In this document: positions 1 to 64,000 of the stretch, in pieces
Position numbering within the stretch: the first letter of the stretch is position 1
How the letters are laid out: the number at the start of each line of letters is the position of its first letter
DNA from: Solen grandis
Taxonomy: Eukaryota > Mollusca > Bivalvia > Adapedonta > Solenidae
Direction: 5' to 3'
NCBI GenBank assembly: GCA_021229015.1
Contig: CM037787.1
Location: 32,078,269-32,142,268 of the forward strand
Length of the DNA: 64,000 nucleotides
Notes under the pieces: generated by a model
Database searches by the model: none
What the model saw: the letters and a program-made list of their open reading frames with translations, nothing else
Told to the model about the DNA's origin: nothing
Program-made: the position numbers and the translations under genes

Positions 1-165
1 ATCCACTTGCAATGAAATTATATTAGCAATTAAGTCTTGTGACGTAAATACTTGAGGTAGTCTAAAAGTCATTTGAATTATTTTAGGAACGTTTCATTTC
101 TTTTTTCCCATTTTTTTTGCTATGTATATAACCTGATAATTATGAGTAAAATAAACATCTCAGAA

Positions 166-496
166 TTATATTCTTATTTGTTTCACGTCGATTGGGAATT
201 TACAATTTATATTAAGACCTTTCAACGGTTCCTGAGGTAAACCATTACTTGGCTCTAGGGACATGAAAAAAATATGTCGCCGTGATGTTGGAACCAAAAC
301 CTTTAGATATGCAGTAATATTCATTACATTACCAGTTGACAGTAAAACAGAGTCTCTCATTATGGATAAAGCCAATTTTGTAAACCTTGCAGATGAAATA
401 TTAGAGTGCACTGTCTCACTGACAGTTCTTGTTAAAATCAAAGTCGGATATATTGTTATTTTCAGAGTAGGGTTCTTATCATCTGAAATAAAACAA
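166..496 (-). CDS. Possible terminal exon of an unknown gene
   Basis: An open frame of roughly 107 residues ends at a stop near 166. Reading the minus strand, it is preceded by a strong splice-acceptor pattern (a T-rich tract ending TTTATTTCAG) just above 496. The peptide has mixed, protein-like composition, including the stretch RHIFFMSLEPSNGLPQEPL. I do not recognise a family, a signal peptide or a membrane segment. No consensus AATAAA follows on the minus strand. It could be the last exon of a gene whose other exons lie outside the readable context, or a chance open frame. The overlapping plus-strand frame looks like its shadow. Confidence 0.28.
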
Positions 497-522
497 AACA
501 AGAGACATTTCAGCAATTTCAA

Positions 523-1371
523 TCCTTTTTATTTTTTAAACATTCGCTTTCAATATTTTGTTCACATTGTTCATTAATTTGCGAAAAATGATAGCTTATC
601 ATCTATCGATCTTTTGTCGTCTTGCACGTGCTTTATGTGATAATCTTTGTCGTGGCTACTGACCGACTAGTGCGCCGATTATTTGAGGGAACTTTACAAG
701 TTATGGTCGTGTTGTGAAAGGTCATGACGTTGAGGTAGAGTGAAAAGAAATGGCTGACCATTAATGCAAACTACACGCTAGATTTACATTGCCCTGAATG
801 ATAAAGAAACAACCATATATGTACAGGCATTTAATGAAATCATTCCTCTATTTTATTCAGATCCAATTATCAATTTGATTTCGAGTCGGCAGTAAAGAAC
901 ACGTTCAGTTGTGAAATCCATACCTTTGACCCTAGGTAAGTATACATAATTTTGTCAAACTTGTGAGCAAGTATCAAGAAATATGACAGCCTGAAAAGAT
1001 GGACCCAAACATTAAGTGGTCACTGGCATTGGAAAAAAAAACATCTCAAAAATAATTTATCAACGATTTTCAGATGTGTTTGGCATCTATGTCTGAAAAA
1101 ATACCATCTCCATATGCAGTTGTTAAAATAACATTTAATCAAAGGTAGAGCTGACATTATTTTATAAAGATCTGTTTAGTAGTGACATAAAACATTTTCT
1201 TTTCAAAATTTATCGAGCAGATATCTCTTTCCATGATCGTTAGGGACACCAAAAAGTTGAGATATCCCACCCTGTTTATTCTATCTAGTAAACACTATAT
1301 AATTTAATCTGTGAGGAATCTAAACCAGTTGCTGTGACTGAGATCAAGCACATTATATTTCATCATTTCAG
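523..1371. other. Gene-free stretch
   Basis: AT-rich sequence without a convincing exon or repeat. The downstream half is presumably intron of the METTL24-like gene, since an acceptor site ends it at 1371. Confidence 0.5.
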
Positions 1372-1519
1372 TATGACAAGTCCAAGCCTTAAAAAGCCTA
1401 TTCCAACTTGGATAACCACATTCCATAAGTATGGACTCGATGGCAGAGATTTCAGAAACATTAAAAATTGGGAGATGAGAAGTCTGACTTCCATACGGAA
1501 AGAACTAAAGCATGAGGAG
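1372..1519 (+). CDS. METTL24-like methyltransferase, penultimate exon
   Basis: A 148-base internal exon bounded by an acceptor (catcatttcag) and a donor (GAGGAG|gtaagcc). It encodes a segment containing YGLDGRDF and WEMRSLTSIRKELKHEE. This matches the part of methyltransferase-like protein 24 and related bivalve proteins that lies just before the conserved DxxGGEW motif. The exon ends in phase 0 and joins in frame to the exon at 2322. Earlier exons, including the N-terminal signal or anchor region expected of the family, are not in the window. Substrate is unknown for the family. Family assignment rests on remembered motif order, not on a search. Confidence 0.72.
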
Positions 1520-2321
1520 GTAAGCCATCGAATTCTTTCAGACTGGTTACCTCCCCTTTGACCTTCATCTCCGTCCCTTTATTACATTTGCTAGTGACTT
1601 TGGATATTGTTAGAACAGGGGAATTGTAAGGTTTTGAACATCGAGCTCATATGACTTCATTCATATTTAGTCGATTAAGCATAACTGTCCAAGCTAGAGT
1701 TGGTCTAAATTTCGACATTGAAATATCTCTCTCCCTCTCTCCGTGTGCATGTTCCTTGTCGAAGGTCCGCAGGGTTCTACTCTCCAAACTCTCGGCACTT
1801 CTTCTCCAATCTCATTAACATATCCTAACTGTCGCTCGTTAGATTGGATAGAGTATCGGTGCGAATACGAAGATCTGATTTTATGAGATTGTTTCCTCTC
1901 GAAAGATTAGTCCGACTGACTGAATTGTTACTATCGTCTCATTAAGAACACTGATCTGAGTACGTCTAAATATAAATATAGTATGTAACATAGGCACAGC
2001 CAAAAGATATTTCAGGAAGTCCATGTATACTTTGGTACATCAGAAATAACCTACGAAAACCAAGGGTGGAATTTATACCTTTGTGTCTTTATTCATTCCT
2101 CCTACTCAGAAACATAACAGAAATCACAGCTACTGAAACCGTTGGATGTATATACATGTATTCTATATATTCAAGAGCATCAGTTACCTACCTTTTTTAT
2201 ATTGCATACCGTCAATTAGAATTCTATGAAAAAAGTTCGTGTAAAAGGAATTTCATATTATTTAGTTCGACCTCTTTTTTAGCTGAATAAAAATTATTTT
2301 CTGGTTCTTTTATCATTCCAG
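1520..2321 (+). other. Intron of the METTL24-like gene
   Basis: 802 bases between a GTAAGC donor and an acceptor (ttatcattccag). It contains a short CT-rich run near 1725 and no recognised repeat. Confidence 0.65.
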
Positions 2322-2627
2322 AGAGTGATAGACATCTTGAAAGTGGATATCGACGGCGGAGAGTGGCGCACATTTCCGGAAATTTTCAAATCCGGAGTCC
2401 TAAAATATGTAAAACAAATCTGCTTAGAAGTCCATTATGGTCGGCAGAGTGTTAAAGGCTTCTGGGGAGAAGTCGGTTTTCTGGGGCAGCTTAGCGTTCT
2501 CCGGCAATTATACGAGCATGGGTTTTCTATCTTCATGAGAGAGCACAACCTGTTTTCTGTACGAGGGGCGATGACAACCGTCAACGAAATCTCCCTCCTT
2601 AATATGAACTGGAAAGACAGACGCTAA
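2322..2627 (+). CDS. METTL24-like methyltransferase, last exon
   Basis: Terminal exon of 306 bases, ending with a TAA stop. It starts after the acceptor ttccag and continues in phase 0 from the exon at 1372. The translation opens with RVIDILKVDIDGGEW, the acidic D-x-x-GGEW signature of the METTL24/FkbM-like methyltransferase domain, and then has VKQICLEVHYG and a C-terminal VNEISLLNMNW. The order matches the end of METTL24-type proteins, presumably acting in the secretory pathway or at the membrane. No frame damage is seen, so the gene looks functional. The overlapping minus-strand open frame at 2508-2894 is a shadow. Confidence 0.78.
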   Translation, partial: RVIDILKVDIDGGEWRTFPEIFKSGVLKYVKQICLEVHYGRQSVKGFWGEVGFLGQLSVLRQLYEHGFSIFMREHNLFSVRGAMTTVNEISLLNMNWKDRR

Positions 2628-2979
2628 AAGAGAAACAGAGTAGGCAATCTCGTTATTTACAGGAAAACTTTGGGATAGTCCGTCCTTGTAGATTGACGTG
2701 TTATTAATGACATCGTGAATATATCCTGGCTTTGATAGTTCGGCTATAACTCTAACTGGCGAAGTTTGTCGATAATTTCTATAGAATGCAAACATATAAA
2801 ATCGTGGCATTACTGGATATTTAAACCTCTGATATGATAAAAAAACTTCTGAAAAATCAGAATTTTCCTCATGCCTCTGCAATTTGTCCCACAAAATGTC
2901 CCATCTTTAATTTCTTAACATTATAGGTATCATGGCTGTTTTTTATATGTTAAATACTCTTCCTTAAGAAAAATATATG

Positions 2980-2985
2980 AATAAA
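2980..2985 (+). promoter_or_regulatory. Candidate poly(A) signal of the METTL24-like gene
   Basis: AATAAA lies about 350 bases after the stop codon, in an AT-rich context suitable for a 3' untranslated region. Confidence 0.4.
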
Positions 2986-4238
2986 AAATAGGATATATTT
3001 ATTAGGTAGGAAAGGAACATTGTATACCTATTTTACATGTAAAGAGGACTAGTGGTAGATTATTCCCTTGTGGAACACCAATTCTGAAAAGTACTTGGGT
3101 TCATTTTGGTTAAAACATATTTATTCAATCAAGTACATAGCAAGTTTACAATTTGACAATGCAGTTTTGGGATGGGGTTGGAAGCTGAAACTTCTTTAAA
3201 CCTATTCCCAGGTTCATTTTAAGGGAGTCCTTGAAGAGCTAGCATCATGAAATTATAACATGAAACAAACTTATTGAGTCTCCTTTGAATATTATGACTT
3301 TCTTTTTTTGAATGACGTCATTTGACGTAATAGATTTCATCTGCTATCAGTATTAGTTTGCGCACTGCAGCTGTCAATTCTGGATATTTTTTGTCTTGAT
3401 ATTTTCACAGATGTATGTTATAATGTAGATGTGCACCTTGTCTTTCAATTCTTCAAATTCGAAAAAAAAAAGAAAAAAAGAATTTATGGCAAAACCGAGT
3501 TTCGAACTTTGGTCCTAAAATTATTATTTAATGATTCAAAAGCTACTGATGAGTTAGAAGCATGGAAATTGGACAGCTTATCAGCGCAGAGGTCTTTCTT
3601 TTCTCTGAAAGATTTCTCTAAGAAACGGGTATGACGTTGTTAACAACTATTTTTTTTCAAAAGGAAAAAATTCTATTTTTTCAAAAGGACAAAATCCTAT
3701 TTTTTTTCACAGATTTCTCTCGCTCTGGCATCATACATTTTGAGTCAGTTTTGATGAAATTGAAATTGCAGCGATAAAAAGTTTCTTTTTATACATTTAA
3801 TTATTTTTAATTTTCAATGACGTCAAAACTGTACTTCGTATAATGATTATTATTTGGATATTAAACAAATTGTTGTACAGGCTTGTTTAAGAGACATTGC
3901 GCGCGTTGCTTTTAATCATTTCGTGTAATATTAATTTTTTTTATGATTCTGATGTAATTTATAAGTCACGGTGGATATATTCAATGCGTAAAAGTTGGCT
4001 AATGCCGTTTTCCAGGCATTTCCCGTGTGGAAAACTTCGCGGAAATGTCATGAAATCTACACGTTATAAGAATAATTTAAAAAAAAGGGAAATAAGGACG
4101 CAGTTAGTACGGTGCTGTAATAACGTCGTGATAGTAATATTGATAAACTATGAAAGTAGTGAATAAAGATATAAGAAAGCGTTAATCTTTCAGTTTTCAA
4201 TTCAGTGTCAGCGCTGATTTATGTCATGAAACCGGCCC
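2986..4238. other. Gene-free stretch
   Basis: AT-rich with several homopolymer runs. A short imperfect tandem duplication (ttcaaaaggaaaaaattctat type) lies at about 3650-3705. No exon was recognised. Confidence 0.45.
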
Positions 4239-4310
4239 CATGTACTATGTAGCGTTCATCCCAGAATCGGAAGGCCGTGGGTTTGATTCCCGTCCACGAT
4301 ACACCAAAGT
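4239..4310 (+). repeat. tRNA-like SINE fragment
   Basis: Contains a B-box-like GTGGGTTTGATTCCCG preceded by ATCCCAGAATCGGAAGGCC, in the spacing of a tRNA-derived SINE head. Only the head is recognisable and no tRNA clover-leaf closes. Confidence 0.4.
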
Positions 4311-5029
4311 GGGAAAAAATGTTTAAAAAAAATAATACTTAATAAAAAAATAAACTTATATTTCAAGACTGATTGCAACCACAGAGTGTTAATACTAATC
4401 GAAAATGAAAAAAAAATGTTGACACATTTCGCCAAAGAACTTGCATACAAGACAATGAAGGGTGTGCTTTGAAACAACTGAAGGGCGAGATACATGAAAA
4501 TATTACTTCACAGCAATAATATGCTTACACAAACCGTATGCTTTTGAAAATCGGTGGCTAAGTGCAGAGAGACCTCCCGTGCACCAACAAAAACCAAAAG
4601 TAGGAGGTTATCAAGAAATTGATATAAATATCAGCAAATTTATCGGTATCTCCTTGAAGAACATAAAAGAGTACGTACGATGTTCATTATGTTCATAATG
4701 AACGTAACCGAAGCAGTACCTTACATTTAACCTGTAGAAAATGCCGAGGTTTTGTTCCATGTTGGTACATCACTAGTTTCGGAGCGCAGTCGCTGCCAAT
4801 TGAAAAGAGGACATGCACATACACAGCAAAGATACTCTAATGTTCCGTGCAATACTAAATTTTGAGCAACTCACCTATTTAAAGTGAACATTTTTCTTTC
4901 TCTTGGCCCTCTGTCCATCGCTCTTTTTGTTTATGGCTGAGAATGACCGGTACGAACGCAGAGAGCCTGCCGATACAGCTACCGACGATATGGTTATGCA
5001 CCGTGAGCACGGTGCTGGACTATGTCACA
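4311..5029. other. Gene-free stretch
   Basis: AT-rich sequence; short open frames only, no recognised motif. Confidence 0.4.
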
Positions 5030-5160
5030 GGATGAGAAAAATGTGCAGCTTGACCGGGACTCGAACCCGGGGCCTAAAGCTTACATGGCGAATGCTCTAC
5101 CGACTGAGCTAACCGGCCGCATACACATCTTTCTCCCTTATTGTGAGTAATCGGCACTGT
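5030..5160 (-). repeat. tRNA-derived SINE, first of a pair
   Basis: On the minus strand a tRNA-like head reads GGTTAGCTCAGTCGGTAGAG (A box) and GGGTTCGAGTCCCGG (B box). The acceptor stem does not pair and the anticodon loop (CATGTAA) lacks U33, so this is not a functional tRNA. The flanks cacaggatgagaaaaatgtg and gtgagtaatcggcactgtga recur in the copy at 5284. Confidence 0.65.
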
Positions 5161-5283
5161 GACATAATCCCCCTCCATTTTAGAATTCGTCCCTGAATTC
5201 TAGGAATTACAGGGTAAATATAACCATGTGCAGGTGTCTTAGACATACCTAGCACCTATGCCACAGCCCCACAATGTGCGCCA

Positions 5284-5415
5284 AATGTCACAGGATGAGG
5301 AAAATGTGCAGCCTAACCCGGACTCGAAACCGGGGCCTTTCGCTTACAGGGCGAATGTTCTACCGACTGACATACACATCGTTCTCCGTTATTGCGAGTA
5401 ATTGGTACTGTGACA
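5284..5415 (-). repeat. tRNA-derived SINE, second of a pair
   Basis: A diverged direct copy of the element at 5030, about 255 bases downstream, with the same flanking blocks. The A-box side is shortened. The loop reads CCTGTAA. It looks like a segmental duplication or two insertions of the same family. Confidence 0.62.
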
Positions 5416-7298
5416 ACTACATGATAATTAACGTAACAAAACATGCTCCGACGATGATGATCATGGGTCTCGTTGGTACTTTACAGTTTGTCCAACGTAA
5501 TCGTCCAATGATATGCTTGCATTCCGTTCAAAATTCGACAAATATATTGCATAAAACGAACCGTGATATTTTGATATGGAGAAATATTGTGCCTACGTGA
5601 CAAAAGACCAATATGGGCGGAGCTTGTTGCGGCGGCGAATGATTCCGTCATGTTTTGTTAGCTAAAAATATAAATGTACCCAGTATCTACGACTCTGTAC
5701 CGTACTTGAGCATTACGTGTGCTGTCAGTCAAACGGGAGGTGGTTCTATAATGCGAGGTCAAAGGTAAATCTGTATCGCAGCTTTGCATCGCTCGCGATA
5801 AATGCAGTAGAATTTAAAATATAAACGATAACTAATACATGCATTCGTAAATAAATTCCTCGTTCGACATCCTGAAATCTTTGACACAGTTACGTCCCTT
5901 CTTTCGACCTAGCATATGACCCCCCACCACCCTAAAAAAATGTCCGTTAAATACATGATGCATGTATTACTGTTATGAATTTAAAGGGAAACATGGAGTG
6001 ACCATCACGCTATTGTGTTATTAGACCTATTTACTGGAATAAAAATTTAAAAAAAAGAAAAAAAAGAAAAAGTATGTACTCTAAAATCCAGTTCTGTGAA
6101 ATTTTCCAAATAGAAATGAGGTGCTATTTTTCAAAGGACCGTAGCTAACAAAAGACGAACAATAATAAACAAGAAAATAAAACTATTTGATGTTCCATTC
6201 TTTGACATTGTATATAATATATTAACCTATCGCACCTCTGTGTAAAATAAAAACATGTTTACGTTGGAAACTACAGCCTGAAATACATTTTTCTTCATAT
6301 TTCAAAAGCACAAAGAATGACGTCATGCTAATTAGCATCTCAGTAAAGTTCAGTCCTTTTTTCTTCATCGACGTCTTTTCATTGTCATCATATCAGACGA
6401 TAATTAATCATAAACAAAATAGCATCAATACTTTACAGGTCAGCAAAGGCAGTCAACGTCATGGAAGTAGAAGGAAATAATGTTTTGTTTTTCGTGATAT
6501 ATCGCAGGTTTACTAGAATTTGTTTATTTTCTTACGCTTTACTTTATAAGTCACATGACGTCATATAATTACGTCATATTTAAATTGTACATATATCGGA
6601 AAGTAGTGCACGTCACAACCCTATGCCTATATAGCATATTTTGTTAATCGTGTTAGAATGATACATATATAACGTTCAACTTGTAGATGAGGATTGTAAA
6701 GTATATACACTTTAAAGGCTCAAGATTGATCAAGTTTTCCTACTTGGATATGCCCTTTAAAGCAGCTTGTTCACAGATGATCAATGACTGTGAAGTTGTT
6801 TTTAAATACATGTATATTTGTTTAGTGTATCTGTCATGTACTTATCTCCAGACGTATTTCACATCCAATACAACCTTCCGTGTTTGCAAATTCTCAATCA
6901 ATGGCAACAGCGTTACGAACGGAATTGAACGAATATTTTGAATATCTATCTGCGTGTGCTACTTAATAATCACACACACGCACACAAACTCGGCATTTAT
7001 TCATTTTTATATACATATGATTATGTATTTATTTGATATACTTTTCTTACACACATATGATTATGTATTCATTTAAAATACTTTTCTTGCAATAAATTGC
7101 AAGATATTTAGGGGCATAAGAAATATAAATATAAAGTGTGCATTACATTCTCAGGATTTGGGACCAACAGTTCAAATTATGGCAAATTGTAGATATGTTT
7201 GCATAAAGTATAATTTATTTATCAATTCCCTTTTCGTGAAATAGATTACAAACATAGGGAAAAAAGATAATGTAATAATATAGTTGTCAACAAAAGAA
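5416..7298. other. Gene-free stretch
   Basis: No exon recognised. An imperfect tandem duplication of about 43 bases (acatatgattatgtat.. ending acttttctt) lies at 7012-7091. Confidence 0.4.
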
Positions 7299-7310
7299 TG
7301 AACACACTAT

Positions 7311-7563
7311 CGGGGCCTCCGTGGCCAAGATGGTAAAGTCGCTGACTTAAACACTCACATAGCCCCTCACCGCGTGGGTTCGAATCCCGGCAGGGTCATT
7401 CGGATTTTCATGTGAGAAAGCTTTCCAGCTGGCTTCCGGTAGGTCGGTGGTTCTACCCGGATGCCTCCATGCATTCGGGGTCTTCCTCCATCTGTAATTA
7501 GCTGGACGTCGCTATATAACTGAAATACTGTCGGTAAACTCAACAAGTCAAGTCAAGTCAGTC
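7311..7563 (+). repeat. Full-length tRNA-derived SINE with target-site duplication
   Basis: A tRNA-like head (GGGGCCTCCGTGGCC, B box GGGTTCGAATCCC) is followed by a conserved body (TTCCAGCTGGCTTCCGGTAG, then TAATTAGCTGGACGTCGCTA) and a tail ACTGAAATACTGTCGG with AAGTC repeats. The 12-bp duplication TGAACACACTAT flanks it exactly at 7299-7310 and 7564-7575, which shows LINE-mediated insertion. Related copies lie at 14703 and 62756. Confidence 0.85.
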
Positions 7564-7575
7564 TGAACACACTAT

Positions 7576-10500
7576 ATACCGTTCAGGAAAAAAAAATCAC
7601 GAAAAACTTAACATGTAGAAAAAATACACATGCTATGGGTCCCGTATCATCAACCCCTTACCCTATATTGGAGACTCATACTCTGCAACTATTTAAAATT
7701 ATAAAGGCGATTTTTACAAGAATGATTGAAGTTTTGTTAATCCATACATTATTTAAATAATTTATTTGTATAAAAAATAAAATCCTGAATGTAATCGTTC
7801 ATCTGACGGAAATAGAAAGTATGCACAGATGTTTTATAGTTCAAAATATGCGTTTTATGTCGTTTGTAACGCTATAAAGACTGTAATTTATAAACTACAC
7901 ATATTTCCATTCACAATCAATCTGCTATGGGTTGCTATGCTTATTTAGATGGGTAACACACATACAATTATAACTAAATTCCTAAGTCAATGTCTATCTC
8001 GGAACGATCTGTTTTAGGAGATTAGTGAAGAAGGGGCATTTAGTTTCAATATATGAACAGCCGGATGACACCTCCTGTGGATTCTTAAATTGATGTTTAT
8101 TTCTAGCAACTGTTGATCGTAGTATTATATAATTTAGAGTCGCATTTCCGTGTCGAGTCGTTGTAAGGCTCAATATAACCAGACTATATTTTTTATGCTC
8201 GGATTAGTACATTTATAAAATTATGCACTCATTTTATTCAGTAAAAAAATCTTTCTAACTCGCAGGGTAAAACACAAAGTATTCCCATCTGTATTGCAAA
8301 TGCATTGGGGCAACGTTACATAACACGAACTAGGTTTGAATTACAAGGGTTGATCAATAAATTCGTGGAAACATCTCATAACTAATATTCTTTTAAACTT
8401 AGAAGTATGAAACTTTAAACAAATAAATGTGAATGTATTCTGTATCACATGCTGAAGTTTCATTCAAATACGGTTACCCGTTGCACAATAGCTTACATTT
8501 AAGGTCAAATACCTTCATGACGTTAACGACCTAAAACTTAGATTCTCCTAGAAGCCTCCATCAGGCAATTTTCCTTTACATGCACATAATAATAGTCAAT
8601 TTATTGATCAAACCTCGTATAATAGATGAGTATTACCATTACATCCATTTATATATCACATCATTTAAAACATTTTCTCAAAATCTGTCTATAAAACTTT
8701 TTCTTTGCTCCGATGTCGAGTAAGAGGAGACTTACTGACCATAATTTGGTCTACATATTGCCATCTACACATGTGATGAAGATCTTCTTTTCAGGTCTTT
8801 GCCCGTCCAAACACGTAGGTTTTCTCTGGGTTCTTCTGTTTCTTCCTACAATAATGACCACTTACGCCGTCACCAGAGCCATCGAGGGTGATTAATATAA
8901 GTTGTGAGAACTTGTTTCGTATCGATGTAAAATAAATAAAGTTTAAACTTTCCAACAGTCAATTAGTTAGTCTGTGTCCTCTTGTTGTGGTAAATTTGCA
9001 TTTTCTATAGACAAAGAGGACTATCACTTATTACAGGTTTGCTATAGAAATAGAATGTCCTCCGTTGATAACAGTGGCGCAATGGAACACCGACTTGAAA
9101 TCCATTCGGTCTCTTGAAAGTGAAGAAATTGAATTATCTTGACTAAATCGTAGGCCTTGATTTGCTGCATTAGAACTAGAGCAGCTGTGCTGGTTTGTGC
9201 AAGATTGTACTATTGTTCTAGGTTGGTCTTACCAGTGTCAGAGCATTACACTTTTGCAAACGGTGCTTATAAACACTGTGATTAATTATTTTTCTCTCCC
9301 TTGTAATTTACTGCCGTTCGTCATAGGCTTGACCAGTCAATAGTTGTTGGCAGTTTTTGTACATCAGGGTTCAAGTTTTTTTTCTTGTTTTTTTTTTGCC
9401 AAAGGAATGGTTGATTGACAAAAAGAAGAGAAAGTCGTCTTCCACCATGGTTTCAGGTCAGTAAGACCTCATCTTTTGGTATGCAATTACATGGCACCTT
9501 CTGGGACCTGTTTTAGTCGACGGCTTCGGTTTCAATTTCTGCACATTTTTTGTGGTCTGCTCCTATACGTATTTTGGTCTGGCGTTTCCGGTCGACTTCT
9601 TCAGAATCTGTGCATATCTCAATATAACCATCTTAACCCAATTTCAGTTGATGATGCTCGCTTTCACCTCTCATTCCCATGGGCAGTGAAATGCATGTGA
9701 ATGTGCATGTGATGCAAGATGATAGTCTGAAATGGAGTGATCCCAAGATGACAGCTTTCGAATAATTTCTAAATACTTTTTTCTTCGGTTTCAAACCAAG
9801 TCCCTTCTTTTTAAGGAAGGCAGTTTTGGCCTTTATTGCATCGTTGTTGTGAGGGAAGTGTGGGTTCTTATAGATATTTTCAGTGCAACCATTCTGTCGT
9901 AAGTGCCTCGCTTGACATAACACAAATCCACGAATATTCTTCTTTGTTTTTTTTTTGACAGTTGTGATGACATTAACAAATCAGTGTCAAGCTACTGATG
10001 TGAGAGAAACTCAGGCTCCCTTGTCTTCCTTTTGGTTTTTGCAAAATTGTTGAAAAAGTTTCGTGTCACATTTTGATTTTTTCTTGATTAATCCAAACCT
10101 TGATTCAGTTGATTAACTGGAACCTTATTGTTCTATTCTGTTGATAGATTTTGTTCCAATTCTTTATATTCATTACATTCATAGTGTGCAAACAGTTCAT
10201 CAAATTCCACAGTGAAGTTAGGTAGAAAGTCAAAATGTGCAAATGCAGACGACAAAGATAACGGATTAAATCTAAGAATATCCAAATGGAAAATACTGAT
10301 TAAATAAATCAAAGTTGATGATAATGGGCTTTATTTACTGAAGGGGATAGATTTCACGGTAAAAGGTGCTAATAAATATTAATGGTGTGCATCTTTCTTC
10401 TACTGAAGGACTGTTATTGGTATGTAAAATCATCATGAAGGATAAGCAAGCAGACTGCCACAAAAGGGGACATTTGCAGAAGGTTTGATGAAAAGGTATA

Positions 10501-12683
10501 CAAAAAAAACGGTCATGAGATACAGATAGAAGATAAAAATAACGTTATTTAATGTAGACATAGAGAAAAGAAACGTTATTTAAAGTAGATACTTTTTTTT
10601 TTTATTTCTTCTCTTTTTACAATTTAACAATGCCCATTTAAACTAAACGTAAAAGGTAGTTCCAGAAAAAAATATCACTAATGATGATAACAAGTGACGA
10701 CATCAAATTTATCTCACTGATAAATCCCAGTTAATCACTAATTGGTATATAATAAAACTGCCTGTACGTAGACCTCACTTTTTATGATCTAAACAACGGT
10801 CTAGATACAAGTAATAATTACCAGATCACTGTATTCCTTTTATTGACATGTTGGCATCGGCCAGAATCAATACAAATGAAAGAAGAAAAGATACCTTTTA
10901 ACAAGGCAAACTGGGCTGAAATTAAAAAAAAGTTTAAAGGATTTCACTTCTCAAAACAATCTGAGAAATATAAATACCCAAGAGATACAGCCGTGGAAAT
11001 AAAAGCGTAAGCGTTCGCATGTTTTACCCATCAAGTCGATGCGTCACTTGACAGACACACCATAAATCAAAGCACTCAGTGCGCTGAGGGACGGCGACGG
11101 GATTAATAGTAAAAAGCTATAATTCTAAACTCAGCATTTCACACTTTCCTGCAACTATAGTCGCTAGTGAAACAATCGAATTCACTCTCTGTTTGTTACA
11201 TAACAATCCGGAGTTAGGGTGATGAACTTGACTTCATTCATCATAGGTCATTCCTTTGAACCTGATGTATACACCCTATATGTTGTTACGTAAGTGTAGA
11301 AATTGACAAGGTATTTGATTGTTGTTTGCCTTTCTATTTCAACGTTAAGAAATGCTCTGGGACAAACCTAACACGCCATTATGTGCGAACTACTTTAGTT
11401 TGATTACAGACATGCGAACTTGCGAAGCGCTACTTTTTTTTTCTTTTTACAGGAGTAGATTTTCACGTATGTAAAATGGGTTGCTGTTATGATTTATAAA
11501 TGTCACGGATATTTTGTTCACGCTTAAAATAGACGTTTCCAGAGTTAAAAAATGGTAAAATAAAAAAAAATGTTAATAAATAACAACACATGAAAAGCGG
11601 TTACTGTTATGATTTAAGCGTCAATGTAATATATGCCACTCGTATTCGTTAGTGACGAATCGCATTGCATGGATCCGCACAAAGCGCGGAGACGTACAGT
11701 TAACTTGTCGTGTCAGATATGCAAATCAGTAAGGTCAGCTAGGCCTGCTTTTAGTTTGAAGCTACTAAAGACGGCACACAGGTGTGGAGGATAGTACAAA
11801 AATAATAACTTCGCTCACGGCAGTATCCAAACGTGAACTTGGTGACTTCTTCTGTACTGGTCAGACCAGTTTTTTTTATTAATAGACTTACGGATTTTCT
11901 TTTAAAGTTTAGGGTAGGAGGGGGGAAAAAATTAAGATGTAGACCAAAATGTACCCTTTTAATATTTTACTTTAGTACATGTATAGTCTTTTATACCTCG
12001 AAACGCATAAAAATAACATCTTAAATTTACCATCATGTAGTGCTATACAGTCCTTAGAATGTAAAGTACCAACAACTAAATTTTATTGGGGGTTATCCAT
12101 GATGTGATTCAACTCGTTTCAATGTGACAGGATATCAACAATGTTAACTTGATAACAATTTATGATTATCAGTTAAACTAAACATATTGTGACTTTGATG
12201 TATTAGACAGACATATCGTTAATAAATCAAGATCATTTAAATTTCTTTTTACAATCAATAAACAATTTAAAAATTCGTTTTTCGTAAAACACATGTGGAT
12301 TTGAACCACCAAGGTGATCAAATTATGTCGCCGATACAGTAGAAGCCACCCCTCAGCTCTGCTGCATACTCCACCTCCGTAGAATCTATCCCAGAAGTGG
12401 CATTCTACGTATATGAACAAAACAAAACTAGCGAGCACGTTGATATGTTTTATCTATGTCATATAATTGCTTTTTGATTATATGGAATATAAACAATTGG
12501 CATACTTCTCTCAATATTGTTCAGTATATAAACGCTTGAATTAATGTCGCGTTTAAAACTTCCCCTCCCAAAATATGTGGAATATGCGGCGGTTTGCGGT
12601 TTCGGCTAAAAAGAATGAGTTGAAAAAAAAAACTTTTTTTTTTTGGTTTGGGAAAACTTGGCGCAGGCTGGTCCGTAAATCTG

Positions 12684-12717
<34 letters not shown>

Positions 12718-13411
12718 GGTATTATTTATGTAAATTTATGTAAATTTATGTAAATTGGGTAAATCGCCAATAACGCAGACACTTTAGCCCGCCAAAATTT
12801 TACCCTAATGGTCATTTGGATTAAGGGTCGATAGTGAAATGAGTTAGAAGCAAAAAAAAAAACGACTCAAATATTTAAAAATACCTTTTTTAAAAATTTT
12901 TAAAAAATTAAAAAAAAAGGTTTTTCTTGTTGTAGCAATTTTGTTTCTTTATCTCTGCAAAATGTTTCAAAGTTCTGCTTCAATGGAGATTTTAATAAAT
13001 TTATAATAAAATTCTGTGTAACAAACATATGATGAGCTGTTTCATTAAGTATCTTTTTTTTTTCTTCAAATATCACTTAAGTGCATTTGTTCTTAGTCTT
13101 GCAATTTTGTAGAGAGTATCTTCTTTTCATTAAGAAATTACTTAACGCTGTGATAAAAATAAAAAAAATATATAAGTAACCTAAGATAGTTACTCAACAA
13201 AACGACTAGTCTTACATAAACGCCAATTATCTTTGTTCGGAGGCTAAATTCATATTAATCAGTTTTGCTTTTGGCTTTTGACTAGAAAGTATATGTTATT
13301 TGGTCATTTTTAATTGGTTACATGAAATAAAACGTAAATATTGCATCGCAAAGTGACATTCAGTCGTTTTATCCTGATACCGCTATACCAACAAGTCTTA
13401 AAACTTCCCAT
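7576..13411. other. Gene-poor stretch
   Basis: No gene recognised. At 8713-8960 a sequence with tcttctgtttcttcctac and a TAAAATAAATAAAG tail resembles a SINE 3' half. At 9470-9930 short overlapping open frames show no family signal. A tRNA-B-box-like GGTGGTTCAAATCC (minus strand) lies near 12300. An A-tract of about 32 lies at 12684-12715, followed by a three-fold 11-bp repeat (ttatgtaaatt) at 12724-12757. Confidence 0.4.
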
Positions 13412-13412
13412 A

Positions 13413-13457
13413 GCACATGGTACTTTCCTCGTCCAATCAGATGCTATTATTTGTTCT
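13413..13457 (+). repeat. Duplicated first 45 bases of the adjacent MITE
   Basis: Reads tagcacatggtactttcctc and on to a TTTGTTCT end, a direct partial copy of the start of the MITE beginning at 13458. Confidence 0.6.
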
Positions 13458-13633
13458 TAGCACATGGCATTTTCCTCTCGTCCAGTCAGATGCTAGTATT
13501 TGTTCATAGTCACCGTGGACTATAACACGTAGTCCACACTTTTGTAAAAAATCATTAAGTGTGGACTATGCCACCACATAACTCACACTTTTGTGACGTT
13601 TTATCGCTAGTGGACGGAAAATACCATGTGCTA
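13458..13633 (+). mobile_element. MITE with TAGCACATGG ends, copy 1
   Basis: 176 bases with inverted ends TAGCACATGGCATTTTCC and GGAAAATACCATGTGCTA. It contains an inner stem (gtggactata... with its complement) and no coding capacity. The reverse complement, also 176 bases, is at 22665-22840. The superfamily is unknown. Confidence 0.8.
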
Positions 13634-13720
13634 AATAGCTTAGTTCATAGTTGCCTTCAACTACACGACATAGTCACGAGGGCGGAGTAGTGTAGTTGAA
13701 GGCAACTATGAACTAACCTA
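13634..13720. repeat. Palindrome attached to MITE copy 1
   Basis: Arms ttagttcatagttgccttca and their complement form a hairpin of about 87 bases. The same palindrome adjoins the other MITE copy at 22563-22663, so the two are probably one mobile unit. Confidence 0.75.
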
Positions 13721-13997
13721 TACTTAAATGCTGTATTCCAAGCAAGGCCGGTCATGCAGTGCATTGGTGACATCATAACATGACCAAAGTTGTGACATGT
13801 GTGTGACAGCGCGTTAGCGCCGAGATCAAAGGGAATTAGTGACTGTCGTGGGATAAGTACGAAAGAAACATCTCTTGATTCTTTAATTTTCCGACTTTAT
13901 TTTGACACCAATCTTTTAAATTTATAATAATTGAATATAGATCTATGTGAAAATATATGTTCATAGTACCGTTAGCTCAGAATAGGGGAGAATCATA

Positions 13998-14062
13998 TGT
14001 AAGCGGCCGGGTAGCTCAGTCGGTAGAGCATTCGCCCTTTAAGCGAAAGACCCCATGTCAGG
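13998..14062 (+). repeat. tRNA(Lys)-like SINE head
   Basis: CCGGGTAGCTCAGTCGGTAG and GAGCATTCGCCCTTTAAGCG form good D and anticodon arms with a TTT anticodon, but position 33 is C and the T arm is broken (catgtcaggct). It is a SINE head or tRNA pseudogene related to the copies at 5.0-5.4 kb. Confidence 0.6.
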
Positions 14063-14163
14063 CTGCATATTTTATTATATACAATGCAACGTATTTGTCA
14101 GTTTAAAATAACATGAGATTTTGAACGCCCACAATCGCAATAAAAATTTGGCCGATTTTAAAA

Positions 14164-14253
14164 ACCTGCGAGGGCATGTAAACCTGCGGGCATGTAAACC
14201 TGTAAACCTGCGGGCATGTAAATCTGCGGGCATGTAAACCTGCGAGGGCATGT
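14164..14253. repeat. Short minisatellite
   Basis: About five imperfect copies of a 16-20-base unit built on gcgggcatgtaaacct. Confidence 0.75.
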
Positions 14254-14689
14254 AGCAAAGGAACAAATTATAGATACTTCCACACGTGTGTAAATGCAGA
14301 CGTTTGAAACCAAGACGCATCATAAATGTCCGTTTACTACGAGGGCCAAATGGAAGAACCCATCACTATATTTTGTGTAATACGATAGACTCCACCATGT
14401 TTAACTGGGGAGCGGTTGGCGTGTGACGTAAGCATTGTTGATGATTAAATCACCACGAGGCAACGCGCGTCGACGATGCTATTGAAATGGTCATTTACGC
14501 TTTTATTTCCACGGCTGTATAGGACTCTTTTAGATATGTCTTAGATACCCTAACCGAGAAATTTGTTCCATCCAAAAAGGTGTCTGGAAAACATCACATC
14601 CCTGGGTTAAACTCAAGCATAAAGATACTTATGAAAAAAGAGACTGATTTGTCTGGAACGCTTGTTCCAAGAACTAGTGGGTTTTTTTT
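14254..14689. other. Gene-free stretch
   Basis: No exon or repeat recognised between the minisatellite and the SINE target duplication. Confidence 0.4.
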
Positions 14690-14702
14690 AAAGATAATTT
14701 CA

Positions 14703-14959
14703 GGGGCCGCCGTGGCCGAGCGGTTACAGTCGTGGACTACAAATCTCTCAGCCCCTCACCGCTGTGGGTTCGAATCCCGGTAGGGACTTCGGATTTTTCA
14801 TGTGAGGAAGCCTTCCAGCTGGCTTGCGGTAGGTCGATGGTTCTACCCGGGTACCTCTGTCTAATCGGGGTCTTCCTCAATCTGTAATTAGCTGGACGTC
14901 GCTATATGATTGAAATACTATCGCAGCGACGGCAAACCCCAATACAACAACAACAACAT
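14703..14959 (+). repeat. Full-length tRNA-derived SINE, second copy
   Basis: Same head, body and tail as the element at 7311, with a CAA-rich 3' end. Target duplication AAAGATAATTTCA at 14690-14702 and AAAGATATTTTCA at 14960-14972 (one mismatch). Confidence 0.83.
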
Positions 14960-14972
14960 AAAGATATTTTCA

Positions 14973-15835
14973 TTTGTAATTTTTTTTTTGTATGTGTTGG
15001 CTAAATTCAGTATAACATTTACTGCCTTGTTAACCTTGTCGGCAATTTACCCTCTTTTGTTACGTATGGGTTCATTCGGCACCTTTGGCCAGATCACGTT
15101 GTTCCAACGATTTTCGGCCTCGCAAAATGCAAGTTGTAAGCCACATAGCCTCACATAGTGTAAGTTTTGTCGCTTATATATCCTTAAGATATATAATACA
15201 TTATTTTCTACCATATTACTTTGTATTAATTTGTATTAACCAAGTGATATAAGGTTTCACGAGTGCAAAATGACCAGACCGGATTCGCACAGTGTTAACG
15301 TAACGAATATCGGAAATTGATTATAGATTTGGTAGTCTCTAGATCTTTATCAATAATGGTATATCAAACGATATGCTTGTTTTTAGATATGGACACCCGT
15401 CTGTTTGTCATAGGAGATTGATGTACACTAGTTTGTTTTATTTCTTGACTCGTTCAAGTTAGCAAGATTATTCTTTTGGATGTATGTTACTGTAGCTTTG
15501 TTTGTGCTTGTACAGTCAGTTCATTTAGTGATATGTTGTAACTTGGCAACCGTTTGTTGTTAAATTAGGTATCCCTCTGGTGTTAACTGCTACGGGGAGC
15601 TAGATTTCGCTGCTCCTACTTATGGTACAGTTGGGTGTTTTCTTAAATATTACTTGTTCAAGCATTATCCAACCTACATTTGCCTATGTTGTCTAGTCAT
15701 TTGATTATTACTTAAGATATGTTGTATCCTGTTTTTTCCTTATTTTGCATATCGCAATAAAGGTCAAAACTTCGTGCGTCTTGGTGTTCCCCTCGGTAGC
15801 ACGACACTAATTATACAGTAAAGTGAGAAAAAAAA
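14973..15835. other. Gene-free stretch
   Basis: AT-rich; nothing recognised. Confidence 0.4.
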
Positions 15836-17720
15836 TCCTAAAGATTTACCCAAACTTACAAAAAATCTTAAAAATCGTATTCAGAAAAACACAAGAGCAG
15901 CATATTTGGAGTACATGTGAATAATATCATATGTAATATTACAAAAAGATTCTGGGAGGCTTTATCAAAAGTTAAAAAAAAGACTCATCAGGTGTCGCTC
16001 CTCTTCTTGAAAATGATGTCTTACGTAACATATTAAAAGAATAAACTGATGTACTAAACCGTCAATTTTCCTCAGTTTTTGTAAAGGATAAAGCATTTTT
16101 CATGTCTCTGATGAACACTCAATCCCTCCCAAATATGTCTCCCTTGCATGTCACTGAGAATGGAGTTTTTATACTTCTAAAGAACCTTGACCCCGATAAG
16201 GCGGTTGGTCCTGATGCAATCAAACTCAGAATTCTTAAGGAGTGTGCTCAAGAAATAGCATCCATATTTACAATCCTTTTCAACAAGTCCTTGTATTGAG
16301 GCATTATCCCAGCTGATTGGAAAGCAGAATCTATTTCGTCATTTTCAAAATGGGCGATAAGTTTCCAAGAACTATATTGCCCCTTAGAGGCAATTAGAGA
16401 TTCAAAACCGGTTAAAAGTCATAATTGATGATCGAAAAAAAAATCGGAAAAGACAGTTTGATCAACCATTGATAATGTAATCGATTTTTTTATTAACCGT
16501 TACTTATATGTAGAATGTCACTTTGAAAACAAAAACAAAAAATATCTTAATTTAATAAAACTAAATTATTATCAAAGATATTTTATTTGAAGAGACAAGA
16601 ACTAGCAGGCTATTTATGCAAGATTGAAAAATAATTGGAAAAATATGAGGAAAAACACACACATATAATTCAGAAATATAGATTAGAAACGGAATAGATT
16701 TAGTGTAAATGTTGTTTCTTTTTCTTTTCCTTTTATTTCTTAGTACACACACTCTTAATTTACCGACAAGGAGAGAAATTAAAGGAATCGATTATGAAGA
16801 ACATAATCGATGATCGCCAACCTAGACATTAATCGATCAATCATCGAGTATAATCGATGATCGTTGAATCTCTAGAGGCAATACACTTCAAGGGATTAGT
16901 GCATTCCTGGGTCATAATAGTACTGGTCACCGTCTTCAGCAAGTGGTACTCGCTGGGAGCGTCTCTCATAAGGCACCAGTTCTATCAGGTGTTCCACAGG
17001 GCTCTATTTTTGGGCCTCTTCTAATTCGTCTGTTAGATCAAGCTGCCGTCTCTTTGCAGACGGATGTGTCGTCTACAGGATTGTTAACTCCGAAAGCAAT
17101 GCCGCAATGCTGCAGGACGACTTGATTAGCCTGGCGGAATGGGAGCAGACATGAAAGATCTCCTTTAACATCGACAGATGTCATATCATGCATATCACTA
17201 GCCGTTCAACCTTCAAAACTGATTATACTCTGCACAATAAAAACTTCAGACTGTTAGTCAAGCCACTTACCTAAGGATAGAAATATCATCAAATCTTTCC
17301 TGGTCAGCACATACAAATAAAATCACCGCCAAAGCCAGTCAATCATTTGGGTTCCTAAGACGTAATCTCCATTCAGCTACTCAAGAAACTAAAACGGCTG
17401 CATATAATTCTTTAGTAAGACCAACACTAGAATATTCTCCATCCGCATGGGACCCTTACTTCAAAAAAGATATTGATCAAGTTGAATCCATTCAGAAACG
17501 TCCGGCGAGATTTGTTTCATATGATTACTTTAAATTCCCAGGATCAATGACCAACATACTCTCAACACTTAAAACTGGCAATCCCTAGAAAGTAGGCGCA
17601 CTTACAACAAAGTAGTTCTTTTTTACAAAATAGTAAATAACATAGTAGTACTAGACATGAATCAATATCTGCAACCATACACAAGACAGTCTAGACATTG
17701 CCATAACCAAGCTTACCATC
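15836..17720 (+). pseudogene. Dead non-LTR retrotransposon (CR1/jockey-like LINE) reverse transcriptase
   Basis: Pieces of one reverse transcriptase appear in order in shifting frames: a pre-fingers segment near 15880-15990, KAVGPDAIKLRILKECAQ at about 16200-16255, KAPVLSGVPQGS at about 16970-17010, the catalytic box as LFADG at about 17050-17064, and a C-terminal LVRPTLEYSPSAWDP at about 17415-17460. The second aspartate of the FADD box is a glycine, and stops and frameshifts are frequent, so the copy is inactive. The endonuclease and 5' part are missing (5' truncation). A hAT-type MITE at 16395-16874 splits it. The clade is inferred from motif style only. Confidence 0.8.
16395..16874. mobile_element. 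hAT-type MITE inserted in the LINE
   Basis: 480 bases with inverted ends TAGAGATTCAA and TTGAATCTCTA. A perfect 8-bp duplication GAGGCAAT lies at 16387-16394 and 16875-16882. The 8-bp duplication and TAGAG start are hAT hallmarks. It holds ATCGATGATCG-rich sequence near the right end and no transposase. Confidence 0.85.
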
Positions 17721-17903
17721 GTGTTAAATCATCAAACAAAACGTATGAATATTATTTTATGTCATTTTAAATAGGAAGTATTCGACGGTATTAGTTTAAA
17801 TTATTTTGATAAAGATTATTTTTCAAAAATAATAAATGCTTTAGAATGAGATGGGGTCTATAATATCATATGTCTATCACTGGATGTGTATGCAACCGGA
17901 TGT

Positions 17904-18092
17904 TAGACTCATTTTGACGCACTCAATAGGTACCACATAAAGCCTGATCTGCAGAAAACCACAGTTAAACCTTACCCAATTTAATTACAAAATCCTCATT
18001 TCCAGACCACTGAGGAGTTACTCGCAGGCTGATCTGGTTTTATGTTGTTCGCATAGGTCTTTTCATGGTGTCCTCTATGAGGGAAAGGGTTA
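17904..18092 (-). mobile_element. piggyBac-type MITE, truncated copy
   Basis: Homologous to the intact copies at 23685 and 58873. It keeps one end (TATGAGGGAAAGGGTTAA) but lacks the other terminus and part of the central hairpin. Confidence 0.7.
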
Positions 18093-18294
18093 ACTAAGAA
18101 GAGAAGTTATTAATCATACCTCACTTTAAGTGTATTTCATACCTCAATTTGTTTGTTGAATGTTGTCATAGTGAGGTACAATTTTCCAAGGTATACTTTC
18201 GTATGACTAATTTAGCCTTTAAACTAATTCTTAACCACAAAACACTGAATTATACAAACCGAGGTATGAGATTTATACCTCACAAGGTCAGGTA

Positions 18295-18332
<38 letters not shown>

Positions 18333-18514
18333 TATCCTGACAGTTTAAGGCATCATGTCATAGAAAGGTGACATGTTACTAAACGTTCATGAACATACTG
18401 TGCATCATTTAAGGGCCAACCCAGGAAAAAAAGAAATAGACCGGTATATGTAAAATATTCATAAAAATAAACAACAGAGGGTGGTATACATAGAATAAAA
18501 TTATCTTATTTCTA
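18093..18514. repeat. Gene-free stretch with CA microsatellite
   Basis: A (CA)n run of about 34 bases lies at 18297-18330. No gene is recognised. Confidence 0.7.
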
Positions 18515-21429
18515 CGGTGTCCTGATCGGACCAGTTTAAATCTCGCCTCTCCAACACGCGACAACACGATAATTATCGCGTTGTCGCATGTCCAAAAAAC
18601 ATATATACATGCGAGATTTAACAATCCTCGCGAGGTTTTTGGGCGATAATTATCGTCTTAATTCTCGCATGTCTTTCTTAAATCTCGCATTAGGAATTTG
18701 ATTGAATCTACAAAATAGACATAGCGCGCGCAGATTTTTTTAGTTATTACAAATCCTCGCGAGGATTAAAAATAAAACCTCACGAGGTTTTTACAAATCC
18801 TATTATTATTATTACTAATCCTCGCGAGGTTCCTCGCGAGGGTTTGTAAAATAAAAAAAGACAGGTAACACCGGGCGACGATATTTTATAGAAATCGTCG
18901 CCCGGTGTTTTATAAAGCCTCGCCCGGTGCTAGTAAGTCACGTGGAAAATTTTCCCAAGACACCGTTTATTTCTTCCTGTTTAACATTTTGGTTATTTCG
19001 GAAAGATAGCACTATGACAACATTAGATGATGACCTAAGACGCTATTTTTTATTATTACACAAGTGAATGATGTTGTAGTTTTGCAGATAAAGTAAAAAA
19101 AATCAGCCATAAATGTCTTAAAAGAGTTAAAACGTCGTTTATTTATAACTTAGAGGGGAAAACCCATTTAACTTATAAAACATTATGATCGCTGTGTTCA
19201 GATCGATATGACGTATGTTTGATACTTAATCGTAACATTGATATCCATGATACATCGTCATAGATGTTCATATCATATACACATGAACAAATTCAGAATC
19301 GTATATATTATATATATATTGATTATGTTTACATTCAAATTTGGTTGACCACATAGCTTAGAGCTAATCTATTTTGTGTGTTACTGAGTAGACATCAATC
19401 AAGTTTCCATGGACATATATCAAATTAAATTAAAAGGCTTACAGCTAAGATATTTGGTTTGTAGCAGTGCCTAGAGGACTGCTACAAAGTTTGTTCATTT
19501 CATGACCCTTGGGTCAAAATTGTCCACAACCCAGGGATCATTTCATTCAAAATAGGCTGATATAGAAAAAAACAACAACATTGAACAATCTTCTTCTCAG
19601 GAACCACAAAGTCTAGAGATGAGATATATGTTGTGTAGAATTGTCTAGTAGATATCAAATATTTTTATTCAAATTATGACCCTGGGATAAAAATTGGCCT
19701 CACCAAAGGGGTCCGCTGATTTTGCAACTGCTTATACATAAAATACATTGGTATTATCGAATTTTGCATCAGTATATATAGATTATACACACGTTTATGA
19801 ACCATCAAACGTCGTTTTTTGTTTCATTTTAAAGTTTAAGACTTTATGTCTTTTGTGTCTCATTATATGTGTACATTTCAATAGCAGACGCCCGATTCTT
19901 TTTATCAAACATTTTCTCTTTTAACATTAAAATCCGTGTCTTAGCCTTTGCTGATTCAATTTCAGCGTTAACGGCTCATCATCCAAATATTATAGTGAAA
20001 CATCGATCGAAATCAATCTCCGTTTCTTCTCGTCAGTCGCCATTTTTTCTATTGCGTGTCTAGCCTTATGAAAACGAAAACAAAGTGTAATGAAAATGAA
20101 CGCTTTTTAGATGAAGAACTATATTTGAAATACAGGAGTTATTTCATAAACGTGCATTTATTAATGTCTTAACCAGTACACAGACTTATTCAAAATAATA
20201 AGAACAAAAGACCAAATCTGTGGCCAGTAATAGTATACTGTTTGGACCTTTTGTCCAGGGTCTAAACTTTTAATCGGATTAAATAAACTACTAAATTATA
20301 TTCACGTAATATTTAGGAAATATTATAAAGATCACCCAATGTTAATCGATACATAACAAATGGATTGTTTAAAATACATATAAATGAAATAGGGGAACCA
20401 CCATTTTAATTACCGAAAAATACCTTTTTAATGTAGTACTGTATTTTATCTCAATCACACTAGCAAAACTTTTTCCTGTAAAATACATAAATAAAAAAAT
20501 CTTCTCTGTTAAACATAATGCGTTATGAGATCATGAGTATTAATTTAGTTTTCTTAGGATTTGAATGTAACACTAATTGAAGCCTAATAATTTATGTTAT
20601 AGTGTTCCATAGTGAATCAGTAGATGAAATGAATGCTTTCATCATTTATGCTGTCTTTCAAAATTCATGCGAGTAATCATAACTACTCCCAACAGGATCT
20701 CCAAGAAAATCATGTAATTAGTATTTTACCAGATCAACGCGTGATTAAACTGCAGGCTGTCGGCACAAATATATGCTCGTACGTACACAATTAAACTTTA
20801 AAAAAAAAAAATAAAAAAAAATACCGATTGGAAGCTATGTTATAGTACGAACATGCTTTCTGGTTTTGAGTGCTGACGAAAAGTAATCTATATTATTCAT
20901 GTAAACAACGTGTAGAAATGTTATTGATTATAGGTTAAATGTCAACAAATCAGTTAACTGGTATGATTGCTAAAACAATGACATCTTCTCAAAATTTAAA
21001 GAGTCACTAGAAACCAGTCCTACGCTGTCGCCCGGTGTTCCTCGTCAAAATAGTCCGGCAAAAACATAGCGCTCTATTTTTGTTTTACAAATCCTCGCGA
21101 GGATTAGTAATAAAACCTCGCGAAGAACCTCGCGAGGGTTTGTAAAAACCTCGCGAGGAACCTCGCGAGGGTTTGCAAAAACCTCCCGAGGATTTGTAAT
21201 AACTAAAAAAATCTGCACGCGCTGTCTATATTGTAGATTCAATCAAATTCCTAATGCGAGATTTAAGAAAGACATGCGAGAATTAAGACGATAATTATCG
21301 CCCAAAAACCTCGCGAGGATTGTTAAATCTCGCATGTATATATGTTTTTTGGACATGCGACAACGCGATAATTATCGTGTTGTCGCGTGTTGGAGAGGCG
21401 AGATTTAAACTGGTCCGATCAGGACACCG
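18515..21429. mobile_element. 2.9-kb non-autonomous element with long, palindrome-rich inverted ends
   Basis: Left arm 18515-18765 and right arm 21181-21429 are inverted copies starting CGGTGTCCTGATCGGACCAG, with a TA on both outer sides as a possible target duplication. Each arm holds nested palindromes: CGATAATTATCG inside a longer hairpin (18558-18587), another GCGATAATTATCG, and repeated CCTCGCGAGG. A further palindrome built on ACACCGGGCGACGAT lies at 18867-18909, and its half recurs at about 21027-21040. The 2.4-kb interior has no long open frame, so it must be mobilised in trans or be a foldback element. Confidence 0.82.
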
Positions 21430-22562
21430 TATATTTCATTGATATTAAATTACAATGAATGTATACTAACGTACTTTGTACAAATCATAAATAAAGATCT
21501 GTTCTGTTCTGTTCTGTATTATGATGGCATAGTAATGTGACAAAGTATCTCAACCAACCCCTTTATCCTGACATTGTTCCAATCAGTACCGATCTCTCTT
21601 ATGTGCCAGATGCAAAACTATAAATAAACACCTTTTTTAACCCTAAACTGATCTGATTATATTATATAAAGGGGTATTTCAGAAGTTCGTGACTCTTCAC
21701 CATATCGCCATTACTTTTGTGTGAGGCATTTGATGTTTTCATGCAAGCGACATGATCGTTTAAAATTTGATTTGAAAATAATTGATTAGGACAAACACTT
21801 AAGTTAATTTTTATGTTAGAAGTACCCGTAACTTTATCTTTATTTGCATACAGTTTTGCAAATGTATTCAAACTATTTCCGCAAAACATATAACCAACTG
21901 TTCTCTTTACTTCCTGTAAGATTTCAAAGCTCATTGTTTCTCTTTCCCGAGACACACCGTTCAATTGGATAACGTGACATCAGTAGGAATCTGTAACTAT
22001 AGTTGTAGTATATACATGCAACGAGAGACGCAGTATATGTACAATGTGAGTATTTCTTCGGTTTTTATATTTTCTATCAATTTGGAGTAAAATCAAGTTT
22101 ACAATGTCAAACCTACATACAACTGGTCCTGATGATGAACTGTTTTCATCATTCGTGATATGGAGTGAAAAAAAAAAGATTAATTAAAGTGTTCGATAGG
22201 ATGAGCCATTTGGCCAATCAATCGCAAGAACTTACGATTTCTGGTCAAATTGAATTATTTCAATCAACGCATCATTAACTTTAACATAGGCCTACTGACT
22301 TTTATTGACCCAAATCACAGCCCAGGGTTTCCGTGTCTGCTCCAGATTTCAAGACTCGGCTACGTAGCTTTCAATAAAAGTTCAGTCTAAACGTTGCAGC
22401 ACAACGAACTGTTCGATGATAATTGGTAACAAGATATATGTGAACATAGGGTGGTCTGTTTGAGTTGACCGGGTTAAGCACGTCATTTATGACGTCATTT
22501 TGCTGACAAGTAAGCACCGGGTACTCAGTGTCATTTGTGCAAATAATTTCACTATTTTATGT
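21430..22562. other. Gene-free stretch
   Basis: A (CTGTT)n mini-run lies near 21505. A 100-codon minus-strand open frame (21662-21964) has no recognised family or splice sites. No repeat family was identified. Confidence 0.4.
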
Positions 22563-22663
22563 ATAGGTTAGTTCATAGTTGCCTTCGACTACACGATAAA
22601 GTCACGAGGGTGGAGCCCGAGTGACTATGTCGTGTAGTCGAAGGCAACTATGAACTAACCTAT
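22563..22663. repeat. 101-bp near-perfect palindrome attached to MITE copy 2
   Basis: Arms ATAGGTTAGTTCATAGTTGC and complement, with a centre near gagggtggagcccg. Equivalent to 13634-13720. Confidence 0.82.
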
Positions 22664-22664
22664 T

Positions 22665-22840
22665 TAGCACATGGTATTTTCCTCCACTAGCGACAAAACG
22701 TCGCAAAAGTGATAGTTATGTGGTTGCATAGTCCACACTTATTGATTTTTTTACAAAAGTGTGGACTACACGTTATAGTCCACGGTGACTATGAACAAAT
22801 ACTGGCACCTGATTGGACGAGAGGAAAATGCCATGTGCTA
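22665..22840 (-). mobile_element. MITE with TAGCACATGG ends, copy 2
   Basis: Reverse complement of the element at 13458-13633 with the same length (176 bases) and the same attached palindrome. Ends TAGCACATGGTATTTTCC and GGAAAATGCCATGTGCTA. Confidence 0.8.
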
Positions 22841-23684
22841 AAGGTAAATAATCTTTACAATGATGTTTTCTTAACCAACTATGGTGGAGGAGACGCTTTG
22901 ATACCGAGATTTCATCAATGCTTATTTTTACTTTATGTAATCATATTTAAAAAATTGTTAAACACACAATTATCATATTTTGCTAGGTGACCTGTCAGTG
23001 TCATTTAAAGCTTGTTCTTAAAGACATTATTTTCTCAGTAAAAACGTCCATTATGTTTGCCGACAGTAGAAGTAATGATATTTGGTAAAACATTATATCA
23101 CAACCTGATGCTGAATGCTGTACTTTTTGTTCAATGTTTTACTTGATATTCGCATTTGTTGCTTTTGATGTCTTACAGTCTTCTTCCATTTGAGCATTAA
23201 TACTGGTCATAAAGACCTTTAAACCAAAATGGTTTTTATTTTGACATTAAACCGCGATGTCATATGAATCTTTGTAAATGAAAACGCAGCTTCTCTAAGA
23301 AAAACCTATTTGCAGATAACAACAGTCTTTTTATAATTGCTGATTCTAATTCTAACGCGGCAATTAAACTTTAAAATTATGTTTATAAAATCTCAGCCTG
23401 GGCAAGTAAGTGGCTTGTTAACCGTAGTCACTCTTAAACAGAATATTCTATTTTATAAGATGTTGTTAAGATATTGTCCTGATTATTCCATCAACCCTCG
23501 GCCAGTAGGGCTGAAACAAGTCCATCATTTTTACCCGCGGGTACACAAGAATATTTAGTCATTCCATAAAAAAAATCATTAATTGATGTGTAAGGCCAAT
23601 TTACCACTTGTAATATCTAACCATTTCGATCATTAATTTTAACACATGTCACTAAGCTTTGGCTCAGAACACACAAACACGTCT
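22841..23684. other. Gene-free stretch
   Basis: Nothing coding is recognised. An agggctgaa block at about 23507 has a complement near 24110, on the far side of the piggyBac-type MITE. Confidence 0.35.
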
Positions 23685-23926
23685 TTAACCCTTTCCCTCA
23701 TAGAGGATACCATGAAAAGACCTATGCGAACAGCATAAAACCAGATCAGCCTGCGAGTAACTCTCAGGCTGATCAGGTTTTATGCTGTTCGCTGCTCCTC
23801 AGTGGTCTGGAAATGAGGATTTTGTAATTAAATTTAGTAAGGTTTAACTGTGGTTTTCTGCAGATCAGGCTTTATGTGGTACCTATTGAGTGCGTCAAAA
23901 TGAGTCTATATGAGGGAAAGGGTTAA
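23685..23926. mobile_element. piggyBac-type MITE, intact copy
   Basis: 242 bases starting TTAACCCTTTCCCTCATA and ending TATGAGGGAAAGGGTTAA. The outer TTAA can be read as the piggyBac target duplication. It contains an internal hairpin (agcctgcgagtaactctcag type) and no coding sequence. Confidence 0.8.
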
Positions 23927-25238
23927 GGCATTCTTGACAAAGTTTAGAATTATTTTTAAGAATATCTTTAATGACATGTATATAAGTTATAAAACAATAA
24001 GTACATGAGGTATCATTCAAGAGGAGGCCGACATTGTGTAACGGGTACTAATTTACACCCGGTTACCAGTACTTTTCTACCCAACTCGCAGCTACCCGGA
24101 TGCTCGATTCAGCCCTATTGCCTAGAACACTACAATATTAACAAACACGTGCTCCTCTTTATTTGAATTCGTTCCTTCCATCTGTTATTCAAACGTGGAA
24201 TTCACTTCCAGATGAGGTACAGTAATTTTAGTGGTCTTTTTACGCAATTTTGAGTTGCCCGCTTAAATGAGGTTCGCGACCATTGAATTATATAGAGAAA
24301 AATTCGGGTCCGACAAAATGTGCCCGTAATATTGAGTTGGTCGTGATAATGAGTTGGTCGCAGAGTGAGGTTTTACTGTATTATTAATTGACAGCATTTC
24401 TAACTTTAATAATTATCTAAACCGTTGCAAGCCAGCTCAAAATAAATTATATGTCCATGGCTTCTCCATTCACGTCTTCCAGATGTTATCTATTTCCGTG
24501 AATACGGTAATCGATGTTAGGTTCAGAACCTTATCCTGCGGTGATGGCATTATTTCTGAATCTCAAAACTTGATTGTAGTTGATGCAGTTTATCAGTTCA
24601 ACATTTGAACATGCAGATTTTAGAACAGCTAGCAATTTCAATTAAGTAAAATGGCAATGATCAGAGATGAGATTGTTCGAGTAGTGCGCCTACTTCGAGA
24701 TGTATTCCTTTTTCTCTACAAGCCCGACTTCGATGACTTTTTGAAAATAATTACACAATTGTGTTCTTTCGATTTCTTATCATCGCGTTCCTCGAGGATT
24801 TTTGCTTATATCTCTTCAAATGACGCCATTTTACTTTATATGGCCTATCGGGTGTTCTTTATAATAATAATAATGACATGAAATAATATTGGCCATACAC
24901 ACTGAATTTAAATGGTTCCAAACCTGTATTTTATCTAAATTGATTACACTGAGATGTTTCTGTTTTATCCTCATGTGGACAGGCAAGTGATCGAAAACGT
25001 ATTATAGCAGACAGAAGTGCTGAAATTAGAACTTACCAACCAAATTCAGTGTTCAAATGTTGAGATTTATACGGCAATCCTTTCAGATGATAATCATTTC
25101 CATTACGGTATTTAGTCAGTACGACTATCCGAAAGCCAAATTGAAATTGTGTGTCTGCATTATAAAATGTGCTTTTCCCTTTTTTCTTCTTTGTTTTCTT
25201 TTTCATACGGGCAAATTCAAAGATAATGACTTTGTCTG
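23927..25238. other. Gene-free stretch
   Basis: A fragment at about 24220-24380 with gagttggtcg repeats resembles a TA-flanked MITE of the kind seen around 37.8 kb. No exon is recognised. Confidence 0.4.
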
Positions 25239-25310
25239 TCTCAAGTAGACATCGTCTCCAAATGACTGAAATACTGTCGGTAGGACGTTTAACCCAACAA
25301 AGATAATATC
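25239..25310 (+). repeat. SINE 3'-tail fragment
   Basis: Reads TGACTGAAATACTGTCGG followed by tagGACGTTTAACCCAAC, the tail shared with the copies at 26430, 59583, 61525 and 63881. Confidence 0.6.
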
Positions 25311-26429
25311 CGATATGATAATGATACATATAAACGAGCGATACTCATGAATTTAGTATCTTGTGACATCATGTTGCAATCTCAAATCATCAAATGTTCC
25401 TGTTTTAAAGGTACTTGACCAGTTTATTTACATCCTAAATAATGAACGATTACGCACCGAAAAAAAAAACCCCTGAGAAAACTGGATAGACTTCATATAT
25501 ATTTATACGAAAATATATCTGGACAAACATATCGCAATATCTCTTTGTAATAACAAAGTTTTAAACCACTGTATGATGCAGAGTCTAAACTTAATTGGGA
25601 AAGCAATCGGGGTCGTTGATGATGGGAGTTGAGTTTTAGAAAAAAAATAGCAAACAAATGTGTTGGCGAATATGTTTCGGCAAATAATTTGATAATGTAA
25701 AATATTTCAGTCATACATGTTTTATGAAATAGAAGTTCTCTATATATGATGTAAAAAGATTTAAACGACAGTTTAATACTTTTAATTATTTTTAAACAAA
25801 TAAAGTAAAAATAAATAAATGAAATAAATAAAGACGCATTGCAATAAGAAAACGAAACTGGTATTTTAAATATAACAACATTTTTTTATATTCAATATTT
25901 CATATATCTTGCCCGTCCATTCATATGTGGTAACATACATGACTACATACAACACTCTTTTAATACTGCTTTATCGTATTTGAACAAATTAAATCTAAAA
26001 AAAAAACATATAATAAGATAACGACACTGTAAAGCCTATTACACTGTTAAGTTGGTAACTCACCTGCTTCAATGTTTCGTGTTCATGTCCATGAAAATAA
26101 CGGGAGGGACATGGCTTTGGAAAATACAGCGTTGTCTCGTCTGCTATTCTGACAAATTTATAATGTGACACTGGTAGTATGATATTAGTTTGTACTTTTT
26201 TTATCTTATGTGTTCTGGGAGCCTAACAATCCCAAGAATTTAAATTGCATTGCAGCTCTGCATTAGACTCCAGGCATGGGATTATGATGCATGATTTATA
26301 TATGGATAACAAGACACTGAGAGTGTAGAACGGTTAAAAGAAGAACATATTTGACATAAGACTGTGTTTGTAAATGACTAAAGCAATAGGAAGGTGGATA
26401 TTGCGAAATCTGTATGTGATAATTGTGTC
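25311..26429. other. Gene-free stretch
   Basis: Very AT-rich, with (AAAT)n-like runs near 25800. Nothing else was recognised. Confidence 0.4.
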
Positions 26430-26740
26430 CTGCTTTTCCCATCGACAGTATTCCAGTCGTTTGGAAACTATGTCTTCTTGAGAAAGACATAGTGCTGCCA
26501 CATTGCAGTATCATGCCGTAGACATGTGGCATGATACCACACACAGTCACATTATCCTGACACCGGGCCATCCAGTCCTGGAACTACCCTTGCATGCTGA
26601 GTGCCAAGCAAGGGAGCTATACCAATGCCTGTTTTACATCTTTGGTATTTTGCGGCCGGTTAACGGATCAACGACCGCCCGAGATGAACACTCTAACCAC
26701 CCGCCCACCGGGGCCGGTGTTTATTTCGTCAATTCTTGGA
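26430..26740 (-). repeat. tRNA-derived SINE, second family
   Basis: On the minus strand the head carries GGGTGGTTAGAGTGTTCATC (A-box-like) and GGTCGTTGATCCG (B-box-like). The body contains GGTGTGG/GGCATGATACC blocks and the 3' tail is AATACTGTCG. Partial copies lie at 27340, 59583, 61525 and 63881. Confidence 0.65.
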
Positions 26741-27339
26741 AACAAATAAGAAACTGAACACCAGCCATTTTTATCAAAAAGACATAGCTAATTGCAATGT
26801 TTTATTATGACAATCAATCATCAAATGCTTAATCCCAATCACCGTCATATTTCAAAGATGTCATTTTATAAGGATACATTTTCTTTTTCGATATTTCGAC
26901 TATTAGAGATGGATTTAAAATGACATTGGATTAATATGTTATTGTTATATCGGTCCATTATCTAGCTTTCAATATTGACCCACCTCTAGAAATTCAATGT
27001 AGGTGTTTTACCAAGCTAACGCAATCTTGCCGATATCAAATGAATCTGAATAAAGACCGATGAGTGCCTTGTTATCTGAACAGGTATTATCGAGAGTTAA
27101 ATAATTTTATTAATTTTGCTTATTGTAATAAACATTGATGTGATACATTTTGACAAAATGAATATTTTGAGTAATCATATACATGTTGTTTTTTATTTTC
27201 TTAAGAATTAATAAAAAGATAAGAAAAAAGGATATCTGTACTATTCTTTAGATGACGCGGAAATGTATGACAGTTGTAAATCACTATGGGTTAAAATTTC
27301 AGTACTTTAGGGACTTTATACATGGGACAATTACAGTGT
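26741..27339. other. Gene-free stretch
   Basis: AT-rich, nothing recognised. Confidence 0.4.
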
Positions 27340-27435
27340 TTACTCATTTGTTATCACGCCGTAGACATGTGGTACGATACCACACCAGCCTGACAGTCGG
27401 TCAGTTCTGAAAACCATTATATGCTAAGCGCCAAT
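27340..27435 (-). repeat. Fragment of the second SINE family
   Basis: Contains ccgtagacatgtggtacgat and accacaccagcctgacag, the middle of the element at 26430. Confidence 0.55.
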
Positions 27436-27609
27436 CACCAGACACATTTAAAGCAACTAACTCACATATGGTCATTGACTGAGAATTTGATGTGTATTGC
27501 ATTTATCTGTTCCCGTCTACAGACGCATGATCATCCAATGCAACCATCCATGTTTGTAAAAATGATTTCCCCATCACGGTACTGAAATTTTATTTAGAAA
27601 AACTTACAT

Positions 27610-27885
27610 GAACTTACATAATTGCTACCCTGAATTTGTGTAGACGCCATGTTGCGGAACATGTCACATGTTACCGCAAGTACCTGCTTTGAGGATATCG
27701 CATTCTATTTTTAACCGATTTCGCTAAAGTTACGTTTACGAAACTAAATATCCCAGTTTTATTTGTCAGGAATCATGAACATCAGCAACATCAACAAGGG
27801 AGAGTATATAGTTTTTTTTTAATATCAGATTGTTTTTTTAATCTCTACCGATCATCTGTCAACGAGCTGTTTTAATGGTTTCAAT
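27610..27885. repeat. Dispersed repeat, copy 1
   Basis: Diverged direct copy of 56530-56775. Shared blocks include gctaccctga, catgtcacatg, ttatttgtcagga and caacgagctg(t/c)ttta. Family unknown. Confidence 0.6.
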
Positions 27886-28011
27886 GGTTAAGTATTATAA
27901 ATGCTACAAAACTTAATTCTAAGTCTTATTTGAGTACCATCAGGCTAGATGAAACACTATTGGTCTCTTGGGATGTAACCTGGTGAAAGGTTTACGATTT
28001 GACCACCTGTT

Positions 28012-28114
28012 TGTGTCACCTGCTGTAAGCAGAAGTGACACATAGAGACCACTTTTCCGTCGTATGTCTGTCCGTCTGTCAAACATTTTCCGTCACGTTT
28101 CAGCAGGTGACACA
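28012..28114. mobile_element. 103-bp foldback MITE
   Basis: Perfect 14-bp inverted ends TGTGTCACCTGCTG and CAGCAGGTGACACA, with an internal gaagtgacacat block. Confidence 0.7.
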
Positions 28115-30159
28115 TGTGATCCAGAGAACACTCTTGTTGTAATTAAAATTACATGCCTCATTGCTAACGATACCGTCCGTGTTTCCGTACTCTTTTATGT
28201 GTCTTGAAGTAATATTTGATTTTAATCATAAAAACTTATCCTTGACGATTTGTGATCTGGACTACTAAACCTGCAATTGTCTTCTATTTGGAACATTTAA
28301 AGTCGTAGGAGCTATACGAAACTGGGACTAAATATCAGTTTTGAAAAGCTTTAATGACTCTTCGATACGCTGTCACAAACCACTTAAAATGTCACTGTAA
28401 TTTTTCCAGTACATTTATATGTCATAAAACATTCATACGTCTTTAACACAAATCGTTTGTTACAATATCAATCATTCGAGAAGACAGGAACTAAAACGTA
28501 ACCAAAAAATAATCTCTTTTTGACGTTTTGGATATCCTATGAAAATGTAATTATGTCAGCGCGTTTATCTCTCACAGTGCTCTAAGTAGGTCAGAAAAGA
28601 GGAGAAAAAAGTCGAATGCTAGACCCGATTGTACTCGTATTCATTTTGGGATTTAATTACATTAAATTACTTTCCGATGACTCTTTTAAATGAATCCAAG
28701 CTGTTTTTATTCCGGATAAGAAACAATTACGCTTGTCCATACAATTTTGTAGCTACCTTTGACATAGCTCTTTTTAAAGGGCTGTTTGAAGCCACGATTA
28801 AACTCCTCTCTCTCTCTCTGTATGTGTGAAATACCTATCCTGATCAGTGTTTCCACTGTTTGCAGAGACGGACACCGTGTCTTTATGCGGTAGAGGGATA
28901 CTAGTATTCAAGATAACAGATATCAACATTTTTAATTATCTAACACGTTTATCGCGAGAATGTTGTATGAAGCCACATGTCACTCTTCTCACTAAAACAT
29001 ACGTACACTGAAACTTGATTCTGTTTCTTCACATCCCTCTCAGAATGTTGACCTATTTGAATTCATATAAAACTGCATATAATTTCGTTCACTCACTTTC
29101 TTGAGTCTTAAGGAGCTAAAACGCGTAAATGCTCATTTGACACAAGACTCACTTCAACAGTTTTTGTTGTTATTGTTGTTGTTGTTTACCAGTGTGCGTG
29201 CTTTTAAAAGAAAATGAAACTTCATAACATATAAAGCTAGCAGTCTGTAATGCTTTGTGCACAAAAACTTCGGAATTTAAATAAACATTCAAGGCTAAAG
29301 ATAAAGAGCTGCTACATGCTTGATGTTGTTGTTGTTGATTTACTTTTCAACTAGTACTGTACTAATTTTATACAAAATACATCTTTAAAGGATAGAAGAA
29401 TATATCTTCATTTTGGTTATTTGAAACTGTAATGAAGCAATAGAGTATGATAACAATTGTTAACATCTTTTTGCCAATTTAGCCTCTGAACCTTTTAAAA
29501 TTGGTGTAAGTCGCAGAAAATAATAAATCACGGAGAAATTGATTTTAACGATTTGATAAAACATCCGCATTGCCTTACTGCTTTCAGAGCAACGAATAAC
29601 AAATCTTAGCAATTAGCAAAACAGCTAGAGAAAAAAGAAGTGTTTATTTTGCGTGACTTGCGAAATTTAGGGTCTTGTTTGAGTAAGCTTAAATGTGCCG
29701 AGATAACTGTATTCAATTTTTCAACATATTGGATATTGAGATTCGAAATTACGAGAGAAATATGATAAATAAATGGGGGAAAATGTATAATTTATAAATG
29801 GAAATATTAAACTAGTTATCTGTCATCGCTAATTCAAAGATGTTTGTGAGGATTTCCATGAAAACCAGCATTAATGTATTGATAACCTTTATAAATCAAC
29901 GTCGAACTGAAACGACACAAATAAATCACATACAATAAACCCGAGCATGCATATGACAATTAGAAACTCTGTAAAAGACATTCTGAATATTAGCTCTAAC
30001 TGATTAATACGTTAATAGCTGAATCAACAAATAATGCAGATAGATCCCTAAAATAGTTTGCAGACGGTGTCCGAAACGCATGTATATCCGAAATGTTCAT
30101 TACAAAACTATAAAAATCGAATAACAACAATTTTCAAAAGACTTGACAAGACCTCGCAT
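28115..30159. other. Gene-free stretch
   Basis: Contains a CT microsatellite near 28806 and GTT-rich runs near 29165 and 29325. No coding exon was recognised. Confidence 0.45.
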
Positions 30160-30345
30160 ATAAATAATAAACTCAGATGTAATATACCTCTTTTATGCCT
30201 CCGCGCGTATGTCAAGAAGTGGAAACCCTTTTGTAAAAACAAAAACTAATTCGTAAAAACCATGTGCCAAAGGGACATTACTGCTTTCCATCCATCACTT
30301 GCTCTTTCGTACATGCACCGATTCGAACCAATCTGTATTCGGCTG
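30160..30345 (-). repeat. Repeat shared with the BEL/Pao relic
   Basis: Diverged copy of 37345-37530. Shared blocks are gcctccgcgcg(t/c)atgtcaa, aattcg(t/c)aaa, cgtac(a/t)tgcaccgattcgaac. It is probably another piece of the same BEL/Pao-related sequence, on the other side of the 5.7-kb element. Confidence 0.55.
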
Positions 30346-30469
30346 AAGTAGAATGGCTCCCCTAAATTTGAGACAACAAAATTACTCACAGCATCGATGC
30401 AGTATTGATCAACAATATTCAAATTATAGAACTTGTAGCGCTGGATTACCTCATCAGTGCCACGTTAAG

Positions 30470-30501
<32 letters not shown>

Positions 30502-31202
30502 CATGTTGAAGCACAAGAAGCATATTCTTAGAGTATATGGTGAATAGTGAAACACAAAACTAAATATTGTTTGATAAAATTGAAAGGGGTACTTATTCTT
30601 CCTTTTATAAAGAATGAAAATTAACCAAAAAGTACCATAGGGGCTGTTTTAAAAAAAAATGGCAGGAAACATGTAAAAATGGTCAAAATTTTAAACAGGT
30701 CTGAGTAAACATTTGATTACCTCATTATATTAAGCCGTCATTGCAGTCTACAAAAATGGTTGCGTGCAAAGAATATAACAAATATTAATTTTTTTATTGA
30801 ACTTTAATTCAGATGACCCAACAAAAAAAGAAAACAACATGTACTATCTTTAAAGTCACTGCAGAAACAAAAACATTATACTCTGTGTCTTTTTATGCTC
30901 AGTTTTCTTAGTTTACGTGTTAAAGTAAATGAAAAAATGTTCGAGCAAGCAGTATGCCCCCCCCCCCCCCCCAAAAAAAAAAAATCAAATTATTTTTTTC
31001 GCCATTATTTAGCCCAATTTAATGGCTACTATAAAGAAGCAAGTTTGTTTTCTCATTAAATTGTGTAACCTTAATACAAAAAAACTGCTTTCCCTTATAT
31101 TTTAAAGAATAGCATGTAAATACAACATATTATTACATAAACATGACTTAACATTAAACCTTACAAACTGATATAAACATATAGCAGTTTAATGAATAAA
31201 TG

Positions 31203-31552
31203 TTTCACTCCTGACATAATTCACATTATTATCATAACTTAGATTACAACTAAATCTTGTGAATTAAATAGAATACAAGTGTAATAATACCTTAATTTAT
31301 TATTGTAATGCTGAAATGAAGTGACTTTTCAACAGTGTTGATACTGAAACTTTGATTTTTTAACACTTTTAGAATAACAACGATGAATTGATAACAGAGA
31401 TTCAACTTTGAGTTAACTCACAAACAATTTGATAAGAACAGGTCATTATAGTACTGATTTTTTGCATATAAAAGTAACACTGTACTATTAACAGAATATA
31501 ACCATAATAACTTCTGAAAACATAAAATGTCAACATGTTTCACTCCTGACAT
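31203..31552 (+). repeat. Two left copies of the 15-mer TTTCACTCCTGACAT
   Basis: Exact copies at 31203-31217 and 31538-31552. The second ends 11 bases before the gene's stop codon complement. They are candidate subterminal transposase-binding or regulatory sites. Confidence 0.7.
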
Positions 31553-31562
31553 GTATGTCAAC

Positions 31563-31781
31563 TTAAACACTAGGAATGAGTCCTTCTGCACGTTCAAGCT
31601 CTGGTATGTTGAACTCCATTTTGATTCCACGACCAGGCAACAGTTTAGGCTGAGTTAGAGTTTGTAAAATATCATGTACTGACTGCCAGGAAACTTCATC
31701 ATTTGACCATGTATACACTCCCGGACGGCCTGTCTTCTGGAGGAACCTCAACTGTATTTCCGGTTCATCCAACTTGACAAC
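31563..31781 (-). CDS. DDE-like/OTU gene, exon 5 (last)
   Basis: Begins after the acceptor AAATTTACAG in phase 0 and ends in TAA. It encodes VVKLDEPEIQLRFLQKTG and a C-terminal ELERAEGLIPSV. No known fold was recognised; this follows the OTU domain. Confidence 0.65.
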   Translation of the reverse strand, partial: VVKLDEPEIQLRFLQKTGRPGVYTWSNDEVSWQSVHDILQTLTQPKLLPGRGIKMEFNIPELERAEGLIPSV

Positions 31782-31919
31782 CTGTAAATTTATGTAAATT
31801 TCAAGATTATATGTAGAAAATAGAGCTAAATAGTACACATATTTAATACACTTAACATATAAACTTGCTTATCTTATTTTAGAAGTGTCAGTTTCTAAAA
31901 ACCTATTTTTTAGTATTAC

Positions 31920-31992
31920 CTTGGCCAAATACAGATACTGCTTGTTTCTGCGTGAGCTCAGTTTGACTACAACAAAGTCCTGGGGTGCATAT
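31920..31992 (-). CDS. DDE-like/OTU gene, exon 4
   Basis: 73 bases between an acceptor (CCATATTTCAG) and a donor (GCCAAG|GTAATA). It encodes YAPQDFVVVKLSSRRNKQYL. The AG left by exon 3 plus its first A makes an arginine codon, so the phases agree. Confidence 0.68.
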
Positions 31993-32120
31993 CTGAAATA
32001 TGGAGATCAAAATTAAACTATTAATTTGGTCATGTCCATTTTAAATCAGTCATTTTTTGTATCAACACTTAGTTGTTAAAATAGAGTAAAAAAAATTGTC
32101 TATAAATGCTTGAAACTCAC

Positions 32121-32365
32121 CTTTCTGCTGGCTCCATGCTAACATAATGTTGTAACTCTGGTATGTATCCAATTGCTAACATTTCATCACCACCGTCAAC
32201 CTGGATGTTGGGATTGTTTGAGTGTACAATCAATATACTGGTTGAAAGAACTTTACTTATGATGCTGATGCATGGGTGGTCAGCATATGTTCCATCTTTA
32301 CTCATGTTTGACACATAGGAGTGCAAGTCTGAGGTAATGAACTCATTAAGTTCCAACTTCGCTTC
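32121..32365 (-). CDS. DDE-like/OTU gene, exon 3: C-terminal half of the OTU domain
   Basis: Starts after TTGTTTTAG in phase 0 and ends at a perfect donor (GAAAG|GTGAGT). It encodes the OTU segment SYVSNMSKDGTYADH, a hydrophobic strand ILIVHSNN, and LQHYVSM, which carries the expected catalytic histidine. With the DGNCFF box in exon 2, the visible key residues of an OTU deubiquitinase-like cysteine protease are present. Confidence 0.72.
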
Positions 32366-32595
32366 CTAAAACAATTCATTATATAACAATTACACATATC
32401 TATTATATACATATTAATCAAATTAAAGTTAATAATATGCTTGTTAGTGCTGAAAATTCACTGTAAGCAGTTGTATATAATTTATATTATATTAGTATAG
32501 ATATACATGCATATATACAATATAGCACAGCTCACAAAGGGACACATTTGCAATTGTAATGCTTATGTAACAAATCAGGAGCTAAATAATCGCAC

Positions 32596-32870
32596 CTCTG
32601 ACAGATCCTGAATGTGTTCAACAACACTTTTTCTTAGTTGCGTATGAGTTTGAGCTCTACCCATCACCCTGTCTAGTTGGTCAGACACTGCCCAAAAGAA
32701 GCAGTTCCCATCCTCTGGAGTTTTCCCCCGTATCTTCCATGCCTTTGCTTTAATTTTTTCTTCAAAGTCTGCCATGATTTTATCATGTCTTGACCTTTCT
32801 ATCTCAAGAGAAATGATGCTTTCAACCAAAGCTTTAGGTACACCACTTTCACCACCACCAGGATGACTAT
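32596..32870 (-). CDS. DDE-like/OTU gene, exon 2: N-terminal half of the OTU domain
   Basis: Encodes GKTPEDGNCFFWAVSDQL, the OTU Asp/Cys box, followed by the helix THTQLRKSVVEHIQDL. The donor is CAGAG|GTGCGA. The likely acceptor is GCGTAG at 32871-32876, preceded by a CTAAC branch-point-like sequence; upstream in-frame stops exclude earlier acceptors tested. It joins the large exon in phase if that exon ends at 33214. OTU domains remove ubiquitin in host proteins; the role inside transposons is unknown. Confidence 0.7.
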
Positions 32871-33213
32871 CTACGCATGCGTTAGTAAGGTTAGAAGCTA
32901 TTAGTTATAAGGAAGCTAAAGCAAAGATAGACAGTTGGTTATGAAAGATGGATTACCAACATTTGTTCTACTAAAAGCTACATTAGTATTATAACAAAAT
33001 TAAATACTACAACTGCCAACTACTTAGAAGCATTTCTGTGATATTTATTTATTTATAAAAGCATTTTTGTGATATTTATAAATACATTTCTGTGATATTT
33101 ATAAAAGCATTTCTGTGATATTTATTTATTTATAAAATTGATACATTTATTTATTAATCTAAACGCATAACATTTTAAATTAGAGTGCCTTTGTATGCTA
33201 ATAAAAAGGATAC

Positions 33214-34774
33214 ACATGTTGTCTGCTAGATTGGCAAGTGTATTGAGGTCTTTGAAGAGGATCTGTTTTCCATCTTGGAGCCTGATAAATTTGTCAGGAC
33301 GTCTGAACTGCATGAAGAAGCAAGGGCCCTCCTCTTTGGCAATACAGATGGGGCAGGAGCAGCTCAAGTCACAGCACGTCAGTATGCCAGTACTAGGTTT
33401 CCACTGCTTGACCATGTGGAATGACTGTGTCCCAGGCACTGATTTGGATGATGTGCTTTTCTGTGGTGCTGATTTCATCATTTTTGCTGGGAAATAAATC
33501 ACATGTTGTCTCGAGTTGTCGCTTGGATGTTGCCTCAGAGCAAGATATGCTTGATAAGTGGTATTTATCACTTTTCCTCCCAGTATCAGCCTCTCCAGCC
33601 TTTTCTTTATCCCGGCTCCTAGACCATCACTGGGCCCCTTCCCATGACTACTTTCTGTGTAGTGATACACTAGCTCGATGTTGTATTTCTCCTCCAAAAG
33701 CATAATGTGCTCGAATGCAGATTTGCTTTTGTACTGGGCGGCACAGTTATCTGAGAAGCGATGAATGATCGAAATTGGCACAGGACCAGGGTTGTTTTGG
33801 AGGTGGATAAGTAGTTGTTCTGTAAAGATGTAGACAGCCCTTGCATCATGGGTTAAACAGTCTGATAATATTATCAGAGACTCTTTTGTTATGATGGGCT
33901 CCTCTTCGGTACTACCTTCACCATGCCTTACAATATAAATCGGATGCAGTGTAATCTGTTTTTGAGTCCAATGGGCGGACTCTATCTCGTCCTGAGGTTC
34001 AAGTGTTACATTTTCAGAGAAGTCCATCACAACAAGGCAGTGATCTATTGGTAGTGTACACATGATTTCAGTTTCAACTCTATGTTGAAAATCAGCCCTG
34101 AACATGTGGCTGGTGAATGTGCCCATTTTTTGGGTGACATGTTCTACTATCTCTTTCATACTCTCTTTCTTTTCTGCTTGGATCCAACGCTTCGTTTTCT
34201 TGGTTTCACCCTTTCTGTTTGTGTACATCTCTGATGCCTGTTCCCACTGGATATACTTCACTTTTAGGTTTTGGGTGGTATTGTTGATTAATGGTTCATA
34301 CAAGTTTTGTATGGAATCAGTTCCACAATTTTGACATTCTCTGTCTACACATTTTCTGGCTGGAATTTTGTCATAGGGACATACAGATATGTCAGATAGT
34401 TCTCTGATTGTTGTTTGCAGATCATTGTTCGAACTTCCTTGTGCTACCTTGTTCAGTGCAAGTATCTGTTGCTCTAAGTTGTAATCTTTCATACAAACAC
34501 AAACCCTACGGCAAGCTAGATTCAGGCATCTGTAATTTCTAGGGATCATGTTTTCAAATGTGGATAATTTTCTTGAGAAAGTTTGATGTAATTTCTTGAA
34601 TTTTCGATACAACTTTAATTTGGAGCTTAGCAAATGGTGCTTTGGTACAGTTTCTCCGTTAATCAACAAGGTATCCCTCTTATTTGGCTTTACTCGGGAA
34701 TTAGAATCTAGGAATTCTGTAATTCTATCCTTCCAAGCTGCTCTATATGCTTGTGGTTTAGATATTCTGTTCAT
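33214..34774 (-). CDS. DDE-like/OTU gene, exon 1: putative DDE-type transposase
   Basis: The largest open frame of the window (550 codons without splicing, about 520 if the donor ACATGT|GTATCC is used). Visible features are a Cys cluster near residues 130-152 (including CVDRECQNCG); VVMDFSENV with Asp at about 252; FSDNCAAQYKSK with Asp at about 343; SHGKGPSDG with Asp at about 384; and a second Cys cluster CCDLSCSCPIC near 468-478. Spaced acidic residues in strand-like contexts suggest an RNase H/DDE fold. I remember similar uncharacterised repeat-borne proteins in many invertebrates. The assumed splice chain to 31563 totals 2373 coding bases (791 codons with the stop), divisible by three, with GT-AG at all four introns. 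The start at 34774 may be internal: related-looking sequence continues upstream in another frame. Confidence 0.72.
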
Positions 34775-35201
34775 AAATTTTTCTCTCTTGTTTGTTTTTT
34801 TTTTATCCCAAGAACTTCTTCAACATTTTCTGTATCCTTCGATGTTACCATGTTCATATGTGACAGCCTTCGTGGTGTAGCATTCTTAACTATATGATCC
34901 ATAGTGTTTGCCCAAGCTCTAGGACTTTCTGGTAGATGCCTGCGTGCTCTTTCGGCAGATTTTCGAATGTTTACAATTTTCTGCTTTCTTGTTCTTCTTG
35001 ATTGATTCTCTTTCTTTCTTGACTGTCTCTTTGTATTTTCGATTTCTTTTCAAGAAGTTCCTCATCCTTTTTCAACTTCTGTCTATGTTTTCGAACTCTT
35101 TCTGTGGATGTTATTATATTGGTTTTTGTCTCTGCTTTCAGTTTTTTTATTTCTCTTAATGATTTTCTGATGGCTGGAAGGCTAACAATAAGCATGCTCA
35201 T
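34775..35201 (-). pseudogene. Basic N-terminal extension of the DDE-like/OTU gene, frame-shifted
   Basis: A first segment (35201-34971) encodes a Lys/Arg/Glu-rich coiled-coil-like sequence. A second, in another frame, contains AERARRHLPESPRAWANTMD and leads to the 34774 start. Shifts occur near 34980-35050 and at a ten-A run (34796-34805). The basic LPxSPR module is typical, as I recall it, of the region before this transposase-like family. Breaks could be decay, a sequencing error at the homopolymer, or a further small intron. Confidence 0.5.
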
Positions 35202-35256
35202 CTTGGCTGCTTTATATTTACTCTATAAAATAAATGAATGCAATTTTACCACTTTA

Positions 35257-36194
35257 ATGTCAGGAGTGAAACATTTTTACCCATGCAAGAAATCATGCTA
35301 AGAAGAAATGATATATGCTGCAATTTGTTATTTGCAGTAATATGCAGTAACATTTGATAAAAACATAAGCATGAAAAACATAAAAATCATACAGAAAAAT
35401 ACGTTCTTCTTTTTAGACATATATATTTATAAGATATATTTTCAACTAATAAACTATTATTATAACAATTTTATTTAAAAGCATTAAAACACTTACCTTA
35501 TATGAACTAGATTGTAGTATTATCCGCAAATCATCACCCAGAAATTAAAAAAATCCACAGCTGAACAGTGTTGCTTTATAATATGCTAGTTTACAAAGTA
35601 GCACCAAAATTGAAAATCGCGTTTCACTCCTGACATTTACAGACATGCCATATACTCAATACACAAACACAAACTTCACTCATGACTGTCACTTGTGATT
35701 GCTCCAAGACACACACTTCTTGGAAAAATGCATTTGGGTACATATATGTTCTATTTTTAAACACAGTGGTTCATTTAAGTGCAAATGTTTCACTCCTGAC
35801 CTAATTTGGTCATCTAAGAATATACAATGCTAAAAATAGAATTTAAATATATGATGATTAAATTATTACTTGTTTAAGTCATTAATACATATAACTGTAT
35901 AATAGCAAGAGTAAGTTATGAAATACCATTAGTTCCAATAAGTTGTAGTCAATTACATAGATTTATACTGATTTTTTTATGAAAATAACATTACCGCCCT
36001 TACTCCTTTTCAGCCTTTTTTTTTTGTCTAAAACATTCTTATATATTCCTTAGTTTTATGTTTTTTATAGCCACGACATTCAACTTGAATAAAAATAAAT
36101 ATTTTACTCTCTCACCCACATTTTGACATTGAAATAACATTTTGAATTTTAAGCTTTTCTTAAAATGTCACGCTTTTTGTTGCACTCCTGACAT
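35257..36194. repeat. Four right copies of the 15-mer TTTCACTCCTGACAT
   Basis: Located at 35257-35271 (minus orientation), 35622-35636, 35788-35800 (last bases changed) and 36181-36194 (first bases changed). They lie upstream of the gene and inside the right part of the element. The other 900 bases here show no coding signal. Confidence 0.68.
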
Positions 36195-36375
36195 TTTTGG
36201 CATCTTTTATGGACATAACTTTTTTTTCTGTGAATATATCTTGACCAAATTTTATATACAACTCTATGACACCAGTTGGCATTTTTAGACAATTGAATTA
36301 GCATCTAATAATGCATAATGTGACAGAAGTTACTGAAAAACTAAAACTAGCCTTTTTTTTTAAAATAGCCCATAG

Positions 36376-36668
36376 CAAGTCAATCATTAAACATATAGCA
36401 CAAAAAAGATCTTACAAAATCCTCAATTAGACTATTGTAAATCACAAAATGCTTCCTTAGAAATTAGAAACTTAATTGTAACTTTTTATTAGTAATAGGT
36501 AATAATAGGTATAAAACAGTTAGTGTATCCTATTTATTGTGAACTTCCAAGAAAAGCAAAATTAAAATGTAATCTGCAATCTGACTTGCAATGAAATATA
36601 TATATGAGATCTTCCCCAACTGGGATATAAACCCTGATCTGCAAGTCCTGCATACAAATCTAATAGAT
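36376..36668. other. Non-coding part of the BEL/Pao relic
   Basis: AT-rich sequence between the 5.7-kb element and the recognisable BEL/Pao coding remnants; no motif seen. Confidence 0.35.
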
Positions 36669-37407
36669 TACGACTCATTTTCGTAAACCATGACCAACTT
36701 GTGTATTGGCCTTTCAATGTACCCATATGAACTATTGAAATGGAGTTTCTCCTTGCACACAAGACCATCGCCAGGGACTGCTTCTATAATACGTCCTAAT
36801 TTCCATTCACGTGAGGCATTATCATTAGATACCAAAGCAACATCTCCTACGAAAATATTGCGTGATGGCTTTTGCATTTTTCTACTTCAAAAATTCTCTT
36901 CGCCAACGGTACCAGAACTCATTTGCCAGATATTGAACTCTACGCCAACTTTTTCTAGAGAATAAATCGGGTCTTCTAAATTCTCAGGGAGGGGACAAAA
37001 CAACTTGTGATTTTATGATTAGAAGATGGTGACAACAAAAGAGGATCGTTCAAATTGTCCATTACGTACAGGTCTACATCTACATAGTGTAAATGGGATT
37101 GTTGCCTCGAGTCTATCATATGGCAAGTTTGCCATCTTCTGAGATTGGAGCGGCCCCTCAGTTTCCTACAAATTACACATTTAGAGATAAGGAAAGAGAC
37201 CCGCAGCCTATGACCCAATTCATTTGAGCGAATCTCGTTAACTGTAAGCCATTGTCCTTGATGCTGAACCTTGTCGTGACAATACCGAATGATAAGATTC
37301 GTAATATGACGTTTTCTGGGAAGTACAATAGGGGTGTATAAACTCGGATATGATATACCTCTTTCCAGCCTCCGCGCGCATGTCAAAAAAAGGAAACTCC
37401 TCCGCAA
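36669..37407 (-). pseudogene. BEL/Pao retrotransposon relic: integrase zinc-finger and C-terminal domains
   Basis: Minus-strand fragments in sequence: LPRKRHITNLIIRYCHD and KCVICRKLRG (integrase H2C2 zinc-binding region); PLLLSPSSNHK; then, in another frame, RRVQYLANEFWYRWRREFLK; and NIFVGDVALVSNDNASREWK with RPIHKLVMVYE (C-terminal DUF5641-type domain after the integrase). The catalytic integrase core between them is mostly deleted, and stops and frameshifts are present. This is an old, inactive copy. No LTRs were identified. Confidence 0.78.
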
Positions 37408-37530
37408 ATACGCAAATTAATTCGCAAAATAAAAATGTTCTTTAACAATGGCGCAAATCTTAAACAAGGAAGACTGCTCCTTTCGACCACTCGCATTTCC
37501 GTACTTGCACCGATTCGAACTTGGTGACCT
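37345..37530 (-). repeat. Sequence duplicated at 30160-30345
   Basis: Covers the upstream edge of the BEL/Pao relic and about 120 further bases; see the copy at 30160. Both carry CGTACNTGCACCGATTCGAAC. Confidence 0.55.
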
Positions 37531-37979
37531 GTACTTATCAATCAACCATTAAAGAGTATTTACAAGTTCAAATAAAATTGAAAACATCTATTGAACAATT
37601 TTCTGGAGATATTATAAAAAATGTACAAAAATGAATGAAAAGAGAAGAAAATTCACTTTCAGAGGCTGATAACTCAAAACTTAAAAATAACAACGGTGGC
37701 CCCCATTTTTCCCCATTAATTCTTTCTAGTGTTGAAATATGATAAAACCGTTATTACCTTTTTTTTTTGCTGAACCGAATAAAAATACACTTGAACCTGT
37801 ATTTTGCGGTCACTTGTAATAAGCAGTCAACCTCCATTTAGCGGTCAGTTATATATAATAACTAAACGATCATATTGTTAACCAGGTTTTCAACTAGTTG
37901 AAACCTGGTTATTAGAATGCCGAACGTCGTTGGGCGGGTGGGCGGGCGGGTGACTGTGTGGGCGGGCGGGCGTCAAACT

Positions 37980-38570
37980 TTCGTTTCCGCTCAATAACTT
38001 AAGTTAGAATTTAGATATAGCAATTATATTTGATGGGTAGATACCTTATGAGAAGAGGAAGGTTGGGATTGCTTTTCAGGTTAATCGGGTCAAGGTCAAG
38101 GTCACAATGGTTAAAAATAGATTTTTTGTTTCTGCTCGATAACTTGGGTAAAAATGAAGGTATAACATTCATATTTAATAGGTAGATAGCTTATGGTAAG
38201 AGGAAGTTGGATTGCTTTCAAAATAGGCAAGGTCAAGGTCACAATGGCTAAAAATAGATTTTTCATTTCCGCTCAATAACTTTGGTAAAAATGAAGGTAT
38301 AGCATTCATATTTTATAGGTAAATAGCTTATGGTAAGAGGAATGTTGGGATTGCTTTTCAAAATAAGGACAATGTCAATGTCACAATGGCTTAAAATAGA
38401 TTTTTTGTTTCCTCTTGATATCTCGAGTTAGAATGAAGGTATAGCATTCATATTTGATAAGTAGATACCTTTAGGGAAGAGGAAGGTTGGAATTGCTTTT
38501 CAGGGAAAATGGATCAAGGTCAAGATCACTATGACTAAAATATATTAGAAAATGGATCAAGGTCAAGGTC
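37980..38570 (+). repeat. Minisatellite of about 140-bp units in the Helentron 5' part
   Basis: Four imperfect units start near 37980, 38128, 38266 and 38405, each with a ccgctcaataact-like start, ggtaagaggaa, and caaggtcaaggtcacaatgg. Tandem arrays near one end are common in Helentron-related elements. Confidence 0.8.
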
Positions 38571-38671
38571 ACTAGTGAATAACTTTATTGACTAAGTAGT
38601 GAAATTTATTAACAACTTTGACTAACTATGGCTTCTAAAAAAATGCCTCCACACATAGCAGTTTCAAGACC

Positions 38672-39076
38672 ATGCTTACAGAAGCAGTTAAAGATATTGA
38701 TACTCACCTTAAAGCTGCAGGATATGACATGTTGAATAAAGACAAGGACTCTGGAGCACGCTGCCTTGAAAAGGTAAGGAGGAAAGTGAGGATTTTGGAG
38801 ATAAAGTCTGTGGATATCATTCATCAGCTTGAAAAGGAAAAAGAAGAGGACAATAAACAACAGAAGGTTTCACTTAAACGCCAACAGGATTTGGTCTTGG
38901 AAAACAAAAGGATGATGTCTGAGGTTAAGCGGCTAAAACAGGACCTGGACGACACTTTCCCAGACAACAGTGACATTTCTTTTGGACAGTCCCAAGACGA
39001 CAGCATTCATCCAAGTGGCTCCCAGCCATATGATTCAGCTCTGTCTCCCAGTGATGGAAAAAAGGAGCTTCATTAA
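38672..39076 (+). CDS. Coiled-coil open frame of unknown function inside the Helentron
   Basis: 134 codons without a break. Residues 30-95 are rich in Lys, Glu and Leu in heptad-like order (HQLEKEKEEDNKQQ, ENKRMMSEVKRLKQDLDD). The C-terminus is acidic and Ser-rich. Upstream, the frame continues open for about ten codons, and an acceptor-like CACATAGCAG lies at about 38654-38663, so this may be an exon. I do not recognise it. It could be an accessory Helentron gene or a captured host exon. Confidence 0.45.
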   Translation: MLTEAVKDIDTHLKAAGYDMLNKDKDSGARCLEKVRRKVRILEIKSVDIIHQLEKEKEEDNKQQKVSLKRQQDLVLENKRMMSEVKRLKQDLDDTFPDNSDISFGQSQDDSIHPSGSQPYDSALSPSDGKKELH

Positions 39077-40698
39077 ATATTGGGATATTCCATTTCTAAC
39101 ATTATAGTTCTTCTTAATATTAACAATTTTCAAAAATTTGCCCAAGGATAGTTATTATTTCTGTTTGCAATCATGACACATTTATTGGCCAAGGATGGTT
39201 ACTTATGTTTGAAATCATGACAATCTTATGCTTTCACAGTTTCATATTTTTGGTTTTATTTAATTTTTTTTTGCTGTAAGCAGATGTGTAGTTCAACGTT
39301 AAAAATATAATGTTGTTCAGCAATTAATAACTCTGTTATTACTATAGTTTCAGTCATTCTGTTTTAGCATCAACAGCTATTTCAGTGGCATTTAATTATA
39401 ATTAATGGATAACATTCAGTTGTCAATGTATAATACAAAACATTATAAATAAAACTCAACATTAGTGATAAAATCTAACACATTCATTATTCTATTTTAG
39501 TTAAAAGTCCTGGATGTTATCATATCTTCCCAGTAGTTAACTTGAAAATCCCATACTTTTTGTAAGTGCTGTTAAGGGATTGAAGTTTAATTATATGCCT
39601 TCACGTCATACCTTACATCAGATTTTACAGACTACTTTTGGCATGATTCCTGTTTTTTGCGATATCAATTCTTTTTTGCTTTTTCTTATCACACAAGATA
39701 TTAAATTGTCTTAAGGAGAATATTTCTTCATGTAATTTGTATATATAGTGTGCATTTAAACAATAAATTGTAGCAGGATTGTCCATTATCGAATTTCCAA
39801 AGAGGTACTGGTAAAAAAGTAATAAAAGTGGGTGGAGCGGATGGCTGTTAGGGGAGGAGGAGGCCATTTAACCCTTCTTTTCATGCCAAAGTTAACACAT
39901 AATACCTCTCTCGAGAAAAGTACAGTTAACATTACCAAATTTATTTGTGAAATCCTTAACATGGAGAAGCAGGGAGGAACATAAAACCTTAGCAGCCTAC
40001 AAATTGCTTGCAGGTTTATCTGATTAAATATGAGCTACTTGCAGGCTGATCTGGTTTAATGTTATTCACATTAATCTTTTGATAGTGTTTTCTATGAGGG
40101 AAATGGTGAACAGCTGTAAAGTACCAAGACTGATCAGAGAATTTTATTTTAGACTATGGGTGGGCATCATAAATTCAGCAATGTACTGATTTCTCCTTAT
40201 TACAATTATGAAGGGCTTCTCTAATAAAAACTACATCCAGCAACAGTAAGGCAAAAATTCTATCAGGGAATAAAATTTGAATTTTTTTGTTTTGTTATGC
40301 TTTAATTCATACAATTGCTTATATTGTTTTATAGTGAAGTCTTGCATTATTTTTATAAACCCTTTTCTTATTAAAAACACGGGTGTACTCCAAAGGTCTG
40401 CATGCAATATCAAAAACTATGAGATAAATTCTACAATAAGTGAGGGTAAATATTGAGCACCTTTTCTTGTTTATGGTTAGAAATGTTAAGCAGCATGACA
40501 AAATGATATATATAACTAATGATTGTTTAAATAGTATATGCATATCCCACTCATTGTGGTTGAATAATTTCCTGACAAAGTTTTATGGTCAAAGGCCTAT
40601 GTTTGATGGATATATGTTTTTAATGGAAAAGCTCCAATGTCGTTTACATACATGTGAAAGTTAATTTATGAAATAAAACATTTCTGAAGGTGTAGAAG
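39077..40698. other. Non-coding interior of the Helentron
   Basis: AT-rich. A degenerate piece of the piggyBac-type MITE family (gcaggctgatctggttt, tctatgagggaaa) lies at about 39990-40110. No other exon was seen. Confidence 0.5.
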
Positions 40699-42119
40699 AT
40701 GCCACGCTTGAAGAAAAAATCAAATCTTCAGAAACAAAAACTTGATAGACTGAGAAAACAAACAGAAAATATAAAACCAGTGACAGTCCCAGCATCGGAT
40801 AATGAATCAGATTTCATCAATGAAAATGGCCATACATGTGTAGGAGATCATGGCCAAGGAAATGTGGACTTGACACAGCAGTATGTGTTCAATTGTGTTG
40901 ACTTTAGATGGCAGGTTGATAAATGTAGTGAAATAAATGAACTTTATGATGCGGAACTGAATATATGTAACAACTTACCTGACAGTCAGCCATGTCAAAT
41001 AACTCAGCCAGCAAGATGTGTGCAAATAAGTGGGGATGGAAACTGTTTCTTCAGATGTCTAGCATACCTTCTATGTGGGGACCAGTCATACCACAGTCAC
41101 ATGAGACAAGTTCTACTGTTACATATGTGCAGTAACTCAGAAGTGTAACATTCATTCCTTCCACCAAATACTACAATGGTGCAATACATAAACCAGGCAG
41201 AAAATAGTGTCTGGGCAACTGAGGTTGAAGTAATGTCTATGGCACATCTACTTCGAACAGATATTTATACTTATTCAAAATATGGAAATAAAATGGCATG
41301 GATAAAGCATTCAGCACATTTTGTTGACAATTCAGTTGGAGTGAATGAAAGAAACATCTATCTAGACCATCATACAGGGGATCATTACAATGGTGTCTTA
41401 ACAGTTGGGCCAGAAATATCATCACATAGTAAAGAGGAAAAGTCAGTGCTTTGGAACGAAGTCTTAAAACAAACAAATTTATCCAAAGCTAGGTATAACA
41501 AACTTTATAAACAAAGACAAAGAACAAATTTGGTTTTTAAATGTGCTGAAAAGAGAAAAAGGAATGAAACACGTGCAGCAAAGCGCTGCTACACCGACTT
41601 CAAAAAGGTTGAAAATGAACAAGGACTAAAACAAGAACAGCCAAACGCAGTCAGCCAGACTTCAAAAGGGCTGAATATGAACAAAGGAATAAAACAAGAA
41701 CAGCCAAACGCTGTCAGCCAGACTTCAGAAAGGCTGAAAATGAACAAAGGAATAAAACACGATCAGTCAAACGTGTCAGACAGACTTTAGAAAGGCTGAA
41801 AATGAACAAGAATAAAACCGCAGTCAAACGCTGTCAGACAGACTTTAGAAAGGCTGAAAGTAGACAGAGAAATAAATCCCGTCAAGTAATAAGAAATGAT
41901 GATAATTATCGTAAAAAAGAAAATTATGCTCGTTCTCAAACTAGGCTGAAATTGAGGACAAATCCAATTCATAAAAGAAAGGAGTCAGTCAACAGGAAGA
42001 AATGGAGAAGTACTTTAAAAAGAAAGATAGATGAAAGAAATTTGCAACATCAAAGTAGAGCCAGGTGCAGAAGCATGCCAAATTTAAAACTCCAAGTTAC
42101 CATTTTTAATGATTATTGA
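40699..42119 (+). pseudogene. Helentron N-terminal part with OTU domain, broken
   Basis: Starts with a basic MPRLKKKSNLQKQKLDRLRK segment. The OTU box ISGDGNCFFRCLAYLL lies at about 41028-41075, and the OTU C-terminal part is seen as VWATEVEVMSMAHLL and HTGDHYNGVL. An in-frame TAA (41146-41148) interrupts the OTU domain. After it comes a basic repeat region of about 63-bp units (41595-41860; KRCQTDFRKAE-like) with several single-base shifts. In living Helentrons this part precedes the Rep domain on one long protein. Its catalytic role in transposition is unknown. Confidence 0.75.
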
Positions 42120-42127
42120 AAAGGGGG

Positions 42128-44632
42128 GATGACTTTGTGTGTACATGTTGCCATCAAACATTCTACTAGCACAGTGTATATACCATTGGTCGCCAACATC
42201 TTATTAAGAAAGGTATCTCAGAGGAATTTTTAGACAACGTTCTCACCAACTATAAAAGTGTGTCAGAGGAAGAATGGATATGCAAGACTTGTAACCAGTA
42301 CATAAAGACTGCTCGAATCCCTCCTATGTCAGTAGCAAATGGATTTGCAATACCTAAACTTCCGGACCATCTGTTATCACTTTCTCCAACTGAGACAGAG
42401 GAACGTTGTTGTGCACTTAGAATTCCTTTCATGCAGTTAAAACAGTTGGGAGCTGGAAAGCAGATAGGTATACATGGTAACACTGTGAATGTGCCAATGG
42501 ATCCATCACAAGTAGTGTCCAGTCTTCCTAGAAGGTTTGAAGATACTGATACCATTCACTTACTATTCAAAAGAAGAACTAAATACAAGTCAGCTCTGTA
42601 CCATGAAACTGTACGTCCAAAGGTTATCTATAACCTTACAAAATACTTCATAGAAAACTCAGATCTGTACAAGGAAGAAGGGGTGAAGCTAAAAGATGTG
42701 TGGCTCCAACCTGAAGACGATTCTGAGATTAGTTTTGTGTCTGAACAAGACTTGAAAGATCTAAATGACAAAGATAAGGATGAAAATACCATTGCTAATC
42801 CACAAGCAGAGGACTCTGAGGACACATGGAATGAATTAAATGAAGAGCAACAAGCAGGGGCTGCAAATAAGGACACTTTATTACAAAACATAGACTTTAC
42901 AGATGATGGTGTCCATGCACTAAAGATAGCACCTGGTGAAAACAATCATCCAATAGGTCTGTTTATGGATCCTTTTGCTGAAGAGAAGTCTTTTCCTGTC
43001 CTATTTGCTGGCCAAAAAAGATGTCAAATATTTGGAAAAAAAAAAAAATTAGTTCCTGTAAAATATAGCTCCATCTGTAAGGCAGAGTTAAGGAATGTAG
43101 ATGGCAGATTTTCTAAAGTAGTTCCAAACATATTCTTCAAACTTAAAAAACTTCAGACTCTCCAGGTTAAAGATATGGCAACAACAGCACTCAGAAAGTC
43201 ACAGAATGCCTCATTTACAGCTGGAGATTTAAAGTCATCAGTACAGTTAAACAACATACTTAAACATGATGAAGGCTTTAGGTTTTTGAAAACTCTGCGG
43301 TCATCTCCAGCATATTATCAGACAAAGCAAAAAGAACTGTTTGCTATGATCAATCAGCTTGGCCTGCCAACCTTCTTCGCTACATTCTCTGCTACAGAAA
43401 CAAGATGGAATGATCTACTGATACTGTTGTCTAAAAAGAATGGATGTATATTGACAAAAGAGGACATAGCAGACTTGTCATGGATGGACAAATGTGACTT
43501 AATCAAACAGAATCCTGCAACATGTGCTCGTCATTTTCACTATCGAACACAACTGTTCCTAAATAACATATTGAAATCTAGTGTGTCACCAATTGGAAAG
43601 TTAGAAGACTATTTTATTCGCGTAGAATTCCAACAGAGAGGTTCACCGCACCTCCACTGTCTCTTCTGGGTCAAAGATGCTCCAGTGTATGGAGTTGATA
43701 CAGATAAAAAGGTCACAGAGTTCATTGATATGAACATCAGTACATCTTCAGAGGTTAAGGAAGAGGATAAGCAGTTCATCCAACTACAGTCCCATCATCA
43801 TTCAAAATCATGCAAGAAAAATGGAGAAAAAAATATGTCGCTTTGGGTTCCCTCTACCTCCAATGAAGGAGACTATGATTTTAGAACCATTCGACTCAAA
43901 CGCAAACAAGGATACAGTAAAAGCCAGTAAAAAGAATTATGAAAAAGTAATGAATGCAATGAAAACACTCTCTAAGGATGAAGAGGTTGAATTTAACCAG
44001 TTTCTTCAAAAGTGTGACTAAACATATGACCAATACCTAGGTGCTGTGCGGTCAACACTTAAGAAAAAGCAAGTTGTACTTAAGAGATCTGTAAAAGATA
44101 TTAGAGTCAATGGGTACAATCTTGAAGTGTTAAAGATATGGCAAGCTAATACAGACCTACAATATGTGCTTGACCCATGGGCAGTATGTGTTTACATTGC
44201 CAGTTACATTATGAAGTCACAGCGTGGAATGAGTCAATTGTTACAAGGTGCTGCAGAAGAAGCCAAAAAAGGAAACCTTAGACTGCGAGAGAAAGTCAGA
44301 CTTATAGCAAATAAGTTTCTGAATCACTGTGAAGTTTCTGCACAAGAAGCTATATACCTGCTGCTGCAACTGCCTCTCACACAAAGCTCAAGAAGTGTTA
44401 TTTTCATAAATACCTCACCTCCGAATAAGCGAATTGAAATTCTTAAACCAATGTCAATGATTGAACATCTTCCGAATGACTCCACCGACGTTTTTTGCTC
44501 AGGTCTGATTGAAAAATATGTTGAAAGACCAGATATGTTAGAGAATGTATGCCTTGCAGAATTTGCATCTTTGTTTGAAAGAACCCCCCCCCCCCCAAAA
44601 AAAAAGACACATCAAAGGAAATTGAGATAAAC
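42128..44632 (+). pseudogene. Helentron Rep (HUH nuclease) region, broken
   Basis: A Cys-rich start (CTCCHQTF, then WICKTCNQYI) is followed by the Helitron-like N domain and the Rep core. EFQQRGSPHLHCLFWVKD contains the two-His HUH box (HLH at 43649-43657). Further on, VYIASYIMKSQRGMS holds the expected active-site tyrosine pair. HUH Rep proteins nick and join single strands for rolling-circle transposition. Breaks are TAG at 42167-42169, a shift at an A-run near 43815-43832, TAA at 44019-44021, and a shift at C13-A9 (44584-44605). The main open piece is 42260-43930. Confidence 0.82.
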
Positions 44633-46620
44633 ATGGATGACATTGACAATAATGTTGAAAAGGTGACAAGTGGAATGGAGTTCAAACTCAAAGATGGATA
44701 TCGTCTTGTCAAACGTTTAACTCCAAAAGTTATTCGCTATGTTAAATTTAACATCAATAAGGATCCAGAACTGTACTATAGAGAGCAGCTTATGATGTTT
44801 AGACCATTTAGGGATGAAAATATGTTAATGGGAAAGTCTACTTCATATAAAGATGAGTACAACATCTGGTGTGATCAAATCATGGATATTCGTGGAAGGT
44901 TTCAAACAGCAACAGCTGGAATGGAGGAGGCAATGAAAGGTATTTCTGAGGAGAGAATAGAAGAAGAACTGAATGAAATAGCACCAGTAGCAAGACAGTT
45001 AGAGGAGGATGGGTGCATGATCAATGAAGATGAAGCTTCTATACTACAACCTCCAAATGCAAAAATGACTGAGTATGATGTTGGACTTGATATTGGTGGA
45101 TACATCGACAGACAAGAAGTAACCATTCCAAACAGACTTGCTGATGAAGAATTCCTTCAGTTAACATTGACATTGAACAAAGAGCAGCAAATTTTCTTCT
45201 ATGAAATTTTAAGTAGAGCAAAATTGGAATCAGAATCTTTTTGTGCCTTCTTGTCGGGTGGAGCAGGAGTGGGTAAAAGTCATGTCCTGAAAGTAGTCTA
45301 CCAAGCATTAGCACGATACTATGACAAAATACCTAGAGAAAATACTGATGACATGAAGATTGTTATAGCTGCACCAACAGGAAAAGCTGCATACAATGTT
45401 AGAGGGAATACACTATATAACTTATTCAATATTCCTCCAATTAAAAGTCTGGCAAATTATGTCCCCTGAGATCACAGTACTCTCAACACTTTACGATGCA
45501 AATTTCACAAGTTGAAGATGCTGATCATCGATGAAGTCTCTATGGTGGGGGTAAATCTCTTCAACTTTATCAACTGCAGACTTCAGCAAATCTTTGATTC
45601 TCAGAAGCCATTTGGTGGGGTGTCACTTATACTAGGTGATCTGTATCAGCTTAGACCAGTTGGCGACTCATGGATCTTTATAAACAATGACAGTCAGTAT
45701 GGCCCCCTTATAAGGAATCTGTGGCAAGATACTGTAAAACTATTTGAGTTGACTACAGTCATGCGGCAAAAAAAAATGATTCTCAGTTTGCTATGTGTCT
45801 AAATCGTATAAGAGAATGTAAGCACACACAGGCTGACATCAGTCTTATATCCTCAAAAGTAGCAAAAAAGGAAGACCTCAGTAATTATGTCCATTTTTAT
45901 AGTAGAAATTCTAATGTCAATGAGTACAATGACCGTGTTCTGTCAACGAAGGTAGGTAAGAGATTTATCTCATCAGCTATTGATTACCCACAAGGACATG
46001 TTTCAGCCAGTGCAGCAAGGACATTGATAGAACAAGCTAAAACCCTTGAACCTAAGAAGACACAGAACCTGCAATATAATCTGGTACTTAAAGAGTCTGG
46101 TAACTACATGATAACTCACAACATAAACACTTCTGATGGTCTCACAAATGGAGCCACCTGCCTGATTATAAAGGTTCAGTGTGTCAACAACAATCCCTCA
46201 GTGGTTTGGGTCAAGTTCCCTGAAGATGATATTGGAACTGTAACACGGCATGAAAATCATAACCTGTACTCAGCAAGTTCAGATATTAACAGATCTTGGA
46301 CACCAATTTTAAAAGTTCAAAAAGAATTTCAAGTTGGAAAGAACAATACAGTCAGAGTTGTAAGAAAGCAGTTCCCCTTGACTCCTGCTGAAGCAATAAC
46401 AATCCATAAGTCACAAGGCTCAAGCATGGACAAGGCAGTAATATCATTTAAAGGTCATATCCAGAAACATATGGTATATGTTGCCATGAGTAGACTACGT
46501 ACACTTGAAGGACTGCACTTATTGGACTTTGACCCAAAGAAAATATCTGTGGATCCACTTGTTGAACTAGAAATGAAACGTCTAAGGTCAGAAGGAATGC
46601 TTGCATGTAATAAAGGAATT
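44633..46620 (+). pseudogene. Helentron PIF1-like helicase region, broken
   Basis: Walker A as SGGAGVGKSHVLK at about 45256-45291; AAPTGKAAYNVRG; Walker B as [11 protein letters not shown] from 45512; [11 protein letters not shown]; and the C-terminal helicase motifs ITIHKSQGSSMDKAV and MVYVAMSRLRTLEGL. This is the PIF1-type 5'-to-3' helicase fused to Rep in Helitrons. An in-frame TGA lies at 45467-45469, and the frame shifts at an A9 run near 45770. The remaining frame (45793 onward) runs uninterrupted into the endonuclease domain. Confidence 0.85.
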
Positions 46621-47257
46621 GATAAAAAAAATACCATCTCTGTAGTTTGCCACAATGCAAGGTCCCTTCACAAGCACATTGAACATTATCGCATTGATGA
46701 TAGACTTACACAGAGTGATATATTGGTTGTTCAAGAGACCTGGGTAAAATGTGATGATCAGATGGTCTATTATGAAATTATTGGTTTCCAAAATGCAGTG
46801 AGTGTATTCAACGATAAAGGAGGACACAGACCCCACTCAGGAACATTTATTTATGTGAAAAAAGAAGTTGCAGTGGTTTCAAGCAAGCAGCATACAGAAC
46901 CAGGTATTGAGGGTGCAAGTTTGGTGGTCTTCAAGAACAGTGCTCACTATGAAATAATATCAATATACTGTCAGCCTCCGGGAAATGTTGAAAAAATTCT
47001 AAGAATGTTATTAAGACTTCAATCCTTGAAAACAAACACTCTAATTGTTGGAGACTTCAACATCAACCACCTAGATTTATTAAAATGTGCTAAACTCAGG
47101 GATTCCATGAACAGTCACTTTAAAGCCAAACCTGTCATCCATACTGAAACGACTGATTATCACTCTGCTGTTGACCAGATCTACAGTACAGATCCCAGAA
47201 CAAGAGGGGCTTGAAACCTATTGGAGTGACCACAAAATGGTGTGGGCTGCCATATAA
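46621..47257 (+). pseudogene. Helentron C-terminal endonuclease/exonuclease/phosphatase domain
   Basis: Fused in frame to the helicase. It shows ISVVCHNARSLHKHI, ILVVQETWV (catalytic-type Glu), LIVGDFNINHLD (Asp and Asn) and, after a one-base shift near 47200, SDHKMVW (Asp-His) ending at a stop at 47255-47257. These are the AP-endonuclease-like motifs that distinguish Helentrons from canonical Helitrons and resemble LINE endonucleases. All main catalytic motifs are readable in spite of the final shift. Confidence 0.8.
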
Positions 47258-47977
47258 GTTAGGGTACTAATATTACTTGCTAACAGTGCATGCATATTTG
47301 TAAATATAACTTTTCTCTGTGTATCATTAATGTTGGTAATGGGGTCATTCATGTAATAGCTGCTAGTGTAGAAAGGTAAGATATGTATCATTTTAAAATC
47401 TGTATCAATCACTGTCTAACTAGAAAACTTATTTCTGTGTGATACTCATAATTTCATTTCTACTTTACTCATGACAGTGTCAGTTCTGTATAATAAGTGT
47501 AACCAGAAGCCAAATGATTTAGTTCAGTTGTTTTGATTGTAGAGTTACGTCCCTTGACAGGTGATAAATGTAGTCTTTGGATAATTCCTGTAGGTTGCTT
47601 TTCATGTTTTAAAATATCCATAATTTCCTTGAACTAACATTTAATTTTGAATCTTGTATTTTACCCTGCATTGATATTGCAGGTCAGAGACAATTACCCT
47701 TTGACAATCTGATTTCACACCTTTGAGCTTGTTTTCATGTTACATATAGTGACACATCCTTTTATTTGCTTAAATTCTCCTTCTTCATTTCTGAATGCAT
47801 TCTGCCCAAATCTACACAGTATGGCCAGTACATAGTGACTTGACCTATATTGTCAATTTAACCATATTTCTTAGAGTTATGACCCTTATTTACTCTTCAT
47901 CCATGTAACATAAAGTATTAATGTTCTTTGGTGATCATTTTATAAATAGAATCTTCATTTCGAATTGGATTTTCCAT
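47258..47977. other. Helentron 3' non-coding part
   Basis: AT-rich, no open frame. It leads to the right inverted repeat at 47978. Confidence 0.5.
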
Positions 47978-48097
47978 GTTGAAAACCTGGTTTTGTGACA
48001 GTCCCTGTCGCTTTAAGCCTTGTTATATATGTTTAACTTTCATTTAATTTCACGTTCTCTTGTTCCCTTGACTGACCGCTTAAGACAGGTTTGACTG

Positions 48098-48266
48098 TAT
48101 TATCAGATGAATTAGATGATTTCATAGCTGTTCATTTTTATACTAGAAATAGAGGGTAAACTGTATGTTTCATACTGAGTTACTTATATATATATTGTTT
48201 TTCATATTAATGTATATTATACATTTATTTTTATTTCAGAGAAAAGAAAAGAAATTGGCACTCCTC
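48098..48266. other. Short spacer
   Basis: AT-rich, nothing recognised. Confidence 0.3.
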
Positions 48267-48400
48267 ACTACAGGTTCGAATCCCGCTCTTTAATGTTATG
48301 AAGCTGGTTTGCGGTAGGGCGATGGTTCTACTCAGATAGCTCTTAGCACTATGTACCTTCCTAAATTTGTAAGCGCATGGACACAAAGGGATATCTTAAA
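48267..48400 (+). repeat. Degenerate SINE fragment
   Basis: Contains CAGGTTCGAATCCCG, AAGCTGGTTTGCGGTAGGGC and GATGGTTCTACTC, parts of the SINE family at 7311, with internal loss. Confidence 0.6.
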
Positions 48401-50000
48401 TTATTGGATAATTTCCTTTTCTCACTACGGTGCCTTAATGCTTGTGGCACGCTATTAGGCATGCTATCGGTCCTGTGAGGCTCGCAAAGAATCGTTCAGG
48501 TACAAAAACATAGCTTTTAGTGATCTACTGTACATGTAGTAGAAAAAAAATCAACACAGTAATTCTTATTGACAATAATCTGATTAAGACAAGTGCTCTA
48601 GAAGAGAGCACAGAAGAAAAAATATACAAGCAAATAAACAAAGAATTGCCATAAAAATATGATAATACAGCTCACACACATTTATTTCCTGATAAAATGT
48701 GCGTAACAACAAATAACCAGTTACGTCATCAATTCCAATTAGGTGTAAACCACGGAAAATATGTTTCGACAAAGCCATTGGCAGCAGACAATTGTCAATT
48801 TCGTTGTTGCTGTGTGATGACGCGCTTTATGTTCCATGTGAATGCACTAGAAAAATGAGGAGAAGGAGGGAAAGTGTGATTCCTTTTTAATTTATTATTA
48901 ATACTGACAATTTTACCAGTTTCACTATGAACACTTACGCCTTATACGTCGGTAGTGATAATTCACATATTCTTAAAACAGTTTACACCTCAACGCTCTG
49001 TCATGTACCAAAATTTTCATACACTGGTCTAGTTTGAATAATACTTTTGCTTAAAAGGACATTTTCTCCTAAACCGCTGGGCAGACTTTGATAAAACTTT
49101 ACACGAATGATCACTGGGTGTTACTGCACAAAATAGCTATATATAAATATCTTTAAGAAACATCTCCTAAACCGCACATCAGATTTTAATATTTTGAATT
49201 GATTATTATAACTCTGTGTCAAATCCAGTTGCCCATATCAACACATTTATTACAGAGTTTTGACCCTTTGTTTTTATATACTATTTATTATGTGTATTTT
49301 TTCCTTACTTAAACATTTCTCTTTAGAAGTTGAACTCAGCTGCGCATTTAAGGCCATCATGGCTCTTGTTTCTATTGTTCTCATTACTTCATTTAATTTC
49401 CTTGTGTTAACATGTCTTGTAAAACATTTGGCGATAAACGTATCTCTTTTTTTGTTTAAAAAGTGAACAATTAAATAATGCATGTCATTGCCTGGGTCAT
49501 TGCGTGGGCACACGCTGATATGGCACTTTGTTTTTTCGCCAGCGACAAGTCTCAATAGTAAGTGTGATTCTCCGTGCGAAAGTGAAACATCGGCATGCGT
49601 AAAGATAGAGTTAAGGATAATGTTCTTGCTTTATGATATTTTTTAATTAATGCATAACGTTTTTCATTTCACAGTTATATTTGAAGATGGGTGATATTTT
49701 GGCATCCAACAGATGTAATTGTAGGTAGGTCTACCGAAAGGCAGGATTTGTATATTCTGGCAAATAGAGCATGCATAGCCATGCATAGCAAATTTTGTTT
49801 ACATGCTACCATAATATCCGAATAGGAAAATGTTACAAGATACTTATACTATTTCACAACTTCAGTTAGTATATCATTAATTTCTAAACAGTTTTTTTTT
49901 TGTTTATTGCTCCCAAAAACTATGACATAACTTTTTTTAGATTTATTTTGAGCTTCCACAATTTACAATACATGTAAAAAGTGTCTAAGCTTATATCTAA
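48401..50000. other. Gene-free stretch
   Basis: No exon or repeat family identified; several short open frames only. Confidence 0.4.
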
Positions 50001-50100
50001 NNNNNNNNNNNNNNNNNNNNNNNNNNNNNNNNNNNNNNNNNNNNNNNNNNNNNNNNNNNNNNNNNNNNNNNNNNNNNNNNNNNNNNNNNNNNNNNNNNNN
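50001..50100. other. Assembly gap
   Basis: Exactly 100 N, a conventional gap of unknown size, next to a tandem array. Confidence 0.99.
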
Positions 50101-50690
50101 AAAAACTTTAACCAAAAATGTTAACACAAATTTCTAAGTCGAAAAAGGCCCATAATTTGAGTAAAATTCTAGCAAGAGTTGTTCATCTTGGTTCTGCAGG
50201 TCCATTTCATGTTTAGGAAGACTTGTGTGAAGTTTAAATCCAATACACCAAGGGGTTACTGATAATAATTAATTAGTTGCAAAAAACTTTAACCAAAAAT
50301 GTTAACGCAAATTTCTAAGTCGAAAAAGGCCCATAATTTGAGTAAAATTCTAGCAAGTGTTGTTCATCTTGGTTCTGCAGGTCCATTTCATGCCTAGGAA
50401 GACTTGTGTGAAGTTTAAATCCAATACACCAAGGGGTTACTGAGTAATGACATTAATTTAGTTGCAAAAAACTTTAACCAAAAATGTTAACGCAAATTTC
50501 TCAGTTGAAAAAGGCCCATAATTTGAGTAAAATTCAATCAAGAGTTGTCCCTCTTGGTTCTCTAGGTTTGTTTTGTGCCTAGAAAGACTTGTGTGAAGAT
50601 TGATTGCAATACACCTACTGGTTTCTTAGATATGACTGCCAACGCCGACGGGAGTAGAATAGCTCTCATATTCTCCGAATAGTCGAGCTA
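50101..50690 (+). repeat. Tandem array beside the gap
   Basis: About three units of roughly 180 bases (start aaaaactttaaccaaaaatg; inside tcgaaaaaggcccataattt, ggttctgcaggtccatttca), the third more diverged. It ends with gccgacgggagtagaatagc and tagtcgagctaa, the end motif of a dispersed repeat family also seen at 54135 (ttcgaaaagttgagctaa). Confidence 0.8.
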
Positions 50691-51319
50691 AAAATGTCAT
50701 ATCAGGATGTATTCTAAAAGCAATATTTGATAATATTGACATAAAGGTCCTGGCCATATTAAATATGAGTAACGTTAATAAATGTTTTACATTACTTGTG
50801 GTTTCCACAAAGACTATGTTTCTAAATGAGTAAAAACTTTAACATATCTACTGATAAGAATTAAGTTTTTGTTTAATATGTATTGTATGGTATTATGTAA
50901 TTTCCTTTATGGGGTCAATCAGGGTGTAATAAAAGGGTTACTTCGGTTAATTGATCCAGTGTGTGTGTGTGTCAGAAAGATGCCTAATTGGAGGTGCCTA
51001 ATTGATGGGCATGATTTATGACCCTGGGTGTGACACCATAAGATGTGAATGGATGCATACAGATGGTCGGGTTCTTATCCATGTTGGCACTTACAGGGAT
51101 TTGATTACAGCGCAGCTAAGATGGTGAAACATTGTCAATTAGATAATAATAACATAGATTAAGTCATAATTAACGTGTTGAAGATCGGCAAGTTTCATTC
51201 AAGATAACGTAAAGAAAAATATAAGTGCAAATATATAAAATATAGGTAGGTTCTGTTGTTCCATTATTATTCAAATCAAATCAATTTTATAAGTTATGTC
51301 TTTGTAAGGTATAGAAAAA
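50691..51319. other. Gene-free stretch
   Basis: A short TG run near 50955. Nothing else. Confidence 0.4.
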
Positions 51320-51924
51320 CAAGAGGGCCAAGATGGCCCTGAAGATGCTCACCTGAGAAAAACTGCCTTCATTGCCTTTACAAGTTACTAAATTATAGCA
51401 TAGTTGTACTGAATACATAATCCATCAGATTATTTATAATTTCACGAACTAATCATTGCCTGTGGTCAAAACTTAAAATAAAACTTGACTGAGAATTTGT
51501 GATTGCTAGAGTGCAAAAAAACTAAAATATGGCATTTTTTATATTAAGAGGGGCATTACTCCTATCCTAGTAGGCCGATATCAGCCATAATCATGATGGC
51601 CAGGAGTTTATGGTAATAAACATTGTCAAAAAGTTTAAAGATGATTGATTGAGAAATGATGATGCTAGAGTGCAAATAAAATGAAAATTGGCATTTTTTA
51701 ATATTTAAAGGAGCATAACTCATGACCTTATCAGCCAATATCAGACATAATCAAACTTGGTCGAGATTTTATAGTAATAAACATTGTCATAAAGTTTGAA
51801 GATGATTGCTTAAGAAATGAAGATGCTAGAGTGCAAACAAACAAAATGTGGACGACTGACTGATGGACGACTGACATTCATCGACCCTAATAGCTCATCC
51901 TGAGCACATGTGCTCAGGTGAGCT
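51320..51924. mobile_element. Non-autonomous repeat with AGCTCACCTGAG-type ends, copy 1
   Basis: Starts CAAGAGGGCCAAGATGGCCC (a hairpin) with gctcacctgag, has two internal units of about 160 bases, and ends tgagcacatgtgctcaggtg followed by agct. Related elements lie at 54853 and 60531. Confidence 0.68.
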
Positions 51925-53142
51925 CAAAATGTTAATGACGAATGTGATTCTGATTATCTGAAAATGACATGAAAAAATACTTTACTTCAAACTTAATTTA
52001 TTGATGAATGATAGTTATGGACTGACAATAAAAAGCTGAATGAAATTATGATGCAGGAAGACAGGAATAAATTCATGAAGGAAAGGTAAGTACTACTAAT
52101 TTCCATATTTTTATTTGTTCCTGTGTTTCAACAGGTAAAATTTATGGTTTATTTTTTTCCTTTTTGTAATGTGCATTCCAAACAAGCATCAGTTCATAAA
52201 TGTTCTGGAAGGAGAGAATTAATATGAAATACCCACATATGTACTACTAACACCAAAGTATAGGAATATGTCCGGTCGTAGTGGTGAAATCATGTTCAAA
52301 TAAAGAAATTTTTAACTTCCATCCACTTGAAAACTTCTAATTATCTCTTTTTATTTCACAATCAATCTTATTAATATATCATTTATTTTTATCTAATTCG
52401 CAGATTACTTTCACAGAAACAACTCGATAAAACCTTTAACTTTACACTAGACCAAAAACAAATATGATGTGTTTAAAACGCTTTAAATATGAATGATGAT
52501 TACATACATTTATTTGAAATAAAGAAGGCAAATGACACTTGGTCTATCAATGACGTCATAGGGGTCATGTGACCCTGAAATGTAGATACTGCCCAGCAGC
52601 TAACAAAATCAGCGTTCAACATACTTAAGAGACTTTTTTTTCGCAAAAAAAAATAAAATATATATATATATATATATATATATGTTTGATTTTCTCTTAA
52701 TAAAATGTACAAAATAGGAAAGGTTTTGGAAAATGTAAAATTTTCTGTTCACCTTTAAAATCTGATCATACTGTTACTATCTAAATATGATTTGAACGAT
52801 TGCTTCATTATGTAGCAGCATGAAGCTACATTAAACGGAGTGGAAACTGTGACCTCACACAGTTAAACTCTATGTCCGTGGGTACTCATTGCATCGTATA
52901 CTTGATTTTCTGAGATTTGATGCATCCTGGGAAAAAATACAGAATGCCCGCCATCTTGAAATGTTATAATATTTATAACAATACTCTGAGTAATTTCCGA
53001 CACATTAAATACGCCCAAAGACAGAAAATCTGAATTCTTAGTTTAAGAACTGGACATGATAACAACAGTGTTTACATGATTTGAACTTAATATGAGAGTT
53101 TCAAGGAAAAATTTGGATGATTTCAAAGACCCTTTTACTAAA
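51925..53142. other. Gene-free stretch with TA microsatellite
   Basis: A (TA)n run at 52658-52683. No exon or repeat family was recognised. Confidence 0.45.
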
Positions 53143-54135
53143 AACAAGAGCTGTCCATAAGACAGCGCGCTCGACTTTTCTCAGTTGCTAAGACACAGTT
53201 TTATGGATTTTAATAGTATGGTACATATCAATGATGATACAGCATCCATGGCAATAATTTAAATGAGCAGGTTAAAAAAACACCGAAAGTCTGTGCTTAC
53301 GTAATTTAAACAAAACATACTAACGCCAGTAAAGAAAGGGCCAATCTTTGATGTTATTAGAGGTTGTTGCCCAACCTATTTGCTATTTGTAAAAACAGCC
53401 AAAAAATATCTAAGTATAAAAGGGTAAAATTGAAAATACACTGCATATAGGATTATGGGCCCTGTCAGTAAAGTTGAGGTAGTGTGGGTAAACAATAAAT
53501 AAGTATTCCAAGTTATGGTGGAATACCTGTGATAGTATTGAAAATATACAACTTTGTAAAAAAATTAACCATGATTTCGGCTGTTTTCTAAGTATGAAAG
53601 GGGCATAATTCAAGAAGTAGTACAGCCAGGGTTATGGGCCTTGTAGTAAGGAGAGGATTGATGGTGAATAAGTACTTGAAGTTTCAGTAAATACATGTGA
53701 TATTAACTATGTAAAAAAATTACCATGATTTTGGCTGTTTTCTAAGTATGAAAGTGGCATAACTTAAGAAGTAGTACAGCAAGAGTTATGGGCCTTGTTA
53801 GTAAGGTAGAGGCAATGATGGTGAATATGTACTTGAAGTTTCAGTTGAATACCTTAGATAGTATTGAAGATATACAACTTTGTAAAAACTTTAACCTTGA
53901 TTTTGGCTGTTTTGTATGTATGAAAGGGGCATAACTCCAAAAATAGGGTAGCCATGGTTGTGGGCCTTAGAAGTAAGGTAGAAGTGATGATGGTGAATAA
54001 GTATTTTAAGTTTGGGTGGAATACCTTTGATAGTATTTAAGTTATTGATGTTTGAAAAAAACTTTAACCTTGTGTTGCAACGCCGGCGCCTGAGTGACAG
54101 TATAAGCTCTCATTTTCTTCGAAAAGTTGAGCTAA
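53143..54135. mobile_element. Non-autonomous repeat with internal tandem units
   Basis: Begins acaagagctgtccataagac plus agcgcgctcgac, has about four units of 160-185 bases (ggcataactyaagaagtag, atgggcctt), and ends cgccggcgcctgagtgacag and tcgaaaagttgagctaa. The architecture (hairpin start, tandem middle, fixed end) suggests a non-autonomous rolling-circle or similar element. Confidence 0.65.
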
Positions 54136-54852
54136 TAATTAGTGATTATTTTGATAGAAAAAGACATCGCTTATTTATCTCAATGATTTTTTAACAGGCC
54201 TCCATTAATATTTAACATCAAAAAGCTACAGCAATCCATAAAATGTAGTAATTAACAGTAGTTCTATTTAAAAATTCAAATATCAGCTTGTTTTAAGACA
54301 ATATCCCCTTTTGTTCCCAGCAATGTCGAAAATCCTTGTGAAAAACATTGCAAAATGGAATCTAATTAAGTTATTGATCTGAAATAGCATGATTAAATGG
54401 GTATGACAGTTTCTCAACTGCAAGAAAATAATTTTGGAACAAACATTATGCATATATTTCATAATCTAAAAGATGGAACCACTTTCATAAGTATGAACAC
54501 AAAACATTATACCTTAATAAAGATTCAGGCATTTTACAAAATTATTTTAAGATATTAACAAAGATACATTAGATCTAGGTAATGTCAATTTCTGCTATTT
54601 TGAACTTAGCACAAGATACATTTAATGTATATCTTCCAGGTGGAAATCTCTGTCGGTAATGTAAGTCTCTGACCTTAGATAGAACTGATATGTTGCCCAC
54701 AAACTATATCAACAGATATCCCTGCAGTTAATTGAGAGAGCAAAAATCTTTCTAATTATGATTCTAATTATTAAAGTTTAAAATTACAATATTAATTTAA
54801 TTTTCAATCAATGAAAGTTATCCACACCCTCGTAATGACCTTGGAAGCCTTT
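54136..54852. other. Gene-free stretch
   Basis: AT-rich, nothing recognised. Confidence 0.4.
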
Positions 54853-56369
54853 TAGCTCACCTGGCACAAAGTGCCAAGGTGAGATTTTGGGACCAGCCTT
54901 TGTCCGCAGGGACCACACCTGGATTTTTGTATAGAACTAAATAGGGAATTCTTGAAAAATCTTCTCTTCCAAAACCACTCCATGGATTTTCACCAAATTT
55001 CACTAAAATGATACTTATGTAAGCCTACTTTTTATTGAATTTCATGAAGAACTTTGCTTGCCATCTCCTCTGAAACTACCTGATGGATTTTCATCTAATT
55101 TTACCAAAATGATACTTATGATAGCCTAATGAAATTCCTATTTTTATCAATTCCATGTAAAACTCTGGTTGCCATGCCATTAATCATTTTATCTCTGTCA
55201 TAAATAAGGAAAACATGAATTGATTTAACAAATTTAACAATTTCAAAAGCTTTTTCATTTTGACACTGGGCCTTATATCCCACTATATAATTAACTTTAT
55301 ATCGTTAATCTGCATTCTGACTGTACTTAATGTTTCATTATATTTGCCCCCCACCCCCTTACAAACACATGAAACTCCTTTATTTTGCCCTTATTTTTTC
55401 ATTAATGTGGAAGGGAGATAATAAATGTAATTTTTGAAAATCACTGTGTCTATAACCTCCCTCTACATTCTCTTAACTTGAAAACAGAATAATAGAACAG
55501 AACAACCTGGAATCTGATAAACAGGATTTAGGCTCTTACTAATATCATATAATAGTTATACATTCTAGATGCCATGGCAACAAAGGTTCTTCATGATCCA
55601 ACCAATGGTTTCAGAAGTAAAGATTTATTTGTTTTCCTTATATAGTTCTATACAAAGCCTGAGTGTCCTCATGTAAACCCTGATGCATATATTTGTTGAT
55701 AGCGTTGAGGCACCAGAAACTGATGCTATGTACCAATATCAAATCTGTAGGTCTGTATGTTTCTGAGAAAACACATTTTGAAGTTATGCTTTCTGGTTGC
55801 CATGGCAACCAAAGATCTTCATAAAATTCACGAAAAATAAGGAATAAGCCTCAGGCCATGGCAAACAAAGATCTTCATAAAATTCACGAAAAATAAGGAA
55901 TTAGCCTCAGGCTTACATAAGTATAATTTTAGCGAAATTTGGTGAAAGTCCATGGAAGAGAAGGTTTTTCATGAATTCCCTATATAGTTCTATACAAAAA
56001 TCTGGGTGTGGTCCTTGGGCATGGCCCATTGTGACCCAAGGGCCACAAATTTTGCATTGATGTTGAGGCAACAGAAACTGATGCTATGTACCAAATTTCA
56101 AACCTGTAGGTCTATATATTTCTGAGAAAAGGCATTTTAAAGATTTTATCTTTGGGTTGCCATGGCAACCAGAGTTTTTCATGGAATTGAATAAAAATCA
56201 GGAATTTGCATTACACCATCATAAGTACCATTTTGGCATAATTTGATGAAAATCCATCTGGTAGTTTCAGAGGAGAAGATTGTTGAAATTGTTGACGCAC
56301 GACGACCGATGGAAGATGGACAATCAAGTGATAATAAAAGCTCACTCTGAGCTTTGCTCAGGTGTGCTA
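54853..56369. mobile_element. Non-autonomous repeat with TAGCTCACC ends, copy 2
   Basis: Starts tagctcacctggcacaaagt (GGCAC-AAA-GTGCC hairpin) and ends gctttgctcaggtgtgcta. The interior has inverted and direct copies of blocks such as tagttctatacaaa and ttgccatggcaacc. It lies within the extended COX11 3' region. Confidence 0.62.
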
Positions 56370-56529
56370 AAAATGGGTGGTTTCTTAACAGGCAATACTA
56401 TCACAGACAGTATTGAAACCATATTAAGAATTATAAAACCTATATTTAGCTTTTCTATTTTCATTTGCTGTCACTCCGCTGATCACATTTACTCTTTGCA
56501 CATGCGCTCACTGCATAGGCTGAACTTGC

Positions 56530-56775
56530 TAAATCGCTACCCTGATCTGGTGAAGACACCATGTTCAGGAATATGTCACATGGTACTGCAAGCACATGCT
56601 TCGGGGATACTGTATTCTGTATTTCTTTGATTTCGTCAAAATTGCATTTACAAAAATAGTGGTTTTTCATGTAATGTAACCTTCACTTGCCAAGTTTATT
56701 TGTCAGGAAACAAAGACTTCACCAACATTAATAGGGGAATTTCTATCAATCTGTGAACGAGCTGCTTTACATGTT
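56530..56775. repeat. Dispersed repeat, copy 2
   Basis: Diverged copy of 27610-27885. Confidence 0.58.
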
Positions 56776-57044
56776 GTAGTGAGATATGAATGCAAATAAA
56801 AAATAAATTTATCTTTTTATGCATAAATGGACAACATAAGTAAGGTTTAGATCGCATCAATAAACATACATTTACATACAAACTCTCATAATGTGTTAGA
56901 AAGCATATTTGAGTTAGTGTAGTATTTAAGTTGATATAAGATGGAACATTGAGTTATTGTAATATTGAATAAGTATTAGACTAGGTAAGAGAGAGAGATA
57001 GATCAATGAAGACAAATGATATGTTAGTGGAGGTAAAATCTTAC

Positions 57045-57086
57045 CTGCTCTTTTGGATTAAGGATCTGCTCCTCAAAACAGAAACA
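57045..57086 (-). CDS. COX11: COX11 exon 4 (copper-site motif)
   Basis: A 42-base exon between the acceptor CTTCTTTCAG and the donor GAGCAG|GTAAGA. It encodes CFCFEEQILNPKEQ. CFCF is the conserved copper-binding motif of COX11. It continues in phase 0 from exon 3. The last exon, expected to encode the C-terminal part of the beta domain after this motif, was not found between here and the 100-N gap. Confidence 0.88.
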
Positions 57087-57327
57087 CTGAAAGAAGGACA
57101 GACGTAAAATAAACAAATAAACATTACACAATCATTCACACATCCTCATCATCTGACTAAACAAAGGTGAATATATCAACTTGCCTGTCACTAATTCATA
57201 GCAATATAGGGATCCAATATTTATCATTTCTCATACATTTTTAACACTCATAAAATTAATACTATATAAAATCATAACTAATCCTGATTAACCAAGGACA
57301 AAACTTTACACTCAGTAATAAATTAAC

Positions 57328-58579
57328 ACAAGAGCACCACATGTGGATGCCAATGCTTGTCTGTTTTTAAACCAATCCATTTCAAAGAAACAATGAGGGA
57401 TATTGTTATCAACGCCATCCATCTGTCAATCTGTCTATTTTTTTACCTGCCTACTATGGGCCAATAATGTGCAGCTATATGGGTTGCCACTGTTGGCATT
57501 AATAATGATTTAGTGATGGGTAGACCTAAAATGTAAAAAAGTATATTTGAATAGTTGAGAAATTATGGTCAAGGTTAACATATTTTTGTTAAATATTTCA
57601 AAAATAGGTCAAAGTTCAAAGGTCAAGGTCAAAAGTCCAAAAGTGTAACATTGATGGAAAGGTCTTGCTACAAGGAATTCACATGTGAAAATATACTACT
57701 CAAAGTTTGCTAAGCACCATCAGCTATTTTCCCGTAGCGTTGCATGCTTAGACAAGCGACTTTAAAGGCATGCTACATTAAATTTTACATTAAAACAAAT
57801 CTTGCTTTTATGCAGAGGTATTGTTTATGTACCAAACTTACTACCAGTTACAAGAAATAAGCCTTTCGGATCCTCAATACTGGGAATTAATCATAATTAG
57901 AAATTGCGAATTTTGAGAAAACACCTTAAAATTTATTAAAGTCAGCTAAATTCAGAACTTTGATCTTCAAATATTTCTGTTTTCTAAATGGAATACTTTT
58001 AAGGATATTTTTGACGATGTTGGCCTGTTCATGGTCATTTTTTCTGTATTGATCACAAGATTTAACTTCCATTTATAAAATGCCATTTCTTGCAAAAAAA
58101 CACTATTTTGTGAATTTTGCAAATAATGACAGGAATTGGCTAAATCGTTGTAACTCATTTTTGAGTCTCTTTTCTATCATTATGACAAAAACTATGCGTA
58201 AAATTGATTGTCAACTAACGCTTTCCTTTCAGGTACATAGCATTATATTCAGTATGTGTTTTCATGTGACTCTATGGGAGAATAGCGGGTGCTGCTTAGC
58301 AAACTTTGAGTAGTATATCAGTGCCCTTTTCACAATGGTTCTGATTAAACAGGAATTTTAATGTTTTCAAAAGTTACAGAAAAATTAGGTCAAAGGTCAA
58401 GGTCAATGTCAATAGGTAAAATATTTGCATCAAGATAAATTGGCTTACCAAAAATGAAAGTTGTATATTAAATAGTAGAGTTATGGCCAACGTTAAGATT
58501 CTGGACAACGACAACAACGCAGAAGCCAGACTTACAATAGATTGCAATTTTTTTTCCGAAAAACAGACAAGCTAAAAAA
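57328..58579. mobile_element. Non-autonomous repeat in COX11 intron 3, itself interrupted
   Basis: Starts acaagagcaccacatgtgga, contains aaaggtcaaggtcaa blocks at about 57615 and 58390, and ends ttccgaaaaacagacaagct. A second element at 57691-58318 splits it. Confidence 0.55.
57691..58318. mobile_element. 628-bp TIR element nested in the repeat above
   Basis: Inverted ends ATATACTACTCAAAGTTTGC / TAAGCA and TGCTTAGCAAACTTTGAGTA / GTATAT match over about 26 bases. No coding sequence. A TA-type target duplication is possible because the ends start in TATA. Confidence 0.72.
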
Positions 58580-58638
58580 CATCTATGTAATCAATTCATA
58601 ATGATAAATGATACATTAACGATGACTTTTTAGCTATA

Positions 58639-59513
58639 CAGTCGGATCTCAAATATCCGTAATTGTCGGGACCGTCGTTTCACTTCAAATAAAGCATCTG
58701 TTTGAATAAACCATAATGGTCAAATGTTATGTCACTTTTATGTTTATATTAAGTGATATTTTGAAAAGATAGGTATTTTAATTCGTGTTTTAATTATAAA
58801 GAATATTGATCATGCTAATTCATGTTCGTAAATTATGAAATACTTTTTTAACAATATGCTCTTATTGTTATATTAACCCTTTCCCTCATATAGACTCATT
58901 TTGACGCACTCAATAGGTACCACATAAAGCCTGATCTGCAGAAAACCACAGTAAAACCTTACCAAATTTAATTACAATATCCTCATTTCCAGACCACTGA
59001 GGAGCAGCGAACAGCATAAAACCTGATCAGCCTGCGAGTTACTCGCAAGCTGATCTGGTTTTATGCTGTTCGCATAGGTCTTTTCATGGTATCCTCTATG
59101 AGGGAAAGGGTTAAATAGCGCATTCTTCCATTAGTTTTACTGTAAATCACTTATAATAAATTTATGGGTTCCTTTAACTGATCACCAATCAAAATTATAT
59201 TCAAATTAATGTAAGGTGTGCTGAAGACATTGCAGTGATCTCCTCTTCTTAGTTTGACAGGTAAGGTAAGAAAATACAATAACCGATCAGCACATGGAGA
59301 ACAAGTTTGGATAAGAGGTGTGAACAGGTGATTAAACTGTACGCTGGGGGCCCAACTTTACTTAAGATAAAGGGTTATGTTTTAATAAACTAAACCAATA
59401 AAGGGTTGTATTTCATATGAACTTATATAAGGACAAAATCGGGACCAAAGGTTAGATTTGGATAAAAGTTAGGCTTCGGATAACGTGTGTATGGATAACC
59501 GAATTTCTGACTG
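58639..59513. mobile_element. Tigger/pogo-like MITE hosting a piggyBac-type MITE
   Basis: Ends CAGTCGGATCTCAAATATCC and the inverted CAGTCAGAAATTCGGTTATC, each preceded by TA. The interior is disrupted by the TTAA-bounded MITE at 58873-59114. Confidence 0.62.
58873..59114. mobile_element. piggyBac-type MITE, intact copy
   Basis: 242 bases, the same length as 23685-23926 and in opposite orientation, bounded by TTAA with CCCTTTCCCTCATA ends. Confidence 0.8.
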
Positions 59514-59582
59514 TATAACATAAAATTTCTTATGGCATCTTGAAAAAATCAAATCAATCACAATAACTTAGGGATGATTGTT

Positions 59583-59795
59583 TATTTGTTGTGTTTAACG
59601 TCCCACCGACAGTATTTCAATCATTTGGAGACTTTGTCTACTTGAGACAGATATAGTGCTGCCACACTGCAGTATCACCCCGTAAACATGTGGTATGATA
59701 CCACACTCAGTCACAGTCCTGCAACTACCCTTATATGCTGAGCGCCAAGCAAGGGAGCTATGATAGTGCAATTTTTTTGCGACTTTGGTATGTTG
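59583..59795 (-). repeat. Second-family SINE, partial
   Basis: Tail side at the left (gtcccaccgacagtatttca) and body to gccaagcaagggagctat. The tRNA-like head is missing. Confidence 0.65.
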
Positions 59796-59800
59796 GCGAA

Positions 59801-60007
59801 TCTAGAAGTCTACAGGTCTTTATTTCTGTAGACTAAGTACTAGATTTAAGTGTCAACCACTCATATCTGTTCATGCAACTGTAATTCTTTTTCAGATTTT
59901 TTTTTTTAACTTAGGGATGAAAATTACAGTTGCATAAACAGAAGTGAATGGTTGACACTTAAAACTTGTACTTAGTCTACAGAAACAAAGACCTGTAGAC
60001 TTCTAGA
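59801..60007. repeat. Long hairpin (foldback)
   Basis: Arms 59801-59891 and 59921-60007 are near-complementary (TCTAGAAGTCTACAGGTCTT start) with a T-rich loop. Total about 207 bases, inside COX11 intron 3. Confidence 0.8.
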
Positions 60008-60255
60008 ATAAACACTTTTTCGTTTTTTTTTCCAAGAATATCTTTCAAAATTAAATTTACAATGTATAAAAAAATGGGGAAAACTAAATTGCTCAGATAA
60101 TCACAAAACTTGGGAATCCGACATTTTTGGTCATGTGCTTATCATTTTTCTACACAGGGACTGGAATATTCCTGAAAATGTCTGATCTTGTACTTCAATA
60201 ATCACTCAACAGATTCTCGCAATATTTCTTTAACTGCAGAGACTGTCAAGTATAC

Positions 60256-60381
60256 CTGGATTTTGTGGAAGTATTTTCCAGCTGCATAAGGCAACACAGA
60301 GTATGTGGAGATGCCTATCACGGGCTTATCAGTTGGGTTTCTAGCTGTGTAGAAGGCCAGAGCAGTCTCTCCTGGGATGAC
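60256..60381 (-). CDS. COX11: COX11 exon 3
   Basis: 126 bases from the acceptor CATTATTAG to the donor CAG|GTATAC. It encodes VIPGETALAFYTARNPTDKP and GISTYSVLPYAAGKYF, the central beta-sandwich of COX11. Phase 0 at both sides. Confidence 0.92.
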
Positions 60382-60530
60382 CTAATAATGGATAAAAAGG
60401 AAAGTACAGAAAAAGTGTCAAGACATCAGCTGATCTGTGTTTTACAAAGCATCTCAAATTGAAATTTTCAAATACCTGGTATCTCATTTTCTGTAATAAT
60501 TTTGCAGAAATGAAATGCCGTTTTCTGTAA

Positions 60531-60900
60531 CAAGAGGGCCATAGAGGCCCTGAATCGCTCACCTGAGTATAGGGTTACCCAAGGAACATCTGTACTAAAA
60601 CATTTTGAAATCTGGCCAGTAGTTTTGAAGAAGATGATTTTTCAAATGTTTATATTTTTTTTCTTTCCAATGCCATGACAACCAGAGTTCTACATGGATC
60701 AAGTTTATTTTAGCAACTTTAGCGAAGGTTTATCCAAGGATCATCCCTGCCAAGTTTATCAAAGTCTGTCAAGCGATTTTCGAGATGTTGTTTAAAGCAA
60801 ATTGTTGAAAATGCACAACGCACGTCGCATGACGGATGATGACGGATACAGGGTGATCACAAAAGCTCACCTTAAAAAACACTTGTGCTCAGGTGAACTA
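60531..60900. mobile_element. Non-autonomous repeat with CTCACCTGAG ends, copy 3
   Basis: Starts CAAGAGGGCCATAGAGGCCC with gctcacctgag and ends cttgtgctcaggtgaacta. It lies in COX11 intron 2. Confidence 0.65.
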
Positions 60901-61301
60901 AAAAAAGCAAAACCTCTATTTGCAGGCGGACAGGATTGAAGGTCTGGGCATCAAGCTCTGATGATTTTTGTTGGATTTTTTTTTCTGTACATGTATTTGG
61001 TAAATAAAATTAAATTCTGAGGTAAATAGCAATTCTGCAGAAAACTGAAATACCATAATTAGGATTTTTCAGGAAGGATGCCCATGATACAGATCTTTTA
61101 AAAGATACCAGGCTTTACATTGGGGAAAAAGAAATCCATGAGTAAATACAAACTCGAGAATCACTGCATGTACCCGTACTTAAAGAAGATGTCTACAAAT
61201 AGCCCTTGATAAAGAAGGAAAAAGGATCTGTGACAAAGGGTGAAAAATAAACCCACTGAAAGTACTGGTTAGCATCACAAAAGATATAAGTTTCCACTTA
61301 C
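60901..61301. other. Part of COX11 intron 2
   Basis: No further repeat recognised. Confidence 0.5.
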
Positions 61302-61463
61302 TGTGATACAGTACTGCTGTGGTCTAAAGTCCCACTGCATGGTGGCTCCTTTGTGAGCTGAGAAGGTCACTTTGATTTCTCTGTCCTCTACCTTCTCCAT
61401 TTTGTATACCTGTTTCTCGTCAAAGTTGCGACTAAAACTCGTGCTTCCACCTAATCCAAATTG
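61302..61463 (-). CDS. COX11: COX11 exon 2
   Basis: 162 bases between the acceptor TTTATTGTAG and the donor ATCACA|GTAAGT. It encodes QFGLGGSTSF, EKVEDREIKVTFSAHKGATM and QWDFRPQQYCIT, the start of the intermembrane-space domain. Phase 0 with exons 1 and 3. Confidence 0.92.
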
Positions 61464-62755
61464 CTACAATAAAAAAATGACAGTTTTTACATTCCAACTT
61501 ACATAACCAGTAGTAAAGATATCTAGGGATTTTGTCTACATGAGACAGAAAATGTGCTGCATCAATGCAATATCATGCCCAAGACAAATGTCATACCACA
61601 TCTTATCAAATTATTCTCATCCCAATCCAGGGTTAGAACTTAAATAACTATGCACTAAAGCCAGCTTTTCCAGTGATATTATGTTGCAGTTTAAAACTGT
61701 ACATAACCTCACAATATTAAATATATTCCCTAAGCATTTAATTACTTTCACTTTGTGCTTAGTTGAGATAAAAACATGATCAAACAAGAGTTGTCTTAAG
61801 ACATTGCGCTCAACTTTTGTCAGTGCAGGACAGTATAATTTCCACCGAAAATGAACAAGTATTTCAACTTTGAAGTGAATATGTTTGATGCTTTTTGAGA
61901 AATGGACCTCGGCAAAAAAAATTTAACCACTGCCACTTCGGACACCCAAGACAGGGTCTTAACAATAGCTTCACTTTGTTTTTGGAAAAAGGGGAGCTCA
62001 AAATGTCTTATGATCCATCAACATTGGTATGAATCTGAAAATGAATTTATCATTTCCAAGGAAGCTCAATTTGAAAAGAGACTGCTACAAAAAAAAACTT
62101 AGCTTAACTGAACATTAATGAACCAAATTTGTTTACTTCTAATTTGTTTCTTTCTGATTTTAAGACTAAAATGATATATTAAATCCAAATTTCCCAGTTA
62201 TGAATTTCTGGTCGATTCCAGTCCTGATTTTGTAATTAATACACTCTTTTCAAATCTTATTTTGTGTCATTTTCCAAAAACAGGGTACATGGTTTGGCCA
62301 GCATGTGTCCAATTGTTAATTAATTAACTGCTAGTCAATATATGGCAGGCACAATGCCTGAATGTCACATGTATATTGTTGCAGTAGTATGTAACTATGT
62401 TAATAGAAGCACTTACGCAAAGATAAAGCTTTTTAAAGGTATGGCATTTAACACAAATACATTACACAGTGCATCAGCAAGTCCTGTCTGTGAATTACAA
62501 ATTGGCTATTGGATATAATATTACTAGTAACTCAGCATTTCATATATATCTAAACAGGGATTTTCACAATCTAGCAAATTTCACTATTCTCACAGGTCAA
62601 ATTTCAGTCAGATTTTAATCAGAAAAAATCATCATTTTAAGATTAATGATTATCAGCCTGGTCCTAAAGGCTTGATTTTCATATAAATAAGGTTATACAT
62701 GCACATCACTCTCAATCCCATTACCATATATTTTCTCAAAGATTCAGATTGATAA
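61464..62755. other. COX11 intron 1, first part
   Basis: Holds a partial second-family SINE at about 61525-61645 (minus) and the start of a dispersed repeat at about 61785 (caagagttgtcttaagacat, cgctcaac). The rest is unrecognised. Confidence 0.5.
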
Positions 62756-63014
62756 GGGGCCTCCGTCGCCGAGAGGGTAAAGTCGCTGACTTTAGCACTC
62801 ACTCAGCCCCTCACCGCGTGGGTTCGAATCCCAGCAAGGTCATTCGGATTTTCATGTGAGGAAGCCTTCCAGCTGGCTTGCGGAAGGTCGGTGGTTCTAC
62901 CCGGTTGCCTCTGTGCATTCGGAGTCTTCCTCCACCTGTAATTAGCTGGACGTCGCTATATGACTGACATACTGTCGAAGCCACGGTAAACTCAAATAGT
63001 CAAGTCAAGTCAAG
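62756..63014 (+). repeat. Full-length tRNA-derived SINE, third copy
   Basis: Same family as 7311 and 14703. A perfect 12-bp duplication TCAGATTGATAA lies at 62744-62755 and 63015-63026. The 3' tail is an AAGTC repeat. It lies in COX11 intron 1, on the opposite strand. Confidence 0.87.
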
Positions 63015-63207
63015 TCAGATTGATAATGTACTCACACAAAAAAAAGAGGAAAATGATACATAATTTAATTTTTGCTCTGTAATGCATTCTCTTTCAAATT
63101 TATATTTAAAAGAAGGATATACACACACCAGAGAAGTGATCCTTGCATGTCATCTCTGTTTACAGCAAGTAACACCAAACACAGAAGGCAGAAAACAAGA
63201 TATTCAC

Positions 63208-63639
63208 CTGACAGAAAGTTTTATACAGGGGTACTCCAGCATATGCAAAACCAATCATGAAGATAAACAGAGCCAGGACATACAAAATAGCTGATTGTAG
63301 AGCAGTTTCATTTCTCCTTCCGCCTGAAGAAGCAAAGCGAATCCACTGTGCACAGGCCCCACTCCTAGCTAATGGGGTTGTCAACGGTTGATGTGAGATA
63401 GTCATCTTATACAGTCTCTGTAACAGCCGTATGTTTCTCTTTGCAGATTGATTAAGCACATTTCCATGTAACAGTCTACAACTTGTTTTCCAGAATGCTT
63501 GGTTCACATGCTTAAAAGTTAGCTTTGATGGTGTGGACACAGATGGGCTTCTGACAGTTGTGTACAACAGGCACCTTGATATGGTATTATTGAATTTTAA
63601 AGCCATGGGGCTGTATCGAATTCCATAAAATAGTGCCAT
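63208..63639 (-). CDS. COX11: COX11 exon 1: cytochrome c oxidase assembly protein COX11
   Basis: COX11 is an inner-mitochondrial-membrane copper chaperone that delivers copper to the CuB site of cytochrome c oxidase subunit 1. This exon encodes about 144 residues. They comprise a basic, hydroxyl-rich N-terminus without acidic residues in the first 30, fitting a mitochondrial targeting sequence; the RRNETALQS junction; one membrane segment (AILYVLALFIFMIGFAYA); and the signature GVPLYKTFCQ. The donor is TGTCAG|GTGAAT. I chose the ATG at 63639, but a second Met at residue 12 is possible. Exons 1-4 join in phase 0 throughout. The extra 15 codons that read past the donor are intron. Confidence 0.93.
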
Positions 63640-63880
63640 CCTCTCTTCACTATTATTTCATGAATCTCTCCTCTTTTTTTTTAATGTACTTTTTATTAGC
63701 TTGAATCTGAAAGAAAGAATAGAGAGATTATATAAGTATGTCATCTGCATGTTAAATTCATACTGCTTTGCCCTCAACTAGGCCTATAATATTTTCTTTG
63801 TTTCAGTCAAACATTGTTGACTACAGATTGCATGTATTAAAAAAAAAATGTAATTCAAGGTAAACCAACCAGAAAGTTTG
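63640..63880. promoter_or_regulatory. Region upstream of COX11
   Basis: Should hold the COX11 promoter and 5' untranslated region. No clear TATA box or other site was identified. Confidence 0.3.
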
Positions 63881-64000
63881 TTTGTTTGGTTTAGCATCCC
63901 ACAGACAGTATTTCAGTCATTTTGGAGTCTATGTCTACTTGAAACAGATAGTGCTGCCACACTGCCACACATGCCATATACATGTGGTATAATATTACAC
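63881..64000 (-). repeat. Second-family SINE cut by the window end
   Basis: Tail and body blocks (cccacagacagtatttcagt, tagtgctgccacac, catgtggtataata) match 59583-59795. Confidence 0.62.

Follow-up and report, generated by a model that had tools for sequence, protein, structure and literature searches.

The stretch of Solen grandis DNA analysed here (64,000 nucleotides, hereafter the window) holds a damaged copy of an animal transposon. This was probably a cut-and-paste element; its gene, which is predicted to be spliced, encodes a putative DDD transposase with an OTU domain placed after the catalytic core and before a barrel at the C-terminus. The preliminary description of this DNA had proposed a DDE-like transposase and an OTU protease joined in one spliced gene, and this pairing (here with a DDD core) is well supported by fold prediction, by the match to the OTU family (E 1.1e-13), by the conservation of the exons, by the sharing of exons 4-5 with other family members and by a gene model of Mya arenaria. 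The accompanying suggestion that such an element might not have been described before goes too far for the kind as a whole: transposases of the cut-and-paste element Ginger1 that carry an OTU or Ulp1 domain at the C-terminus have been on record since 2010 (available text of PMC2836005). Within the present comparison, the pairing of a transposase with an OTU domain was otherwise seen only in unrelated mobile elements.

Exon structure and a broken N-terminus

The gene lies on the minus strand and comprises the following parts.

33214..34774, minus strand: exon 1, Cys-rich module and predicted RNase H core (open frame, conservation, fold prediction)
32596..32870, minus strand: exon 2, first half of the OTU domain with the Cys box EDGNCFF, Cys codon 32703-32701 (Pfam)
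32121..32365, minus strand: exon 3, second half of the OTU domain with the His box LQHYVSM, His codon 32149-32147 (Pfam; His box by eye)
31920..31992, minus strand: exon 4, start of the C-terminal barrel-type domain (exon check, homologue profile)
31563..31781, minus strand: exon 5, remainder of the barrel-type domain and stop (homologue C-termini match the profile of exons 4-5)
34775..35201, minus strand: broken N-terminal coding stretch, first ATG at 35201-35199 (alignment with copies and relatives)
35223..35496, minus strand: possible 5'-leader intron, donor AAG/GTAAGTG, acceptor ATAG (by eye)

The coordinates, GT-AG borders, phases and 2373-base sum previously given for the five exons are all correct, and the joined exons form an open frame of 790 amino acids plus stop. 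When the eight splice sites were aligned with those of three sister copies, the same GT or AG was found at 21 of 24 positions, the three losses all being donors: L010 lacks that of exon 1, and L011 those of exons 2 and 4. A diverged relative, about 62% identical, retains all five exons under purifying selection, and the exon phases are conserved in L014. On sequence grounds, we predict that splicing of the gene yields a single transposase-OTU protein.

The copy in the window is, however, not intact, contrary to what had been claimed, and its description as complete is not confirmed. It is net 103 bp shorter than its sisters at the proposed ATG (34774), which falls at an indel junction: the net 103 bp missing at 34774-34796 are present in the three copies aligned (L009, L010 and L011) and, in a separate comparison, in L013. 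Further indels are found near 35045 and at 35005-35011. In relatives the coding frame runs beyond exon 1 to an ATG matching 35201, whereas in the window this stretch is distributed over three frames. The full-length protein could not be produced from the window copy.

Ends, target sites and sister copies

The element is delimited by these features.

30637..30640, plus strand: target-site duplication ATAG, left (sequence, flank comparison)
30641..30659, plus strand: left terminal inverted repeat GGGCTGTTTTAAAAAAAAA, at the 3' side of the gene (boundary base common to L009, L010 and L011)
36353..36371, minus strand: right terminal inverted repeat (boundary base common to L009, L013 and L015)
36372..36375, plus strand: target-site duplication ATAG, right (sequence, flank comparison)

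The inverted ends GGGCT(G/A)TTTTAAAAAAAAA were correctly recognised at 30641-30659 and 36353-36371; they are 19 bp long and match at 18 of the 19 positions, with ATAG directly outside both, as claimed. A search for other copies with the same ends and 4-bp duplications had been proposed as a check. The left boundary falls at the identical base in L009, L010 and L011 and the right one in L009, L013 and L015, with differing flanks. A matching duplication occurs in one of the three copies with both ends (the window copy, but not L009 or L013). ATAT stands outside four of the nine copy ends read, a count that excludes the left end of L016 (AAAGGCTAG), which is unlike the others; copies of the right end and of the OTU part were counted within the fetched loci.

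A predicted DDD core

Structure prediction, which the preliminary description had named as a check, gives the core of exon 1 an RNase H-like fold of the integrase/Mos1 kind. Three aspartates, which adjoin strands or the start of a helix in the predicted core, are conserved among 120 sequences, D251 being invariant and D342 and D383 present in at least 90%.

34024-34022, minus strand, exon 1: codon of D251
33751-33749, minus strand, exon 1: codon of D342
33628-33626, minus strand, exon 1: codon of D383

Judging from the modelled fold, we predict that these residues form the catalytic triad (DDD). Exon 1 matched no transposase and no integrase family of Pfam at E up to 1, and Foldseek alone returned no match below E 0.001. 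The tree that was built is a quick one and carries a warning on two long joined branches (P0036 and P0084).

An OTU domain inside the transposase gene

Against PF02338, the OTU family of Pfam, the joined exons score 52.2 bits (cut-off 23.3) over exons 2 and 3; taken singly, exon 2 reaches 21.9 bits, below the cut-off, and exon 3 25.3 bits, above it. Both catalytic boxes lie on the exons to which they had been assigned, the Pfam alignment covering the Cys box and stopping before the His box, which was located by eye. EDGNCFF and LQHYVSM are present in the window and in L014. OTUD3 and related cellular OTU deubiquitinases match exons 2-3 in sequence and differ in having no transposase attached, and all four rows of PDB sequence matches are cellular enzymes of this kind. 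It had been suggested that the protease might process the polyprotein. In this reading the OTU domain would divide the fusion into the transposase and accessory pieces, an idea that draws on the OTU being a Cys protease family within a long protein. We found no support for it and consider it quite improbable: the PDB matches are deubiquitinases, no ubiquitin-like stretch was seen in the protein by eye, and the domain separates the core from a part of the protein that is kept attached in relatives without detected OTU. Removal of ubiquitin is a likelier role than processing of the polyprotein.

The C-terminal domain is predicted from models to be an SH3-like barrel resembling BAH, Tudor and chromo readers. 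The profile of exons 4-5 fits the C-termini of family members in which no OTU was detected, and the OTU domain therefore lies inside the transposase gene. In a gene model of Mya arenaria the core is likewise accompanied by the first half of the OTU domain (20.1 bits, below the Pfam cut-off of 23.3) and by the barrel. Used by itself as a database query, the OTU-barrel part gave no hits; as P0003 carries pieces of this part, that search was insensitive. A second type of OTU domain (type B), overlooked in the preliminary description, is joined to the same transposase family at the corresponding position, and in the type-B members L043 and L045 the whole is one frame without introns.

These observations weigh on two other readings. 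The element might hold two genes, one for a transposase that stops within the first intron and another for the OTU protein, and the database ORFs P0001 and P0004 do seem, by eye, to continue from exon 1 into intron-like sequence. Yet the transposase family's own C-terminal domain is encoded downstream of the OTU exons, the phases are conserved in L014, P0003 is a single gene model and the type-B members are undivided, so that we think two genes very unlikely. A passively captured pair of host exons, without function in transposition, would fit the family members that have similar cores and no detected OTU, but both OTU exons are under purifying selection, the Cys and His boxes are kept in the window and L014, the Mya relative has the OTU, and a second OTU type occupies the corresponding position. 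Passive capture is accordingly an unlikely reading, if somewhat less so than two genes, and a single spliced transposase-OTU gene is preferred. The window also holds a Helitron-like element at a distance of about 5 kb; it was considered as the source of the OTU domain and rejected, its ORF (41149-41790) being without similarity to that domain (best E 6.7).

Relation to described elements

Ginger1 elements combine a cut-and-paste transposase and an OTU (or Ulp1) domain in a single protein, as the present one probably does, and have a 4-bp duplication, seen here in the window copy, and introns; they have, according to the available text of PMC2836005, a Gypsy-integrase-type core with a GPY/F motif, TGTNR ends, CCGG/CCGT targets and a C-terminal OTU. 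The window element, in contrast, has a predicted DDD core that matches nothing in Pfam, its ends are GGGCT, its flanks ATAG/ATAT, and a barrel comes after the OTU. An OTU-bearing Ginger1 transposon would account for the DDE-type core, the OTU and the 4-bp duplication, but three defining features contradict it (GGGCT rather than TGTNR ends, ATAG rather than CCGG/CCGT, and no integrase match in Pfam); membership, which is extremely improbable, was rejected.

Sola elements (Sola2), compared by description in the available parts of PMC10741241 and PMC3627910, resemble ours in their DDD transposase (predicted in ours), 4-bp duplication (seen in our window copy), short inverted ends in examples and length of 2-9 kb. 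The Sola2 example duplications are AT-rich, ATAT among them, and the word OTU is absent from PMC3627910 as available. The name Sola occurs in none of the matches listed (219 overlapping rows: the best 120 of 128, plus 99); most rows are unnamed, and this is uninformative either way. Helitron membership was rejected: none of six ORFs of the element matched a Helitron family in Pfam (E up to 1), and a duplication and inverted ends are present. Helitrons and Helentrons with OTU and VTD deubiquitinases are alike in the transposon-encoded deubiquitinase-type domain and differ in their rolling-circle RepHel and in VTD being another deubiquitinase class; VTD activity was shown in vitro, and transposon OTU domains are stated to be untested (available text of PMC9741609). 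A Trichomonas protein compared by description (XP_001314237.1; PMC2836005, same text) also unites a DDE-type transposase (transposase_11) with a ubiquitin hydrolase (Peptidase C19), each of another family or class. A literature search, with subscription papers mostly beyond its reach, brought up no report that we recognised as describing an OTU domain in a Sola-like element or in any other cut-and-paste transposon outside Ginger.

Possible mechanism and implications

In the mechanism we propose, the basic Cys-rich N-terminal part would bind the CACTCCTGAC repeats and the ends, the DDD core would excise the element and join it at AT-rich 4-bp targets, and the barrel would keep the complex on chromatin. 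The OTU domain might strip ubiquitin from the transposase complex or from nearby chromatin, which may protect the complex against being degraded or against ubiquitin signals raised at the break.

Ubiquitin-pathway proteases occur in unrelated mobile elements (Ginger1, Helentrons, Mutator-type Ulp1), and their role is left open in the available texts of PMC2836005 and PMC9741609. A family with and without detected OTU, with a defined place for it and two OTU types, lends itself to comparisons that ask how ubiquitin removal benefits a transposase. A more far-reaching possibility, which we hold to be less likely than not, is an undescribed animal-wide DDD superfamily, in which a deubiquitinase would be a standing module between core and chromatin-reader barrel. 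Such a module would have been gained or reshaped on two or more occasions, as the OTUD3-like type A and as the vertnin-like type B. If so, the transposase would edit ubiquitin on chromatin at the cut site.

Subterminal repeats

Six subterminal repeats, also overlooked previously, were located by a repeat scan.

31202..31220, plus strand: repeat 1, GTTTCACTCCTGACAT type
31537..31555, plus strand: repeat 2
35257..35276, minus strand: repeat 3, inverted
35621..35639, plus strand: repeat 4
35787..35805, plus strand: repeat 5
36179..36197, plus strand: repeat 6 (GTTGCACTCCTGAC)

Their layout is common to three families, and such conserved repeats are ready candidate binding sites. The repeat statistics were based on first-order simulated sequences. 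A scan of the whole window at up to 2 mismatches gave 10 matches against 4.34 expected, so that only near-exact repeats stand out. The putative binding-site repeats of the families are GTTTCACTCCTGAC and GTCACACTCCTGAC.

A predicted transposase gene with an OTU domain between two of its parts

The five proposed minus-strand exons stood up to scrutiny: they have GT-AG borders and total 2373 bases, their translation runs to 790 amino acids and a stop, and the splice dinucleotides are retained at 21 of the 24 sites (eight each) in the sister copies L009, L010 and L011. The junction between exons 1 and 2 is the least certain, since L010 has no GT there. Short direct repeats, CATTTCTGTGATATTTAT, lie in the first intron (window 33025-33137).

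Exon 1 holds a predicted RNase H core of DDD type. The OTU domain proposed for exons 2 and 3 is confirmed, as these exons score 21.9 and 25.3 separately against Pfam OTU (cut-off 23.3) and 52.2 bits when joined (E 1.1e-13), and the top solved relative by sequence is OTUD3 (E 3e-7). The Asp-Gly-Asn-Cys box falls inside the Pfam match; the His box, assigned by eye only, lies just past it. Exons 4-5 encode a predicted barrel, whose profile matches 13 of 120 homologues at E < 0.01 (e.g., P0028, 1.8e-10, and P0085, 1.6e-8), at their C-terminal end wherever the position is known. Twelve of these 13 give no OTU match with either profile. The OTU exons are thus placed between two parts of one transposase. 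The remaining homologue, the Mya arenaria gene model P0003, named ubiquitinyl hydrolase by a source, contains core, OTU Cys box and barrel end, with an OTU score (20.1 bits) under the Pfam cut-off and the second half of the domain absent.

The arrangement is conserved in L014, a relative in which all five exons are present in order (62-63% identity in exon 1, 49-63% in the others), with phases that read as equal to those of the window copy; its exon 3 is five residues shorter, in frame, and its right end is truncated. Silent differences between the two are commoner than changing ones, with pN/pS of 0.30 in exon 1 and 0.36 (bootstrap 0.28-0.47) in the OTU exons, and the true ratios are likely lower because silent sites are near saturation. 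The proposal of one gene joining transposase and OTU is well supported; its splicing is predicted.

The window copy is, however, not intact, contrary to the preliminary description. In L014 some 227 additional codons precede this start, beginning at an ATG whose window counterpart is at 35201, and the coding frame is open across this region for 781 amino acids. The window copy has a net 103 bp fewer than L009, L010 and L011 at 34774-34796, with the originally proposed start codon on the junction of this indel, and more indels separate them near 35045 and near 35005-35011; its N-terminal part matches the relative P0001 in three separate frames. The lost stretch holds an AT-hook-like IGRPRK motif (by eye, in L009), and the homologue P0026 has an AT-hook match below cut-off (E 0.015).

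Ends and subterminal repeats

The claimed inverted ends bound the element at 30641-36371 (19 bp, 18 matching), and sister copies share these boundaries to the base: L009, L010 and L011 the left, and L009, L013 and L015 the right. ATAG does lie directly outside each end of the window copy, but this is the only one of three copies with both ends to show a matching duplication: the flanking 4 bp differ in L009 and in L013, which also lacks its first five bases. The outer 4 bp of nine copy ends, a tally excluding the dissimilar left end of L016, are ATAT (four), ATAG (two, both from the window copy), CCAT, AGTT and ACGT (one each). L013 shows many small differences within one-letter runs, where the assembly is perhaps unpolished, and its decay may be partly technical. 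The left 200 bp are found in at least five places, so that the family looks small.

Six copies of CACTCCTGAC lie in the window element, none within a coding exon; the left side has two and the right side four, of which one is inverted. Chance gives a mean of 0.003 and a maximum of 1 (300 simulated sequences), and the commonest complex 10-mer does not exceed 4 (100 simulated sequences). L014 and L016 carry six each, in the same order and strands, at 66-72% identity over the longer alignable DNA stretches. The bases preceding the repeat core are GTTT (5/6) or GTTG (1/6) in the window copy and GTCA (11/12) or ATCA (1/12) in L014 and L016, the repeats thus being more alike within an element than at the matching place in the other group. 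Exact sites elsewhere number five in L009, four in L012 and L015, two in L010 and L011, one in L017 and none in L013, several copies with fewer sites being truncated. Judged from sequence, transposase binding would be the natural reading of these repeats.

A second OTU type in the family

Two further loci of this genome, L043 and L045, encode the DDD core followed, in one frame, by a different OTU-like domain (type B; that of the window element is type A); in L044 the core motifs and OTU share one frame, with the N-terminal part in others. These three loci were picked from 85 rows for their long frames. Pfam OTU is above cut-off in L043, L044 and the protein P0084, below it in L045 and P0036, and unmatched in P0076. 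A profile of L043, L044, L045, P0084 and P0036 matches 12 of 212 proteins, two of them profile members, and 10 of the 12 also have both core motifs. The barrel follows the type-B OTU in P0212 (by profile) and, judged by eye, in P0181 and P0191, just as it follows the type-A OTU in the window element. Types A and B show distant likeness only (hhalign probability 38%). In a quick tree, where the OTU state is unknown for most rows and a long-branch warning applies, type A falls within a single branch of 29 rows with support 100, and type B lies outside it, a separation that needs two changes.

Among the type-B proteins, P0036, from Plakobranchus, is called vertnin by a source, and the vertebrate gene vertnin may share an origin with them. 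P0042, of the same transposase family, ends in a SET domain (E 7.3e-15), by its sequence another chromatin-directed enzyme fused to the transposase core.

Comparison with known systems

Ginger1 is a precedent for a transposase with an OTU domain (PMC2836005), but tests of ends, duplication and core all speak against the window element being Ginger1. With Sola it has in common the predicted DDD type and, to judge from the ATAG flanks of this one copy, perhaps a 4-bp duplication; the Sola2 examples also have short ends, and their targets are AT-rich (PMC10741241, PMC3627910). This likeness is to published descriptions rather than to Sola sequences, and we do not file the element there. VTD deubiquitinases carried by transposons show activity in vitro, with a proposed role in shielding proteins from degradation, and the same source describes transposon OTU domains as untested (PMC9741609).

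In a model compatible with this anatomy, the transposase would bind the subterminal repeats and act by cut-and-paste at AT-rich 4-bp targets, and the OTU domain might strip ubiquitin from the transposase complex or from chromatin close to the break.

Two neighbours were also observed in the window. A Helitron/Helentron-like element (41149-47214) has Helitron_like_N, PIF1-type helicase and endonuclease matches; its ORF at 41149-41790 resembles the second half of an OTU by eye, has no Pfam match and shows no likeness to the OTU of the window element. Adjoining the right end of the OTU-bearing element, the stretch 36668-37416 contains one ORF that matches DUF5641 and another that looks integrase-like by eye and has no Pfam match; it is possibly a BEL/Pao-type retroelement remnant.
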